Positions 1 to 64,000 of a stretch of 64,000 bases of DNA are shown here, in pieces (the stretch's first letter is position 1; the number at the start of each line of letters is the position of its first letter). A model generated the notes under the pieces. It had not been told where the DNA came from. It saw only the letters and a program-made list of their open reading frames with translations, and searched no databases. The stretch spans positions 1,275,293-1,339,292 of the forward strand of contig JAHNZQ020003147.1 of the NCBI GenBank assembly GCA_019155205.2. Reading direction: 5' to 3'. The position numbers and the translations under genes were made by a program. The DNA is from Gracilaria vermiculophylla. Lineage: Eukaryota; Rhodophyta; Florideophyceae; Gracilariales; Gracilariaceae.

Positions 1-40
1 GCAGCAGCACGCACCACAGCAGGCGCAGCACGGCTCGCAT
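1..40 (-). CDS. Partial 5' end of a possible secreted or membrane protein
   Basis: On the minus strand an ATG at position 40 opens a frame that reads MRAVLRLLWCVLL before leaving the window at base 1. A basic residue followed by a Leu/Val/Trp-rich core looks like the start of a signal peptide or signal anchor. Only 13 codons are visible, so no family can be named. The upstream GC-rich DNA and the minisatellite would be its 5' flank. It could equally be a chance ATG in GC-rich sequence. Confidence 0.3.
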   Translation of the reverse strand, partial: MRAVLRLLWCVLL

Positions 41-388
41 GGCGACGATGGAGGCGACGGCGGGCGGCCGGCGCGGCGCGCCTGGGCGCGCGCGCGGCGG
101 CGCATATGGGGCGCGCGGCGGCGTGGGGGCCGCGCAGCGCGTAGCCGCCTTGGCGCCGCCGCTGGCGCCGCCGCGCGCGCGCGCTGACAGCGGCTCGCCG
201 CGCGCCGCATGGCGCACGGCGCGTGCTCGCGCGCGCGCGTGGCGCGTGCGCGCTCGCTGCGCCGCCGTCGGGGCGCATTCCCGAATGGCAACCGCCGCTG
301 CCACGCGGCGCAAGCGCCCAAACGCAAGCGCGCAGCCGCGCGGCGCGGCCCGCCGCCAGCAGCGAAGCGACTGCGGCCACTCGCCAGC
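41..388. other. GC-rich intergenic DNA, no gene seen
   Basis: This stretch is almost pure G and C, with CGCG-rich runs and interspersed GGCGC motifs. Open frames cross it in several phases on both strands, which is expected when stop codons are rare, and none has recognisable protein sequence. It separates the partial left-edge frame from the 14-bp minisatellite. Confidence 0.7.
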
Positions 389-940
389 GGCGGAGCGAAA
401 GCGGCGGAGCGAAAGCGGCGGAGCGAAAGCGGCGGAGCGAAAGCGGCGGAGCGAAAGCGGCGGAGCGAAAGCGGCGGAGCGAAAGCGGCGGAGCGAAAGC
501 GGCGGAGCGAAAGCGGCGGAGCGAAANNNNNNNNNNNNNNNNNNNNNNNNNNNNNNNNNNNNNNNNNNNNNNNNNNNNNNNNNNNNNNNNNNNNNNNNNN
601 NNNNNNNNNNNNNNNNNNNNNNNNNNGAAAGCGGCGGAGCGAAAGCGGCGGAGCGAAAGCGGCGGAGCGAAAGCGGCGGAGCGAAAGCGGCGGAGCGAAA
701 GCGGCGGAGCGAAAGCGGCGGAGCGAAAGCGGCGGAGCGAAAGCGGCGGAGCAAAAGCGGCGGAGCGAAAGCGGCCACGCGCGGGCGGCGGCGCGAAAGC
801 GGCGGGGCGCAAGGGGCGGAGCGAAAGCGACGGAGCGCAAGCGACGGAGCGAAAGCGGCCACGCGCGGGCGGCCACGCGCGGGCGGCCACGCGCGGGCGG
901 CCAAGCGAAAGCGGCGCAGCGAAGGCGGGCGGCGCGAAAG
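389..940. repeat. 14-bp GC-rich minisatellite (GGCGGAGCGAAAGC)n
   Basis: A perfect head-to-tail array of the unit GGCGGAGCGAAAGC runs from 389 into an assembly gap and resumes at 627. It becomes degenerate after about 770, where variants such as GGCCACGCGCGGGC keep the 14-bp period (three copies near 861-901). Because 14 is not a multiple of 3, all three phases read through as a 14-residue periodic Arg/Lys/Ser/Ala pattern; these are not proteins. The array lies just beyond the 3' end of the amine oxidase-like gene (stop at 966). Confidence 0.95.
527..626. other. Assembly gap of exactly 100 N inside the minisatellite
   Basis: Exactly 100 N interrupt the 14-bp repeat. A round 100 is the usual placeholder for a gap of unknown size, so the true array length is undetermined and coordinates to the right may be offset from the real chromosome. 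Confidence 0.95.
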
Positions 941-965
941 CGGCCACGGCGCAGGCGCGCGGCGC

Positions 966-2439
966 TCACGGCGCGGCGCGCACGTGGCGCACGTGGCGCA
1001 GCGCGGCCTCGGCGGCGAGGCGCCCCGAGAGCATGGCGCCGTGCAGCGTGGGCGACAGGCGGTGGTCGCCGCACACAAACAGCCCGTCGCGCACGCGCGC
1101 GGGCGCGCGCGCGGCGGCGGCGGCGCGCGCGTCCTGCGCCGGCAGCGCGTGCGCAATGCGGTACGTGCGCAGCAGGCGCCACTCGTCGACGACGCGCGCG
1201 CCGAACCACGCGCGCAGCTGCCGCCGCGCCGCCGCCGCCACCTCCGCGTCGCTGCGCCCCGCCGCGCCGCCCACCACCGTGCACGACACCAGCGTCTTGC
1301 CCGCCGGCGCGTACGACGCGCACACCTGCGCGGGGAACACCACGTTGTTCACCTCCCCGTCCGCCTCCCCGTTCAGCACCAGCACCGCCTGACGCACCGG
1401 CGCCGCCTTGTCCGACTCAAAGTACACGCACACGCTCCCTCGAGACCGCGGCCGTTCCACCTCTGGCAGCAGCCGTGCCGCCTCGGGACCCTCCGTCGCA
1501 ACCACCACCACCCCCGCCCTGTACTCCTCGTCCCCCGCCTTCACGCACCCGCTGCTCACACTTGTCACCCGCCGGTTCAGCTTCAATTCCACCGCGCGTG
1601 GAAGATTCTGCGCCATTTGTCGTGAGATTGCGCCCATACCACCGGCTGGCAGCGACGCTGCACCCTCGGCAAACATCCGAAACACAAAACAAAACAGCCG
1701 CGAATACTGCTCCGAAAGAGGCGCCAGAAATATTCCCCCGTAGAACGGCCGGAAGAACGTCTCGATGAACTGCTCAGAGAATCCCTCCGCCCTCAGAAAC
1801 CTATCCACAGGCTGTGCTGCCCCGCTCACAATCTCCTCCACGGGCGTGCGCAGCACCTTGAAGCGCAGCAACGCCACGCGTATCTTGTCTGCCAGACTAC
1901 CTATCGGCGTGAACACGCCGCCAATGGCCGCCAGCGGCGCCCGGAACGGGTCGCTGATTGTGTGAAACCGCTTCTTGTACCATATCATTGCGCCCGGGAC
2001 AAACCGCTCAAGCTTGAGCTCATCGTATCGAAGCCTGTTAATCACAGCCACACAGCACACACTCTCCACCGTCAGACCCATTCAACGCAACGCCGCGCAT
2101 CGCAAACGCGCGCCCTACGTACACTCTCTTACATTCGGGATACGCTTCGATGAACACCTGAAACCCGCGGTCCAGTAGAAATCCGTGCACCACGTCGGTG
2201 CGCACGCGACCGCCCACGTCGTCCGATGCTTCTAAAAGCGTCACACTCATGCCGCCCTCAGCGAGCTCACGCGCCGCGCTCAAACCGGCCACCCCGGCCC
2301 CGACGACCACTGCCTTGCGCGAAAGATCAGTCTCTGCTGCCGTGCATTTGGGCACTTGAAAAGCAGCTTGCCGTCGATGCGCGTTGCTCGTGCGCACCAT
2401 TGGACCTGCGCCTACAAACAAGAGGTGAGTCATCGCCAT
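966..2439 (-). CDS. FAD-dependent amine oxidase / phytoene desaturase-like oxidoreductase (2 exons)
   Basis: Exon 1 spans 2439-2123 and exon 2 spans 2034-966, with an 88-bp intron (GTACGT...AACAG, 2122-2035). The join restores the frame as [16 protein letters not shown]. The N-terminal half has the dinucleotide-binding motif [17 protein letters not shown], then [16 protein letters not shown], both classic for the flavin amine oxidase / carotenoid desaturase fold. The C-terminus has [19 protein letters not shown], the second FAD contact, followed by an Ala-rich helix. The substrate cannot be read from sequence; related algal, plant and cyanobacterial proteins are often annotated as phytoene dehydrogenase-like without biochemical proof. 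Reading begins at an ATG at 2439, but TTTGTAG near 2410 looks like a 3' splice site, so a further 5' exon with a transit peptide is possible. The last third is extremely GC- and Ala-rich. Confidence 0.82.
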
Positions 2440-4905
2440 TTCCTTTCGTCTTAACTCCTTTTACAGACGAGCCGAGTTATGTGGTGGCGCGAGACACTCC
2501 CCCAGTCAAAAACACGCTGATACCTTGAGACGCTTCAAAGTGTGTGAACCCAAGTGCGCGGGCGTGTCTTGCTTTGAACCTGATACTCGTGCCGCCGGCA
2601 ATCGGGAGATTGTACGAAGGCAACCGCATCCGGTGTCCACTCACTCGCCCGAAGCTCTGGCTCCATATGATGCCAGTGTTTAGGAAACGTTTTCGGTAAA
2701 AGTTTTACTAACTTCAAGAAATAGCCTAACTGTGTCCCGAATGCAAAGAATACAGCTAGAAATACTTCAATGTTTTAATTAATTACAAAAAAACAGGTAG
2801 ATTTGAACACTACATGATGTGTAGTAGCAAAAAATTAAGAGAGCAAACATTGCTGAGCTCACGTGTACAGGCGTTGGGAAAGGAATTGTTGAAGATTTGG
2901 TGCTGGTAAAATGAAACAAGTACTTTATGTGCTTTGTTGCAGCTACATGAAACGGAACAATCAATGCGTTGAGAAACTGGATATCTTGGTTGATGCCGAT
3001 CAAGATGAAAGTGGATACCACTTCGTAAACAAGTGCTAAGTACTTGAGTCATTTTTTGTAGTGCTGGAGCTCCTGCAGTAATGGCCTCATTTGAGGGCAA
3101 ATGACCTCACATGAGCCCAACCGTCGTGTAGACAGGTGTATAGATAATTTACTCTTCGTGCCAAAGTCGGAAGCGGTGGCCAAATACTACACCATCTCGA
3201 TTCCTCCAGGCGTGGCCACGGATGAGATCGGCTTTGAGCTCAAATTTCATGATTCGTTGGCGTTCCGTACCAATGCCAAGCGTTGACAGCGCTACAGCAC
3301 TTTTAAGCGTTGCCAAAAGCTCAAGTGTAATGTCGTCCTGATGAGTCGCACAGGTCTGCAGTCAAGTTATTGAGGCATACGTTTCTGCAAGGTACAGTCT
3401 TCCCTCACGTGTATCTATCGTGGTCGTGCGTGAGCAACTTTTGCTCTGGATGTGTCGCATGTAACATGACGTTTTACTTGTGCATCAAGTTAGGTGTACT
3501 GAGGCGCAGAACACCACCGCTACATGCGCCACTTGTGTGTGCCGAAGTGATGACCCTTCGCCGACATCTGCGGTCATGCGATGGCGAAACATTCGCGTGT
3601 GATGAAGTCTCTGTTGCTCGGCGATACGGCAAATCACAGACAAATCCAAGCCAGTCATGCTCACCGCCTTATATTCTATCGCCGATGAACGGTGGAATCT
3701 CTTTTTGTGCTTGCAGTGCAACAAGTTTGCCAACACCGCGCAAAACCCTGTAACGATTCGTTCGATGCAGATACCACCGACTGCCGACCGCTTCCCTTGT
3801 CAGGCGCGATGCGGCGCCATCAAAAGAATGCACAAAAGGATTACTGTAAAGCTTTTTTAGGCGCTCCAACGCGATGCAACCGATGAGCATCTCTTCTACA
3901 CGATCTGTGCTTCTAACTGCCTGACCTTGGATGGCAGAAGCTCCCTGCATGCTGTGTGATTGTAACCGCTGTGCACTGGTGGAAGGTACGAAGGGCTAGC
4001 GCGCCTCCCTCGCCTGTGCGCATTCCAATTACTCCGTGCATCAAAGGCACAAACCCGTTTCGGAGGAAATACCTCGCACGTAAAGAAAGCGGGCAGAAAG
4101 TACTGAGAAGCCGTAGCACGTTGAACAGCCGCGATGGAGCAACCTCTACAGTAAAGCGGGAAGAGAGAAGCGAGAAGCCATACTGCGTTGAACGTTCGCC
4201 ATGGAGCAGTGTGTACTTGCAAAACGCTCGCGCCACGTGTGGCGCATAGTGGAAGAAGCTCATGCACCCATCTGCGACTGCGTCTGTGTTGCAGCTGGAG
4301 AAGCGTGGACAGTCAGATCGAGCGGCTGTCACGGACAAAGATGGTAGATACGGGCGAAACGGCAGTGAACAGAAAATTTTGAGATGTGTAAGCGCCCTTA
4401 CGAGCGCTACACCGATGCAGTACATTACGCGGGGGATGAGAGATGAGCAGGGAGCCATGGCAGGGAAGCAACGCTCGTACCGTGGGCGCGGCACTCGTTC
4501 AAAAAAATTCAAATTGAATTGCGCGCGTTGCGCTTGCGCGGGTGCGCGGCGCACGCCGGAGAAGGGTGCGCTTCCGCGCAGGCGTGGACGGACGCGCGCG
4601 GGGACGGCCACCGTTTTGGGCGCGCGGCACGTCGTGGTTGCGCCTGGGTTGCACCGGCGCGCTTTGCGAGACGCTGCGCCCACTGTTCCATGGCGCCCCA
4701 GGTCGCGCGCAACCCCCCGACGCCGCCAGTCTCTCCGCGCCTGTTTTTTTTTCGTTGCTTGCGCCGCGCTGCGCGCGTCTCGCTGTGGTAGTTTGCAGCC
4801 GGCTGTGGCGCATTGTTTGGCGACGTACAGACGTTGCTGCTCGCAACGACGCGCCATCCGCATCGCAGCGCCGCCCGCCGCGAAGCGGACTCCAAGTGGC
4901 CGCCC
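2440..4905. other. Intergenic region, no supported gene
   Basis: About 2.5 kb between the divergent amine oxidase-like gene (minus) and SCC2 (plus). Composition rises from moderate AT-rich (2700-3700) to very GC-rich (4500-4900). Frames of 60-300 codons exist on both strands but show no domain, no consistent composition and mostly no ATG in a good context. An imperfect tandem duplication lies at 4086-4217. No tRNA-like structure was seen. Confidence 0.6.
4086..4217. repeat. Imperfect tandem duplication, two copies of about 65 bp
   Basis: Copy 1 (4086-4150) and copy 2 (4153-4217) align without gaps. Both begin AAAGCGGG, share GAGAAGCC, then CGTTGAAC, then ATGGAGCA at equivalent positions, with scattered substitutions. 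The offset is 67 bp. It looks like an old local duplication in intergenic DNA; no coding role is evident. Confidence 0.75.
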
Positions 4906-7900
4906 ATGTCGAATCAGGACAGCTTTCTGCCGTTCAACTTCAGCACCGTCAGCGCGTTTGACACCCTGTCGGCAGCACTCGCCGAGCTTCCCGTCGCGCA
5001 GCACGTCGAACCGCCCGGCCCGTTCTCCGCGTCCAGCCTCGACGCCAGGCTCGAACCGCCGTGCGCCTCCTCGCAGGCAGAGATGCTGGACGCCATCACT
5101 GAGACTGCGAAGCACAAGTAAGTTTGGCAAACGCACATGTTTTCGCTTGCGCCCTTGAAAGCTAACATCTTGCTCGCGTGTTGCGCTTGCCAAAACGAAA
5201 CGCGCAGTGAGTGGTTTCCTTTCAGCGCCGATGAACTGCAAGACTTCACCAGCGTCGCACCGTCGCCGCACCCAAACGACCAATGGCTCAAGCCGTTTTG
5301 CGACCAGCTCGCTTCGCAGCTCAGCCATACCTCAAAGCGACAACTTTCCAACCCCCGAATCTCCCCCCCGAGCCGCTCCACTCCCAAGCGCCCTCGAACC
5401 GCCCCCGTGCCGCCGGAAAACCGCTCTCGCGCACACATGCCTGTTGCCACGCGTTCGGCTTCTGCTCCGACGAGCCAAGCGCCCCTTCCGTTCTCGAGCA
5501 CCATACGCGCAACGCAACCAAGCCCACCGCCGCGAGAAAGCTCCAATCGCAACTCGTCGAGGCCCCGCCTTTCGCCCCCGCCATCGCAACCGCACCGCAA
5601 CAACCATGTCGCCATGCGAGCGGCCCAGCGCCCTCAAGCCGCCGACGAGCGCGAGAAGCGCATCAGACTGATGGAAAAGCGCATTCACGACGATGACCTT
5701 CACGCCTTTAACGACTACATTACTCGCGTCGTCCACATGGCGAACAATCACGACCATGGCCTTGAAAGCGCCCACATGCTTGCCACATCCAACTTTAGCA
5801 GGCTGTCGGAGCTGCGACAACGCATCGACGTCTTTGCTGCAAAGGGCGCCATGGGATACGCGCAACCCGAGTTGCTGTCACAACTCATCAAAATACTTCA
5901 AACCCGCATATCCCACGGTATAGCAATGTGTAACAAGTTGAAGAGAACAAAGTTATCGCAAACGTCCAGCTCGCACGCCACGCTCAGTGTGCTGTGCGCT
6001 TCAACTGTTCTGTCCATTCTCTGCGCTCGCGGTTGCGCCCGGAGCCTTCTCGTGGAGGAGCTGTTGGAGTCCATCGTTGCATTGTTCGAGCAAGTGTCTG
6101 TATCCATCGCGTTTCCACTTTGTGATCCGCTGTACAAGGCGGCGCAATCGAAAACCAAACAAAGCAGAGCAAAGAACAACCCCCGCTCGACCTCATCCAA
6201 AGCTGGCGGTTCGGGCGGCGATGAAGACTCTCCCAGCGATGCCTGCGAGGCAAACTTGCAGCGCCGAAGCTCTGCGGCAAGAAAGACAACACTCAAGCGC
6301 GACGAGGCGCTGTTTGACCAAATGTATGTGTTACTCGACAACTTGGGCACGCTTCATAGCAAGGAGCATTTTCTCCCCCACTCCGTCGTTTCGCGACTTG
6401 CGAGGGTGTGTATCCACTCTCTGTCCGTAACTGGAGTGGAACGATTGCAGTCACATGCGATTAATACGGCGTGCACAATTTTCTCGTCGTACCCGGACCA
6501 TCGTCTTCAAATTCTGGACGGCGTTCGAGAAGCGGCAAGCTGTGTGCCTGCCGCGAGGAGGCACTTGAGGTGCTACAAAACTGCCGAAGACCAGACCCTA
6601 ATTAGGGCCTCTTCAGCTCTGTTTGTGCAGTTGGTGTGCATTGCAAGCTGTGACTTTGGTCAACAATCGTCCACTCGCCTCGACTCTCAAGCAGCGCCCC
6701 TGACCGAGAAGAATTTGGTTTCCGTTAGGAAGAAAAGCCACGATCGTTCTTTGAAAGCGGCAGTACACGTTCTCGACCCGCTGTTGACGCGCGTTTGTGC
6801 AGATCGTGACCCTGAGTATAGGGCGGCATTTATGAGTCTGCTCGAGGACTTGCACGTACTGTATGGACGCCCCGAATGGCCATCTGCTGAACTGATCTTA
6901 CAGACGCTATCCGTCTCTGTCATCACACGATTTCGCTCTTCCGAGGACAAGGCGGTGCACACGAAATGCATTTATCTGGACATACTAGGCTCTCTGGCAT
7001 CAAAGATGTGTGAACTGTACGGGTTTGATGTGTTGAGAGAAATCCAACAATCAGTTGCCTTTGACATCAAGGTAGAAGAACTTGAGTCGGAGAGGGAAAA
7101 GCTGTTGCTGTACCTTGATCCTAATCGGTCGCTTCAAACGGCGGCCGCCAATTCGTTTTACGACGCACTTTTTCTCGTTGATGACCACAGCGTTGCCAAG
7201 ACTCTGAAGAGAAGGGCTCAAGCCATGAAAGAAGAGCGGAAGATGTCTGATGGTCAGGACGACGAAGAAGTGATCGACGGGCAGGACGGGTGTGCGGGTG
7301 TTGAGCAAAGCACGGTCACGGCGTTGGAAGAGATTTCAAGAAGGCGCGTCGAAAATGTAGCAGCCCGTCGCATGCGCAATGAAGAAGTAGCTCGTGGCGA
7401 CGCATTACGAGCGGCTTGCTTCATTGGAAAGAACCGCAGTTTCACGGCGGGGTTCAGCACCATACTGCAGTCCATTCTGGAAGGGCTGCATGACAGCGCA
7501 CCAACGGTTCGCGCAAAGTCTATCAAAGCTCTGTCCACCGTGGATAACTCGTGCCAGGGCGTGCTTTGCTACCTGCCAAACGTGCTAAACTACATTGAAG
7601 CAAGTTGCAGAGATGTGTCCACGCTGGCGAGGGACGCGGCTCTGGACCTCATCAGCCGCTCGCTGTTGCAACAGGTGGGGCGCGAGTCGCCCACTTGCGC
7701 TGCGGGGGCGAAGGACGGGAGCAAAAGCGATCCAGTGCTGATGTCCAAGATCTTCTGTATCGTCGAAAAACGGTTGTGTGACACGGCCACCTCAGTTAGA
7801 AAGCGGGCGATATCGATAATGAGATCAATTCTGGAAAAGGCGTTGGAAAAGACGGAAGAGCTGCGCGCGGGGGCAGAGTCACCAATGGACGCGCAAGCAC

Positions 7901-10900
7901 GCGTGCGGATACACGAAGCTCGCATTGTGCAGATATGCACGGGTCTCGTGAATCGGCTCGAGGACCCCGAAGCGACGGTGAAAGAAGCGGCGGAGAGAAC
8001 GCTGCGATTGGCTCTTTTCGGATTGGATATGTCGCAAGAGCGTTACAGACTGGACGCGAATGACGTAGACAAGGCAAAGCAATTGGCCAACCGTCTGATT
8101 GCGGTGTTCTCAAGACTGCCGGCCGGTATTCATACAGGCTTCATGTCACGTGTGACTCATAAGGCTTTGCTAATTAAGCAAAAAGGCTTATTGGCGTCGA
8201 TTGTGAACGCGGCGGTCGAACGACTGCATGGGTGTGAGGCGAAAGCTGCAAATCTCGCGGGAGGCAAGAGTGCAACTGAGTTATCATGCGAGGACAGGGC
8301 GGAGGTACGACGTCTCTCGACAGAGAAAGCGGCTTGCTCTTCCATCATAAGCGCGTTCGCGGGACTGGACCCAACTTTGGTATATTCGCACTGTCGCGCA
8401 TTGGCGCCCGCCATCAAGTCCGTCGGGGGTAAGCTGGACGACGGAGACATTCACTGCATTCAAAGGATTCTTCACGTTTTGGAAATTGGGGTGGGCATGG
8501 CCAAAGATGTTGACGAATCGTTTGTGGAAGAAGTGATGCACGATATCGACATTATCGTATGTACCTCGCCCATTGGGGCTCTCGAGGAGGCGGCAGTAAA
8601 GTGCTTTTGCGTAATTGCCAGAACATGCGGTCTCAAGAGTTGCCAGGGACTTGTGCAGCAGTCAGCGAGTGCATTCCAGTCTTTTCTGGCTGCAAACTTG
8701 GAGCAGCTGCGGTCGTATTGCGCAAGAAGCATGCCCGCGCAGATGGCATGGTTGGAAAGAAACGCTCGCTTTGCTTTGATTCGACTGGGATTGTTGGCAC
8801 GCTACGGAGATTTGGAGCGCGCGTTCGTGGACCGAGTGTTCGAAACGTTGGCTTCGGCATGCGAGGCGGTGGCTGTAATTTCGGAGCGAGACGTGCTTGC
8901 GCGGTCGGCGGTGCGCGGGCTGTCGCACTTTCTGATTCGCAACCGACGGTACCTGCAACGCGGAAGCTGGATTTTGGTAAATTTGTTGGAGACTTTCAGC
9001 AGTTTGGAACAAAATGTGTCGCAAGTGAGCGGGCGTCGGTCGCAGGTGGCGCAGCAGCAGAAGCGTGGCGCATGGCTCAGCGGCGACGGGGTGCAACTGT
9101 GCGTGCTGCAGGGGTTCCACGAGCTGCTGAGGGACGAGGAAGAGCGGAACGCATGCTCCAAGGCGCAATGGGAGGGGGCGTCCCGCAGGAGGAAACGGGC
9201 AAGAGACGCGGAGGCGGAGGGCGAAGCGGGCGGCGGGGCGTGGGGCGAAAGCTCAGGGGAGCGCGGCAGCGAGCAGATGGAGGGCGGTGGAGGCGATTTG
9301 GTTCTGGGCGCCGAGGAGGACAGCGAAGCCGGGTTCTTGGCGCTGAGCGCGCAGGTGATGGTGCCGCATGTGCACAAGGCGGTGCTGCACAGGTCGTGCG
9401 CCATTCGGCGCGTGGTGGCCAACATCCTTGGGCTGCTGGTGCGTCAGGGCCTGCTGCTGCCTGCCACCGTGGTGACGTCGCTGTTCATTCTGTTACTCGA
9501 TAAGGATACAAGGTGTCGGGAGGTTGCCGGGCGAGTGGTCAGCTTCCTGGCCGACCGTCACGGCGGAATGTTTGCTTCGGCGGCGCTGCCGGCGCTTGGC
9601 ACGTGCTTTGAAGCACTGTTTGAGGTGGTGTCGGCGTCGGCGAAGCATAACGCAGGGCATTTGAAAGAGGGGGGGCAAACAGGGCGACACGAGTACAACG
9701 CGGTGGGACAGTGTAATGAGTGTGCACCCGGCACGGATCAAAAAGATATGGTGGACACCATCGTGGACATGGCGGTGGACGAGAAGAGCGGAGTGGCGCT
9801 GCTGTCACAGGCGCTGATGTGCATGCGGCGCGAGCAACGACGCGGCGTGTTGGAGTGCGTGATGAAGGAGTTTGACCCGCGCGTGTGCGTGGCGGTAGGC
9901 GCGCGCGCGGAGCAGGAGGAGCAGGAGGAGCAGGAGGAGAAGGAAGAAGACGAAGAGGAGCAGGAGGAGGGCAGCAACGAAAGGGCGGCATGCGATGGCG
10001 GCGGCGGCAGCGGCAGCGCGCGGCGCGCGCGCTCGAACTCGGACGGCGACTCGGACGGCGACTCGGAAGGCGGCGAGCGCGTGGGGCGCGCGCGCGGCGC
10101 GGCGCTGGACGTGGACGTGTGCGGCGGCGAGAGGGTGTGCGCGCTGCCCACGCTGTACTTTCTGGCGGCGACGGTGGCGTGCACGGACTTCACGGGCGGG
10201 GCGGGGACGGGGGCGGGGGCGAGTGCGGGCGGCGGCGGGGGCGCGGGCACGGCGGCGGGCGAGGCGCGGCTGCGCGCCGGCAGGGAGGACGTGGGCGAGC
10301 TGGTGGCCATCGCGACGCGCATCGTGTGCAACAGCGGGCAGGCGGTGCTGCGCGTGAGCAAGCAGCTGCTGCGCGGCGGGGCGGGCGGGGCGCGGCGGCG
10401 GCGGCGCGTGTGCGCGTACGCCGGGCGCATCTCGCTGCTGCTGGCGCTCAAGCAGCACCTCAAGTTTGCGCGGTGGCGGGCGGAGGACGGGGCGGGCGGC
10501 GAGGTGGAGGGCGGGCGCGGGGCGTGCAGGCTGGCGGCGTTCCGGCCGCACGGCGGGGCGCTGCGCGTGGTGGTGGGCGGGGGGAAGGCGGGCGACGCGG
10601 CGTGCAGGGCGGAGCTGGAGCGGTTCTGCAAGCTGATGCGCGAGGACGCGATCGACGAGGCGGACGTGAGGCGGGCGGCGAGGAGGGGCGGGCGCAGGGG
10701 GCGCGGGGCGGGGCGGGGGCGGCGGCAGAGCGCGGGGCGCGGCGCGGCGGAGGCGACGGGGGTGGCGGGGGCGGCGGGGAAGGCGGGGAAGGCGGGAAAG
10801 GCGGGAAAGGCGGGCGGTGGAGGGAGTAGTAGGGTTTCGCGGCGCGTGTCGATGACGAGAAATGAGTGTGGGCGTGATTCAAATTCAGACGGGGATTCAG

Positions 10901-10917
10901 ATTACAAGGCGCCGTAA
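4906..10917 (+). CDS. SCC2: Sister chromatid cohesion protein 2 / NIPBL (cohesin loader), 2 exons
   Basis: Exon 1 is 4906-5117, an 90-bp intron (GTAAGT...CGCAG) follows, and exon 2 is 5208-10917; the join gives HKNEWFPFSADEL in frame and a product of about 1973 residues. The first 200 residues are Ser/Pro-rich and probably disordered, the region where SCC2 binds SCC4. Thereafter the protein is an alpha-solenoid of HEAT repeats, for example LHDSAPTVRAKSIKALS and AATSVRKRAISIMRSIL-type helices typical of the SCC2/Nipped-B hook. Known role: with SCC4 it loads cohesin onto chromatin and stimulates its ATPase. The C-terminal 350-400 residues are encoded by very GC-rich DNA and contain an acidic Glu-rich run, Gly/Ala tracts and a KAGKAGKAG repeat, likely a lineage-specific basic tail. 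It is convergent with the SERF gene 124 bp downstream. Confidence 0.85.
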
Positions 10918-11041
10918 AAAAGTGATCACAGCGCTGTGCGGGGGGCGCGTGTTGCTTTGCATAGTGTTGGAGTTGGGGCGCAGCGCGGAAGAGCGTACGG
11001 GCGGCGGGCGGCGGGCGCAGACAGCGCCGATGTTGCGAAAG

Positions 11042-11397
11042 TCACGACGACAGTGTCTGCTCGCGCGCGGGCCACGCGGCGCCGTTGGGGTGCGCGACGG
11101 CGGGCGCGTGCGCGGGCGGCGCGGGCGCCGGCGCGGCCGCGGCCGCCTTGCGCTGCTCGGCCTTCTGCTGCTTGCGGCGCATGATCTCGGCGTCCTTCTC
11201 CTTCTTGTTGTTGAGCGTCTGCGCCGCGTGCGGCGCGCCCTTCTTCTTCTTGGCGCCGCCGGCCTTGACGGCGCGCTTGTGCGCGCGCTGGCGGTCCACC
11301 TGTCGCTGGTTTCCACCTGCGCGCTCGACGCGGTCAGTGCGTGCACGCGGCGGCGCGCGCGCGGCGCGGGGCGCGGCGACGGCAACTTACGGGACAT
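11042..11397 (-). CDS. SERF / 4F5 family small basic protein (2 exons)
   Basis: A 7-nt first exon (11397-11391, ATGTCCC) is followed by a 74-bp intron (GTAAGT at 11390, GCGCAG at 11317) and a second exon 11316-11042. The joined start MSRGNQRQVDRQRA matches the invariant SERF opening (M-T/S-R-G-N-Q-R), and KKEKDAEIMRRKQQKAEQRK matches the SERF helix. The product has 93 residues; family members are 60-100. SERF proteins bind nucleic acid and promote amyloid-type aggregation of partner proteins; they are small, Lys-rich and found in nucleus and cytosol. After the helix this copy has an Ala/Pro-rich tail not typical of the family. The tiny first exon means the start would be missed by single-frame gene calling. 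The intron lacks a pyrimidine tract before its acceptor. Confidence 0.85.
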
Positions 11398-12774
11398 GGC
11401 TTTGGGCGATGGCAGCGTGATGCACGCGCGGCGGGCGGCGGGCGGCGGGCGGCGGGCGACGCGGGCGACGGGGGCGGCGCGCGAGGCGACGGCTGCGGCT
11501 TGGGCTGCGGCTGCGGCTGCGGCTGCGGCTGCGGCTGCGGCTGCGGCTGCGGCTGCGGCAGCGGGGGCGCCGCGCCGCGCTGCGGTATTTGTATGCGAGC
11601 ACAAGCGCGCGCGTGGGTGCGCTGCGCGCAGGCGCGTGGGTGGCGCGCGAGCGCGCGCGTGACGCGCACGCGCGCGGCGGCGGCGGCGGCGGCGCGGTAA
11701 GCGCGCGCCGTGGCGCGAGGCACGCGTTACAGTCGCGTCCGCGCGCGCGTGCCGCGCGGTCGAGCCGGCGCGTCCGTCGCGAGGCGCCGCCGCGCGCTGT
11801 ATGTGCGGCCGCGCCGCGCCGCCGCGCCGCGCTTACAGCGCCGCGCGCGGCGGCCGCCGCGCCGCCGCCGCGTCCGCGCGCGCCGCAGTCGCCGCATCCG
11901 CCGCATCCGCCGCATGCGCCGCCGCCGCCGGCGCAGCCGCCGCTTCCATCGCCGCGCCGCCCCCTCAAAGGCGCCGCCGCTTTGAGCGCGCCGCCCGCGC
12001 CCGCAGCGCGCGCCGCCGCAATGTGGCCGCCGCCATTAATGTTTAAAACGCTCGCGCGCGCGCGCCGCTGTGTGGCGACGCACATCATTGCGCGAGCGCG
12101 CGCGCGCACATCAAAAAGCGCCCGCGCCGCCGCCGCCGCCCGCGCCGCCGCCACCGCCGCCGTGCGCTTCCACCCAGCGCGCGCGCCGCTGGACCGCCGA
12201 GACGTGTCTCCGCCCCATCCTGCATCTGCGCTCCGACGTTCATCTCCGCGCCGCACGCCGCGGACATGCCGCCACCTCCGCCGCCCTCGCCGCCCCCGCC
12301 GCCCCCCGCCTCCGTCCCCGCCACCGCCACCGCCGCTGCCGCTGCCGCCCCCGCCGCCCCCGCTGCGAGGCGCGCGCGCCCGCCGTCGCGGCGCCGCGCC
12401 GCAGCCGCGCGCGCGCCAAACAGCCGCGCCCCAACCCCCGCCGCGGCTCCCCAGATCGATCTGCCCCGCGCCTCGCAACTACGCCGCGCCGCGCGCAATT
12501 GGTACTTGGCAGCGCGCGCGCCGCCGCGCCACGTGGCCGCGTGTGCGAGCGCGCGCGCGCGCGCCGTTGGCGCCTCGCGCGCCGCCGCGCCACATGTGCC
12601 GCGCGCGCGGGGCGCTGTCTCCCGCCCGCCCTACGCGCGCGCCTGTCGCCGCCGCCGCTGCTGCCGCCTGCGCCCGCCTCCGCGCGCCCGCCACCTCTCC
12701 GCCCCCGCTGCCGCCGCTGCCGCCGCCGCCGCCGCCGTCGCCGCCGCCGCCGCCGCCGCCGCCGACACGGCGCC
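11398..12774. other. Extremely GC-rich intergenic block between divergent SERF and membrane-protein genes
   Basis: About 1.4 kb of nearly continuous G and C. It holds the (GGCTGC) hexamer run at 11491-11560, CGCG-alternating stretches and, from 12640 to 12770, long CCG/CGC tracts just upstream of the next ATG. Stop codons are so rare that frames of 200-400 codons run through on both strands, but their products are Ala/Arg/Pro noise. No gene is supported. Confidence 0.7.
11491..11560. repeat. GGCTGC hexanucleotide microsatellite
   Basis: About eleven copies of GGCTGC run head to tail with one interruption (CTTGGG near 11499). Located 94 bp upstream of the SERF start on its 5' side, so it may lie in the promoter or leader. 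Hexamers of this type are prone to length change. Confidence 0.9.
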
Positions 12775-13552
12775 ATGCAGCCGCTCGCGCCCGCGCAGCC
12801 GCGCCTGCCGCCGCCCGACCCGCCGCTCAAGTCTCGAGTCTACGTGCAGCTCTTCTCCTGGTTCGGATTGTAAGCAACGCCACCCACCGCCCGCCGCCCG
12901 CCGCGCGTCGCCGCCCCGTCGCCGCCCCCACTAACCGCGCGTGTCGTGTCGGCCCCCCCCTCCCCCCCTCCCGCGCCCCAGGTTGATCGCCGTGCTGCAT
13001 CTCTTCGAGGGCCACAGCGTGGGCGTCGCCCACTTGCTGCTGTCGCTCGTCGGCATCTACGCCAGCTGGCACCACGTCACCGACCGCCTGCCCTTCGTCG
13101 CCGCCTACGCCGCCGGCTGCGCCGTCTCCACCGTGCTGGACACCCTGTACCTGCTCGTGCTGCTGTGCGCCTCGTCCGCCGCCCTGCGCCGCGCCCTCGT
13201 CGCCCTCGTCGTGTCCAACACCTTCCCCGACCTCGCCCCGTCGCTGCACGCCCTGCTGGCCGCCCTGGCCGCCCACCTCCGCTTCTTCTCCATCTTCTCC
13301 GCCGTCACCAGCGTGCTCTTCGACACCATGGCCGCGTACTGGGCGCTTTCGCTGCACAAAGACGCCCTGCACGCCATCGCCTCCTCGCCCCTGCGCCTTC
13401 CGCTGCTGCGCACCCCGCCGCACCCCGCGCGCCCGCGCGTCGCGGGCTTCGGCACCCTGTCGCGCCCGCCGCACAACAGCCCGCCCCCGCCAACGCTGCA
13501 GCCCTTTGCCGGCCGCGGACATCGCCTCGGCGCCGCCGACTCCTCAGTGTAG
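12775..13552 (+). CDS. Multi-pass membrane protein of unknown function (2 exons)
   Basis: Exon 1 is 12775-12869, the intron is 12870-12981 (GTAAGC...CCCCAG), and exon 2 is 12982-13552, joining as SWFGLLIAVLHLFEG. The product has 221 residues. After a Pro-rich start, four hydrophobic stretches are visible: roughly LFSWFGLLIAVLHL, VGVAHLLLSLVGIYAS, FVAAYAAGCAVSTVL with LYLLVLLCASSA, and HLRFFSIFSAVTSVLF. The last 60 residues are Pro/Arg-rich and likely cytosolic. The tetraspan layout without charged pore motifs resembles small Golgi or plasma-membrane tetraspan families, but I recognise no signature and name none. It is convergent with the GATA gene downstream. Confidence 0.65.
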
Positions 13553-13873
13553 AACAACCTTTAATCAAATCCATCCGCACCCGCATCACACACACACAAC
13601 CACGTGCCTACAGATTGCCCACGCATATACCGCCCCGTCGTCAAGCGCACAAAAGCATCGTGTGCTGGCCGTCTGTCAACGCTCTGCACCCAACTCGCTT
13701 TACATGCAAACCACCTGCCAAAGCACCGTCCGAGCAACAACCCACGCACCTCGCACCAGCTGCGCGCCGGGGCCGCCCCCGCCCGCACACCCTGCTCGCC
13801 ACCGCCTCCCCCGTGCCTCGCCCGCGCTCCGCAGCAGTTAAACACCGCGTGTTCCGCCGCCCCCGCCCGCGCC
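13553..13873. other. Convergent 3' intergenic gap
   Basis: About 320 bp between the 3' ends of the membrane-protein gene (plus) and the GATA gene (minus). It includes an ACACAC-rich stretch near 13585. No gene or RNA is seen; it should hold both 3' untranslated regions. Confidence 0.6.
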
Positions 13874-15236
13874 TCATGCCAGCGTCGCCACCGCCTCGGC
13901 GCGCACAGCCGCCTCGCCAATGCGGCAGCCCGCCTCGCCGTCAAACCCCGCGTGGCCCTGCTGCGCCAGCGCGGCGATCACGTCCTCGGCGAGCAGCTCC
14001 ACCATGCACGCCTCGGCAAAGCCCTCCAGCTCGCTGCTGTCCACCAGCGCCTTGAACCAGTTGACCGCGTTGCAGTGCGCCGCCTTTTCGGCCAGCATCA
14101 CCCCCACCGAGTGGCTCCTGCTCATCATGTGCGCCACCTCGTCCACGCTGCACAGCCCGTCGTCGTCCAGCGCGTAGCCGCACGACTGCTCGTGCGCAAA
14201 CGCGCGCACAAAGTTGCGGCAGTCGCCCACGGACGACACCTTGCCGTCCATCTGCTTCGCCTTGGCGCTGTGGTACCTCTGCTCGCACAGCCACGCCAGC
14301 GCCGCCACCGTCGCCTCGTACGTGCGCGACACCTTGCGCGTGCGGTCCACCAGCAGGCCGCGCAGCGCCTCACGGCGGTCGGGCGCGTCAATGCGCAGGC
14401 TGTTGCCACACCCGGTGAACGCAAAGCTGAACTCTTCCACGCACGACGCGTCCACCGGCATCTGCAGCACCACCGTGTTGTTGGCGCTCGGGCTGCAGTC
14501 CAACCCCAAGCTCGCCATGTCCGGAAACATGCTCTCGTCCTCGGGGTCGATGAACTTGGACAACGGCGGTTCATTGAACGTGTGCACACGCGCAAAGTTC
14601 AACGGCGGCACCTGAGTTTCTGCACAGCGCCAACGCACAAAACACAAAACAAACGAGACACAACACGCTGTCAGCATGCATCACGAGCCGCGATGGAATC
14701 AACGTGCGCGCCAAAGCACAACTGTGCAACGTACCGTTGGAGGGTGTGCGTTTGGGGGCGGGCGGAGGAGAGCTCCTCGGCGAAGCGGCCGGCGAACGGC
14801 ACAGGTGTGACACCGCCTCCGGAAGCGTCTTCGTGGCGTACCGACCGGGCAGCTGGCCGGCATTGGCTCTGCGCGACCTGGAGCGCGGCTTCTTGCCAAA
14901 CGAAGCGGCAATGGTGCCCTCGCTCGGAATCTTGCGAATGGCAGAGCGCTTGGTGGACAAATCGGGGGACGCCGGCTGCGACGCGGGCGACGACGGCTTC
15001 CTCGAAGTCTTCTTCGACGAAGGAGGAATGTGAACTGGCAGCGCGTCGTGACGCTGCACGGCGGTGAGGTTGCCGTCGTCGTCCTTGAACAAGAGGAGCT
15101 TGCCCTTTTTGTAGCGGACGCCGCATGCGTTGCACAGCGTCTTGGGGCCGTCGGGGCCGGCACGCCATAGGGGCGTTTCTGTGCTATGACAATGAACGCA
15201 TTGTAGTCCAAGTGATGGGTCGGCTATCTTGACCAT
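13874..15236 (-). CDS. GATA-type zinc finger protein (2 exons)
   Basis: Exon 1 is 15236-14735 and exon 2 is 14619-13874, separated by a 115-bp intron (GTACGT at 14734, GTGCAG ending at 14620); the join reads SNETQVPPLNF in frame and yields about 415 residues. A single GATA finger lies at the N-terminus: C13 and C16, then C35 and C38 (C-X2-C-X18-C-X2-C), with TPLWRAGPDGPKTLCNACG matching the consensus closely. GATA factors bind WGATAR and regulate nitrogen, light or developmental genes in plants, algae and fungi. A Ser/Lys/Arg-rich linker follows. The last 240 residues form an apparently folded segment with several Cys that I do not recognise. The 5' flank on this strand is strongly C/T-rich. 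Confidence 0.85.
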
Positions 15237-16417
15237 GGATTGACGGCCGTAGATGATGCGAGAGTGATTGCAGGAGTCAAAACACCGCGCGTGGCGAGCG
15301 CGGGCAGTGGTGAGACGAGGAGGGGGGGGTGGGGAAGGGTGCGAAGCGAGTTAAAGAGCACAGTCGGAGGAATTAGAAGAGTTAGCAGGGATGGAAAAAG
15401 GGGATACAAGATGGGAGCGTGGTGATGTAAAAGCACAGCGAGAAGATGGTGAAGCGTTGCAGAGGAAAGGAGAGACGAAGAAAAATGGACTCTAAAAAGC
15501 AAAAAGTTGGGGAGCAAGTGGGAAGCGGACAAGAAATGTGGACGAGAAGGAAGGTGTGTGGGGGGGGTGGATGGGAGAGGGGGGGGGTGGAAATTAAGAG
15601 AATGGGGCGTTTCAGTAAGGAAGGGCTGGAAGGGGGCGGAGAGCGGCGACGGGCGGCGACGGCGGGCGACGGCGGCGGCGGCGTCGGCGAGCGGCGGCGG
15701 CGGCAGCGGCGGCGACGTGCGCACGCTGACGTCGAGCGCGCGGTCGGAGCGAGTGTGGTGAAAAATAAGCGAAAAAGAAGTAGGCGAGGTCTGGAGGGAG
15801 GACCGCGCGGCAAGAGAGAAGCGCGCGGCGGCGGCACCACGTGCGCGCCGCGCGCTCAGTGGTGCGCGTGGCGCCGCCGCCGCCACGCCTCGCGCGCGCG
15901 CGGCATGCGCCCATCTCGCGCGCGCAGATTTTTGAAACGTGCGTGCGCGCCGGACACGTGTGTGTGCCTCGTTGGTTAGCGCCACGCCACACGCGGCGGC
16001 TGGCGTATTCCCGCGTGGCGCAGCCGTCACAGCTGGCCACGCGCCCACGTTGCCACGCGCCCACGCAGCCACGCGTGGCGGCCACAGGCCAGCACGTGGC
16101 GCGCCCTCCGCTGGCGCGGTGACGTCATCGCGCCACGTGGCGAGGGCGCCCATCGGCCCCATGCGGTGGCACGGCGCCAAGTCATCGCGTGGCCGCGCGC
16201 GTGGGCAATGCGTGCCGATTGCACCCCGCGCTGGCGCCGCTTGGCATCTTTCTCTGCGCCTCCGCCGCGCCGTCGCCATCCGCTCACCGCCACTGCCGTG
16301 TCTACCGCCAACCGCCCCATACAAATCGCCTGCCGCGCGCCGCCGCCGCCCCCCCTCCGACCCCGATGGCCTGCCGTCGCTGCTTCCGCCGTGCTCCGCT
16401 CCTCATGCCTCCCGCTC
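15237..16417. promoter_or_regulatory. Divergent intergenic promoter region with CRE and G-box palindromes
   Basis: This 1.2-kb space separates the GATA gene (minus) from the Ser/Pro-rich gene (plus). From 15310 to 15660 the plus strand is G/A-rich with runs of 8-9 G, so the GATA leader is C/T-rich. From 15830 to 16200 it carries CACGTG cores near 15838-15958, 16093 and 16134. A perfect TGACGTCA lies at 16120-16127, followed 3 bp later by the palindrome CGCCACGTGGCG (16131-16142). TGACGTCA and CACGTG are the preferred sites of bZIP and bHLH/bZIP factors respectively. Use here is inferred. Confidence 0.5.
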
Positions 16418-18010
16418 ATGCACTTCTTCACCCCGCCGTCTTCCATGCCTCGCCGCCCTCGACCCCATTCGTTCCTGCCCCGCAAGCGGCGTGACCATCA
16501 GCCGCAACCGCACCCGCCGCCGCAGCCACAGCCAAAGCCGCACCACTCGCCAAGCCCTGAGGCCCCGCCCCCTTCCCCCCCGTTTTCGCACTCCTCCGCC
16601 AATGTCACCGTCGCTGATTTCGTCCATGCGCCGCCCCACCGTTTTGCTGACGACTCGTTCCCGCCTGAGCACAAGCTCACACAGCCGCCCCCCTTCGACC
16701 TCTTCATCGCCGCTCAGCGCAACAGCCGCCACGCCGACTCGCCGACCACCGTCGTCACCAAGCCCCAGTACTTTGGCGCCGTGCCGTACGCCCCGCAGCC
16801 AGACGCCGCTGACCAGTCCTCGTCCGACGAAAGCGCGGAATCCATCGACTCCAATGTGTACGTCATTGACAACTCGCACCACTTGTCCAATCTGCTCAAC
16901 ATTGTCGCCCCTCCAAAGCACCACTGCGAGGAGGCTGCCGCGCCGAGCGGCTCGCCGCCGCCGTCGACGCCCCGCCGCTCCTTTCGAGTGGTCCCCCACT
17001 CCGCGCTGCCCGCCACCGCGCACATTTCCTCCGATGACACCGACCTGCACGAAGGCCATCTCGAGCATCTTCGCTTTGAGGACGCCTCATCCGACCAAAG
17101 CGCCAGCCTTTCGCCGGAGCTCGCCTCGGAGCGTGACGAGGTGTCGTCCACCTCCATAACCAACATGCAGCCGATTTTTCGTCCTTGCGCCCAGTTTGCG
17201 CACTCGCATCACTTGCTGCCCGCCCCGCGTCTCAATGAGCGCGCCAAGTCAGAAACGTCAACGTCTTCCAAATCTTCAATTCACCCGCTCTCCGCGGACG
17301 CCTGCACCGTCGGGTTGGTGGAAAGCAGCGATGATCTTTTCCGCTGCGCGTCGCGCTGCCACTCGCCGCTCATCCGGCGCGTGGAGAGTTGGTACTCGGC
17401 AGACGATGCGCTGCACCCCGGGCGCAACCTGCTGTGCCAGAACCCCCCCTCGCCGGCAAAGTACACGTTCAAGCCGGCGCACAGGCGCTCCTCGCCGCAC
17501 GTGTCGTCGCCGTCGTCGCGCCTCTCGCTGCACGCAGCGGTGCGCACTTTCAGCGCGCAGCGTCACACCGAGCCGATCAACCCGCAGCTGTCCGCCCAAC
17601 AGGTATGTCACAGAAAAAGCTACTCCTTCTCGAGCCTTTCCAGCCAAGCGAACTCCGAGCCTCTCACACTAGCCGCTATCAAAAAAGCCGTGGACATTAT
17701 TGATCCCCGAGTTGTCTTCAGCATTGCTCAATCACAATCACTCGCTTTTGCGGCGGCTGGATTATTTCGTAAGAAGAGAGACAGTGAGGAGACTTTCAAC
17801 TCCGCCTCAACCGAGTACTACGAGGACGACTACACCCGTTTCCTCGAGAAAAAGCACTGCCTGTCACCTTCCAGACTGATTCAGCGCCCGTGCATATCCA
17901 GGATGAGGAGCCCGGATGGCTGGTTTCTGCGTAGCCCCAAACTGGAGCTGCGAAGTGATTCAACATTGTCCCTACCGTCGTCTGATGAAGAGTACTTTTC
18001 GTCTTCATGA
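16418..18010 (+). CDS. Ser/Pro-rich low-complexity protein of unknown function
   Basis: A frame ending at 18010 is open from at least 16166. I choose the ATG at 16418 because sequence before it is GC-rich noise; this gives about 530 residues. No catalytic domain is seen. The N-terminal third is Pro/His/Gln-rich, then acidic Ser clusters such as SSDESAESIDSNVYVID recur. These would suit casein-kinase-type phosphorylation. Repeated R-x-x-S sites (RRSSPHVSSPSSRLS) follow. A more ordered segment near the C-terminus contains AIKKAVDIIDPRVVFSIAQS, and the end is LPSSDEEYFSSS. Steady coding character in the 3' half with mixed composition argues it is a real gene, probably an intrinsically disordered regulatory or scaffold protein. 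Confidence 0.65.
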   Translation: MHFFTPPSSMPRRPRPHSFLPRKRRDHQPQPHPPPQPQPKPHHSPSPEAPPPSPPFSHSSANVTVADFVHAPPHRFADDSFPPEHKLTQPPPFDLFIAAQRNSRHADSPTTVVTKPQYFGAVPYAPQPDAADQSSSDESAESIDSNVYVIDNSHHLSNLLNIVAPPKHHCEEAAAPSGSPPPSTPRRSFRVVPHSALPATAHISSDDTDLHEGHLEHLRFEDASSDQSASLSPELASERDEVSSTSITNMQPIFRPCAQFAHSHHLLPAPRLNERAKSETSTSSKSSIHPLSADACTVGLVESSDDLFRCASRCHSPLIRRVESWYSADDALHPGRNLLCQNPPSPAKYTFKPAHRRSSPHVSSPSSRLSLHAAVRTFSAQRHTEPINPQLSAQQVCHRKSYSFSSLSSQANSEPLTLAAIKKAVDIIDPRVVFSIAQSQSLAFAAAGLFRKKRDSEETFNSASTEYYEDDYTRFLEKKHCLSPSRLIQRPCISRMRSPDGWFLRSPKLELRSDSTLSLPSSDEEYFSSS

Positions 18011-18999
18011 GTGGGGAATGCTGGTGCTCACAATCATTGCGCTTGATATGCATACCGTTCCGTAACCTTTGAACATTATGTGCCACTCGAATTATGTAAA
18101 CACGGAAACAGTCCATGTATTTTAACCAGGCATTTGTGCTTACCCTGGGCCGATGACAGATAGGAATAGAAATTGGTATAAAATGTAGAGACTGTGCCTG
18201 AGCTTGTGCGTGCACAAACGAGAGTGTGAGACAGAGGAGTGACACTCTCGATTGCGGCTTTGTGGTGTGGGCACTTTGTACACATTTGATTGGGCGACGA
18301 TTAGTGACAGTCAGCTTGCGATGGATGAATATCAAGAATGAACGCTATAACCGCGGGAGCAGTGTCGAGCTTTGCTCGTGACCATTTTTGTGACATCAAG
18401 AGCTGGGGGCTACCATGGTAGCGCTGTGACAAATGAAGTGCTCACAAGGTATGAATCAACAACAGTGAAAACCGCACTTGGCAAAAGACATTCCCATTGC
18501 TCTCTACGTGTGCGGCAAACAGAGAGGTCGCAATATTGGTGAAATTGATCGCCAAGTGACGGACTACATCAGAGCAAAGCAACCACGCTATCCAAGTCAC
18601 AGGCACGATCATGTCGATTATCAAGACGGAATGGCGTTGTGGCGGAGACTTGTAAAGGCTCTCGAGACGAAGAATCGTTTTGGGCATATTTTCGATACAG
18701 CAAATACAAATTTGAATCGAGCGCCACGATTTGTAAATTACCACACGAGCGCTTTCCTATGCACTCACGGCAAGCAGCGCAGCTTACAAGCGCTCCCTGC
18801 GCGCCGCGCCGTTGCAATCATAGCGTGCGGCATTCATAAAGTACGAATGCTTGCGGCTCTGCCGCCGGCTTCTTTGCAGTTTGGGCGCATCGCGTTGAGC
18901 GCTCACACATCTTCAGAGCGGTGACACAAATCACAAGTCGTGTGTTTTACAGACTGTTTCGCCGTGACACTCAACTCGGCAGTGATTTGTGTGTTACAG
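18011..18999. other. Intergenic, no supported gene
   Basis: About 1 kb upstream of MED4 with balanced composition. A TATAAAA lies near 18178 but no start codon with a long frame follows closely. A 148-codon frame (18478-18924, plus) lacks an ATG start and any recognisable motif. Nothing else is seen. Confidence 0.5.
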
Positions 19000-19791
19000 A
19001 TGGTTCTCAACCATGAAGGGGGCAACGTCCCTATTCGCGACCGCGCTCGCGACGAACTTCGCGAATGCCGTTCACTTGTCAGCAACCTGTTTGTAGCTCA
19101 AGCTGAAATGTTCAAGTCTGTGTACGTGGTTCTCCCCGTCTTCGGCTTTTCCTTTCCTTGTCCCGCAGTGCAGTCTGACTGATTCATGCCCCGTCCGGAC
19201 GCGTACACTTGTTGCTCTACAAAAGGAAAGGCCCACGGGAAACGAGGAGGGAAAATACGTCAAACGCGACATGACCAACGAGAGCGTGCAAATAATGGAG
19301 AAACTCGTATCTCAAGTGCAATCATTCCACTCGGTCATTGAGCAAGGTAAGACAGCGCTGTCGCTTGTTCAAACCGCTCGCATGCATCTGACCCAACCCG
19401 TTCTGTAACAGTGCTCGAACATCAGCGGCTCAACGGAATAATCGAGGAACTTCGCAAGGCAAACAGCGTGGAAGACGCCAAGATCGCCCACCTGGGTGCA
19501 AACCTGCGCGCGGCCGAATCTGTTTTGCAGAACGCTTTGGACGACGCCAGACCGCGCCTCGCTGCCTTCAAGCGTGCAAACAAGCGACCCGTGGATGTAG
19601 ATGACGTCATTGGATATGGGTCCAAAATCAGCGCCTCTCTTTCCGCCCCCGCTGGATGGGATCCCTCTCAACCGTTGGGTAATTCTCTGCCGCCGGCTCC
19701 AACAGAAGAAATGATGCGGGCCGGCAGGTTGGGAGCCATGGACTTGGAACTGGAAAAAGGAGGAGAATCATCCGAAAAAGCCAGAGCATAA
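19000..19791 (+). CDS. MED4: Mediator complex subunit 4 (3 exons)
   Basis: Exons 19000-19121, 19174-19346 and 19412-19791 join to about 224 residues. Junction 1 (GTACGT...GTGCAG) reads MFKSVLTDS; an alternative GT/AG pair a few bases away is also in frame. Junction 2 (GTAAGA...AACAG) reads VIEQVLEHQRLNG. The N-terminal part is helical and coiled-coil-like. The MED4 signature is VDVDDVIGYGSKISASLSAPAGW followed by PAPTEEMMRAGRLGAM, which corresponds to the conserved MED4 stretch with the Pro-Gly/Thr-Trp and the M-R-x-G-x-L-G motif. MED4 is a Mediator middle-module subunit linking activators to RNA polymerase II. The first intron is only 52 bp. It is convergent with PRP31, with 95 bp between stops. 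Confidence 0.83.
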
Positions 19792-19886
19792 TGCAAGTTC
19801 ACTTTCTCGAACCTTAAAGCCGTCATTCAGTGTGAATGGATGCCAAAGCATGTGAAACGACGCGCCTCCTTGCCGATAATCGTTTA

Positions 19887-21176
19887 CTATTTATCCGCAT
19901 CAGAGTTATTTATTCGCCGTCTCTTTACGCCATAAAATGGCGTCGAAGCGGCAAAGTAGCTTTGTGATTCTGCGGCTTTCACCGTCGGGAATGAGGTCGG
20001 AGCCGGTAGCTGAATCTCTGTACCAGTGCTAACATCCCCTGATCCCGATGTGCCGAATAATTCTGCGTCGCTCCGTACATCTTTCTTCTTCTGTTTATCC
20101 AACGCTCGCTTGGCGGCCATGCTAACTGAGGATGACTTTTTCGGCTTCACTCGCAGTTTCTTAGACCCTTCGGCGCCTAGCATTCCCAAGCCCTCACCTT
20201 CTAGTTCTCCTTCCTGCTCTCTAACGCCGAACGACACCCGATTCGCTAAACGGCGCATTTCAGTGAGACCCAGACGTTCCTTTTCCTTTCGCGCACGTTT
20301 TCCTCCGCGGTGCTTGCGCTTAGCCTCATCGCCGGGTATCGGCAACGGCTTCAGAGTCCGCGCCGGTGGAGGCTCCATCCACTGCTCAAATTTGGCTTCG
20401 AGAGCCTTCCGGTAGCTTTGTCCGACAGACCCGTCCCCGCTCTGCCGACCAAGGTCAACACGGGCCGCCAATACTGCCTTGCCGGCGGTGACGTCCCCAG
20501 CCTTGGAACGATATTGCTTCGGTAGACTCATCACAAGGGGGCACGAGTGAATTACTCCCTCGTGAATTCGTGTTGTGGCTGTCGATGTTCCTTGGAGCGC
20601 CTTCTTTTTCTTTCCGAGAAGCTTGACATTCGAGGCTGGCATCTGCGCAAGCTGTTTGAGACCCCCAGCGTGTCCGATAAGCTTAGCAGCAACAGCACCA
20701 TCTGTAATAGCGACAAGATTTGGGGCAATAAGAACCGCATTTCGTTCAACGTGGTGGAGCAGGCGCGTTTTCCATGTATCTAACCTGATTATATCGTCGC
20801 AAAGTCCGTAGACGACTTGAAGCTCTTCTGCTCCCAATATTCGCCCTGTGGTTGACGATGCAGTCAACTGAACAGTTATTGCGGTTCCGGAGGGCAAGAT
20901 GCTTCGCAGATCTATCTTGGAAAGATCCTGTTCTTTTGCTGCCAGTTTTGATACTTGCGCATACTCGATGGGGTCGAAAACGAATGTTTCTAGCTCTGGG
21001 AAACGAGGGGCGAAGGCTTTCTTGAGGGATTGATGGGATTTCTTGATATTATCGTCGATGACTGCAATCGCCGGAGCGCAGCGAATTAATGAACCGACAA
21101 GCGCCTCCTCAGATTCCGACTGACGATCAATTTCGGCCAGAAGTGACCGTATCTGATACTCCGTCGCACGCTCCAT
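19887..21176 (-). CDS. PRP31: Pre-mRNA processing factor 31 (U4/U6 snRNP protein)
   Basis: A single frame starting at ATG 21176 encodes 429 residues. The NOP domain is unmistakable: VERNAVLIAPNLVAITDGAV, AGGLKQLAQMPASNVKLLG and VIHSCPLVMSLP, followed by TAGKAVLAARVDLGRQS and the C-terminal KERLGLTEMRRLANRVSFG. PRP31 clamps the U4 5' stem-loop with the 15.5K protein and is needed for the U4/U6.U5 tri-snRNP. Compared with human and yeast proteins, roughly 80 acidic N-terminal residues are absent; either the gene is genuinely short or a small upstream exon is missed. The C-terminal end (FPTVKAAESQSYFAASTPF) matches the family end. Head to head with the oxygenase gene. Confidence 0.93.
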   Translation of the reverse strand: MERATEYQIRSLLAEIDRQSESEEALVGSLIRCAPAIAVIDDNIKKSHQSLKKAFAPRFPELETFVFDPIEYAQVSKLAAKEQDLSKIDLRSILPSGTAITVQLTASSTTGRILGAEELQVVYGLCDDIIRLDTWKTRLLHHVERNAVLIAPNLVAITDGAVAAKLIGHAGGLKQLAQMPASNVKLLGKKKKALQGTSTATTRIHEGVIHSCPLVMSLPKQYRSKAGDVTAGKAVLAARVDLGRQSGDGSVGQSYRKALEAKFEQWMEPPPARTLKPLPIPGDEAKRKHRGGKRARKEKERLGLTEMRRLANRVSFGVREQEGELEGEGLGMLGAEGSKKLRVKPKKSSSVSMAAKRALDKQKKKDVRSDAELFGTSGSGDVSTGTEIQLPAPTSFPTVKAAESQSYFAASTPFYGVKRRRINNSDADK

Positions 21177-21612
21177 CCGGGAAGCCACGATTTCCGGAGC
21201 ACAGTCTGTGTGCGATTCAAGACTGAACTCAAGGAATGGGTTTCACTCTCGCAGATGATTCAAGGTTGCTGCCAACATGAAATCTTGCAATTGACGAGTT
21301 GATCAAGATTTTAAAAAACGCTTCTCGCTGAGTGGCAATCTACAGTGTACCTTTTACTGAAAATGCGCAGATTTGTCAATGATGGCAGGCGCAGATCACG
21401 GGCCGCTTGGAAAGAGGCATCTACAGCTTTTAACGATAAGGCTCTGCATTATCTGTGTCTGATTCTGGATGGGCTACAGTACACAGTTACTAGTTCTCTA
21501 CCCACCGGATAAAGTAGAACTATCCCGGGTAAAGAGTCAGGGTCAGCGACCTTCGTGAGATTATTTGATCATCTTAGTTTCTTCACCCCAGCTGATTCAA
21601 ACTTCGCACTGT
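21177..21612. promoter_or_regulatory. Bidirectional intergenic region between PRP31 and an oxygenase gene
   Basis: 436 bp separate two divergent starts, so both promoters must lie here or overlap. Composition is balanced to AT-rich. No clear TATA box is placed for either gene and no RNA gene is evident. Confidence 0.5.
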
Positions 21613-22728
21613 ATGGCTTTATCATCAGTCATTGATCTTGTTGATCTATCATCCTTTTTGTCGAACCCAGACGTCTCAGGTGACTGCCGCCGAGTAGCAA
21701 AATCTCTTCGAGACTATGGAGCGCTAATCATTCGCGATCCTCGCGTACTATCAAAAGACGCAGACAAGTTTATTAATCTCATGGAGCGTTACTTTGAACA
21801 ACCACGTGACGTGAAAATGAAAGATGCGCGACCAGAACTATTTTACCAGGTAAGCTGAATGAACTTGCCTAATAGAAATACATGCCTTATCTATCTCGAC
21901 ATTAACCGACTTTCGAAGATTGGAGTAACTCCGAACAATATGGAAATACCAAGAGATCATACCGAGACAGTTTCAAAGCTTAGAGCCTCAGAAAAACCTG
22001 TGAGCACAATACCGGCCGTCGAAAAAGATCCCAAATGGCGTTTTTTCTGGCGATGTGGAGAACGACCGTCCAGTACTGATTTTCCGGAACTGAACGCCCC
22101 TCAAGTTGTACCAGAGGCGTTCAAAGATGAATGGGAGGATACAATGGACCGTTGGGGAAACAAGCTTCTGCAAGCTTTACTGACCGTCTCCGAGATGCTT
22201 GCCCTCGGATTAGATCTCCCGATAAATTCCATCCGAGAGAAGCTGAATGAAGGGCCTCATTTGCTGGCTCCAACTGGTTCAGATATGGGTTTGTACGGAA
22301 ACTCTGTGGGAACAACCATAGCTGGATTTCACTATGACATGAACGCGCTCACTATCCATGGCCGTTCTCAATATCCTGGCTTGTTTGTGTGGACAAGAAC
22401 TGGACTGCGTATTCCTGTAAATGTTCCAGATGGATGCCTTTTGATACAGTCTGGAATTCAGCTTGAGTATCTCACAGGTGGTTTTATTAAACGCGGAATG
22501 CACGAAGTAGTGGTAAGTGAAGACACCAAGAGGACTCTGAAAAGTCGTCTGGAAAGTAAACGAAGCCCGTGGCGCATAAGCTCAACCCTATTCGGAAGTG
22601 TTAGGTCCGATGCGTTCTTGGACCCTTTTGAACCATTTGCTTCAAACGATGAAGCTAAGCAATACTTTGGGCTTCGAGCAGGGGAGCAGATGGAGAAGGA
22701 ACTGAGAGCCATCGGACTGGCGTCGTAA
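21613..22728 (+). CDS. 2-oxoglutarate/Fe(II)-dependent oxygenase (2 exons)
   Basis: Exon 1 is 21613-21849, then a 69-bp intron (GTAAGC...CGAAG), then exon 2 21919-22728; the join reads ELFYQIGVTPNN and the product has 348 residues. It has the isopenicillin-N-synthase-like layout: an N-terminal segment with LRDYGALIIRDPRV, and a C-terminal jelly-roll. The metal ligands are H217-x-D219 (in FHYDMNALTIHG) and H274 (KRGMHEVVV). The co-substrate motif RISSTLF (R298, S300) fits R-x-S-x-x-x-F. QYPGLFVWTRTG is the usual strand after the first His. Such enzymes hydroxylate or desaturate small molecules; the substrate is unknown. Cytosolic, with no signal or transit peptide visible. Confidence 0.85.
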
Positions 22729-23880
22729 CCGCACATGTATTGAGAAAGTACTCAACGCATAAGTGTTGCCTTCTCTACGATAAGATATTCATAAATGTTA
22801 AAACTGTATCTTTTCACTGTTCAGAGCTAAAGCTTGGATTGCTTGTGTCCATATGTAATGGGTCCATCTCTTTATGATGCTTGTTTCTGTATGTCTTACC
22901 AATTTACGAACAAAAAACGTTATCATTTCTCATCACACAGAGACATTAAGATATTCCGAAAAGCCATAACAGCCCTTGTCAATTTCTTTTGTACACAAGC
23001 TACCGACGACTTGATATATGCGTTTCGTTCGGACCAGGTGTGTTGAAATAGTGCTAAAGTAGTACAAACGACCCAAGGCATTGTTCATCTCCAGGGCTTT
23101 GTGTCACCAACGATTGTCTCTTTCGCAACCATCGATTCATTCACCCTCCATGGAGTCATCCCCCGTAGAGTACACTACAACAGATAGCTTCGCTTTTGAT
23201 ATGAAGGGCAATCAGGATACTAAAGCCAGTCTTTCCTTCACGCATCTTCAAGTTTCAGAGACTTCTGTTCTTTCCCTCTTTCTTCTCTGTGAAGCTCTCA
23301 ACAATTGCATTGCACGAATTGGGGCTGCCTGAAATTCTTCATGACTCAGAATCTGATGATGTACTGATGCTTAAGAATTCCATTATACAATAAGCTCTTT
23401 CACGAAATTGATATTTGCTCGACTAACGGATCTTGAGTAGTGATTGGATCTTTGGCGGGTCGATGTTATAAAGTTTGCAGTCTCCGGGTTTCAGATATCG
23501 AGATCAATTTAGAACGGCCTCATTTCATACCCATTGGAAGATGATTTTTAGCAACAATAGCCATTTGTAGAGAAGGCTTTCCCGCACTAACCATTCAAAG
23601 AAGCATCTTTTTGCTTTAGACTGATACTGAACATCACATTCCCCAAGAACCAAAAAGATTATACAATGTCTCTGGTAAGCTGCCAATTGACTACAATGTA
23701 AGGATTGAACGCGAACTAAGAACGCGAAAGTGAGAGCTTAAGAAGGAGCCTGGAGCTGTATTGCACCGGGGTCGTCCGTCGTCCTTCCTCTTCGGGATGG
23801 ATTAGCGGCAAACAAGCTTTGCTACGTATAAGCTAGAACGCAACCCAAGCTGAGGTACCGGAAGCATGCCGGGCCTCCAA
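22729..23880. other. AT-rich intergenic DNA, no supported gene
   Basis: About 1.15 kb with frequent stops in all frames. A frame of 83 codons at 23081-23332 has no recognisable motif. No TATA-driven gene, tRNA or repeat of note was seen. Confidence 0.5.
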
Positions 23881-24534
23881 AGGTCGGACAAGTGTAGTCT
23901 GGAGGAGACAGAACACGTAGTCGATAAGAAAGTACCGATATACTGGTGGGGGATATCGCGCAGGATCACTGTGTTTTAGAGGATTCATCGATAAAGGTTA
24001 ATCATAACAAGCTTCATAACTACATGAAGGTTCTTGAAGAGAGAATGGTAGGTTCAGTGTTCAATGGCAAAATTTTTAGCGCACGACATGATGTCAGCAT
24101 CACCTTTATGGGAGTCTAAAGGTGGCACCAGAGTTGTTGATCTACAGTCTTGTGATGGTGGAAAGACTGTTTTTGTGTCTTCAATGCTGAATACGAGACT
24201 GAATTTGATATGCTGGGATACACGAATTCCGTACAGCTGCGCTCCACCCATGCGCTTCGAAGGCCATAGGAACTCCCACAAACAACTTCGATTTCATGTG
24301 GACACCAGCTACGCATGCGGTGTCCTGGCAGCTGGGGGAGATGATGGGTTTGTAAGGTTGTGGGACGCCAGGATGGCCGCCCTTCCTTTGAAGTCATTAA
24401 ATGTTGAAGGTGAAATACAAGAGGTGGTCAAGCTTGCTGGGTTCGGAGCAGGTTTGATGTATAGCCCATGTTTATGGGTTCCAACGGAGAACAAACTATA
24501 TCTCTACCATAGCGCTCAGTCTTGTTTGTACTAA
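23880..24534 (+). pseudogene. WD40 (DCAF4-like) remnant or 3' part of a broken gene
   Basis: The frame 24064-24534 (156 codons) reads like the last blades of a beta-propeller: LNLICWDTRIPYSCAPPMRFEGHRNSH, then LAAGGDDGFVRLWDAR, ending in ENKLYLYHSA. This order matches DCAF4-type CUL4 adaptors, whose last blades go WDLR, YEGHVN, then GQDCYTRIWS. The preceding strand appears in a different frame just upstream and overlapping (VFNGKIFSARHDVSITFM, ending at a stop near 24119), as if a frameshift separates them. That upstream frame is open from about 23930 and lacks the remaining four or five blades. No GT-AG pair that restores the frame was found by eye. I read it as a decayed copy; a real gene with missed exons is possible. 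Confidence 0.5.
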
Positions 24535-25548
24535 TTGTTTTCTAACGACTGTTTTCACATTGTCGTGCCAATAAGAAATGAGATTGCAGTTGAGAACACC
24601 ACCCTTCGTGTAGAATCACATCTGTCAAGAAAGGTAACTGTTGTGAAGTTTCTTTTCTTTTAGCCCATTGGACCTTTAATCCGGTAGACACCTGAGATAA
24701 TTTCGCAAAAGGCTCCCCGGAGTAGTGTGTTTGTATTCGTAAGTAATAGACTACTCGACTTTTCATTCGTTCCCATCACCAACTTCTCTCTTACGGCAAA
24801 TATAGAGATCAAAGTCAACTACAACATTTTCGATTGTTTTCGTGTCTTGCTCGGAACGTTCTCTGCTTGAATTCGACCCGCTCAAAAGATTTAAAGTTGC
24901 GGTCGTTTGCCTGACTCTCCCAGCGCATAAATTATTATCGCGGTCTCAGAGAAATATCTTTGAATCGTCGGCGGTAACACCGGAAGTTGGGGAGCACTGC
25001 GTTGTTTGACGAAGAGCAAAACCTATAAAGCATCTGCAAAATGAGATTATTTGCGAAGAAACGATTAATACTGGACGATGGAGAGAAATGTTTTGGAAAT
25101 GGCGGACAGGTATTGGCAATCACAGCATTGCAAAAGAACCGAACTGTGCATGTATTCGTATCATGGAAAGGAAGGAATCAACTGACATGAGATGCTGATT
25201 GCCACACACACACAGAACAAGAACCTGTCGTGTCGGTCCTGCATTTTCGACATCATAAGCTCTGTGGAAATTTTCTCAGCCGTGAATGTCGAGTAAGATG
25301 TTGATGGCAAATGCATCGTATTGTCAGCCGAATGTGCGCGAGATGAAATCGTGTGGTAGCCACGCTCAAACAATCACGGAGAGGCAAATGTTTCATTGCT
25401 CACTCTTCACGACTGAAACCCGAACACCGTATATAAAGCCTGTTGAACGGTTGCTCGTACCATCCCGCTCCTTTTCCACCGTCTTCTGGCGCTTCAAAAC
25501 ACTTCCCAAAAAACTCTTCCCGTACTATTCCCTCGCTGTTGTCCCACC
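24535..25548. promoter_or_regulatory. Intergenic region with a TATA box upstream of the orphan gene
   Basis: About 1 kb with no supported coding frame. GTATATAAAG at 25429-25438 sits about 115 bp before the ATG at 25549 and is followed by a C/T-rich leader (CCCGCTCCTTTTCCACCG), a plausible core promoter. An ACACACAC run is near 25203. Confidence 0.5.
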
Positions 25549-26265
25549 ATGATTTCCGGACCAGAGTACGTGGAAAACGTTTTGACACTCGTCCACCTCC
25601 TCACACTCTCGCTGCACAAGGCAGCGAGAACTTCGCATGAGTTCAGCGTTGGTATGCTGAACTGCAAAGTTCTGGGCGACGCCGATGAACTATGGTCCAG
25701 CCTTTTCTGGCTTAGACGCGTCGGGCAAGGTCGAGCAGTGGAGCCATGCCCCACAAGCTTTTTCTGGGCTGGCCTTCCATCTGCAATGCAGAACGAGCTT
25801 CGTTGTTTAAAGGGTCGCCGCAGCCTCACCAACCTTTCAGAATGGACCAGCATTCTGTACTCCCGCTACAAGCGGGCAAAGGCTGTGGTGGAACAAATGC
25901 TCGAACCGATTGAGCCGTCTAGGGAGGTGCCGTTGGAGGAACAAGTGTCCAAGGCATTGAAGTACGCCAAGACTTCATGCAAGGACTGTGAGAACGGTTG
26001 TCGAGGGTGCGCGGCGAAGAACGTGGTGAGGAAGACAAAGGATCTGAGGCAAGCCTTGGATGACTTCCAGTACGCCTTGGAAGTGTGCGTGGAGGATGTG
26101 GCTGGGCTCTGCGAAAACGGTGTCGACGATGCAGAGCAAGAGCCACCAAAAGAATGGTGCGCCTGCGGAAAGCGGAAAAGAGAGGCGGATGAGGAGGGGA
26201 ATGAGAAGTGCAAGCTTCGGCGCGTTGAGGAATCGACAAATGAGGTGTTTTACTTCAGTCAGTAG
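25549..26265 (+). CDS. Orphan protein with a Cys cluster and basic C-terminus
   Basis: A 238-residue frame with ATG at 25549, preceded by a TATA box. No known domain is recognised. The first half is predicted helical (VENVLTLVHLLTLSLHKAARTS). It contains GDADELWSSLFWLRRVGQ. At about residues 144-154 lies C-x2-C-x4-C-x2-C (SCKDCENGCRGCAAK), which could bind a metal. The C-terminus has a further Cys pair (WCACGKRKREADEE) next to a basic nuclear-localisation-like segment and ends CKLRRVEESTNEVFYFSQ. It stands alone in a gene-poor AT-rich stretch. Codon and amino-acid use look like real protein; the function is unknown. Confidence 0.65.
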   Translation: MISGPEYVENVLTLVHLLTLSLHKAARTSHEFSVGMLNCKVLGDADELWSSLFWLRRVGQGRAVEPCPTSFFWAGLPSAMQNELRCLKGRRSLTNLSEWTSILYSRYKRAKAVVEQMLEPIEPSREVPLEEQVSKALKYAKTSCKDCENGCRGCAAKNVVRKTKDLRQALDDFQYALEVCVEDVAGLCENGVDDAEQEPPKEWCACGKRKREADEEGNEKCKLRRVEESTNEVFYFSQ

Positions 26266-27275
26266 TGTTGGTATGTAAAATGAAATGTTGTTTATCACGA
26301 AACACTTTTGCCCGAGCGGTTTTTGAAAGTGCTGTTCTTCTCTTCTTTCTTTATTGCGAGGCTCATGACAATTCCACTGCATGCACGGGGCGCTACTACT
26401 TTAGCACTTCTTTTAGACTCTCTGTTCAAAGTCATATATCGTTGCTGTAAATGAACTTGATTCTAGGAGCTTAATTATTTTGCATTCTTGATAGGAGCAG
26501 GTCTTGTAATCTCTAGGTCAGGGTTGGAACCAATCCGATGGCATGAAGACGACAAAGACAAAGTGCAATTCAAAGTTGGGATTTGGTCGTGTGGTTTTTG
26601 TGCGCCATCTAAATGCCATCTTCTGGCACAGAAGTCCATCTAATATCAATCTTCTTTGATCAAATTCCCAGCAGGGTATCTGAAACATATTCCAAACAAA
26701 AATTCTTGTTCTCCATTTGCTTAATTCAAACGCTGTTGAGTTGCGCAGCCCAAATTGCAAGTTTGGGTTAACGGTCTTTAAAACTGATGGACCAAAGCCG
26801 GCAATTAGATGGCGAAAGGTCGTGAAATAGAAACAGCAGAATACTTAAAAAGACTGAGTAACGGCAGGGCCTGCCCGGAGGAAGGGGCAGAGCCTGGGTG
26901 CCCATTGTTTGTGTTTTGCGTAGATTTGCTAGCGTGAGTTGCAACAAACGCAGTCCTAACAACTTTCTTATTCGAGAACCTAGCCTTGATTCCCGTAAAG
27001 AATCCATTGCTTCAAATAACTCAAAAGTAGTTCTGCTTTGCTTGTCTTAGAGAATGTAGCTCGATACCGACCAAGGTCACAACCGCATATCTTCCTTGTC
27101 GTGGAGGTCTGGAATGTCATTCGCATTGCAAAGGATATTAAAAAAATCTCATGTTATCGTCTAACGGTAACTAATCTTTTTACTGAAACAGAAGCATGTT
27201 TATATTGTTTTACATGTGGTTACGTACGCACATATTGAATCACTTTCTGTGTAGTATATAAAGGTACGATTGCAG

Positions 27276-27323
27276 TTGCAATCTGATGGGTAGATTGCGA
27301 AAATCGGCTCCATCAGATTGCAA
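27276..27323. repeat. Perfect 14-bp inverted repeat with 20-nt loop
   Basis: TTGCAATCTGATGG (27276-27289) and its exact reverse complement CCATCAGATTGCAA (27310-27323) flank 20 nt. The core TTGCAAT recurs nearby (27340-27390 has GCAATTG, TTGCAATCC and TTGCAATG). It begins about 20 bp downstream of a TATATAAAG. It could be a hairpin RNA, a protein-binding palindrome or a relic of a mobile element. Confidence 0.85.
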
Positions 27324-27488
27324 TCATGCCTACTTAGAGCAATTGTATATTGCAATCCTTGTGGTAGCAATGAGTTGCAATGTCATCTAATTGTACGCAA
27401 CCCTGGTATGTACGCATCTTGGAAGAGATCATTCGGAAGAGCAAAATCTGCTAGAATATGAGTCAAGATATCTTCCTTTTTTTTAAAT

Positions 27489-27557
27489 GGAACTTCTACC
27501 ATCAATCTTACGGAACTTCTACCATGAATTATATGGAATTCCTAGCATCAATTACAT
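27489..27557. repeat. Three tandem copies of a 23-bp unit
   Basis: Copies at 27489, 27512 and 27535 start GGAACTTCTACCATCAATCT, GGAACTTCTACCATGAATTA and GGAATTCCTAGCATCAATTA respectively. Period is exactly 23 bp with a few substitutions. It sits in AT-rich non-coding DNA. Confidence 0.85.
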
Positions 27558-28153
27558 GTCAGCGAGAGGGCCTGGTCAGAGCCTCAATAATCTTTAACTC
27601 TTACCAATGCAAACAAACCAGTAACTACAATTGTCGTGCTGCAAACACTAAAGGGGTTTCGTCGTGCTAAGTAAGAATTAGATTCCTTAGGTGTTTCCAA
27701 CTGCAGAAGCGCTTCGCTTCAGGCGAATGTCGGAGTCAAGAACAAGTCAAGAAACATGGCACTCTTGTAAAATCTGCGAGAGCAAATTCTACCTTTAAAA
27801 CAGCATTAACATCAAGATGCCATCACTAATAGTATAATATATCCTCAGTTGTGTCATCTCTCTAAATTCCAACTGTATTTGCATGAGATTGCGACAAACG
27901 AGGGGCTTTCAATACATTAGGGCATGGAGGTGCACTTGGAACAAGAAAACCTTAAGCAAAATTATGAACAGAAAAATCAATCCGCTTCTATTGGTATTAC
28001 AATGTGCCGTACTTGTTTGTGAGAACCAATGCTGCGATCTGTGCAGCTTGATCGACCTAGACAGCTGTTAGAAGGTATGATGCCTGGTTCTTTCGTTTTA
28101 TTAGTACATACATGCTTGTCTTACTGCCCATGACTTGCCTCCTTGCGTATGGA

Positions 28154-29431
28154 TCAGGTCTTTTCAGAGGACCCCGAATCTCTTGTTTTACTATCTTCAT
28201 CAGCTAAGGCTTTGTACACATCGGATACCATGAGGGCGTCAAGCTGCTCCAAAGATTGTGGAAGAATACTCAATGCTTTCCGTTGATATTGAGGATCACT
28301 GGCAAGAGGATTAAATTCGAGATACACTGTCTCTAGGTCTTCACAGCTTTTGAGCAAGGCCAACTCCTCAAAGCTTTCAAGCTTGTTTCCATTCACCCAA
28401 AATTCTTTGAGACGTTTGAGATTCTCGACCTCCTCGATATGCTCTACGAAGTTGCTACCCAAATCTAGCACGCGCAAGTTGGTAAGGCTCTTTATACCTT
28501 TCATGGATTTTAGTCCATTGTGGCTTAAATAAACTTCCTCAAGATGCGCAAGATGATCGAGATTCTCAATGGCTGCGATACGGTTGCTCTGAAGACTAAG
28601 ACGTTTCAAGTTCAAAAGAGAATCCAAGTTCTCAATCTTCGTTATTTTGTTTCGACCGAGCCACAGGCCTTCAAGGCTTGTAAGCTTGTCAAGATTTTCG
28701 ATGGTGCGTATTCTGTTGTCACCAAGTTCCAACATGCCAAGCTTCGGCATGTCATGCAATCCGCGTATGAATTTGATTTTGTTACTGATCAAGTACAGCT
28801 CTTCGAGGTTTCCGAGGTTTGCACTCGGGAAACTGCTGATGTCCCGCAACTGGTTGAAACTGAGGTCGAGCTTTTGCAGCCTCTTATTAGTCGCGAATGC
28901 TGTTGGGGGGATCTCTGTAATTTGATTCATGTAAAGGTCGAGCTCAGTTAGGTTTGTTAGATTCCCTAGACCTTCAACCTTTTGTATAGCATTTTGTCGA
29001 AGAACCAATTCACGAAGACTGATGCAGTTTTCCAAGTGCTCTATGACTGGAATTCGATTATTGGTCAGGTAAAGGTTTGTTAGAGTTTTAGTGAGTGGGT
29101 ACCCATTTCCGATAAAGTGCAGCGGTTCGTTAGTGCGATCTATCCATTCCTCGTAAGATTCGTCTACGATATTGGTCGTAGATAACGAGGCTTGAGCGTC
29201 AGTCACGACCGCGAGAGGTTGGCCTTTCCCAGAGACGGATGTCACCTTAGAATCACCTCCATCCTCCAAGGAGCCGTCTAACGTATTCGACGAAGTAAAC
29301 TCGCATATATTCGGTGTACCAGAGTCGACATTCTTACTCTTCTTTTCTTCCTCTTCCCGCACACCATGTACCATACTTTCCGACTCAGCTTGTCGGTTGT
29401 GGTCAAGAACCTGTTTTCCTTGGTCTTGCAT
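28154..29431 (-). CDS. SDS22: Protein phosphatase 1 regulatory subunit SDS22 (LRR protein)
   Basis: A single-exon gene of 425 residues. After a polar N-terminal 110 residues, about eleven SDS22-type leucine-rich repeats of 22 residues run to about 390, for example LTNLTELDLYMNQITEIP, LGNLEELYLISNKIKFIRGL and LLNLKRLSLQSNRIAAIENL. An LRR-cap (CEDLETVYLEFNPLASDPQYQRKALSILPQSLEQLDAL) closes the array. SDS22 binds the PP1 catalytic subunit on its concave face and helps its maturation and mitotic function. The repeat phase and cap match PPP1R7 rather than other LRR proteins. The N-terminal extension is longer than in yeast. Head to head with NOC2. Confidence 0.87.
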   Translation of the reverse strand: MQDQGKQVLDHNRQAESESMVHGVREEEEKKSKNVDSGTPNICEFTSSNTLDGSLEDGGDSKVTSVSGKGQPLAVVTDAQASLSTTNIVDESYEEWIDRTNEPLHFIGNGYPLTKTLTNLYLTNNRIPVIEHLENCISLRELVLRQNAIQKVEGLGNLTNLTELDLYMNQITEIPPTAFATNKRLQKLDLSFNQLRDISSFPSANLGNLEELYLISNKIKFIRGLHDMPKLGMLELGDNRIRTIENLDKLTSLEGLWLGRNKITKIENLDSLLNLKRLSLQSNRIAAIENLDHLAHLEEVYLSHNGLKSMKGIKSLTNLRVLDLGSNFVEHIEEVENLKRLKEFWVNGNKLESFEELALLKSCEDLETVYLEFNPLASDPQYQRKALSILPQSLEQLDALMVSDVYKALADEDSKTRDSGSSEKT

Positions 29432-30287
29432 GGTTCTGTCTGTGGGCGTGAATGCTAGGACTGGGACGTATGACGCAACAGATACACTGCGGGACGTCTC
29501 GGACAGCTCTTATATTGCTTTTGGTGCAAGTGCCACTGAGGATTAATATTCAGGAGGAATCACAGCTTTTGGTTATTTGTCTCAGTGACCAACAAGAAGA
29601 TGTACATAATCTGTGCTTCACAGTGGCCAGATATACGGCTGAATGTTCCTTGGCAATGGCGTCTGGGGGGAAATCCAGCTTCCCATCGATAGTCGAACAA
29701 ACCGTGAATCAGATTCAGATGTTGAGACAGTTTGTGTAGGACGAGGAAAGTTCCGCGTCCGTGAAGAGGTAAAGTGAGAGTTGGGCCTTAAAATCGGCCT
29801 TTTTCTTACGTCCTTGAACGCGACGCCGCCGAGCCTTAAATTTGGTGGTTTCTCACCAATCGCACCTCCAGTTGAAAGGTTGTAACGAGCAGGAGACCAA
29901 TAATTCAGATAACATGTGCGGGGAATGTTGTGTCCGCTGAGGAAGGCAAGCGCTGGCGGTTCGGGCCTTGACACCATTTTCCGCGAAGGTACGGATCATC
30001 GCCCCCGTGTCGTGTTTTGTTTGCCATATGAGATCGAAACAACGAAAATTTCGACGGAATTGCAACGTGCGTTTTGAGAACTGAATCTCTGTTCTTGAGC
30101 CGAAAAAATGGAAGGAAAACTGAAAAACATCGAACTTTCGAATGCGCGAAGCCGTCGTCGGTCCACCACGTGATCCGTCTTCGAAGCTCTATTTGTTTTC
30201 TATATCTACAAGCTTTCACTTTCACAGCAGAGCCTTTCGCTGCGGCTTGTTCTTTTGGGGCACAAGTGTTAACTTGTCTGTTCCAGA
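29432..30287. promoter_or_regulatory. Shared 5' region of SDS22 and NOC2
   Basis: 856 bp between divergent starts. Short frames occur on both strands without recognisable content. No TATA box was confidently placed and no RNA gene is seen. Confidence 0.5.
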
Positions 30288-33200
30288 ATGGATGGGAAGA
30301 AGTTGAATAAAACTCCCAGAAAGTCCCGTCTCTCTGGTTCATCCTCACCGGTTGTTGCGGAGTCAAAGATAAAAACACCTCAACATCGCAATGTCGACAC
30401 TGCTTTGAAAACTCCGGGAAAGAGCGCCAAAAAGAAGGCATCTGCCTTCGCCAGTAAGAAATCTGCTTCACGGAGACGAAACACTGATCAAAGGCGCACT
30501 ACACCAGCGAAGCTCAACTTGAGCACCCCTCAACAGGCTTCGCAAGGCGAACATGATGCTGGCGATAAGGAAAACAGCGTTGACGAAATACTGCAGCAGG
30601 TTCGGGATCTCATGCGCAGCGGAAAATTGGCTGAAGCAAAGATGGGTAAGGAACTTATGGACGCGCTGAAGAAAGCAGACAAGACGTTTAACACGTCTGC
30701 TGGCCATGATTCTTCAAGTAGTGAAGAACAGCCCAAACAGCCGTCTGCAAAGAAGAACACTTCCGGTTCTAATCGAAAGAAAAGAAAGAGATCAGATGCG
30801 AATACACCGGCGAAAAATAAACTTGATCCGGACGCTCATCTGCACCAAGTTGGTGAAAGTCTCCCGAAAGAGCCGTCTGAGTCGGAAAAGACTCCGAAAT
30901 CTCCAAACAAGCAGTTATCCGCCGCGACTCCAAACGAACACCGTTCTCTCTCAAGTCCTTCGACGCTTTCCTCAAAAAAGAAGACAACAGCTTCTGCATT
31001 ATCCAAAATGCGTATTCCCAGAAAGGGGACACCCCTGAGTGCAAAAAAAGTTGCAACGATGGTTGAGTCAAGTGACTCTAGTGAAGAAGAACCATCTCTT
31101 TCACAGCTGCAAAACGACATTGACGCCTTGAAAAAAGATGACCCAGACTTCTACAAGTTTCTGGAAGAAAATGATGCAGCTCTGTTAGATTTTAACGACT
31201 CGGACGATTTAGATAGTGACGTGGAAGAAAAACTGGTAACAGAAGCTCAAAAGAGAAATTCACTGCATGTATCACCTACATCAAAGTCAATTGCGAGAGA
31301 AAGAGATAACAATGTTTACTCTGATTTAGAAATGAAACCAGAACTTGAAGACGATGTGAATATGGAAGCAGAGGAAGACCCTGAGAAGGAAGTTGTTGAT
31401 GAAGGGGAATCTGAGACAGAATTTGAACTAAACGCGAACAAGGGGGAGCCAAATGTTCTAAACTCAATGCATGAAAGTGACAACATGGCACGGCCGTTGA
31501 AGCAATCAGAGGAGGAAAAGAACGATCCATACGACGCTACGGGATACAGTGAGGGCAGTGAGAGCGAAGATGACCAGGAAGAAGAGCAAAAGGCGGCGAT
31601 TGCTGTAGAGGCAACCGACAGTGACACAGAAGGAGGACCAAAAGGAAACTCAGAAAAAGCGAAACAAGCCGCTGTTGGCGGAATATTTGTCGACTCCCAA
31701 TACATCAGAAAGCTGAAGGCTTCGATGAAATCCAATAGATCCTCTCTGAAGGTGTGCAAGGATTTGTTGAAGCTGCTACGTGCTGGGAGAGAAATTATTC
31801 CTAAAGCGAAGTCCCTTCCAAAGCAGAAGAAGGGTGCTAGCGCTTCAAGATCAAAACCGAAGCTGAGTCACAGCCAGCTCGTGAACGATGAAGAAGATGA
31901 AGAGCCAGATTCCTTTGCTGACGACGGTAGTTTCACAGCGGGGAAAGTTACCTTTGCATCAGCATCAGCATATCAGCAAGCTATGAGTCTATCTATCACA
32001 GGTATTCAAGAAATTTTCGACAACATGCTTCAGGTTCCTTCAGAAAAGAAAAGCTCTAGTCTCGATATCCTGAAAAAATGGAACCCTTCGGAAAAGAGCC
32101 GCTGGAGCAAGGTCCAACCTTTGCTACGTCCATATGTCTACCATATGATTCTCATGTGCAATTCAGTTAAGGATCCTAGCACACTTCGTTACTTACTAAA
32201 GCGTTTGGAAAAGCTGATTCCGTATACAAAAGGGGTAGAAGGTCTTGCTAAAAAGCTGACGCGAGTTGCGATCAGAGTATGGTCCTCAGGGACCCACGAA
32301 GTGAGTAATGCCACTCGACTTCGGGGATACCTGCTTCTTAATCGACTCGCCCACGGTGACGGGAACGCCGAAACCGTTTTGCGAAGCTGTTGCAGCGCTT
32401 TTTCTAAAAGTTTAGGAGCAGTTTGCAACCCCAAGACCCTGTCTGTGATATATTTCTCTGTGATGTGTATGGTTGAGCTGTTCGGTGTTGACATGGGTGC
32501 CTCATACACCACGGCTTTCTCTCACCTACGAGAAATGTCAATATCTTTACGGGCTGTGCTCGTAGCAAAAGATGGGAAGCAGGAGATGGAGCGACTTCAC
32601 AACTGGTCTTACGTTAATATGCTGAGATTATGGTCGAAAGTGCTCGGGCGGTATGGGAGCGAAGATGAGTTGCGACCTTTGATTTATCCGTATGTTCAGA
32701 TTGCTCTTGGTGTGATGAGGATCAACCCATCTCCACGAACGCACCCAATGCGCCTGCACATTGCATCCTTCCTTACTGACCTTGTCGCCGAAACCGGGGT
32801 TTTTGTACCAGTTTTGCCACATTTGCTGACTGTATTGCGCAGCAGTGAATTGCGCAGATTACCGGGGAGAGGCTCAGGGAAAAAATTAGATTGGAGAAGT
32901 ATCCTAAGGGTTAGTGAGGATGTGGTTAAGACAAAAGTGTACCTGACCGGACTGGTTGAGAACACCGCACTGCAGATATCTAAATACTGCGCGACGGTAT
33001 CGAAACATCCGGCTTTCCCTGAGATTGTTCATTTTGCGATAATAACGTTGAAGAAATTCGCAAAGGAATTTCGAGTTAGTGAGTGGAAAGAGCTTTTGAT
33101 GTCTTTGGTTGAAAAGCTGAAAGAAACGTCAGAATACGTATCTAGGGTCAGAGCAAAGGCTGATTTCTCCCCACACGGTGCAGTTAATGCGGCAGGAATG

Positions 33201-33521
33201 CTCGCTCACGTCCCTGGAATAGACGGTAGTTTCAAGAGTCCCATACAGCGGTTTTATGAAGTTGAAAACTCTCGAATGGAGAAAGAAGGAAAACTGCGGG
33301 ATGAAAAGAGCGACTCTGGAGTGCAAAAAGGAGATGAGGATGATTCAGAACGAGAAGAAAAATCTGAGGCAGAAGCAGACGAGCCAGTTCGCAAAAAGAG
33401 GCGCAAAAACAAGGCCAAGCATAGCAAAGCGCCTCTTCTACGTCTCGCAGATCCTGAAGAAGATCAAGAAGATGAAGATCAATTGGCAGAATTGAGCTTG
33501 GACTCTGATGAAGGTCTGTGA
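30288..33521 (+). CDS. NOC2: Nucleolar complex protein 2 (60S pre-ribosome factor)
   Basis: A 1077-residue single-exon gene. The N-terminal 450 residues are Lys/Ser/Glu-rich, with acidic runs such as DSDDLDSDVEEK, a typical nucleolar low-complexity region. The Noc2 core begins around 560: SASAYQQAMSLSITGIQEIF, then YVYHMILMCNSVKDPSTLRYLL, and the diagnostic HNWSYVNMLRLWSKVLG near 770, LIYPYVQIALGVMRINPS and MRLHIASFLTDLVAETGVFVP. It ends with ELLMSLVEKLKETSEYVSRVRAKADFSPHG and an acidic/basic tail. NOC2 pairs with NOC1 then NOC3 in assembly and export of pre-60S particles. It is longer than yeast NOC2 (about 710) because of the N-terminal extension. Confidence 0.92.
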   Translation: MDGKKLNKTPRKSRLSGSSSPVVAESKIKTPQHRNVDTALKTPGKSAKKKASAFASKKSASRRRNTDQRRTTPAKLNLSTPQQASQGEHDAGDKENSVDEILQQVRDLMRSGKLAEAKMGKELMDALKKADKTFNTSAGHDSSSSEEQPKQPSAKKNTSGSNRKKRKRSDANTPAKNKLDPDAHLHQVGESLPKEPSESEKTPKSPNKQLSAATPNEHRSLSSPSTLSSKKKTTASALSKMRIPRKGTPLSAKKVATMVESSDSSEEEPSLSQLQNDIDALKKDDPDFYKFLEENDAALLDFNDSDDLDSDVEEKLVTEAQKRNSLHVSPTSKSIARERDNNVYSDLEMKPELEDDVNMEAEEDPEKEVVDEGESETEFELNANKGEPNVLNSMHESDNMARPLKQSEEEKNDPYDATGYSEGSESEDDQEEEQKAAIAVEATDSDTEGGPKGNSEKAKQAAVGGIFVDSQYIRKLKASMKSNRSSLKVCKDLLKLLRAGREIIPKAKSLPKQKKGASASRSKPKLSHSQLVNDEEDEEPDSFADDGSFTAGKVTFASASAYQQAMSLSITGIQEIFDNMLQVPSEKKSSSLDILKKWNPSEKSRWSKVQPLLRPYVYHMILMCNSVKDPSTLRYLLKRLEKLIPYTKGVEGLAKKLTRVAIRVWSSGTHEVSNATRLRGYLLLNRLAHGDGNAETVLRSCCSAFSKSLGAVCNPKTLSVIYFSVMCMVELFGVDMGASYTTAFSHLREMSISLRAVLVAKDGKQEMERLHNWSYVNMLRLWSKVLGRYGSEDELRPLIYPYVQIALGVMRINPSPRTHPMRLHIASFLTDLVAETGVFVPVLPHLLTVLRSSELRRLPGRGSGKKLDWRSILRVSEDVVKTKVYLTGLVENTALQISKYCATVSKHPAFPEIVHFAIITLKKFAKEFRVSEWKELLMSLVEKLKETSEYVSRVRAKADFSPHGAVNAAGMLAHVPGIDGSFKSPIQRFYEVENSRMEKEGKLRDEKSDSGVQKGDEDDSEREEKSEAEADEPVRKKRRKNKAKHSKAPLLRLADPEEDQEDEDQLAELSLDSDEGL

Positions 33522-33791
33522 AGTCGGCGCATGACTAAACCATATCGCAGGTACCTTTTGCAGAGCACATTGGCTTAATGTGTAGCGTATCGAGCAATAA
33601 ATATGTGTGTTTTTTATGCGACTGGTATGGGACGCAAGTTGCTACCGATTCGATTCCGACAGAGAGCTTCCTAGGGAAAAACTTGGGACATATGGCCTTT
33701 AAAACGCACCGAAAGACAGGGTATGATGGAATGCTGAGAGTAGCTTCGAATATCGATTTCGGTTTTACATTTTTAAAACGCTACGCTTCGC
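33522..33791. other. Convergent 3' gap between NOC2 and RPL30
   Basis: 270 bp shared by the 3' ends of NOC2 (plus) and RPL30 (minus). No further feature was seen. Confidence 0.5.
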
Positions 33792-34238
33792 TTAACTTTC
33801 TGTGTTTAGGAAGACGCTGTCGATTTCGCTGTCTCCGGGGTCGGTGATAGCCATGGCGCTGGTGCGGAAGTATCTACCGCACGCCGTGCCTATGATTGGA
33901 ATCGAAAAACATGGTGAAAGAGTTAGATGCTGCACCTTGCGCAGATTAGGACACGCGCGCGCCCGCTCTTGGTTCTATGCTGAGCGTGGTGTAAACGTAC
34001 CGAGATCGATGTTGTTCCCTTGGAAATGGTGAACTTGGCACTTTGCGAGCATGGCGTAGTACTCCAACTCGGACTTCTTCAAGGGTGCGGCGTTCGAGGC
34101 GATGAGGATGAGCTTGGCCTTGCCCGTTCTCAACGTTCGGATAGTTGACTTGTAACCTAAGGTGTACTTGCCGGACTTGACCACCAGAGCAAGCCTTTGG
34201 TTGACATTCTCCGTACTCTTCTTCTTTCCCTTGGCCAT
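33792..34238 (-). CDS. RPL30: 60S ribosomal protein eL30 (2 exons)
   Basis: Exon 1 is 34238-34001, the intron is 34000-33890 (GTACGT...CATAG, 111 bp), and exon 2 is 33889-33792. The join completes the invariant [14 protein letters not shown] and ends [13 protein letters not shown], giving 111 residues; the family is 105-115. The N-terminus [20 protein letters not shown] and the L7Ae/L30e fold segment [24 protein letters not shown] are standard. It is a large-subunit protein, and in yeast it also autoregulates its own splicing by binding its pre-mRNA. A CTATATAC element lies about 45 bp upstream of the ATG. A single frame stops in the intron after 87 codons, so the exon 2 half would be missed without splicing. 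Confidence 0.95.
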
Positions 34239-34789
34239 GTTGTTAAATGTGAGTTGGAGTTGGGCAGGGTGTTAGCTGGTAGTATATAGAGAAGCAGAGG
34301 ACCAATATGCAGCTACAGATCGACACCAAGTGCGGCCCTTGACGAGAGCGGTCGCGGTCACTACGCCGCGCCGACGGCGTCCAAGCGGGCATCGCTCGCA
34401 GCGGAGCGGCGTGTGTCAGACGTGTGCATTTGTCCACATGGCCACGTGTAAAGGCTTGAAGTCGAACGATGTCAAACTCACATCATCGCACGAGGCTGCG
34501 GCGTGGATCGCAGGTGCGCGAGGCCGGCCGGGACGCGAGAGCAAAGCAGCGCACGCCATCGACCACACCATTGACACCAAGAGCTGCCGAAGAACGCGCA
34601 TCTCCGCGTCTCGGGGCACTCCACTCGCGACCGACCGGCCCGCAGGGAGCAAGCGCGCGTGAGGACTTGGGGCGCGCTGCACGGCTTGTGGCTGCTGACG
34701 CCGCGCGCACATCGCTCGCCAACGAGGCGCTGCACCCGCCGCTCCCGAAGCGGGCGCAACGCTCCGAGCCTTCGCGCGCTTCCGGCAGC
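34239..34789. promoter_or_regulatory. Divergent promoter region of RPL30 and the NDUFB3-like gene
   Basis: 551 bp between divergent starts. On the RPL30 side, plus-strand GTAGTATATAGAG (about 34277-34289) reads CTCTATATACTAC toward RPL30 and is a good TATA candidate. The sequence becomes strongly GC-rich toward the NDUFB3-like start. Confidence 0.55.
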
Positions 34790-34993
34790 ATGTTCGCGCG
34801 CGCGCACCAGGCGTGGCGCCAGCACCCGTGGTTGCGGCAAAGCGAGAACATCAAGCACATGTTCCCCGGACTGGGAACGGCCGTCGTCGTCTTTGGGACG
34901 TACACGTTCCTCGAGGCCTTCTACGAGAAGGCGTTTGCGAAGAAGGCGGCACATGCGCCGGCGCGCGCCGGCGCCGAGGCGGCCTCCCACTGA
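34790..34993 (+). CDS. Mitochondrial complex I subunit B12 / NDUFB3-like
   Basis: ATG at 34790 opens a 67-residue protein. AWRQHPWLRQSENIKHMFPG followed by LGTAVVVFGTYTFLEAFYEK aligns with the plant NDUFB3 pattern, where a D/E-W-R-x-H-P motif is followed by a (F/L)-P-G-(L/F)-G motif and a single transmembrane helix. NDUFB3 is an accessory subunit of the membrane arm of NADH:ubiquinone oxidoreductase in the inner mitochondrial membrane. The frame is open further upstream to 34469, but that part is GC-rich and not like the family, so I take the short form. The tail is Ala/Pro-rich. Length fits the family (60-100). Confidence 0.75.
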   Translation: MFARAHQAWRQHPWLRQSENIKHMFPGLGTAVVVFGTYTFLEAFYEKAFAKKAAHAPARAGAEAASH

Positions 34994-35436
34994 GCGAGGC
35001 TCTTGCGGGAGCTCGCCAACCGGGGCGGCGGGTGGCGGCGGGCATCGTTGGACATTGCCCAGCTCGACAGGCCGCGGCGGCTCGAGCGGTACAGCCCCCG
35101 TCTCGCGGGGACTCGCGCGCTAATTCGCGCCCTTTGTGCGCGTTTTCGAATGTGCGCCTGAGCACTGAATTTGGACGTGTCAAGTAAACAGATGCAACGT
35201 TGCGAAAGCTTGCAAGAACGGTGTGTGTGCGTGCGCGTGAGCAGCTGTGCACCGGAGCTCGACTTGATTGTTAGTGGCTGTGCACAACGTGCATCCTCTT
35301 GTTGGTTTTATGGATTGTTAAGTAGCGAGCATTGGACAAAAATCTTGCGCGCCGCAGTCACAACAAAGCGAGCGGCGGAGACGAAAAAGGAAAAAAGAAC
35401 TTGGCTCGTTGACGGAGGAAAGAGAAATAGGACACG
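34994..35436. other. Convergent 3' intergenic gap
   Basis: About 440 bp between the NDUFB3-like gene (plus) and the BTB gene (minus). Nothing beyond expected 3' untranslated sequence was recognised. Confidence 0.5.
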
Positions 35437-37341
35437 CTACGCCGACACTCTTGACGTGGACGTTAGTATTGGGGATGGTTCGGTTTCCATTGTAGTCATG
35501 CGACTTCCCGCCAACTGCGTGGAAGACGGCGAAAGCGGGCTCTCACTGCGAAAATCGTCGCCGGTAAGCGAAGCAGAGCCCAGCTGAGCCGTGAGCTCGG
35601 ACGGCAGTCTGGAGTGGCGCACCTCCGGAGCGACAAGATGAGCGCCGACAACAAGCTCATCCTTCTCTCTATTGTACAGGCCCGCCGTGGGCGCGTGCAG
35701 TCGGTTGCGACGCATGTGCCTGCGAAAGCCCATCGCCTGGCCGCTCGTCTTGAAGCGCCGCCCGAGACACACCTTCCTCTCCATGCCGTACTCCTCCGCG
35801 CACGACACGACAAACAGCGCAAAATCGACGCGCGCGTCTATTTGCTCGGCGGGCCCCAGCTTGCGCTGCGCCATCTCCGACTCGCAGCACAGGTAGATGG
35901 AGATGTAGTCGGTCTCGTCGGGCGCGAGCACGTCCGCGCGCGCGGGCGACGTGGGCGACGCGCGGTCGCGCGCGCGCTCGGAGGCGTCGGGCTGCAACGC
36001 AGCGGCGCTGTGGCGCCTCGACTGCGATCGCTCCGCGCGCATTTGCGGCGAGTGCGACGAGGCGCGCGCGCTGCGCGCGGGGTTGGCGGAAAACGGGTCC
36101 ACCCACAGCGACCACTTGTGATCGAGAAAGCTCCTCGACTCGGAAACAAAGCGCTTTCGACACAGCGACCACTTGGGGATGACGACGGTGAAGAGCAGCG
36201 AGGTGGGCGACCTCGGGCGGAAGCGCACGCTCTTGTACCAGCGCAGCGGAAAGGCGCCCTGGAACAGCACGGTGCGGTCCTCCTTGCGGTTGTAGTCGGG
36301 CTCGGGGGCGGGCGGCGCGGGGTCGGACGCGGCGCGCGGCGGCGGCGGCGGCGGCGGAAGCGGCGGCGGCGGCGGCGGCGGCGGGTGCTGCTGCGACTGG
36401 CGGGACGGCAGCAGGTCGGGGGCCGGGAAGAGCTCGTAGTCAGTGGCGCCCATGGGCTTGAAGGACAGACTGCGCGTGTAGGGCGAGGACGGGCCGGGCC
36501 CCTTTGCGGCGTTCCAATGGTCGAGAATGGCGAGCACGCGCGGCCTGTGCACGAGGCGCACCTCAGTGCGGCGGATGAGCGCCTCCAGCAAGAGCTGATA
36601 AAACTCGTTGTGGCCGCCAAAGTAGGCGCTGCGGCAGACGCGCAGCAGCACAATGTCGTCGATGGTGGGCAGGCGCACGAGGCGCAGCAGGTGCAGCGCC
36701 TGCTCGGCGCGCGCGTGCACGTCGTGGGCGAGCCAGCGCTCCAGGGCCTGGAACACGTCGTCCTCGCCGTTGACGATGAGGTCGTGGATGCGCAGAATGC
36801 GGGCTAGCATGTGGGAGGTGATGTGGACGAACTGGGGCTGCTTGGACACGAGTACAAAGTGGTTCTTGACGAGGGTTCGGCAGCTGAGCTGGACGGGGAC
36901 GAGATTGTAGCGCTCGGCCATTGCCCAGTGGTAGAAGACGTTGGTGTGGTTGATGGTGTCAAGGATGCGCTGCTGCACTGCCTTGGACGGCAGGTGCATG
37001 GCATACGAGATGCAGGTGGTGAGGGTGGTCCAGAGGGCGTGCAGCGGGAGGTGGTTGATGGCGTGATCGCTGCCGTACACGTACTGCAGGGCGGCATCCA
37101 GGGCGTCGACGTCGGCGTGGGCGAGCGACAGGGCGTTGTTGGAGGGGTCGGCGGCGAGGGAGGCGCGGAAAATCGGGGAGGCGGCGGCCAGCACGAAGCG
37201 GTGGGCGCGAATGGTGCGGCCGGGGGACTTTGCGGGGATGAGGGTGACATCGCGCAGGTGGCGCATGGACGGGTCGAGCAGGCGGCGCAGGGTGTTTGAG
37301 CTGAGAGAAGGCGGAGGGGGGTGGTGGCGGGACGTGGCCAT
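35437..37341 (-). CDS. BTB-BACK domain protein, probable CUL3 adaptor
   Basis: A 634-residue single-exon gene. The BTB/POZ domain covers about residues 25-125 (LRDVTLIPAK, then TIRAHRFVLAAASPIFRASL, then ALQYVYGSD). A BACK helical segment follows at about 135-270 (RTLVKNHFVLVSKQPQFVHI, DDVFQALERWLAHDVHARAE). A Pro-rich linker at about 325-345 leads to a beta-rich part (VLFQGAFPLRWYKSVRF, LLFTVVIPKWSLCRKRF, SRSFLDHKWSLWVDPF) that resembles a TRAF/MATH-type sandwich and may be the substrate-binding part. BTB-BACK proteins usually recruit substrates to cullin-3 ligases; that role is inferred. The 5' flank has long G-runs on the plus strand, so the mRNA leader would be C-rich. Confidence 0.8.
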   Translation of the reverse strand: MATSRHHPPPPSLSSNTLRRLLDPSMRHLRDVTLIPAKSPGRTIRAHRFVLAAASPIFRASLAADPSNNALSLAHADVDALDAALQYVYGSDHAINHLPLHALWTTLTTCISYAMHLPSKAVQQRILDTINHTNVFYHWAMAERYNLVPVQLSCRTLVKNHFVLVSKQPQFVHITSHMLARILRIHDLIVNGEDDVFQALERWLAHDVHARAEQALHLLRLVRLPTIDDIVLLRVCRSAYFGGHNEFYQLLLEALIRRTEVRLVHRPRVLAILDHWNAAKGPGPSSPYTRSLSFKPMGATDYELFPAPDLLPSRQSQQHPPPPPPPPLPPPPPPPRAASDPAPPAPEPDYNRKEDRTVLFQGAFPLRWYKSVRFRPRSPTSLLFTVVIPKWSLCRKRFVSESRSFLDHKWSLWVDPFSANPARSARASSHSPQMRAERSQSRRHSAAALQPDASERARDRASPTSPARADVLAPDETDYISIYLCCESEMAQRKLGPAEQIDARVDFALFVVSCAEEYGMERKVCLGRRFKTSGQAMGFRRHMRRNRLHAPTAGLYNREKDELVVGAHLVAPEVRHSRLPSELTAQLGSASLTGDDFRSESPLSPSSTQLAGSRMTTMETEPSPILTSTSRVSA

Positions 37342-38047
37342 GGCGATGAGGGGTGAAGGGGGGGATGGGAGGAGGGGATATTGGGAGGTAGAGTTGGGGT
37401 CGGCGAATCACGGACGAGAAGGCATGTCGTGGACGGGGGGCGGTGAACGGGGGGGTGCGGGGGGGGGATGTGGGTGGGCAATAGGGGGATAGGGGGCGGC
37501 GGGGGGGAAGAGTGGGGGGGGGTTTGGGTTTGGATCGCGCGCGGATTATTGGGTGGGGGGGGGGGAGGGGGGGGGGGCCGGGTGCAGCTAGTGGCGCGGG
37601 GGAGAGGGGGACGGCTGGCGGAGGGGGGGGAAACGCTGATGACGGTTACGCGAGACGTGTGCGCGGCGCGTGGCAGCGCGCCTCAACGGACCGCTGCGTG
37701 GGGGGCGGCGCACGGCACAGCACGGCGGCGTGTGAATTGTGGCGGCGGCGCAAAGGAGCGGCGGCGCGGCGCGGCGGGCGTGTAAACTAAGCGGCGGCGC
37801 TGCGCGCGCGCGCGGGCAACAAGGCGGGCGCGGCGGCGTGGCGGCGCGCGTAACGTCCACACGTCATGCGCGTGGTCGGCTGCAGCGCGGCGCGGCGCGC
37901 GATGTGTTGGTGACGACTGCTCGGCGGCGCGCGCGGAAAGCGGCGGCGCCTTTTGTTGAACACTGCGCGCGGTTGGGCGCGCCGTTGAGCGCGCCGTTTT
38001 TGGGCGTGAATTGTTCGCGCGCGCAACTCACAGCGGCGCGCGCGCCG
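37342..38047. promoter_or_regulatory. G-run-rich upstream region of the BTB gene
   Basis: On the plus strand 37430-37600 contains many runs of 5-12 G (near 37434, 37449, 37461, 37487, 37501, 37513, 37555 and 37567), with clear potential for G-quadruplexes. The minus strand, which is the sense strand of the BTB gene, is correspondingly C/T-rich. Beyond 37640 the sequence is CGCG-rich to the 3' end of the ChaC gene. No gene is supported. Confidence 0.65.
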
Positions 38048-38743
38048 TCAGCGCGTGAGCGCGTAGAGCGCGGCGACGTGCGCGTCCGCGCGCCCCATGG
38101 CGGCCAGCGCGTGGTGCAGCTTGTGCAGGTACTCGACGTTGGAGCCCGAGGCGCCGTGGCTGCGGCGGATCTGCGCCGCGATGTGCGCGTGCGGCGCGAA
38201 GCCGGCGAACAGCGCGTTGGAGGTGGACGCCACGAACGTGAGCGCGCGCGCCACGACCACGCGCTTGGGCGCGCCGCGCTCGCCCTGCGCGAACACGCGC
38301 ACCCACGCCGCGCTGTAGCCGCCCCTCTCGCGGTGCGCCAGCGACCGCATCACCTGCGCGCGCGCGCGCGCACGCGCGCCAAGCGCCCGTCAGCTCGCGC
38401 CGCCGCGCGCCCGCCGCCCGCCGCGCGCGCGCGCGCGCGCAGCACGTACCTCGTCGCGGTGCTCGGCGCTCACGCGGAACGCCACGCCGTGCACGGCCCA
38501 GCCCTCCGCGCGCCGCACGCAGCGCTCGTCGTCGTGCTCGATGCGCAGCGCCTCGTAGTCGCGCCGCGAGTACACGCTGGCCACGCGCCCCGGCGCCGCC
38601 GCCGTGCCGCGGTGGTCCTCGCTCGCCTGCCAGAAGCGCCGCACGAAGCCCTCGATGAAGCCCGCCGTCTTCTCCGTGTGCGCCACCTCCGCGTGCTTCC
38701 AGATCACCGACCCGTACCCGAACACCCACAGCTCCTCCGCCAT
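38048..38743 (-). CDS. ChaC-type gamma-glutamylcyclotransferase (2 exons)
   Basis: Exon 1 is 38743-38450 and exon 2 is 38353-38048; the 96-bp intron runs GTACGT...CGCAG. The join reads SAEHRDEVMRSLAHRERGGY and gives 199 residues, typical for ChaC. Motifs: the substrate-binding loop FGYGSVIWK (residues 8-16), then RRFWQASEDHRGTAAAPGRV, then the catalytic Glu in HRERGGY (E107). Later VEYLHKLHHALAAMG is the usual C-terminal helix. ChaC enzymes cleave glutathione to 5-oxoproline and Cys-Gly in the cytosol. The frame extends upstream of this ATG to 38917, which could add a targeting peptide. The intron is almost pure alternating CG at both ends and has no pyrimidine tract. Confidence 0.88.
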
Positions 38744-39098
38744 CGTGCGCCGCGCCTGCGTCGCCGCCACGCCCTGCCAGCTGCGCCGCTGCACACTTTG
38801 GCCCAAACGCGCGCAGCTCACACGCCACGTCGTCAACCTGGCCAGCGCCCACCACTTGGCACTGAGCTGCGCGCACACGCGCGCGCACGCACTCCTTACC
38901 AGCTTGGCACCACACATCTCTCAACACCGACTCAACACTCCTCTTGTCAACCACATCTCAGCCTCCACCGCAAACATGCTGCACCTTTACTACGAATATT
39001 TAGTTGGTTAGCTGCGCCAGCGCGCCGCAAACACGCTTGATAAAAAGCAACAACAACCTTGTTCCCGGCGCAGCGCGCTGTCGCCAAAGCCGCCGCAT
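38744..39098. other. Intergenic between ChaC and ISWI genes
   Basis: 355 bp containing the ChaC 5' flank and the ISWI 3' end. It may hold a short N-terminal extension of ChaC (open to 38917). Nothing else is seen. Confidence 0.5.
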
Positions 39099-42000
39099 TC
39101 ACTGCGATTTCGGCTTTGAAGAGAAGTACGAGTCCACTTGCGACTGCTCCGTCTTCCTCTTCTTCTGCCCAGCGCCCGGCCCATTCAGCCGCCCGTTGCC
39201 GAACGTCTCTCGCCGCTTCGCCGAGTTCTTTTTTCGTTTCTCCAGCAACCTTTCGGCTTCTACCATTTCTTCGTTCTCCTTTTCTATCAGCCGCACCAGC
39301 ACGTCCACCCGCCGTTTCAGTTCCACAGGCGTGCGGCTCTTGAACCACCAGTTGAACCGAAACTGCCACGCCCTTCGCACTTCGAGTTTGATGTCCTCCC
39401 ATTTGCCGTACCCCAGCTTGTCAGTCATGCACACCAGCCATCTGTCTTCCTCATCAATGAACGTCTTTGATCGGTTGTGCGCGTACACCACGTCCAACTC
39501 CTTCCACGGATTCTCGTACCGAGTCACCTTCACTCGGATGGCACGTTCCATTTCCTCCCGCCGAGCAATCTTTTGTTCACCCTCCTGTATTACTTTTTGA
39601 ATCTTGCTCCAGGATTCAATCCTCTGCGGCCCTTTTTCCCAGAATGCCTTGGCGTACGCCGCCACGTCTTCCAAGCTCTTTTGGTCCCCGACATCCTCGG
39701 CAATCTTCTCCAGGTTGTCACGCCCGTGCCGTTCCACCGCTCGCAAGAAGTTCAGGTACTCTCGCCGCGACCAAGAAGAGAACCCTTGCTCAAGAAGCGC
39801 CCCCCGCTCTCGCTCAAGTTCAGCAGACAGCAGCGGCTCATTCGCTTTCGGAAGCATCGGCGCTTCTTTCCCCTCATTCACCGCCGCCTCCGATTCCGCG
39901 TTGTACTTGTCAACAATGTCCCGCTCCATTTTGTAGATCTCCTTCAATCGAACCGAGTCATACAGTTGGTAATCATGCAGTGTTGGCTCCTTTCGGTAAC
40001 GCATACGCGGTTTTTTCTTTTCTGGCGCTTGCGTTTGTTGACGTATTGCATCTCTAAAGTAAGCTGCTTCGTCATAGTTTTTTGATCTCACGCGCTTCCC
40101 GACATCAAGGTAGAACTCCTTCCCAGATGCTGCTTGCTCTTTGTAATCGACCCCCTCGAAGAGAAAGATGGACTTGTCCTTTGCGTCATCATTTCCAGAT
40201 AGTTTGAAATCAAGCAGATCTAGGTTCCCAGATGCCTTGATCTTCTTGTCAATCTCGTCCACCATATCCTTTGTCTTCTCTTCTCCACGCGCAAGAAGCA
40301 CATCGATATCTTCCTCCGCGTAGTCTGACGCGTTTGACTTGAAGAACTTATCAGCACCAAATCGAATCATGTCCAAAAGGTCGTCTTTCTGCAGATTCTT
40401 TTTCTGCTGAGTGAGACGACCTTGCTGAATGACCAGCGTATCCAATCGCAGCTTCGACATTGCCGTCCGAAGGATTCGTTCCTCAACCGAATTCTCGGTT
40501 ATAAGCCGATAAACATTCACAGCTTTCCGCTGCCCAATCCTGTGCGCCCGATCCATTGCTTGTAGGTCGCATTGAGCGTTCCAATCGCTGTCGTAGAGAA
40601 CCACTGTGTCGGCGGTTGCAAGATTGATACCGAGCCCACCCGCCCTTGTGGACAGCAGGAAGATGAACTTCTCCGATCCATCGCTGTTGTAATCCGCAAT
40701 TTGCTGGTCTCTCCACTCCCCGTCTGTGGAACCGTCGATCCGGCAGAACTTGTACTGGCGCATCGTGCAGTAGTCTTCCAGGATATCGAGTACTCTTGTC
40801 ATTTGAGAGAATATTAGCACGCGATGCCCGCCTTCCTTCAACCGAGGTAGCAGTTTGTCAAGCAGTGTGAGCTTTGCGGAGTTTTGCACCAGATGTTCAC
40901 CAAAGGGGTCGAGAGAGCGATCTTCCATTCCGTCGAACAAGTAGGGATGGTTGACACATTTTCGGAGCTGCATAAGGATGTTAAGCAAACGAACGCGATC
41001 CCCGCCCTTGCCGTTAATGGCGTCAATGTCCTTTTTCAAAAGGTTTCTGTAAAGGCCGAGTTGCATTTCTGACAGTTTGGTGAACAGAACTGTTTCTTTC
41101 TTCGGTGGAAGATTGTGCTCAACTTCGCTCTTCAGTCGACGAATCAAAAACGGTCTCAAAACTGCATGGAGCTGGGTGACGATTTCTTTTTGCTTCGCTG
41201 CATCAGTTGTGGTATCATTGCTTTCAATGGCTTCGACACCAGAAAACCATTTCTGAAAGACGTCGGCGCTTGAAAACACATCGGGAAGCAGAAAGTTCAG
41301 CAATGCCCAAAGTTCGTGAAGATTATTCTGAAGTGGAGTGCCGGTGATTAACAAACGCGATTGAGTCGTAAATAGTCGCACGACTTGTGACAGCAGAGAG
41401 TTTTCGTTCTTTATGCGATGGGCTTCGTCAATAATCAAGTAACGCCAGTTGAATTTGTTGAGATGGCTCTTCTCCTTGCTTACAATCTCATAAGAAGTGA
41501 CAACGGCATCGAACTTGCCGTACTGAATATGTTCACTCATTTGAAACCTTCTTTCATCAACATTTCCGTGAAATCGAATTGCTTTCATATCTGGACACCA
41601 CCGATTAATTTCAGCCATCCAGTTTCCCATAGTGCTTTTCGGCACTATGATGAGATGGGGCCCGGTTATATTCTTATATTGCCTCAAAAAACCGAGCATC
41701 GATATGGTCTGCAAGGTCTTTCCGAGACCCATTTCGTCAGCAAGGATACCGTTTAGACCGCGCTCATAGAGACCGACAAGGAAATTCAAACCCTCAAGCT
41801 GGTAAGGACGAAGCTTTCCGGTAATGCAATTTGGCTGCTGCGAGAGGCGGGTTGTTTGTACAGGCACGTCGTCTTCGGCTCCTCCAGCTGCGCTTTCCAT
41901 CATTATTTTGTCTTCCTCTTTCTCAGTCATTCTTCTCTTCGAGCCTTTGGTTCGCGCTGAGGCATTTGGAGACGGGACGGAAAGCTCGGCGTCGTCCTCG

Positions 42001-42122
42001 CCCAGGAAATGCTTGAACATTGGGGCCTGCGCGAGTAAGAAGCTGCGTCGATTACCTTCGGCCCTGTTTATCTCGCGCGCAATTTCGGCGTTTGAAGCCT
42101 CGAGAGTTTCGGGGGTTGGCAT
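39099..42122 (-). CDS. ISWI-family chromatin remodelling ATPase
   Basis: A single-exon gene of 1007 residues with the full ISWI architecture. An N-terminal AutoN-like region is followed by the SNF2 ATPase: Walker A ADEMGLGKT (128-136), DEAH box IIDEAHRIKNE, motif GTPLQNNLHELWALLNF. The helicase C lobe has VLIFSQMTRVLDILEDY and AMDRAHRIGQ. C-terminal HAND, SANT (FSSWSRREYLNFLRAVERHG) and SLIDE (FIDEEDRWLVCMTDKLGYG then EVRRAWQFRFNWWFKSRTP) domains follow. ISWI slides and spaces nucleosomes in the nucleus, usually with an ACF1-type partner. Conservation is very high and no catalytic motif is missing. Length is close to yeast ISW1/ISW2 and human SMARCA5. Confidence 0.96.
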   Translation of the reverse strand: MPTPETLEASNAEIAREINRAEGNRRSFLLAQAPMFKHFLGEDDAELSVPSPNASARTKGSKRRMTEKEEDKIMMESAAGGAEDDVPVQTTRLSQQPNCITGKLRPYQLEGLNFLVGLYERGLNGILADEMGLGKTLQTISMLGFLRQYKNITGPHLIIVPKSTMGNWMAEINRWCPDMKAIRFHGNVDERRFQMSEHIQYGKFDAVVTSYEIVSKEKSHLNKFNWRYLIIDEAHRIKNENSLLSQVVRLFTTQSRLLITGTPLQNNLHELWALLNFLLPDVFSSADVFQKWFSGVEAIESNDTTTDAAKQKEIVTQLHAVLRPFLIRRLKSEVEHNLPPKKETVLFTKLSEMQLGLYRNLLKKDIDAINGKGGDRVRLLNILMQLRKCVNHPYLFDGMEDRSLDPFGEHLVQNSAKLTLLDKLLPRLKEGGHRVLIFSQMTRVLDILEDYCTMRQYKFCRIDGSTDGEWRDQQIADYNSDGSEKFIFLLSTRAGGLGINLATADTVVLYDSDWNAQCDLQAMDRAHRIGQRKAVNVYRLITENSVEERILRTAMSKLRLDTLVIQQGRLTQQKKNLQKDDLLDMIRFGADKFFKSNASDYAEEDIDVLLARGEEKTKDMVDEIDKKIKASGNLDLLDFKLSGNDDAKDKSIFLFEGVDYKEQAASGKEFYLDVGKRVRSKNYDEAAYFRDAIRQQTQAPEKKKPRMRYRKEPTLHDYQLYDSVRLKEIYKMERDIVDKYNAESEAAVNEGKEAPMLPKANEPLLSAELERERGALLEQGFSSWSRREYLNFLRAVERHGRDNLEKIAEDVGDQKSLEDVAAYAKAFWEKGPQRIESWSKIQKVIQEGEQKIARREEMERAIRVKVTRYENPWKELDVVYAHNRSKTFIDEEDRWLVCMTDKLGYGKWEDIKLEVRRAWQFRFNWWFKSRTPVELKRRVDVLVRLIEKENEEMVEAERLLEKRKKNSAKRRETFGNGRLNGPGAGQKKRKTEQSQVDSYFSSKPKSQ

Positions 42123-42997
42123 CGTGAGGGTGGTCTTCTTCGAACGTGAAGAACGGTTAAAATGCAGAGACTGTTACTGTTTGTTAATGCCGCGCTGTGA
42201 AGAAACTCGGAACCATGCAAGCGCTTTCGGGATTGATGGTGAGCGGTGAACGAAGAGAGAAAGAGCTCTAGAGCGCGATCCGACAGAGTGCGCGCGCTCG
42301 AACGAAAGTGCGGGGTGCAAACGGGGCAAGTTCATATTACACCTGGTGTGTTGACGCATCCGTGCTCGGGTTTTAGTACAAGGGTACAAGGTTTCTGTCG
42401 TTGATGCGCGTTTGGCGCCAAAAACGGTGGCCAAAGTTCGTAGCGCAAACTTCGGGCCATAAACCTGTCATCGTTGTTTTGACGAAAATTTTGGCACACT
42501 CCCTGCAAAGAGCTTGCGGTAGCCCCGTAGCCGAAGCGCGCTGTCGGTATCCCATCATTGCTGTACTTTGCAGCCTGTGGGAAACACTCGACAGGGTATC
42601 AGCAGACACCTGCTCCGTCGACGAGCCGGAGCGAGCGCTGGACTGAAGGGACGCACATCGCAACGTGCGATGCCACCGCTTCTGCCTGCGACTTGTTATC
42701 CTCGAAGCACAGATTTTCCTGCCCAGGTTGACCAGCTCGATTTTGGAGAGCAGCCGCTTCTTGGTTCAGGATAGGAAGACTATTATACCCTCAACCAAAA
42801 AGTTTGGTTTAGCGCGTGGTATCCTCGCTGCATGTGCAACTCATCGATTTGAATTCCTTCAATCGGCAAACTGCTCTATTATTTTCACGGTTTCACTCGT
42901 CTGGCCTTGTTAGTTTTCTTCCGTTCCTCCTATTTCGAACCGTCTTCGACTGGTATCTGAGCCAAAATTTCTGCAACACCTCGGCACCATCATAGCA
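42123..42997. promoter_or_regulatory. Divergent region between ISWI and glycosyltransferase genes
   Basis: 875 bp between head-to-head starts. Frames of 80-96 codons occur on both strands with no motif. No TATA box is obvious. It should hold both promoters. Confidence 0.45.
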
Positions 42998-44233
42998 ATG
43001 GACACATTGGTGCACGCATATCGAAGCCTAGCGGCGCGTGCAGGCACAGCCGAGCCACTTGTACACGCAACTGTTACCACATACGCCGTCCTGCTCTTTT
43101 CAGCAGCCATCCTAAACCTCGTCGCACCGCAATGGGTATCTCGCAATGTCGTTGTTGATCCGCCTCTAGCCAATCATTCCAAACTCACTCCTTTGTCATC
43201 CATGAACCGGATTGATGCTTCTAGTGTTTCTCGCTGCATTTCCCGAGGTTTGATGCTTGGAATCGATGACAACCCCGTCATCAACCGCGTGCGCGCAGAA
43301 ATGGGATGTGGATGTCGAGTTCCGGATGTTTACGAACCTCACGAAACACCCACTGTGTGTGCAATTGTTCAAAGCTTCAACCACGAGCAAAACGTAGAGC
43401 GCATAGCAAGAGCCCTGATCAACAACCCTTCCGTTCAAGAAATCATTGTATGTGAGGACGGTTCAACAGACTCCAGCATGGACAGATGGATGGAGCAATT
43501 GCGAGACCACAAGCACTTCATCGTCGTCAGCAATAATTTGCACGAAACAAGGTGCTACAATCGCGCCATGCGCATGAGCTCAGCTGAGTATTTTGTGCTG
43601 ATGCAGGATGATGACTTGCCACCGGAACTAAAAGAGGAAGATTCCAAAGACGTTGTGTCTTTCAATTGGGTCAGCCATGCCCTCGAGTTGTTTGACGCTG
43701 ATCCAAGACTGGGCGTCCTGAGCGGGTTTATAGGCCAACTATGGGATGGAGAGGACAAAGGTTTTGAGTTTGGGGAGCAGACCAGTGATCATGGGGGAAC
43801 AAGAAAAGGAAAGACTCTTCGAATCCCGTTTCTAAGTTCTAGAACGTTGCATCCCTTCATGTACGTTGAATGCGCGTGGATTGCACCCCTCTTCATTCGC
43901 TCCGAAGCACTTCACCGGCTGGGGGGTCTCGACGTTGGCCTCTTTCGTGCTGGAGAGCCTGGAGTATGGCAGGACTGCGTTCTCAGCTATGCCTCATGGA
44001 ACGCAGGGTGGAGGGTCGGAGTTTACGATTCGAGCTTTCAACGTGGAGTTGGAGGCCACGGCTCCGCGAGTTCCCCTAGTAAGATCAAACTTCGTGGCGA
44101 GGTTTGGAAAAAAGCAAAAGACGCAGTCGATCAAAGATATGATAGGGCCTTTATCCACCAGCATGTCCTAACGCTTAACAACCAAACGCTGATGACAAGA
44201 TATGCTCCGGAAACCGGCAATTCCGAACCATGA
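42998..44233 (+). CDS. Family 2 glycosyltransferase, membrane anchored
   Basis: A 411-residue single-exon gene. A hydrophobic stretch near residues 25-45 (TTYAVLLFSAAILNLVAP) suggests a signal anchor, as in Golgi type II enzymes. The GT-A fold begins at about 118 with TVCAIVQSFNHEQNVERIAR. The nucleotide-binding motif IIVCEDGSTDSS lies near 150 and the metal-binding D-x-D appears as VLMQDDDLPPEL near 202. The acceptor half has PFMYVECAWIAPLFIRSEAL. GGLDVGLFRAGEPGVWQDCVLS follows and plausibly contains the catalytic base. Donor and acceptor are unknown; a role in cell-wall or protein glycan synthesis is an inference. Confidence 0.8.
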   Translation: MDTLVHAYRSLAARAGTAEPLVHATVTTYAVLLFSAAILNLVAPQWVSRNVVVDPPLANHSKLTPLSSMNRIDASSVSRCISRGLMLGIDDNPVINRVRAEMGCGCRVPDVYEPHETPTVCAIVQSFNHEQNVERIARALINNPSVQEIIVCEDGSTDSSMDRWMEQLRDHKHFIVVSNNLHETRCYNRAMRMSSAEYFVLMQDDDLPPELKEEDSKDVVSFNWVSHALELFDADPRLGVLSGFIGQLWDGEDKGFEFGEQTSDHGGTRKGKTLRIPFLSSRTLHPFMYVECAWIAPLFIRSEALHRLGGLDVGLFRAGEPGVWQDCVLSYASWNAGWRVGVYDSSFQRGVGGHGSASSPSKIKLRGEVWKKAKDAVDQRYDRAFIHQHVLTLNNQTLMTRYAPETGNSEP

Positions 44234-44435
44234 AGTCTCTAAATATTCACACTTGTAATTCTAAGATTCTCTTTGTCCTGAAGATTGGTTTGAACCTCTT
44301 GCAATACGCATGGGGTTGTGCCATTCTACACTAACATGTATCTCACTTGAGGCATCATTTATTTATTTCGTCCATGCAGATCACATCAGGATGATTCGGC
44401 GGCCATGGAGAGACTTCACGATTGCTGACCAGTCA

Positions 44436-45836
44436 TTAAAGACCTTTCATGGCAATTCGAGCTGCGGCAAGAGTTCTGTCGATATCAGCCTCTGTGTGTT
44501 GTAAACTAGTGAAACCTGCCTCGTACTGCGAAGGAGCTAAGTAAACCCCGTTTTCCATCATGGCGCGATGGTAGCGAGCGAACTTGTCAAAGTCGCATTT
44601 CTCCTTAACATCTTCAAAACAAGTTACTGGTCCCTCACAGAAGAAGAGACCCCACATGCCGTTTATGTGACCACCACACACTGCGTGCCCATTTTCTCTT
44701 CCAATATCTAATAAACCGTTGACAAGGCGAGCGGAAATTTTATCCAGGTACTCGTAGCTACCGGGTCTCTGCATTATTTCCAGGGTTTTAATGCCTGCAG
44801 TCATTGCCAGCGGATTGCCACTTAGCGTACCCGCTTGGTAGACAGGACCTGCAGGAGCAACTAAACTCATGATATCTTTGCGACCACCGTAGGCACCGAC
44901 CGGTAAACCACCGCCAATTACCTTTCCAAACGTAGAGAGATCGGGTTTGATTCCGAAGTAGCCCTGAGCACCACTGTACGAGATGCGGAAGCCAGTCATT
45001 ACCTCATCAAAGCATAGCAAAGCTCCTTCTTGTTCCGTGACCTCTCTGAGACCAGTAAGGAACTCCTTTGTCGGTGGAATAAACCCTGAGTTTCCAACGA
45101 CAGGTTCTAAAATAACCCCTGCAATCTCTCCCTTGTTCTGTTCAAAGACAGCCTTGACTGAGTTTAAATCATTGAATCTCGCAACGAGTGTGGTTTCGGT
45201 GGATGCTTTTGGTACCCCTGGAGAGTCGGGCAGGCCAAGCGTCAGAACACCTGAACCAGCTTGAACGAGGTACATGTCCGCATGGCCGTGGTAACAACCC
45301 GAGAACTTGAGAATTTTCTGTCGCTCGGTAAAAGCACGCATGACACGCACAACGCTCATGCATGCCTCTGTACCAGAGTTGACAAAACGAACCATCTCGA
45401 CACTCGGGACTGCATCGATAACCATTTTTGCCAACTGATTTTCCAGAACGCTCGGGGCACCAAAGCTGGTGCCTTTCTTGAGAGCCTCTTGAAGCGCGGC
45501 ATTCACCTCTTCGTTGGCGGCTCCCACGATTGCCGGTCCCCACGAACCGATGTAGTCAATATACTCGTTTCCATCGATGTCATAAGCCTTTGAGCCTTTG
45601 ACGGAATCAAAAACAACTGCATCGCCGCCGACTGACTTGAATGCACGCACCGGGGACGAGACGCCGCCGGGCATTAGATCAGCAGCCTCTTTCAAAACCC
45701 TTTGCGATTCGGATGTCTTCAGAGACTGGCTGGCAACCATGCTAACCGAGCGCTGGGAAGAGAGATTCGAGCGGCTTGTGAGACGCCGCGTGTGCAGCGG
45801 CAACGAAGCCATGAACGCGGGAATTTCAGGAGCCAT
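44436..45836 (-). CDS. GSA: Glutamate-1-semialdehyde 2,1-aminomutase, plastid
   Basis: ATG at 45836 gives 466 residues. The first 45 or so are Ser/Thr/Arg-rich with few acids, as in a plastid transit peptide. The mature enzyme starts at about [21 protein letters not shown]. Motifs: [36 protein letters not shown], and the PLP-lysine segment [19 protein letters not shown] near residue 300, then [17 protein letters not shown]. It converts glutamate-1-semialdehyde to 5-aminolevulinate, the entry to chlorophyll and haem by the C5 route, in the plastid stroma. It is strong evidence that the organism has a plastid. Convergent with the glycosyltransferase gene, 202 bp apart. Confidence 0.96.
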
Positions 45837-46383
45837 TGTCAACGGTTGTCGTTGAATCGGTTAGAAGAGACGGCGAGCAACGCGAAGATGCCGGTAATTG
45901 AGCCGTAGTTCAAGGCAGCTTGTGTATCGTCCACCGCGACTGGGCAACGGTGAGGAGGACTCAGCTGCGGTTGGGTACGGGCGGGGGAATAGTCTGGAGG
46001 GTTTTGCTGACATGTTGAGATCTCTGACGATTCTGTGATCCCCACGCGGTGAGACGAGATTGGCCCGGAGGTGGTTGGATCACGGAGCGTAACTGGTTCA
46101 GGGGCATCGCGCCTCAACAATTTTTGGACCACTAAAACAATTGACTGTAGCGTGGAGCCGGCGGCGTTTGTTGGGGATTCGGTGCGGCGTTAACCACTCG
46201 CCAAGTCCGGCAAGAGCAACAGCGATCACGCATCGGATGCTCCAACTGGGCAGCCGAACACACAGCAAGCGGCGCCCTAACCCCCATTCCGAGCGTCGCG
46301 CAACCCAGTGACTCGTAGTGTGCACTTCCGCATCCTGAACAGACGTTGCGCGCTGCACCCAGATCCGGGTCTGCTTCTCAAAG
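45837..46383. promoter_or_regulatory. Divergent region between GSA and a small-protein gene
   Basis: 547 bp between head-to-head starts. No clear TATA box or RNA gene. Open frames on the minus strand have no recognisable content. Confidence 0.45.
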
Positions 46384-46596
46384 ATGGCCTCATCCACTCC
46401 CGCCTCATTCGTTCCTGATGATGACAAAGATCAAAACACCGCCAACATAAAGGAGCTCATCGCCACCGGTGCTCAAGATTTCAAACTTGTTTTTCTTTAC
46501 CCACTTTGCACAGGAATAATGACCGGTGTTGGTTTCATCCTTGGAAAGCGGCTTGGCGAGAGGTACTTCTACGGCGGAGTGGGAAAATCTCCGTAA
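46384..46596 (+). CDS. Small single-span membrane protein with a glycine-zipper helix
   Basis: ATG at 46384, in good context (CAAAGATGG), opens a 70-residue protein. A polar acidic N-terminus (FVPDDDKDQNTANIKELIA) precedes one hydrophobic helix, LVFLYPLCTGIMTGVGFILG, that contains a G-x3-G-x-G-x3-G-like spacing and ends in KRLGERYFYGG. Such zippers mediate packing in small mitochondrial or plastid membrane proteins. I cannot assign a family. It is convergent with the first channel-like gene (184 bp apart). Its short length and clean composition make it plausible but unproven. Confidence 0.55.
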   Translation: MASSTPASFVPDDDKDQNTANIKELIATGAQDFKLVFLYPLCTGIMTGVGFILGKRLGERYFYGGVGKSP

Positions 46597-46780
46597 CTGC
46601 ATCATCACAAACCATGTCGTGGAAGACCTTGAGCAGTTAATCGATCCGATGTACAAAATTACTATGCGAAATTGAACTTTATTCAACAGGGGCCGATAGC
46701 CATCTAAATTGATTGCGATTCATGTGTTCTTGCCAGCGCAAGCAATGTCCAAGACTTTTGAGCGTTGCTATGAAACCCCG

Positions 46781-48643
46781 TCACTTCCGTTCGGTCTCGG
46801 TCGTTGGGTAAACAAGCGAGTGAGCAGGTGCGACAATTAGCGTGAAGATACATATTCCGGTAAACAATCCAATGAACTCAAACACATCGACTACAAATTC
46901 TGGCCAAGTCATTGTTGGAGTCGTGATAATCGTTTCCGTCTCAAATGTATCAAAGTCGAAGTGAACATTGTATAGATCAACTGCACTTTGAGCGAGTTCG
47001 TGTGAAGCTGACATGCTTTGTCTGATCTCATACTCAGTTTTGCCCTGATTCAATACTTTTTTAAATATGTATCTAGTGTTTTGAGTCGCTTCAAATGCAG
47101 AAACCTTCGTATGAGGCGATACTATTGGCGTGCCATCGACACCGTCTGCTTCTTCTGCATAGAGTTCCAGACTGTCGAAAGTGAAAAAATCCTTTTCCAG
47201 GGTTAGACGACTTGGACCCGCAATTTTAGGATCACTCGCACTCCACGAGTAAGCTGAATAGTACGGTCCGGATCCTGTCTTTACCCACCGTTCTTGCGCG
47301 TTGCGATCAAACTGATAAGAAATATCCGCTTTATCCCTGGATGGATAGAAGAAACCAGAGAAAAAGTAAACATTGCAACAAAAATCAAAGAACGTTTGGC
47401 TGTCGTCACGGAACCAGTCCACTCCAATAGTCTTTTCAAAGTCTTCACCCTTGAAGTCCAGGATGCCTTGACCTTCTAGTTGTTCAGCGTACTTTTGAAT
47501 CTCGTCTACAAAAAGAGACACTACCATGATATTCCGCCTATGATAACCTGTCTGACAGGCTGCCAAAAGTTTTGTTCTATAAAATATTATATTCACCGCT
47601 GAGTGTAAGATGGTGCCCTTTTCGGTTTTGGGAGGATAAAGCAGAAGTCTTGATTTGTAACCCAACCTTATGCAATGAAAACAGGTTTTCGTATTCGCTT
47701 GGTTTTGAATACTGAAATCAGATTTGGATCGCAAAGCAGTTGTTTCTCGTACGACATCAAAACCTCCATTTCCGTCGCATGCAGAGACATCTCGAGCTAC
47801 AAAAACGTCTTCCGACTGCAACTTCGTAGAGTTGCTCAAAACATCGGGATATGTAAAATCTGAGATAACCGAAGAGGTAGATTGGTTGTATCGAATGAAT
47901 CTTTGAATTCCAAAAATAGGTAGCCCAGGAAACATTGATGTGGGATAGTGTGAGTAGCTTGGAATATTGGGGGCAAAATTGCATATCGTTAAGGCCGGAA
48001 GCTCTTGAGCTTGCTTTTGCGAGCGTTCAACGTGGATTGCAACGTGCCTCTGAGCATACCAAAAGTCGGCGGAAAGAAACCCCAAAGTGATCATCATTCC
48101 AAAGACAGCAAAAACCCAAGCAGTCGTTGTGAGACAAAAGAAACTCTGGTCAACAGTATCAGCGGATTCAAGATTACCATGCTTTGCAGTGATTTTCCCG
48201 TTGCTCATCAAAATATTCAGCAGCGTTCCTCCTTTGCTTGATAACGTTTGAGATTCTTCAAAAATGCGTGATGAAGTGGCTTTTGGAAATCCATCCCCAT
48301 ACGCGGAGTCGAACGACAGCATCAGAGGATCCTGAACTTGCAGATCGTTTTCAATCTCTGTTGCCCACGAATCGAAATCAACTCCATAATCTCCTCCTTC
48401 TGCAGTAGCATTTGATAGCAAATGACTAAGACGCATTCGATTGTCAGCAAGGAACTCATCCAACAAGGCAACATCTTCTCCACTTTCCACTTTTTCCTGA
48501 CGAGTCGCCCCCAATTTTGCGAGACCATTTACGACTCTCTTAAAGGATTGTAGTTCTAAGTTGCTATCATTGTATTTCTTTTCGGCCACAAGCAGATTTC
48601 TTGATACATTTCTCACCACTTCTTCTTTCTCATGCTTGTCCAT
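46781..48643 (-). CDS. DEG/ENaC/ASIC-like two-helix channel protein, copy A
   Basis: A 620-residue single-exon gene. A 165-residue cytosolic N-terminus contains a His-Gly pair (H155-G156 in ITAKHGNLES) just before TM1 (about 170-192), where DEG/ENaC channels have their conserved HG gating motif. Directly after TM1 comes ELPALTICNFAPNIPSYSHY (from 214), close to the family's post-TM1 F/L-P-A-(V/L)-T-I-C-N signature. The loop of about 390 residues has several Cys, including CFHC (321-324) and FCCNVYFFSGFFYPS (421-435). TM2 (about 583-605) reads FVVDVFEFIGLFTGICIFTL, matching the family pattern D-x4-G-L-F-x-G-x-S/C. In the filter position it has G596-I597-C598 instead of G-A/S-S. The C-terminus is short. 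Function as a sodium channel is inferred. Confidence 0.65.
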   Translation of the reverse strand: MDKHEKEEVVRNVSRNLLVAEKKYNDSNLELQSFKRVVNGLAKLGATRQEKVESGEDVALLDEFLADNRMRLSHLLSNATAEGGDYGVDFDSWATEIENDLQVQDPLMLSFDSAYGDGFPKATSSRIFEESQTLSSKGGTLLNILMSNGKITAKHGNLESADTVDQSFFCLTTTAWVFAVFGMMITLGFLSADFWYAQRHVAIHVERSQKQAQELPALTICNFAPNIPSYSHYPTSMFPGLPIFGIQRFIRYNQSTSSVISDFTYPDVLSNSTKLQSEDVFVARDVSACDGNGGFDVVRETTALRSKSDFSIQNQANTKTCFHCIRLGYKSRLLLYPPKTEKGTILHSAVNIIFYRTKLLAACQTGYHRRNIMVVSLFVDEIQKYAEQLEGQGILDFKGEDFEKTIGVDWFRDDSQTFFDFCCNVYFFSGFFYPSRDKADISYQFDRNAQERWVKTGSGPYYSAYSWSASDPKIAGPSRLTLEKDFFTFDSLELYAEEADGVDGTPIVSPHTKVSAFEATQNTRYIFKKVLNQGKTEYEIRQSMSASHELAQSAVDLYNVHFDFDTFETETIITTPTMTWPEFVVDVFEFIGLFTGICIFTLIVAPAHSLVYPTTETERK

Positions 48644-49145
48644 ATTCTTGGACTGGTTTCTTAGGGAATTCTAGTTTCGTGAAAATGATACCTATCTCAA
48701 TATCATCAGCTTTTAGCTGTTCAAAAAAGGATTCTAATACTATGTCCGAAAGTGGCTGAGGTACGAAAGAAATATTCTGTTCAAGGCGGAGAATTTCTGG
48801 GTGAGGTGAAATGAAATTGCTGTGAAGTTACATGAAACGATTTGCCGAGAATAACCGACAGCGACGTGCCATGAAATGCTCTTTTTTTGGCTTCTCAAGA
48901 CGCTATTGAAAACAAGATATTCATTAACGTTTTCGGTGCAGCTCTTGTGGAGTGTACTGGATTTCATCTTTAGGCCAAGATGGATACTCATATCCCTCGG
49001 CTGATATTCCAAAAAATCACTGCTCATTCCGTATTCCTGTTCTTCGAACCAAGTGACATACAGTCTTTGATTCATTTTCTTCAACACATCAAAACTTATT
49101 TTCACGTCTCTTGAAAGCGAAGGCAAGTTTGTATTCCACCCGAAA
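48644..49145. promoter_or_regulatory. Shared 5' region of the two channel-like genes
   Basis: 502 bp separate the divergent starts of copies A and B, so their promoters adjoin or overlap. The stretch is AT-rich. A 128-codon minus frame (49126-48740) crosses it without an ATG at its open end and without recognisable motif; it could be a missed exon but is not supported. Confidence 0.5.
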
Positions 49146-51071
49146 ATGAACGTCGTTAGAAAGAGACGTGTTTCTCACCCAAACCAACAAGAGAACGATG
49201 ATTGGTCCGAGAGCAAGCTAGCGACTGAATTCAGAGAACTGGCCATTGATGATGTACATGGAATGTATTTTGCTGTCGAGAAATCTACCGAGGAGCTTGA
49301 TGCTCAAATGGAAGCGGCCCGGCAAACAGCGGAACGGATCGCAAATGATCCCGACGACTTTTATCCGACTGACCTTCTTCCAGCCAGTTGTGCCGTTGAT
49401 CAGGTGAGCCATATGTTCACGGCTGCTGAAGTAAATGAGGCACTGCACAGAGAGGATACCGAATTCAAGGGGCGTTCATCTCTTGTACGCAGGGCTTCGT
49501 CGTTCCGAGCAAAGGACGGTCCCACTTCTGCGGGGGTAAGGAGGAGCGCCAGTGGAACATTGTCCGGCGGACCGAGCCAGGGTGAGAATGGACGATCAAA
49601 GTTGTCACTAGGCATTTTTGGATCCGGTTCATCTATTTTTAAGTGGAGTCTTTCAAATTACTTGCAATCCGTGGCCAGTACGAGGGAGAAGAGAATCGTC
49701 GCCGTATCTGCATGGTTGCTGGCTCTGACTGGTCTCATCATTTCGTTGGTTTTCGTGACGAAGGACTTCTTGGCAAGCAGGGGCGAATTGGCAAGCACGA
49801 TTGGTTTCGAGAAGACGGATGTTGTTGAGCTGCCGACTCTGCACTTGTGCACGACCGGCACAGAACTGCCGCCGTTTTCCTACCTTCCAAACGGACGGTA
49901 CCAAGGGCAGCCATTGGTTTGGCTCGATTACATTTGGAGCACGAGTTCGAACGCAAGCTTTGCATACCCTGAAACAAAACTGTTACCGCAGGTAAGAGTG
50001 GAATCTTTCACGGCTGCTGGGGGCCAATGCATCGCTTTGAACCAAATGGACCCAGCGCATTTTGAATCGGAAAACACAAACCTGCCGTCGTGCTTCCATT
50101 GCTTCACGATAGAGAGGGATGCTTTGTTTCGGCTGGAGGAGAGAAGTGGCGCAGACTCCAAAGCGCCTGCGCACAAGTTCGTTGTGCGCGTGTCCCAGAA
50201 TGGGCTGGTGTCGAGATGTCGGCAGACGTCGTTCGGCCTGCCGATGTACCTGATAGAGTTCTTTCGCAGAGAGATGGTGCACTACAGTTTGGACTTGAAG
50301 CTGCTCGAAATCTTGGACTATGGAGGGTACGACCCGCAGGATGAGACACACAAGTACATTTTGTGGCCTGCGTACCGGAGAGGGTTTCGAAACAAGACGA
50401 CGGACGCGAGAATGGTGGACCAAGCGGACATGTTTTGCAACGTGTACATGTTCTCGGGTTTCTTTTACCCTTCGACATCTACTGGGGTGCGGTATAGATT
50501 CAACAGCGAAAGCTTTACGTGGGAGAGAAGTGGTGGCGGACCGTACTACCCCAAGGACTTTGGTTCAATCTCAGGAAAGCGGTCGGCGCTAAGTATGCTG
50601 AGCCACAGCGCAAGAATCGGAGAGGAATTGCTTGAGGCACAGGCGTTGTATCCAGGACAGCACCTGTTCGTGACGACAAACTATTCGGACGACGGTACGA
50701 ATGAATTGCTGGGGGTGGTGCCAGCGGCGAAGGTGGCGTTCCTGCATCTGGAACGCAATCTGATCCTCGGAAAGAACGAATCGTTCCAGTCGCACGCCGT
50801 GTTGGAGGACATGCGCAGCGGGGACGTGAGGGCGCAGGCGGACATGTACGTGATTGAGGTGAGCATGAGGAGCTTTCTGACCAAGGTGGTGGGGAAGCAG
50901 GCGTCGGTGTCGTGGTCGGCGTTCATTGCGGACTTTTTTGGTTTGACGTCGCTGTTCCTGGACGTGTCGGTGTACACGCTGATCATATCTCCGCTGATTG
51001 TGCGGGCGCGCAAGCAAAAGCTGCGGATGAGAAAGAGGCAACGGCGCGCAAACGAAGGCAACGCGGCGTGA
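49146..51071 (+). CDS. DEG/ENaC/ASIC-like two-helix channel protein, copy B
   Basis: A 641-residue single-exon gene, head to head with copy A and clearly its paralogue. TM1 lies at about 184-205 (IVAVSAWLLALTGLIISLVF), followed by ELPTLHLCTTGTELPPFSYL (from 228), the same post-TM1 block as in copy A. CFHC recurs at 316-319 and MFCNVYMFSGFFYPS later. A shared G-P-Y-Y motif follows it. TM2 (about 593-615) reads FIADFFGLTSLFLDVSVYTL, fitting the DEG/ENaC TM2 pattern, but its filter triplet is D606-V607-S608, placing an acidic residue at the usual Gly. The tail is short and strongly basic (RARKQKLRMRKRQRR). No HG motif precedes TM1. The 180-residue N-terminus is Ser/Arg-rich with possible phosphorylation sites. 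Codon GC rises toward the 3' end. Confidence 0.65.
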   Translation: MNVVRKRRVSHPNQQENDDWSESKLATEFRELAIDDVHGMYFAVEKSTEELDAQMEAARQTAERIANDPDDFYPTDLLPASCAVDQVSHMFTAAEVNEALHREDTEFKGRSSLVRRASSFRAKDGPTSAGVRRSASGTLSGGPSQGENGRSKLSLGIFGSGSSIFKWSLSNYLQSVASTREKRIVAVSAWLLALTGLIISLVFVTKDFLASRGELASTIGFEKTDVVELPTLHLCTTGTELPPFSYLPNGRYQGQPLVWLDYIWSTSSNASFAYPETKLLPQVRVESFTAAGGQCIALNQMDPAHFESENTNLPSCFHCFTIERDALFRLEERSGADSKAPAHKFVVRVSQNGLVSRCRQTSFGLPMYLIEFFRREMVHYSLDLKLLEILDYGGYDPQDETHKYILWPAYRRGFRNKTTDARMVDQADMFCNVYMFSGFFYPSTSTGVRYRFNSESFTWERSGGGPYYPKDFGSISGKRSALSMLSHSARIGEELLEAQALYPGQHLFVTTNYSDDGTNELLGVVPAAKVAFLHLERNLILGKNESFQSHAVLEDMRSGDVRAQADMYVIEVSMRSFLTKVVGKQASVSWSAFIADFFGLTSLFLDVSVYTLIISPLIVRARKQKLRMRKRQRRANEGNAA

Positions 51072-51634
51072 TGCGAGCGCGGCGGGGCGCCGGCGCTCGG
51101 CAGCCGGCCGACGGCGGCGGCGAGTGGCGGTCCGCGGGCCGCGGGCCTGCACAGTGGGTAAAGCGCGAGAGGGAGCACGGGCGCGGGCGCGCGAGCGCGG
51201 CACGGCAGGGCGACGCGCGCGCGCGGCGGCGTGGCGGCGCGGCGGGGGAGCGTGGGCGGCGACGCGGCGCGGCGCGGGGCGGCGCGGCGCGGCGCGGCGC
51301 GGCGCGCACGTTGCGGCGCGCGGGCGGCGGCGGGCGGCGGCACGCACGCGCGCGCAGCGCTGCGCAGTTTGGAACAGCGACACAGGGGGCGGCGCGAGCG
51401 CGCGCGCGCTCGCGCGAGCGCGCGCACATGCGGCGCGGCGGAGCGTGCGCCGCGCGCGCGCGCCGCGCGCACTCGCGATCACATGGGCGGTGCTCGCGCG
51501 GGGGTGGTGGGCGATGGCACGCGCGAGCGCGCGCGCTGCCGCCGCGTGCCGTCGTGCAGCGCGGCGCGGGCGGCGCGAGGCGCAGGCGGCGGCGCGAAGC
51601 GCAAGCAGGCCGGTGGAGCGCAAGCTGCGGCGGT

Positions 51635-51856
51635 GGAACGAAAGCGGCCGCGACGAAGCGCAGGCGGCACCGACGAAGCGAAAGAGGCAGTGACGAAGCG
51701 CTGGCGACGAAACGAAAGCGGCCGCGACGAAGCGCAGGCGGCACCGACGAAGCGAAAGAGGCAGTGACGAAGCGCAGGCGACGAAACGAAAGCGGCCGCG
51801 ACGAAGCGCAAGCGGCACCGACGAATCGAAAGCGGCGGTGACGAAGCGTAAGCGGC
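51635..51856. repeat. Three-copy 74-bp higher-order minisatellite
   Basis: Copies begin at 51635, 51709 and 51783, exactly 74 bp apart, each starting GGAACGAAAGCGGCCG or GAAACGAAAGCGGCCG. Each copy is itself built from about four 14- to 20-bp subunits with the core GACGAAGCG(A/C)A(A/G)GCGGC. Copies differ by few substitutions, so the 74-bp duplication is fairly recent. Confidence 0.9.
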
Positions 51857-51955
51857 AGCCGAGCGCAAGCGGCAGCCGAGCGCAAGCGGCAGCCGAGCGC
51901 AAAGCGGCAGCCGAGCGCAAAGCGGCAGCCAAGCGCAAGCGGCAGCCAAGCGCAG
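51851..51955. repeat. Six-copy 17-18-bp minisatellite (GCGGCAGCCGAGCGCAA)
   Basis: Six head-to-tail units of GCGGCAGCCGAGCGCAA, some with an extra A and the last two with CCAAGCGCA. It abuts the 74-bp array and shares its GCG-AAGCGGC core, so the two arrays probably have a common origin. Confidence 0.9.
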
Positions 51956-52572
51956 GCACGCGCGCGCCCTGCGGATATCGCACCCGCCGCCGCCGCCACC
52001 CGCCGCGCGGCCTGCCGCGCGGCCGGCGGGGCGAGCAGCCGTCAACGGAGCGCGCGCTGCGCGCACAGCCGGGGCAGCAGGCGGCGTGTGCACCGAGCGG
52101 CGGCGTCCGGCGCGCGCCACGTGCGCGTAACACGTGGCACGGCGCGTGCGGCACGTGCGCACACCGCGCCGCCGCGCGCGCGCGCGCCCGAGATCAACGC
52201 GCTGCGCCCGTGGCTCGCCGAAAATGTTTTTTGCGCGCCACTGGCTCCGCCAGCGCGGCAGCGCCCGGCGCGCTGCCCGCCCGTCGCGCCCCCGCCCCAC
52301 CGCACAACTGCCCCAACCGACGCGCACCTGCTGCTCCTTTCCGCCGCCCACCCCCCGCCCCCCCAGCACCCCGCGCGCGCCGCCCGCTCGCGCGCCTGCC
52401 GTGCCCCTACAAATTCCCTCGTCTGCGCGTCGCGCGGCCCCCCCTCCCCTCCGCTCTGTCTCCGCTCCCCTCCGTCCCTCCCGCAACCGCTCTCTCTTGC
52501 TCGCTCCACCGTTTCCTTCCGTCCTCCGCTTCGCCCTCCTCTCTCGCTTCGCCGCCTCTATTCCGCCTCAAC

Positions 52573-54264
52573 ATGTGCGGAATCTTCGCAGTTCTCGGAA
52601 GCTCCCTCTCCCGGGAAGAGCTCGTCCAGCTCACCAGTAGCGCCACCAAAAAGCTCCAGCACCGCGGTCCCGACGACCTTCAGACCTTTGTCAGTCACGA
52701 CGGCTGGGCCGCCCTCGGCTTCGCGCGCCTCCAGATCAATGACCCCGAACACGGAGCTCAGCCCATGCACATCTCCGACGACACCGTATGGGCCGTTACC
52801 AACGGCGAGATCTACAACCACCGCCAACTCCGCACCTCAGAGCTCGACGGAGTAGCCCTCACATCCAACTCCGACTGTGAGGTCATTGCCCCCTTGTACG
52901 AGAAGTACGCCACCTCGCTCTATCCGCACGATGTCTCTCATCTCTACAATATCCTCAAGGGCGTCTTTGCCACCGTCGTGGTCGATCTCGCACGCAACCA
53001 GTTTGTCGCCGCCAGGGACCCCATTGGCGTGCGAGCCATGTATCTCGGTCGCTCCTCGGACGGCGCCGTGTGGATTGCATCAGAGGCCAAGGCTATCCTG
53101 GACCACTGCAACTTTGTCACCCCCTTCCTTCCGGGCTGTTACTATGCTGCCAAGCGCGGCCAAGAGAAACACTCTGACTTTGCTCGCTACTACAACCCGC
53201 TCTTCTACAACCCGGGCTGGTTGCCTACCGAACGCGTCAACCTCCAAAAGCTTCACGACTCTTTCAAAAACGCCTGTGTGCGTCGTCTCATGTCCGATGT
53301 CCCGGTTGGCGTCTTCATATCGGGAGGCCTGGACTCCTCTCTTGTCGCCAGCATCGTCAAGAAAGCGCTGCCTGCAGAGTATGTGTTCCACAGTTTTTCC
53401 TGTGGCCTCGAAGGCTCCCCTGACTTGCGCGCTGCGCAGAGAGTGGCCGACTTCTTGGGCACGGAGCATCACGTTCTTACTTTCACCGTCGAGGATGGCA
53501 TCAGAGCATTGGAGCAGGTAGTTTATCATTTGGAGACCTACGACATCACCACCATTCGGGCATCCACCCCGATGTTTTTGCTTTCAAAGCTTGTTAAGCA
53601 ATACGTCAAGGTCGTTTTGAGCGGTGAGGGGGCTGATGAGGTGTTTGGTGGCTATTTGTACTTCCACAATGCAGACTCGGAACAGGCGTTCTATGAGGAA
53701 ACCGTGCGCCGTGTCAAGCTTTTGTACACATCTGACGTTCTAAGGGGTGATCGATCCACCGCAGCCCAAAGTTTGGAGCTCAGAGTACCTTTCCTCGATC
53801 GGGACTTCTTGGACGTGGCCATGTGCTATTCTGCAAAGGACAAGCTCACCGACAAGGGCAAGCGCATTGAAAAGTGGGCGATTCGCCATGCTTTCTCTGA
53901 ACAGTTTTGCGGAGAGCAGTATTTGCCAGATGACATTCTCATGAGACCAAAGGAACAGTTCTCGGACGGCGTGGGCTACAACTGGATTGACGGGCTTAAG
54001 GATTACTGCGACGAGCAAGTGACGGACAAAATGATGAGAGAGGCGCCACAGGTCTTCAAACATGATCCTCCGTCGACAAAGGAAGCCTATTATTATCGTG
54101 TTCTGTTCGAGAAGACTTTTGGCAAGCACGAGGGCGCTCAAGGCTTACGAGAAGGTGTTCACAAATGGATTCCTCTTTGGTCAGACAGTGATGATCCAAG
54201 CGGACGTGCCCAAAAGTTCCACGCCGCTGCTTACGTGAAGACCATGAATGGCAATTCTCATTAA
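52573..54264 (+). CDS. ASN: Asparagine synthetase (glutamine-hydrolysing)
   Basis: The start is fixed by the catalytic Cys: MCGIFAVLGSS begins at 52573, and Cys2 is the N-terminal nucleophile after Met removal. Upstream open frame is leader sequence. The product has 563 residues. The class II glutaminase domain carries LQHRGPDDLQTF and WAVTNGEIYNHRQLR. The synthetase domain carries the PP-loop SGGLDSSLVASI, STPMFLLSKLVKQ, and SGEGADEVFGGYLYFHNA, then SLELRVPFLDRDFLDVAM and RPKEQFSDGVGYNWID. It transfers glutamine nitrogen to aspartate with ATP in the cytosol. Length and all motifs fit the eukaryotic/plant AsnB type. The leader is C/T-rich and lies next to a minisatellite field. Confidence 0.96.
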   Translation: MCGIFAVLGSSLSREELVQLTSSATKKLQHRGPDDLQTFVSHDGWAALGFARLQINDPEHGAQPMHISDDTVWAVTNGEIYNHRQLRTSELDGVALTSNSDCEVIAPLYEKYATSLYPHDVSHLYNILKGVFATVVVDLARNQFVAARDPIGVRAMYLGRSSDGAVWIASEAKAILDHCNFVTPFLPGCYYAAKRGQEKHSDFARYYNPLFYNPGWLPTERVNLQKLHDSFKNACVRRLMSDVPVGVFISGGLDSSLVASIVKKALPAEYVFHSFSCGLEGSPDLRAAQRVADFLGTEHHVLTFTVEDGIRALEQVVYHLETYDITTIRASTPMFLLSKLVKQYVKVVLSGEGADEVFGGYLYFHNADSEQAFYEETVRRVKLLYTSDVLRGDRSTAAQSLELRVPFLDRDFLDVAMCYSAKDKLTDKGKRIEKWAIRHAFSEQFCGEQYLPDDILMRPKEQFSDGVGYNWIDGLKDYCDEQVTDKMMREAPQVFKHDPPSTKEAYYYRVLFEKTFGKHEGAQGLREGVHKWIPLWSDSDDPSGRAQKFHAAAYVKTMNGNSH

Positions 54265-55795
54265 CTATCAACGCTGAATCAGTGTTTGTGTTTTCGACAT
54301 ATAAAAATCTCGGGCAGTGTTATCTATCTGTACATTTGTCCGTAGCCTTCCCTACATGGGTGGCATTCCGCACAAGAGTACTTAATTCGTTGGAAACCTT
54401 CTCTCACAACTTTTGTAGATTTCAGGTCCACATCTACAGGCCTTTGTGTCGGCAGCAAGAGCAGAGCGCTCCAAGGAAACCTCGATATGCATCGGGACCA
54501 TTTATTTCTCGCCGGAGTTCATCACCAGTGTGAGAGGGCGTGGCAGCCTATGTTGCCAGCGTCACTAAGCACACAGTTTTTTTCCGCGTCCTCTCATGCG
54601 GCCATTGTTCTCGCTTGAAACTCTGAACCGGGGGTATCCTTATAGTTTCAGTTACATGTCGAGACGGGCATGATTTTCAAGACGCGCAGTATCGATTTAC
54701 GTGCTGCACATTCCTTCTTACCTCAGTTCAGAACCAGGGCTCTTTGTTTTCATCGCAAATTGACAGGTGTTGTGAAGATATTGCTTCTCGAGCACAATTA
54801 CCAAATTCCAAACGCATCATTGCTACCACACTGAGTATCCTCCTGAGTTTAATTGTTCACGTCTGTCAATTGCATGGTAATGCCCGCAGTTCTTTTTCTT
54901 GAGTATGACATCACACCCATGAGAGTACGGCAAAGATGTTGTCACATCTTTGTGAAGAGCGCAGTCAAACGCAATTCTCCTCTGGTTAGCAGAGAAGTTA
55001 TACAGTATATTGTAAAATAATTAATGGTCCTACAGTATGAAAGCTGTGTTTTTCTTGTCAAACTGCAGTGTTTTGTGGTCGTGGTGACATATCCATTGTA
55101 CCATGCTTGACTGCTCTATCAGCTCTTGGTATATCACCGGATTTTTACAATCTCTATCATCATTGTTTCTATGCTCACCTCTTTCCAACATCAAACCGAT
55201 CATTGGAGCTTGGGTTCAATATGATTCGTTTGAACAAGTTCGGGCCCTATTTTTTTTGTTTAATGTCGTGATCGGTGAGAATCGCGAGCTTGTTTCCGTT
55301 CGGTGCCGAGGGCCCAATAACCTCTAGCTAGAGAAATGCGGGCAATTCAAACTATTTTCGAGATGATTATCAAATGGTCACTTTTGTAGACGGCCGGTCG
55401 CTGTTGTCGATGGCGTCAACTGCCTTGCCCCGAGCAGCACACTTCTGGCGCAACTGTCACCAACTATTTCAAGAGCGTCCCACTGACGACTCAGAACGTC
55501 CGAGTGCTATTGCTTCGCACAGTATCCTCGCATGACATTGGCGTCAGTACACGGAGGCATCCTCGTTTGCTCAGTGCCAAGAGCAGACCAGCTTTCCGTG
55601 CTTCTCACGGGGCCACACTGGTCCTTTCTAACAAGACTTGCAATATCCATAACATAAATGCTTCAACTCGACGTTTTGACCGTCTATGAGCATTTTGGCA
55701 CGTCCCTAGCGTCGGTTGCCATCCATGAAGCTTCAAGGTGACACGGATTAGCTTCTGTTCTAGACTCGGTCCCGAAAACGCTCGGACGTTCAATT
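54265..55795. other. AT-rich intergenic DNA, no supported gene
   Basis: About 1.5 kb with frequent stops in all frames. Frames of 60-83 codons have no motif. No repeat or RNA structure was recognised. It contains the 3' end of asparagine synthetase and the promoter of the next gene. Confidence 0.55.
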
Positions 55796-58261
55796 ATGCC
55801 GTCTATCGTTACCTTTTTGTTGCTCTGCGCACTGGTGACGAGCGGTAGGACGGAAAGTCTTTCGAATTCCCATCTTCAGTCAAGGCGTGCTGCGTTTTCG
55901 TCACCGTCTGGGGATGGATTCGGACTGTCTCCACAGTCTGCCCTTCCCGGACATGTAAAACCACAATCCTCTTCATCTGTCGAGAGATTAACGTTAATGG
56001 ATGTTAACGTACCTGAGCTCTCTGCCTTGTCATCTGATGAAGATGAACGGGAAGGAGAAATGAACCTTGCTGGACCGTCAACTCCAAATATGCGCCCCAA
56101 ATCTATGGGAGAATCTTCTATCGATGCACCCACAAAACCCACGACGACGCCAGAACCCAATGAAGCTCTCTCAACCTCTCTTGATTTTAACGGTCTCAAT
56201 GCGGAAGGCTTACCAACTCCCACTCCACAAGCATCTCAATCGGAGAGCAGAGCACCTCCCGGAATTCATTTTCGAAGGTTCAATTCCGACGGTTCTCTCG
56301 CCACCGATTCTGCGTCTCAAACGAAAACACCGGAGCCAATCCCCGATCCATTGGGCGACTTTATTGCGAGTTTAGAAGAAGAGACTCCTTCAAAGACTCA
56401 GGAACCCGAAATGGATGGCGTTCCGGAGTCCAGCGAAACAAGCGAAGAAGAGGCACCTTCAGCAATTGTCATGGACAAAGACCCTTTTGTTGGTCCTGTT
56501 CCTGAGTCTTCTCCGTTAGTGAGCCCTTCTCCTGAAATATTGGAAATTGATGCGGAAGAAATTGCCCTCGCCACCGAAAGCGATATTCAGCGTCCTGATG
56601 AATCTAACCCACGAGCATCGGTTTTTGTTTCTGGGCCTGTCACTTCGTCCGTAACTTGGAACAAGGGAGAGCCTCCAGTGTTTTCCTTTTCAACATCCAA
56701 TGACAATGAAGCGGACAAGGGGAAAAGCGATGAATTGGACGAGGGACAAAGTGATGAAAAAGAAGCGGACGAAGAAAAAAGCGATGAAAGCGATGACAAT
56801 ATATCCGATACTGGAGAAGAAGCTACAGTAGATGAAGTAGAGTCCACAACTGAATTTGGCATCGAACCCTCGTCTGAGCCTGAAATTGATGTTGAGGGTA
56901 AAAGAACCAACGCCATGGGATGGCTGCTGCCTAAAAGCCCAGGGCGCCCAAAGCCCTCAGATACGAATCCACCTCCATCGCCAACCAGCACTCAAACGCC
57001 GACCATTGTCATTGATTTCCCGATGAACCCAATGGATACCATTCCAATTCAAGATGCTGGGAATGCAGATGGGTCTCCTTCAAGTACTGACATGACCAGT
57101 AGCGATGCGAATGGGCAGAAGGGACGAGGGCCATTTGATGTCGTTGCTCCAGAGAATTTTTCTTCTTTTCCGAAACCGCCAAACACTGAAGAAGAAGGAA
57201 CCGACTGGAATTTTTCCGGGGAAGACACCACAGAGGATTTCATAGAAGCTTCGCCAGTAGCAGTGTTTTCAGATTTCTTTGATGTTTCTTCCATTTTGGG
57301 AGATCACAAAGGCTCCACGGATCCCGAATTTTCCGCAGAACCAGAAGCATCTGAAGAATCTCCTCTACCATCAGAGGAACCTGATTTGATATCAATTGCT
57401 CTTGTTGTAAGGCATCCACCGTCTTTTGGGCCGGAAGAGTTAGCGGAAGAGATTCGCTTGAATTCAAACGAGTTCATCGTGCCAGAGGAATGGGAAATAG
57501 TCAGCGTATTTCAGCTCTCACAGTTGTCAAAGTTTGCCTCGGATGATGTGGACCAGACGGATCCTCAGAAGAATGCACCCGAAGATGGCCATATTGCTTT
57601 CGAGCTTGTCATGGAAGCTAGATGCGCAGCAGAAGTAGACTGCGTCGCGAAGCTTGAGGAAAACAAAAAATTCATTCGAGATGGTAACATGGATCAGACG
57701 CTCGCCGCTCACGACTTCAGCCGCGTTTCAGTATTTCTGGAAGGAGAGATGACCGAACGGACAAACCCATTGTCAGCAGTAGCAACTCCTGGTCTTGGAG
57801 TTGGCTTGATTGCTGGAATTGCCGTGGGTGGAATCGCGATAATTTCTCTTGTGGTACTTTTAGCAGTCGTTGCAGCCAATATGAGGAGCAGGTCACAAGC
57901 AAACGCCTCGTCGGGATATGACTCAGAGCTAGAGTTTGAAGATGACGTTGGTCCAGACCAAGAATTCCCATTGGAACAGGGGTCGTTTATGATCAGCAAT
58001 TTTGGAGGGACACCTCGAAACTCAAATGCAATGATTCCTTGGTTGAACGACTCATCATCAGGATCTGGGCATGGTTCTGGACATGGTAGAAATGCGCGAT
58101 CTTTTATTTCGGTTGATTCAATGACACCAAATGATCCTAACAGAATGTCGCAGTACCGATTCGATGAGACAAAGTCTTCAGTGTCAGGATCTGAATCGGG
58201 TGAAGTCGTGCAAGTCGTAGGACCTGAGGAGAGCGGCAGCACAGTTTACGCCGTGCAATAA
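55796..58261 (+). CDS. Type I membrane protein with acidic Ser/Thr-rich ectodomain
   Basis: An 821-residue single-exon gene. A signal peptide is visible (PSIVTFLLLCALVTSGRTES, cleavage near 19). Residues 30-525 are Ser/Pro/Thr/Glu/Asp-rich, with an acidic repeat (DKGKSDELDEGQSDEKEADE near 305-325), probably extended and O-glycosylated. Residues 530-650 look folded: LISIALVVRHPPSFGPEELA, FELVMEARCAAEVDCVAKLE with two Cys, and FSRVSVFLEGEM. A single transmembrane helix (GVGLIAGIAVGGIAIISLVV) lies at about 668-695. The 120-residue cytosolic tail is acidic and Ser-rich. I recognise no family; the layout is that of a cell-surface or extracellular-matrix receptor. Convergent or paired neighbours give no clue. 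Confidence 0.7.
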   Translation: MPSIVTFLLLCALVTSGRTESLSNSHLQSRRAAFSSPSGDGFGLSPQSALPGHVKPQSSSSVERLTLMDVNVPELSALSSDEDEREGEMNLAGPSTPNMRPKSMGESSIDAPTKPTTTPEPNEALSTSLDFNGLNAEGLPTPTPQASQSESRAPPGIHFRRFNSDGSLATDSASQTKTPEPIPDPLGDFIASLEEETPSKTQEPEMDGVPESSETSEEEAPSAIVMDKDPFVGPVPESSPLVSPSPEILEIDAEEIALATESDIQRPDESNPRASVFVSGPVTSSVTWNKGEPPVFSFSTSNDNEADKGKSDELDEGQSDEKEADEEKSDESDDNISDTGEEATVDEVESTTEFGIEPSSEPEIDVEGKRTNAMGWLLPKSPGRPKPSDTNPPPSPTSTQTPTIVIDFPMNPMDTIPIQDAGNADGSPSSTDMTSSDANGQKGRGPFDVVAPENFSSFPKPPNTEEEGTDWNFSGEDTTEDFIEASPVAVFSDFFDVSSILGDHKGSTDPEFSAEPEASEESPLPSEEPDLISIALVVRHPPSFGPEELAEEIRLNSNEFIVPEEWEIVSVFQLSQLSKFASDDVDQTDPQKNAPEDGHIAFELVMEARCAAEVDCVAKLEENKKFIRDGNMDQTLAAHDFSRVSVFLEGEMTERTNPLSAVATPGLGVGLIAGIAVGGIAIISLVVLLAVVAANMRSRSQANASSGYDSELEFEDDVGPDQEFPLEQGSFMISNFGGTPRNSNAMIPWLNDSSSGSGHGSGHGRNARSFISVDSMTPNDPNRMSQYRFDETKSSVSGSESGEVVQVVGPEESGSTVYAVQ

Positions 58262-60440
<2,179 letters not shown>

Positions 60441-60565
60441 TCCATAAAAACTTGGCTTTTCTCTCATTATGAGCGACATAGCTTAAACATGAATTTCAGT
60501 GATGGGTTTTTTTTTCAGCAACCGAGTTCTGTTTTAGTAATATGGTAGTATCCGCAAAACACTAG

Positions 60566-62659
60566 TCACCATGACCTCGACAGGGAGGTTTTTCGCAAAA
60601 GACTCTCACTGTACAGGTACATGAACAAAAGTGTGGCTATAACGAGAAGTACTGTAAAGAAACTGAAATCAGAATCAAGGAAATCGAATTTCCCAATGGG
60701 ATGAACCTGCGTAAGAAGTAAATCTAACCCTGCTGAGATGATGTGGCTCGAACTCTCTCTTGACACATCAGGTGCGCAAGACAACGACCGTATTCCATGC
60801 GGTAGGATTCCATCCTCAACATAGATGCTATCATGGGAGAGGGATTGTAACGAGAGGGACGGAGAATATCTCCTCAAATACTCAGACGCGTAGGCCAGGT
60901 TCATCTCTTTCGGTCGTCGCGCATCAAGCGTAGATTTTGAGACAAGCGCACTTTGTCCCGAGTCTAATAAGAACAGGACTGATTGTTCTGTGACGCCCAT
61001 TTTGGTCTTAGTCACGATCATTTGTACAGGTACATCTGTCAAGACCATACTTGATCGTACAACATAAGGGTGATTTGCAGGACTGCGCAACAGATTTTCA
61101 ATGTTCGTCGAACAAGTTAGATTTGAAGCGTGCAGTTCAGATCGCCATTTCCGGTGATATCCAGTCAAGCGTAAAAAGGAATTCCATCGCGTGAACAGCA
61201 TATCTCGTAGACGTTTTTGCACCCAAAACATATGATGCCCAGGCTGTTGATACATATCGACGATGTGAATCTCGTTAGTCAACAGCTCCATATTCCAAGT
61301 TAAATACAAAAACCAATTCTCTCCTTTTATTCCTGAAGATATTGGTGCTGACTTCGGGTGTTCAACTACTTCATAAGTTTGTCCAGAGTGACCGTCTAGT
61401 AGTGTGGCATACGTGCTCTCCTTAGTTTCATCGAAAGAGATAACAAGGAGAATGTTTTGATTTGTATATTTGAATAGCACTCTTCGATCTCCTGTTAATC
61501 GAATAGGAGGGGGCCTCAACGTATTTTCAAATGGATGTCTTTCGTCAGAGATGACATTGAATATCTTTGAACCCGTGGCGACATCAATTTTCCATGCAAC
61601 TGATTGCGCAGTGAATGCAAGCAGCTCACATCCCCCTCGCTCAAAATGAATTTCCGTGATCTCCTCCTCACCCAAATTGCAACTGCCGGTTGAAACAACT
61701 TCTTTACGACCTTTGGCGTCAATCATATGAACGCATACATGTGCTTGACACTGTCTACACATCGCCGCTCGTCGCACGATGAAGTCCTCGTATGTCTTGT
61801 GGAGAAGTTGTTTCCCCGTGTATGCGTTCAATGCCATTATTGTTGAGTGTTTTCCCTCAACACAAACAATGACTGCACCTTCTGCATGACCATGAATAAG
61901 TCGGCATTTGCCGCTAATATGTACTTTCCATATCAATTTACCTTTTTTGGCACCATCGAGTCCTGCAATAAAACCAAGTTCTGATAAAAGCACTACCGTA
62001 GGAAACGTCTTGAACGGATATAAAGCAACATCTATGGAATGAGCGATGCCTTCCTCAAGATGCCAGAGAATTTTGCCATTTTTCATGGCTTCAAGTCGAC
62101 CATCAGCTTCCGAGCTGAGGATCGCGTCATAGACTTGCCAGGATTTCCTATCGACGAAGTGGCTTTCAAGAGTTTCCACGGATGATTGGGATGCCAAAAT
62201 TCCTTCCGCAAGGGATGCGTGAAGCCCGTTCACGACATTAACCCGTACAAGTTCTTCAGAATCACAAGGACGATATGTGACTAAGTTACCGTTCAAATCA
62301 TGCAGTTCGCATGAATTTAGTTCTAACAAAACAGATCCGTTTGCATGGCATGCACGTATTCTGCTGTCTGAAAACTGAGCCACAACAATTTCACCGTTCG
62401 AGGCAACGGCAGTGGGATGAACCGCATTCGGGGAGATTGGATAGGGAAGCCGCCACAGGACTGAGCCGTCTTTGATGCTTAAAGATGCAATCGTTGATCT
62501 GGCTGTAAGAACGAGCACTTCCGATTGATTATTGGTCGTGGCTGGAATCGATGTCCACACAACTTTGCCGAGGCCCTTTCGGAACCATGCTGAAGACTGG
62601 ACCAGGATCGCGAGGTTCAGTATATAGAAGGCACATAGAACAAACAGAATTGAATTCAT
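60566..62659 (-). CDS. EMC1: ER membrane protein complex subunit 1
   Basis: A 697-residue single-exon gene. An N-terminal signal sequence (NSILFVLCAFYILNLAILVQ) leads into a beta-propeller lumenal region with PQQ-like repeats (VLVLTARSTIASLSIKDGSV, IMALNAYTGKQLLHKTYEDF). The C-terminal EMC1 domain is diagnostic: GENWFLYLTWNMELLTNEIH, STLDARRPKEMNLAYASEYL, YSPSLSLQSLSHDSIYVEDG, and the end IISAGLDLLLTQVHPIGKFD before a single TM (FSFFTVLLVIATLLFMYLYS) and a short tail. EMC inserts tail-anchored and multipass proteins into the ER membrane; EMC1 spans lumen and membrane. It is somewhat shorter than human (about 990) and yeast (760) forms, mainly in the second propeller. Weak conservation outside the C-terminus is usual. 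Confidence 0.9.
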   Translation of the reverse strand: MNSILFVLCAFYILNLAILVQSSAWFRKGLGKVVWTSIPATTNNQSEVLVLTARSTIASLSIKDGSVLWRLPYPISPNAVHPTAVASNGEIVVAQFSDSRIRACHANGSVLLELNSCELHDLNGNLVTYRPCDSEELVRVNVVNGLHASLAEGILASQSSVETLESHFVDRKSWQVYDAILSSEADGRLEAMKNGKILWHLEEGIAHSIDVALYPFKTFPTVVLLSELGFIAGLDGAKKGKLIWKVHISGKCRLIHGHAEGAVIVCVEGKHSTIMALNAYTGKQLLHKTYEDFIVRRAAMCRQCQAHVCVHMIDAKGRKEVVSTGSCNLGEEEITEIHFERGGCELLAFTAQSVAWKIDVATGSKIFNVISDERHPFENTLRPPPIRLTGDRRVLFKYTNQNILLVISFDETKESTYATLLDGHSGQTYEVVEHPKSAPISSGIKGENWFLYLTWNMELLTNEIHIVDMYQQPGHHMFWVQKRLRDMLFTRWNSFLRLTGYHRKWRSELHASNLTCSTNIENLLRSPANHPYVVRSSMVLTDVPVQMIVTKTKMGVTEQSVLFLLDSGQSALVSKSTLDARRPKEMNLAYASEYLRRYSPSLSLQSLSHDSIYVEDGILPHGIRSLSCAPDVSRESSSHIISAGLDLLLTQVHPIGKFDFLDSDFSFFTVLLVIATLLFMYLYSESLLRKTSLSRSW

Positions 62660-63601
62660 ATCTGACTTTTGCAGAACTCGAGGAAATCTGTTTCGTTATG
62701 CTGATTGCGGTATCTCTTGACGTATCGATTGTGCTGAGACTGTGAGCCATCACCGTGACGTCGGGGACATGAATAAAACACTGATGTCAGCGGAAATGGG
62801 TATCTGGGGTGACAGAGAACTTGAACTATGGGTTGTTGCGGGAACGATTCGAAGTAATGACTGGCCTAAGGTATCTTTCCGCATCAGTGCTGCGAATCCA
62901 ATCTCAGTACAGGAGTAATGTAGTTCAGGTGATAGAAATGTTCTTCACGATTTTGCGAGTCCTGCAGAATCATTTGTACGGTTTGATGCGATTCACTAGG
63001 ATTTGCATCTTTGCATGCGAGGAAGTCCGAGCCGAAGAGACGGTGGCTTACGCTGCGGTGGAGTAGCAGCGCTACCAAAGAAAGTAGACTTATCATATAG
63101 ACCAGTGTTGGCACCAGTGCACTTCAGGCTGGCAGCAGTGCAATTCATATTTACATGAGAAGCACCTGTGCAACAAGGCAGTGCTCGGTGCGCAGAGGCC
63201 GTACGAGGCTCTCACAGTGCTCGTTTCGTACTGTGGGAAGGGCTACAAAGCACAGCAGGCGTGCGTGGCCGCCCTATTGTACTGGATGCCCACAGCCGCC
63301 ATAACCTTAACGACCGCAACTCCTTCGTCCACATCTCGACGTGCTGCGAGTGCAAGCGGGCATTCAACGCGAGGACAAGCGGACATTCAACGCGGCTGTA
63401 TAAAATTCTCCGTCTTCGCAGGTGGGCGTCGCTCTGCTCCCGTGAGCGTGGGGAACGGTGTTTGTTCCCTCGTGAACTCTGAGCGCGGCGCATTTATGCA
63501 CACATCCCGAAGCTGTTGACGGTGTCAGGCATATCGTCGTACAACAATTTTCAAGTGTTTTTCTCAATGTCATGCTCGCACTCGGGTAGCCCGTGACCAA
63601 A
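62660..63601. promoter_or_regulatory. Divergent region between EMC1 and a right-edge gene
   Basis: 942 bp between head-to-head starts. GTGACGTC at 62756-62763 is a near-CRE element. Frames of up to 112 codons occur on both strands without motifs. A short CAGTGC motif repeats near 63110-63190. No gene is supported. Confidence 0.45.
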
Positions 63602-64000
63602 ATGCATTTTGCCTTCGCGGCGTTGTCCAGTGACCAGCGCATTCATCGCATTTGTCTTCGTCTCGCTCAATGGCTTGGCGGCCTTTCTTTATCCACTGTC
63701 GCCATTTTCTTTCTTCTATTCATTATTACCATTATTCTCCGTCGCAAAGGTTACGGCGTTCTCCTCAGGTTCTTTACCATAATACTCTATGCACGTCCTG
63801 GGGCTCGTCGGTTTCCTCATGGGTGTGAGGTGCGTATAACTACTCGCTTCATTGGTTTCCTTATCAGCGGTTGCAGGGGGCCATGGTTGGACGTGTCTGC
63901 GGAGCGTTTTTATATGCGAATGCGTCCTTCACTTCGTCCGACCCCTCGTCTTAGTCGCCGCTGGATTGCCCTCTTCAAGTTTTTCTCTCTCGGTGTAGCT
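63602..64000 (+). CDS. Partial membrane protein, open to the right edge
   Basis: ATG at 63602 (context ACCAAAATGC) is the first ATG after an in-frame TAG 12 bases before it. The frame then stays open for 133 codons to the last base of the window. It encodes MHFAFAALSSDQRIHRICLR, then a hydrophobic helix (LSLSTVAIFFLLFIITIILR, about residues 31-50), then a basic Arg/Phe-rich segment with alternating residues (CEVRITTRFIGFLISG and ERFYMRMRPSLRPTPRLSRR). One N-terminal helix followed by such beta-like basic sequence is seen at the start of bridge-like lipid-transfer proteins, but the visible part is too short to claim this. A stop-free frame of this length in DNA of balanced composition suggests a real gene. 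Confidence 0.55.
   Translation, partial: MHFAFAALSSDQRIHRICLRLAQWLGGLSLSTVAIFFLLFIITIILRRKGYGVLLRFFTIILYARPGARRFPHGCEVRITTRFIGFLISGCRGPWLDVSAERFYMRMRPSLRPTPRLSRRWIALFKFFSLGVA

What the first reader, a model, noticed from the sequence alone, without database searches (positions are those of the whole stretch)
46781..51071. Head-to-head pair of DEG/ENaC/ASIC-like channel genes in an alga
Two adjacent, divergently transcribed paralogues of 620 and 641 residues share a two-helix topology with a Cys-bearing loop of about 390 residues. Immediately after TM1 both carry an E-L-P-(A/T)-L block (copy A ELPALTICNF, copy B ELPTLHLC), close to the F-P-A-V-T-I-C-N signature of DEG/ENaC channels. TM2 in both (FVVDVFEFIGLFTGICIFTL and FIADFFGLTSLFLDVSVYTL) matches the family's D-x4-G-L-F-L-G-x-S-x-L-T pattern. 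Copy A also has an HG pair before TM1 at the position of the family gating motif. This family is best known from animals, so a tandem pair in a plastid-bearing eukaryote would change its known range and suggests an unrecognised algal cation-channel system, perhaps a heteromer given the shared promoter.
Basis: partly seen in the sequence, partly recalled or inferred. Interest (0 to 1): 0.88.

Follow-up and report, generated by a model that had tools for sequence, protein, structure and literature searches.

The report
Red-algal relatives of DEG/ENaC channels
A seaweed genome carries a back-to-back pair of genes for membrane channel subunits related to the sodium and acid-sensing channels of animals, but with an altered ion filter, which points to an unstudied channel system in red algae.

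Summary
Two intact single-exon ORFs, A (46781-48643, -, 620 aa) and B (49146-51071, +, 641 aa), stand head to head, 502 bp apart, and are paralogues (E 8e-31). Both match PF00858 (A E 9e-9, above cut-off; B 4e-3, below; 35 of 36 family members at E<=0.1). AlphaFold models of both match DEG/ENaC channels and the chloride channel PAC/TMEM206 in all 50 printed rows of each PDB comparison. The named relatives are three Gracilariaceae; A and B relatives share a contig length in 8 of 16 A clusters, down to about 40% identity, so the pair is old. The genome has at least two more paralogues (C, D). I read A and B as subunits of a heterotrimeric, probably cation-permeable but not classically Na+-selective channel, in a divergent branch of the DEG/ENaC superfamily. 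A published BLAST survey that included Rhodophyta named no candidate there. Trimer, permeation and stimulus are untested.

The parts
46781..48643 (-). Copy A: 620-aa two-TM DEG/ENaC-superfamily subunit, single exon
   Evidence: ORF; PF00858 E 9.3e-9, 35.3 bits over cut-off 23.6; AlphaFold model pLDDT 76; fold matches
48329..48643 (-). Copy A N-terminal helical stretch (residues 1-105), presumably cytosolic
   Evidence: Predicted helices 3-53, 59-77, 90-104; no Pfam match but ASC further on; alignable through the A family
48047..48163 (-). Copy A TM1 helix (161-199)
47981..48004 (-). Copy A post-TM1 block ELPALTIC (214-221); P and C in 38 of 38 family rows
47342..47377 (-). Copy A ectodomain block CNVYFFSGFFYP (423-434), in the most conserved 20-residue stretch of the family
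46817..46906 (-). Copy A TM2 helix (580-609)
46850..46858 (-). Copy A filter position 10'-12': G-I-C instead of G/S-x-S
   Evidence: GxC in 17 of 17 A rows
48644..49145 (.). 502-bp divergent intergenic region (possible shared promoter; not tested)
49146..51071 (+). Copy B: 641-aa two-TM DEG/ENaC-superfamily subunit, single exon
   Evidence: ORF; PF00858 E 4.2e-3, 16.6 bits, below cut-off; AlphaFold model pLDDT 72; fold matches
49680..49784 (+). Copy B TM1 helix (179-213)
49827..49850 (+). Copy B post-TM1 block ELPTLHLC (228-235)
50913..50996 (+). Copy B TM2 (590-617 of the predicted helix 590-640)
50961..50969 (+). Copy B filter position 10'-12': D-V-S instead of G/S-x-S
   Evidence: DxS in 18 of 18 B rows that reach it; P0018 is truncated there

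Best explanation
A and B are pore-forming subunits of a trimeric plasma-membrane channel in a divergent, red-algal branch of the DEG/ENaC superfamily. Each has a cytosolic N-terminus, TM1, an extracellular domain with a few disulphides and the palm/beta-ball core shared with ASIC, ENaC and PAC, and TM2 lining the pore. They come from one divergent locus and probably assemble together, so that the filter ring mixes GxC (A) and DxS (B). With Asp at 10', Cys at 12' and no E18', the pore should pass cations but not with ENaC-type Na+ over K+ selectivity; permeability to K+ or Ca2+ is plausible. Inferred: trimer, heteromer, plasma membrane, topology, cation permeation. Unknown: the stimulus (stretch/osmotic change or acid are first guesses, from relatives only).
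Against: B, C and D lie below Pfam's cut-off singly. Profiles of A alone and of B alone found no DEG/ENaC chain in the PDB at E<=10; the 36-row A3 profile found ASIC5 only at E 0.079. Foldseek's best rows for both models are PAC, an anion channel. No G/SxS filter in A or B, no conserved HG, at most six widely shared extracellular Cys, no E18'. Across 38 rows the most conserved 20-residue stretch is an ectodomain block (A about 416-443), not TM2. No trimer was modelled. Models rest on 36 related sequences, pTM 0.61 and 0.58. In G. domingensis the tags 24g25 and 24g223 share a contig length but are not consecutive. Nothing shows that A and B meet.
Confidence: 0.68

Rival explanations
1. They are PAC/TMEM206-like proton-activated anion channels, or a third lineage of the shared DEG/ENaC-PAC fold, and the DEG/ENaC motifs are inherited from the common ancestor.
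Confidence: 0.17
2. They are not channels: surface receptors or cell-wall sensors built on a DEG/ENaC-derived fold.
For: Filter residues changed in A and B; the most conserved stretch of the family is an ectodomain block around CNVYFFSGFFYP, not the pore; long N-terminal helical region in A.
Against: TM2 is still strongly kept: D0' 38 of 38, P20' in 37 of 37 rows reaching it, filter triplet nearly fixed within the A and B clades. Loss of pore function would be expected to relax it.
Confidence: 0.08
3. Chance resemblance, artefact or contamination.
For: B alone scores below Pfam's cut-off.
Confidence: 0.01

Closest known systems
DEG/ENaC channels of animals (ASIC1, ASIC5, ENaC, FaNaC)
   Same: Two TMs, large ectodomain, P-x4-C block after TM1, D0' and LF at 7'-8' of TM2, palm/beta-ball core by predicted fold
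   Different: Filter GxC and DxS instead of G/SxS; no conserved HG; no E18'; four invariant and two further common extracellular Cys (ASIC1 has 14, recalled); 5-15% identity in the structural alignments; long N-terminus
DEG/ENaC homologues outside animals (Tunicaraptor, Cafeteria; candidate in Symbiodinium; PMC10507113, passages and section 13 read)
   Same: Non-animal members of PF00858
   Different: Found with animal BLAST queries; the same survey listed Rhodophyta among the taxa searched and named candidates only in Holozoa, Alveolata and Stramenopiles. I could not align their sequences
PAC/ASOR (TMEM206) proton-activated chloride channel
   Same: Same two-TM fold; the model of A covers nearly the whole PAC chain
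   Different: No sequence match by Pfam or profile; PAC is an anion channel; the TM2 pattern is DEG/ENaC-like here
Paralogues C (G000:C12, 622 aa) and D (G000:C17, 666 aa) of the same genome
   Same: PF00858 matches below cut-off, same four invariant Cys
   Different: C keeps GIC, D has the canonical GAS filter; both lie on other contigs than A/B

Membership tests
DEG/ENaC superfamily (PF00858) | Profile match above curated cut-off | tested here: met
   Met for A: 35.3 bits over 23.6. B 16.6, C 17.0 and D 15.9 fall short singly. 35 of 36 A+B members at E<=0.1; precomputed Pfam label on 12 of 16 A and 3 of 18 B relatives
DEG/ENaC superfamily (PF00858) | Two TMs with palm/beta-ball ectodomain core | tested here: met
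DEG/ENaC superfamily (PF00858) | Finger, thumb and knuckle subdomains | tested here: inconclusive
DEG/ENaC superfamily (PF00858) | Post-TM1 F-P-x-V-T-x-C block | tested here: met
   P and C with the same spacing in 38 of 38; the F is L (29), M (4), I (2), F (1), V (C) or A (D)
canonical animal DEG/ENaC | G/SxS selectivity filter in TM2 | tested here: not met
   A GxC 17 of 17; B DxS 18 of 18 rows that reach it; C GIC; D GAS meets it. Filter definition from PMC8536179
canonical animal DEG/ENaC | His-Gly motif before TM1 | tested here: not met
   HG aligned in 1 of 17 A rows; 3 of 38 rows have any HG in the 60 residues before TM1, at 17, 25 and 47 residues' distance
canonical animal DEG/ENaC | Cys-rich ectodomain (7 disulphides in ASIC1, recalled) | tested here: not met
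   4 invariant Cys plus one pair in 31 of 38
DEG/ENaC superfamily (PF00858) | Trimeric assembly | not testable with these tools
   Only single chains could be modelled
DEG/ENaC superfamily (PF00858) | Na+-selective, amiloride-sensitive current | not testable with these tools
   Needs electrophysiology
PAC/TMEM206 | Two-TM PAC fold | tested here: met
PAC/TMEM206 | TMEM206 sequence family match | tested here: not met
   No Pfam family but ASC listed for A and B at E<=10; no PAC chain at E<=10 in profile searches

The most novel reading that the evidence does not exclude
Red algae carry a branch of the DEG/ENaC-PAC superfamily with at least four genes, whose old, linked A/B pair forms an obligate heterotrimer with a new kind of filter (Asp at 10' from B, Cys at 12' from A) and so conducts K+ or Ca2+ rather than Na+. 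The fold then predates animals and reached Archaeplastida by descent, and this branch stands between the cation-selective DEG/ENaC and the anion-selective PAC channels.
Probability: 0.3. Interest if true: 0.82.

Novelty: new variant of a known kind. Interest (0 to 1): 0.62.

Why it matters
DEG/ENaC channels are treated as an animal family with scattered protist finds, and their origin (loss or transfer) is open in print (PMC10507113, passages read). A conserved family in multicellular red algae gives an independent branch to root the family. Its natural filter variants (GxC, DxS, and GAS in one genome) offer a test of what the G/SxS motif does, since many artificial variants there are non-functional (PMC8536179, section 3.4.4 read). 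It also gives a candidate ion-channel system for seaweeds that face salinity and pH swings (the last point is inference).

Tried and rejected
HG gating motif: rejected. Own-genome Pfam search found nothing at E<=1e-3 although the protein scan gives A 9.3e-9: that search missed the window's own gene, so the count of four paralogues rests on protein searches and is a lower bound. Prokaryotic and viral relatives: none in prokaryote contigs or viral contigs, and no viral structure at E<=0.001 for A; the contig scans need near-exact peptide words, so they exclude only close relatives. The third protein search, with the combined profile, brought no new protein; I had no animal or protist DEG/ENaC sequences to align, and made no tree with them. 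The hosts of 13 of 16 A clusters and 15 of 18 B clusters are unnamed, so spread beyond Gracilariaceae is not shown. The paralogue tree has very long branches for C and D; their places are unsure. Single-sequence searches of the PDB with A, B and D gave no DEG/ENaC chain at E<=10. Finger/thumb subdomains could not be judged. Head-to-head orientation in other species was not seen; only shared contig length was. I made no reversed-sequence control of the Pfam scores.

Literature: the listings (open-access library; one search listed 15 of 24, the other calls all that matched) show no paper that by title or abstract start reports a DEG/ENaC channel in red algae. Of these papers I read passages of PMC10507113 (and its section 13), PMC3681921, PMC10770216 and PMC7935092 (there the match was the word 'enacted'), and passages and section 3.4.4 of PMC8536179; the others I did not open. 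Most subscription papers are not held. PMC10770216 states that choanoflagellates have DEG/ENaC, PMC10507113 found none: unresolved here.
Full report
What is there. Copy A (46781-48643, minus strand, 620 aa) and copy B (49146-51071, plus strand, 641 aa) are intact single-exon ORFs with in-frame stops upstream of the ATGs and 502 bp between them. They align over 468 columns at 25% identity, E 8e-31. Each has two hydrophobic segments. The host is a red alga of or near the Gracilariaceae by inference: the nearest named relatives of A and B are from Agarophyton chilense (73% and 78%), Gracilaria domingensis (70%, 70%) and Gracilariopsis chorda (56%, 61%), all Rhodophyta, Gracilariaceae. The genome held has 44.8 Mb in 27 contigs.

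Family assignment by sequence. The only Pfam family listed for A or B at E<=10 is PF00858, ASC, the amiloride-sensitive sodium channel family: A 9.3e-9 and 35.3 bits (cut-off 23.6), B 4.2e-3 and 16.6 bits. Of 36 A+B family members scanned one by one, 35 match PF00858 at E<=0.1. The own genome holds at least two more paralogues, C (G000:C12, 622 aa; 30% to A) and D (G000:C17, 666 aa; 25% to A over A residues 287-607), which match PF00858 below its cut-off (3.3e-3 and 7e-3). A profile of all four kinds (38 rows) lists ASIC5 and BRTNaC1 as its five best PDB sequences at E 0.006-0.034; the 36-row profile gives ASIC5 at 0.079, with both the post-TM1 block and the TM2 stretch aligned. Profiles of A alone or B alone do not reach DEG/ENaC chains at E<=10. 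So the sequence link is real but distant.

Motifs. After TM1, P-x4-C is in 38 of 38 rows. In TM2, D0' is in 38 of 38 and L7'F8' in 36 of the 37 rows that reach it. One row, P0018 (G. domingensis B), ends in TM2 as annotated and was set aside for the later positions. Position 6' is G in 16 of 17 A rows and S in 18 of 18 B rows. The filter triplet 10'-12' is GxC in 17 of 17 A rows (GIC 14, GVC 2, GLC 1), DxS in 18 of 18 B rows (DVS 14, DIS 3, DFS 1), GIC in C and GAS in D. Position 18', called a well conserved Glu in PMC8536179 (passages), is V, I or L in all 37 rows. Four extracellular Cys are invariant (38 of 38); a further pair (A 289 and 321) is present together in 31 rows and absent together in 7, as expected of a disulphide. 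The most conserved 20-residue stretch over 38 rows is not TM2 but the ectodomain block around A 416-443, which holds CNVYFFSGFFYP; its role is unexplained.

Conserved pair. The 8 include the three named species and unnamed assemblies in which A and B are only 39-44% and 40-45% identical to the window's copies; one such contig is 9,299 bp long. In G. chorda the locus tags are consecutive (BWQ96_00059, BWQ96_00058); in G. domingensis they are not (FGB62_24g25, FGB62_24g223), so adjacency there is not shown. The tree keeps A and B apart (A core of 15 rows 100/98, B of 19 rows 99/99), both groups holding all 8 linked sources, so the duplication predates them. Orientation elsewhere was not seen.

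How it most likely works. By analogy with ENaC, where different subunits make one pore, A and B are likely partners in a trimer with TM2 around the pore. This is inference: no complex was modelled. The review PMC8536179 says that within the filter only changes of Ser 12' reversed K+/Na+ selectivity, and that acidic residues below the filter matter for Na+ over K+ (passages); it also reports cadmium block of 12'-Cys and 12'-Asp variants of ENaC and notes that Asp carboxylates can bind divalent ions (section 3.4.4). In what I read of it, nothing is said of Asp at 10'. From this I predict that a pore with Cys at 12' (A), Asp at 10' (B) and no E18' is not a classic Na+ channel; K+ or Ca2+ permeation is my guess, with low certainty. 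The stimulus is unknown.

Known and new. DEG/ENaC homologues outside animals are in print for heterokonts and a filasterean relative (PMC10507113, passages). That study first ran BLASTp with animal queries on many taxa, Rhodophyta included, and named candidates only in Holozoa, Alveolata and Stramenopiles (section 13). Eight literature searches listed no report from red algae. The named relatives are called hypothetical or unnamed proteins, although Pfam labels already sit on 12 of 16 A and 3 of 18 B relatives, so a database user could have met them.

Verdict. A real, conserved, linked pair of DEG/ENaC-superfamily genes in red algae, with non-canonical filters. I do not file A and B as canonical DEG/ENaC channels, since the filter, HG and Cys tests fail; I file them as a divergent branch of the superfamily that probably works like one. 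Membership of the superfamily I hold at about 0.9, channel function at about 0.75, the A-B heteromer at about 0.55.

Noticed in passing
L004:490-2487 (+), G000:C17: Paralogue D, 666 aa, keeps a canonical-looking TLFTGASVFSL filter segment and P-V-V-T-V-C after TM1; a 781-aa ORF overlaps it on the other strand.
   Followed up: partly
L002:1048-2913 (+), G000:C12: Paralogue C, 622 aa, GIC filter, 30% identical to A, on another contig than the pair.
   Followed up: partly
window 47342-47377 (A 423-434) and the matching block of B: CNVYFFSGFFYP-like ectodomain block is the most conserved stretch of the family; no function known to me.
   Followed up: no
window 51569-51954: GC-rich tandem array (reported periods include 17, 20, 40 and 74 bp) about 500 bp downstream of copy B, before an asparagine synthetase gene.
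   Followed up: partly
window 55796-58261 (+): 821-aa ORF with no Pfam match at E<=0.001.
   Followed up: no
window 44436-45842 (-): Class-III aminotransferase, probably glutamate-1-semialdehyde aminomutase with an N-terminal extension (the precise name is my reading).
   Followed up: no
control genomes of the genome search: PF00858 is reported over its cut-off in Thermotoga maritima, unexpected for this family; the match was not looked at.
   Followed up: no
P0018 (G. domingensis B relative): Annotated protein ends within TM2, probably a gene-model error.
   Followed up: no
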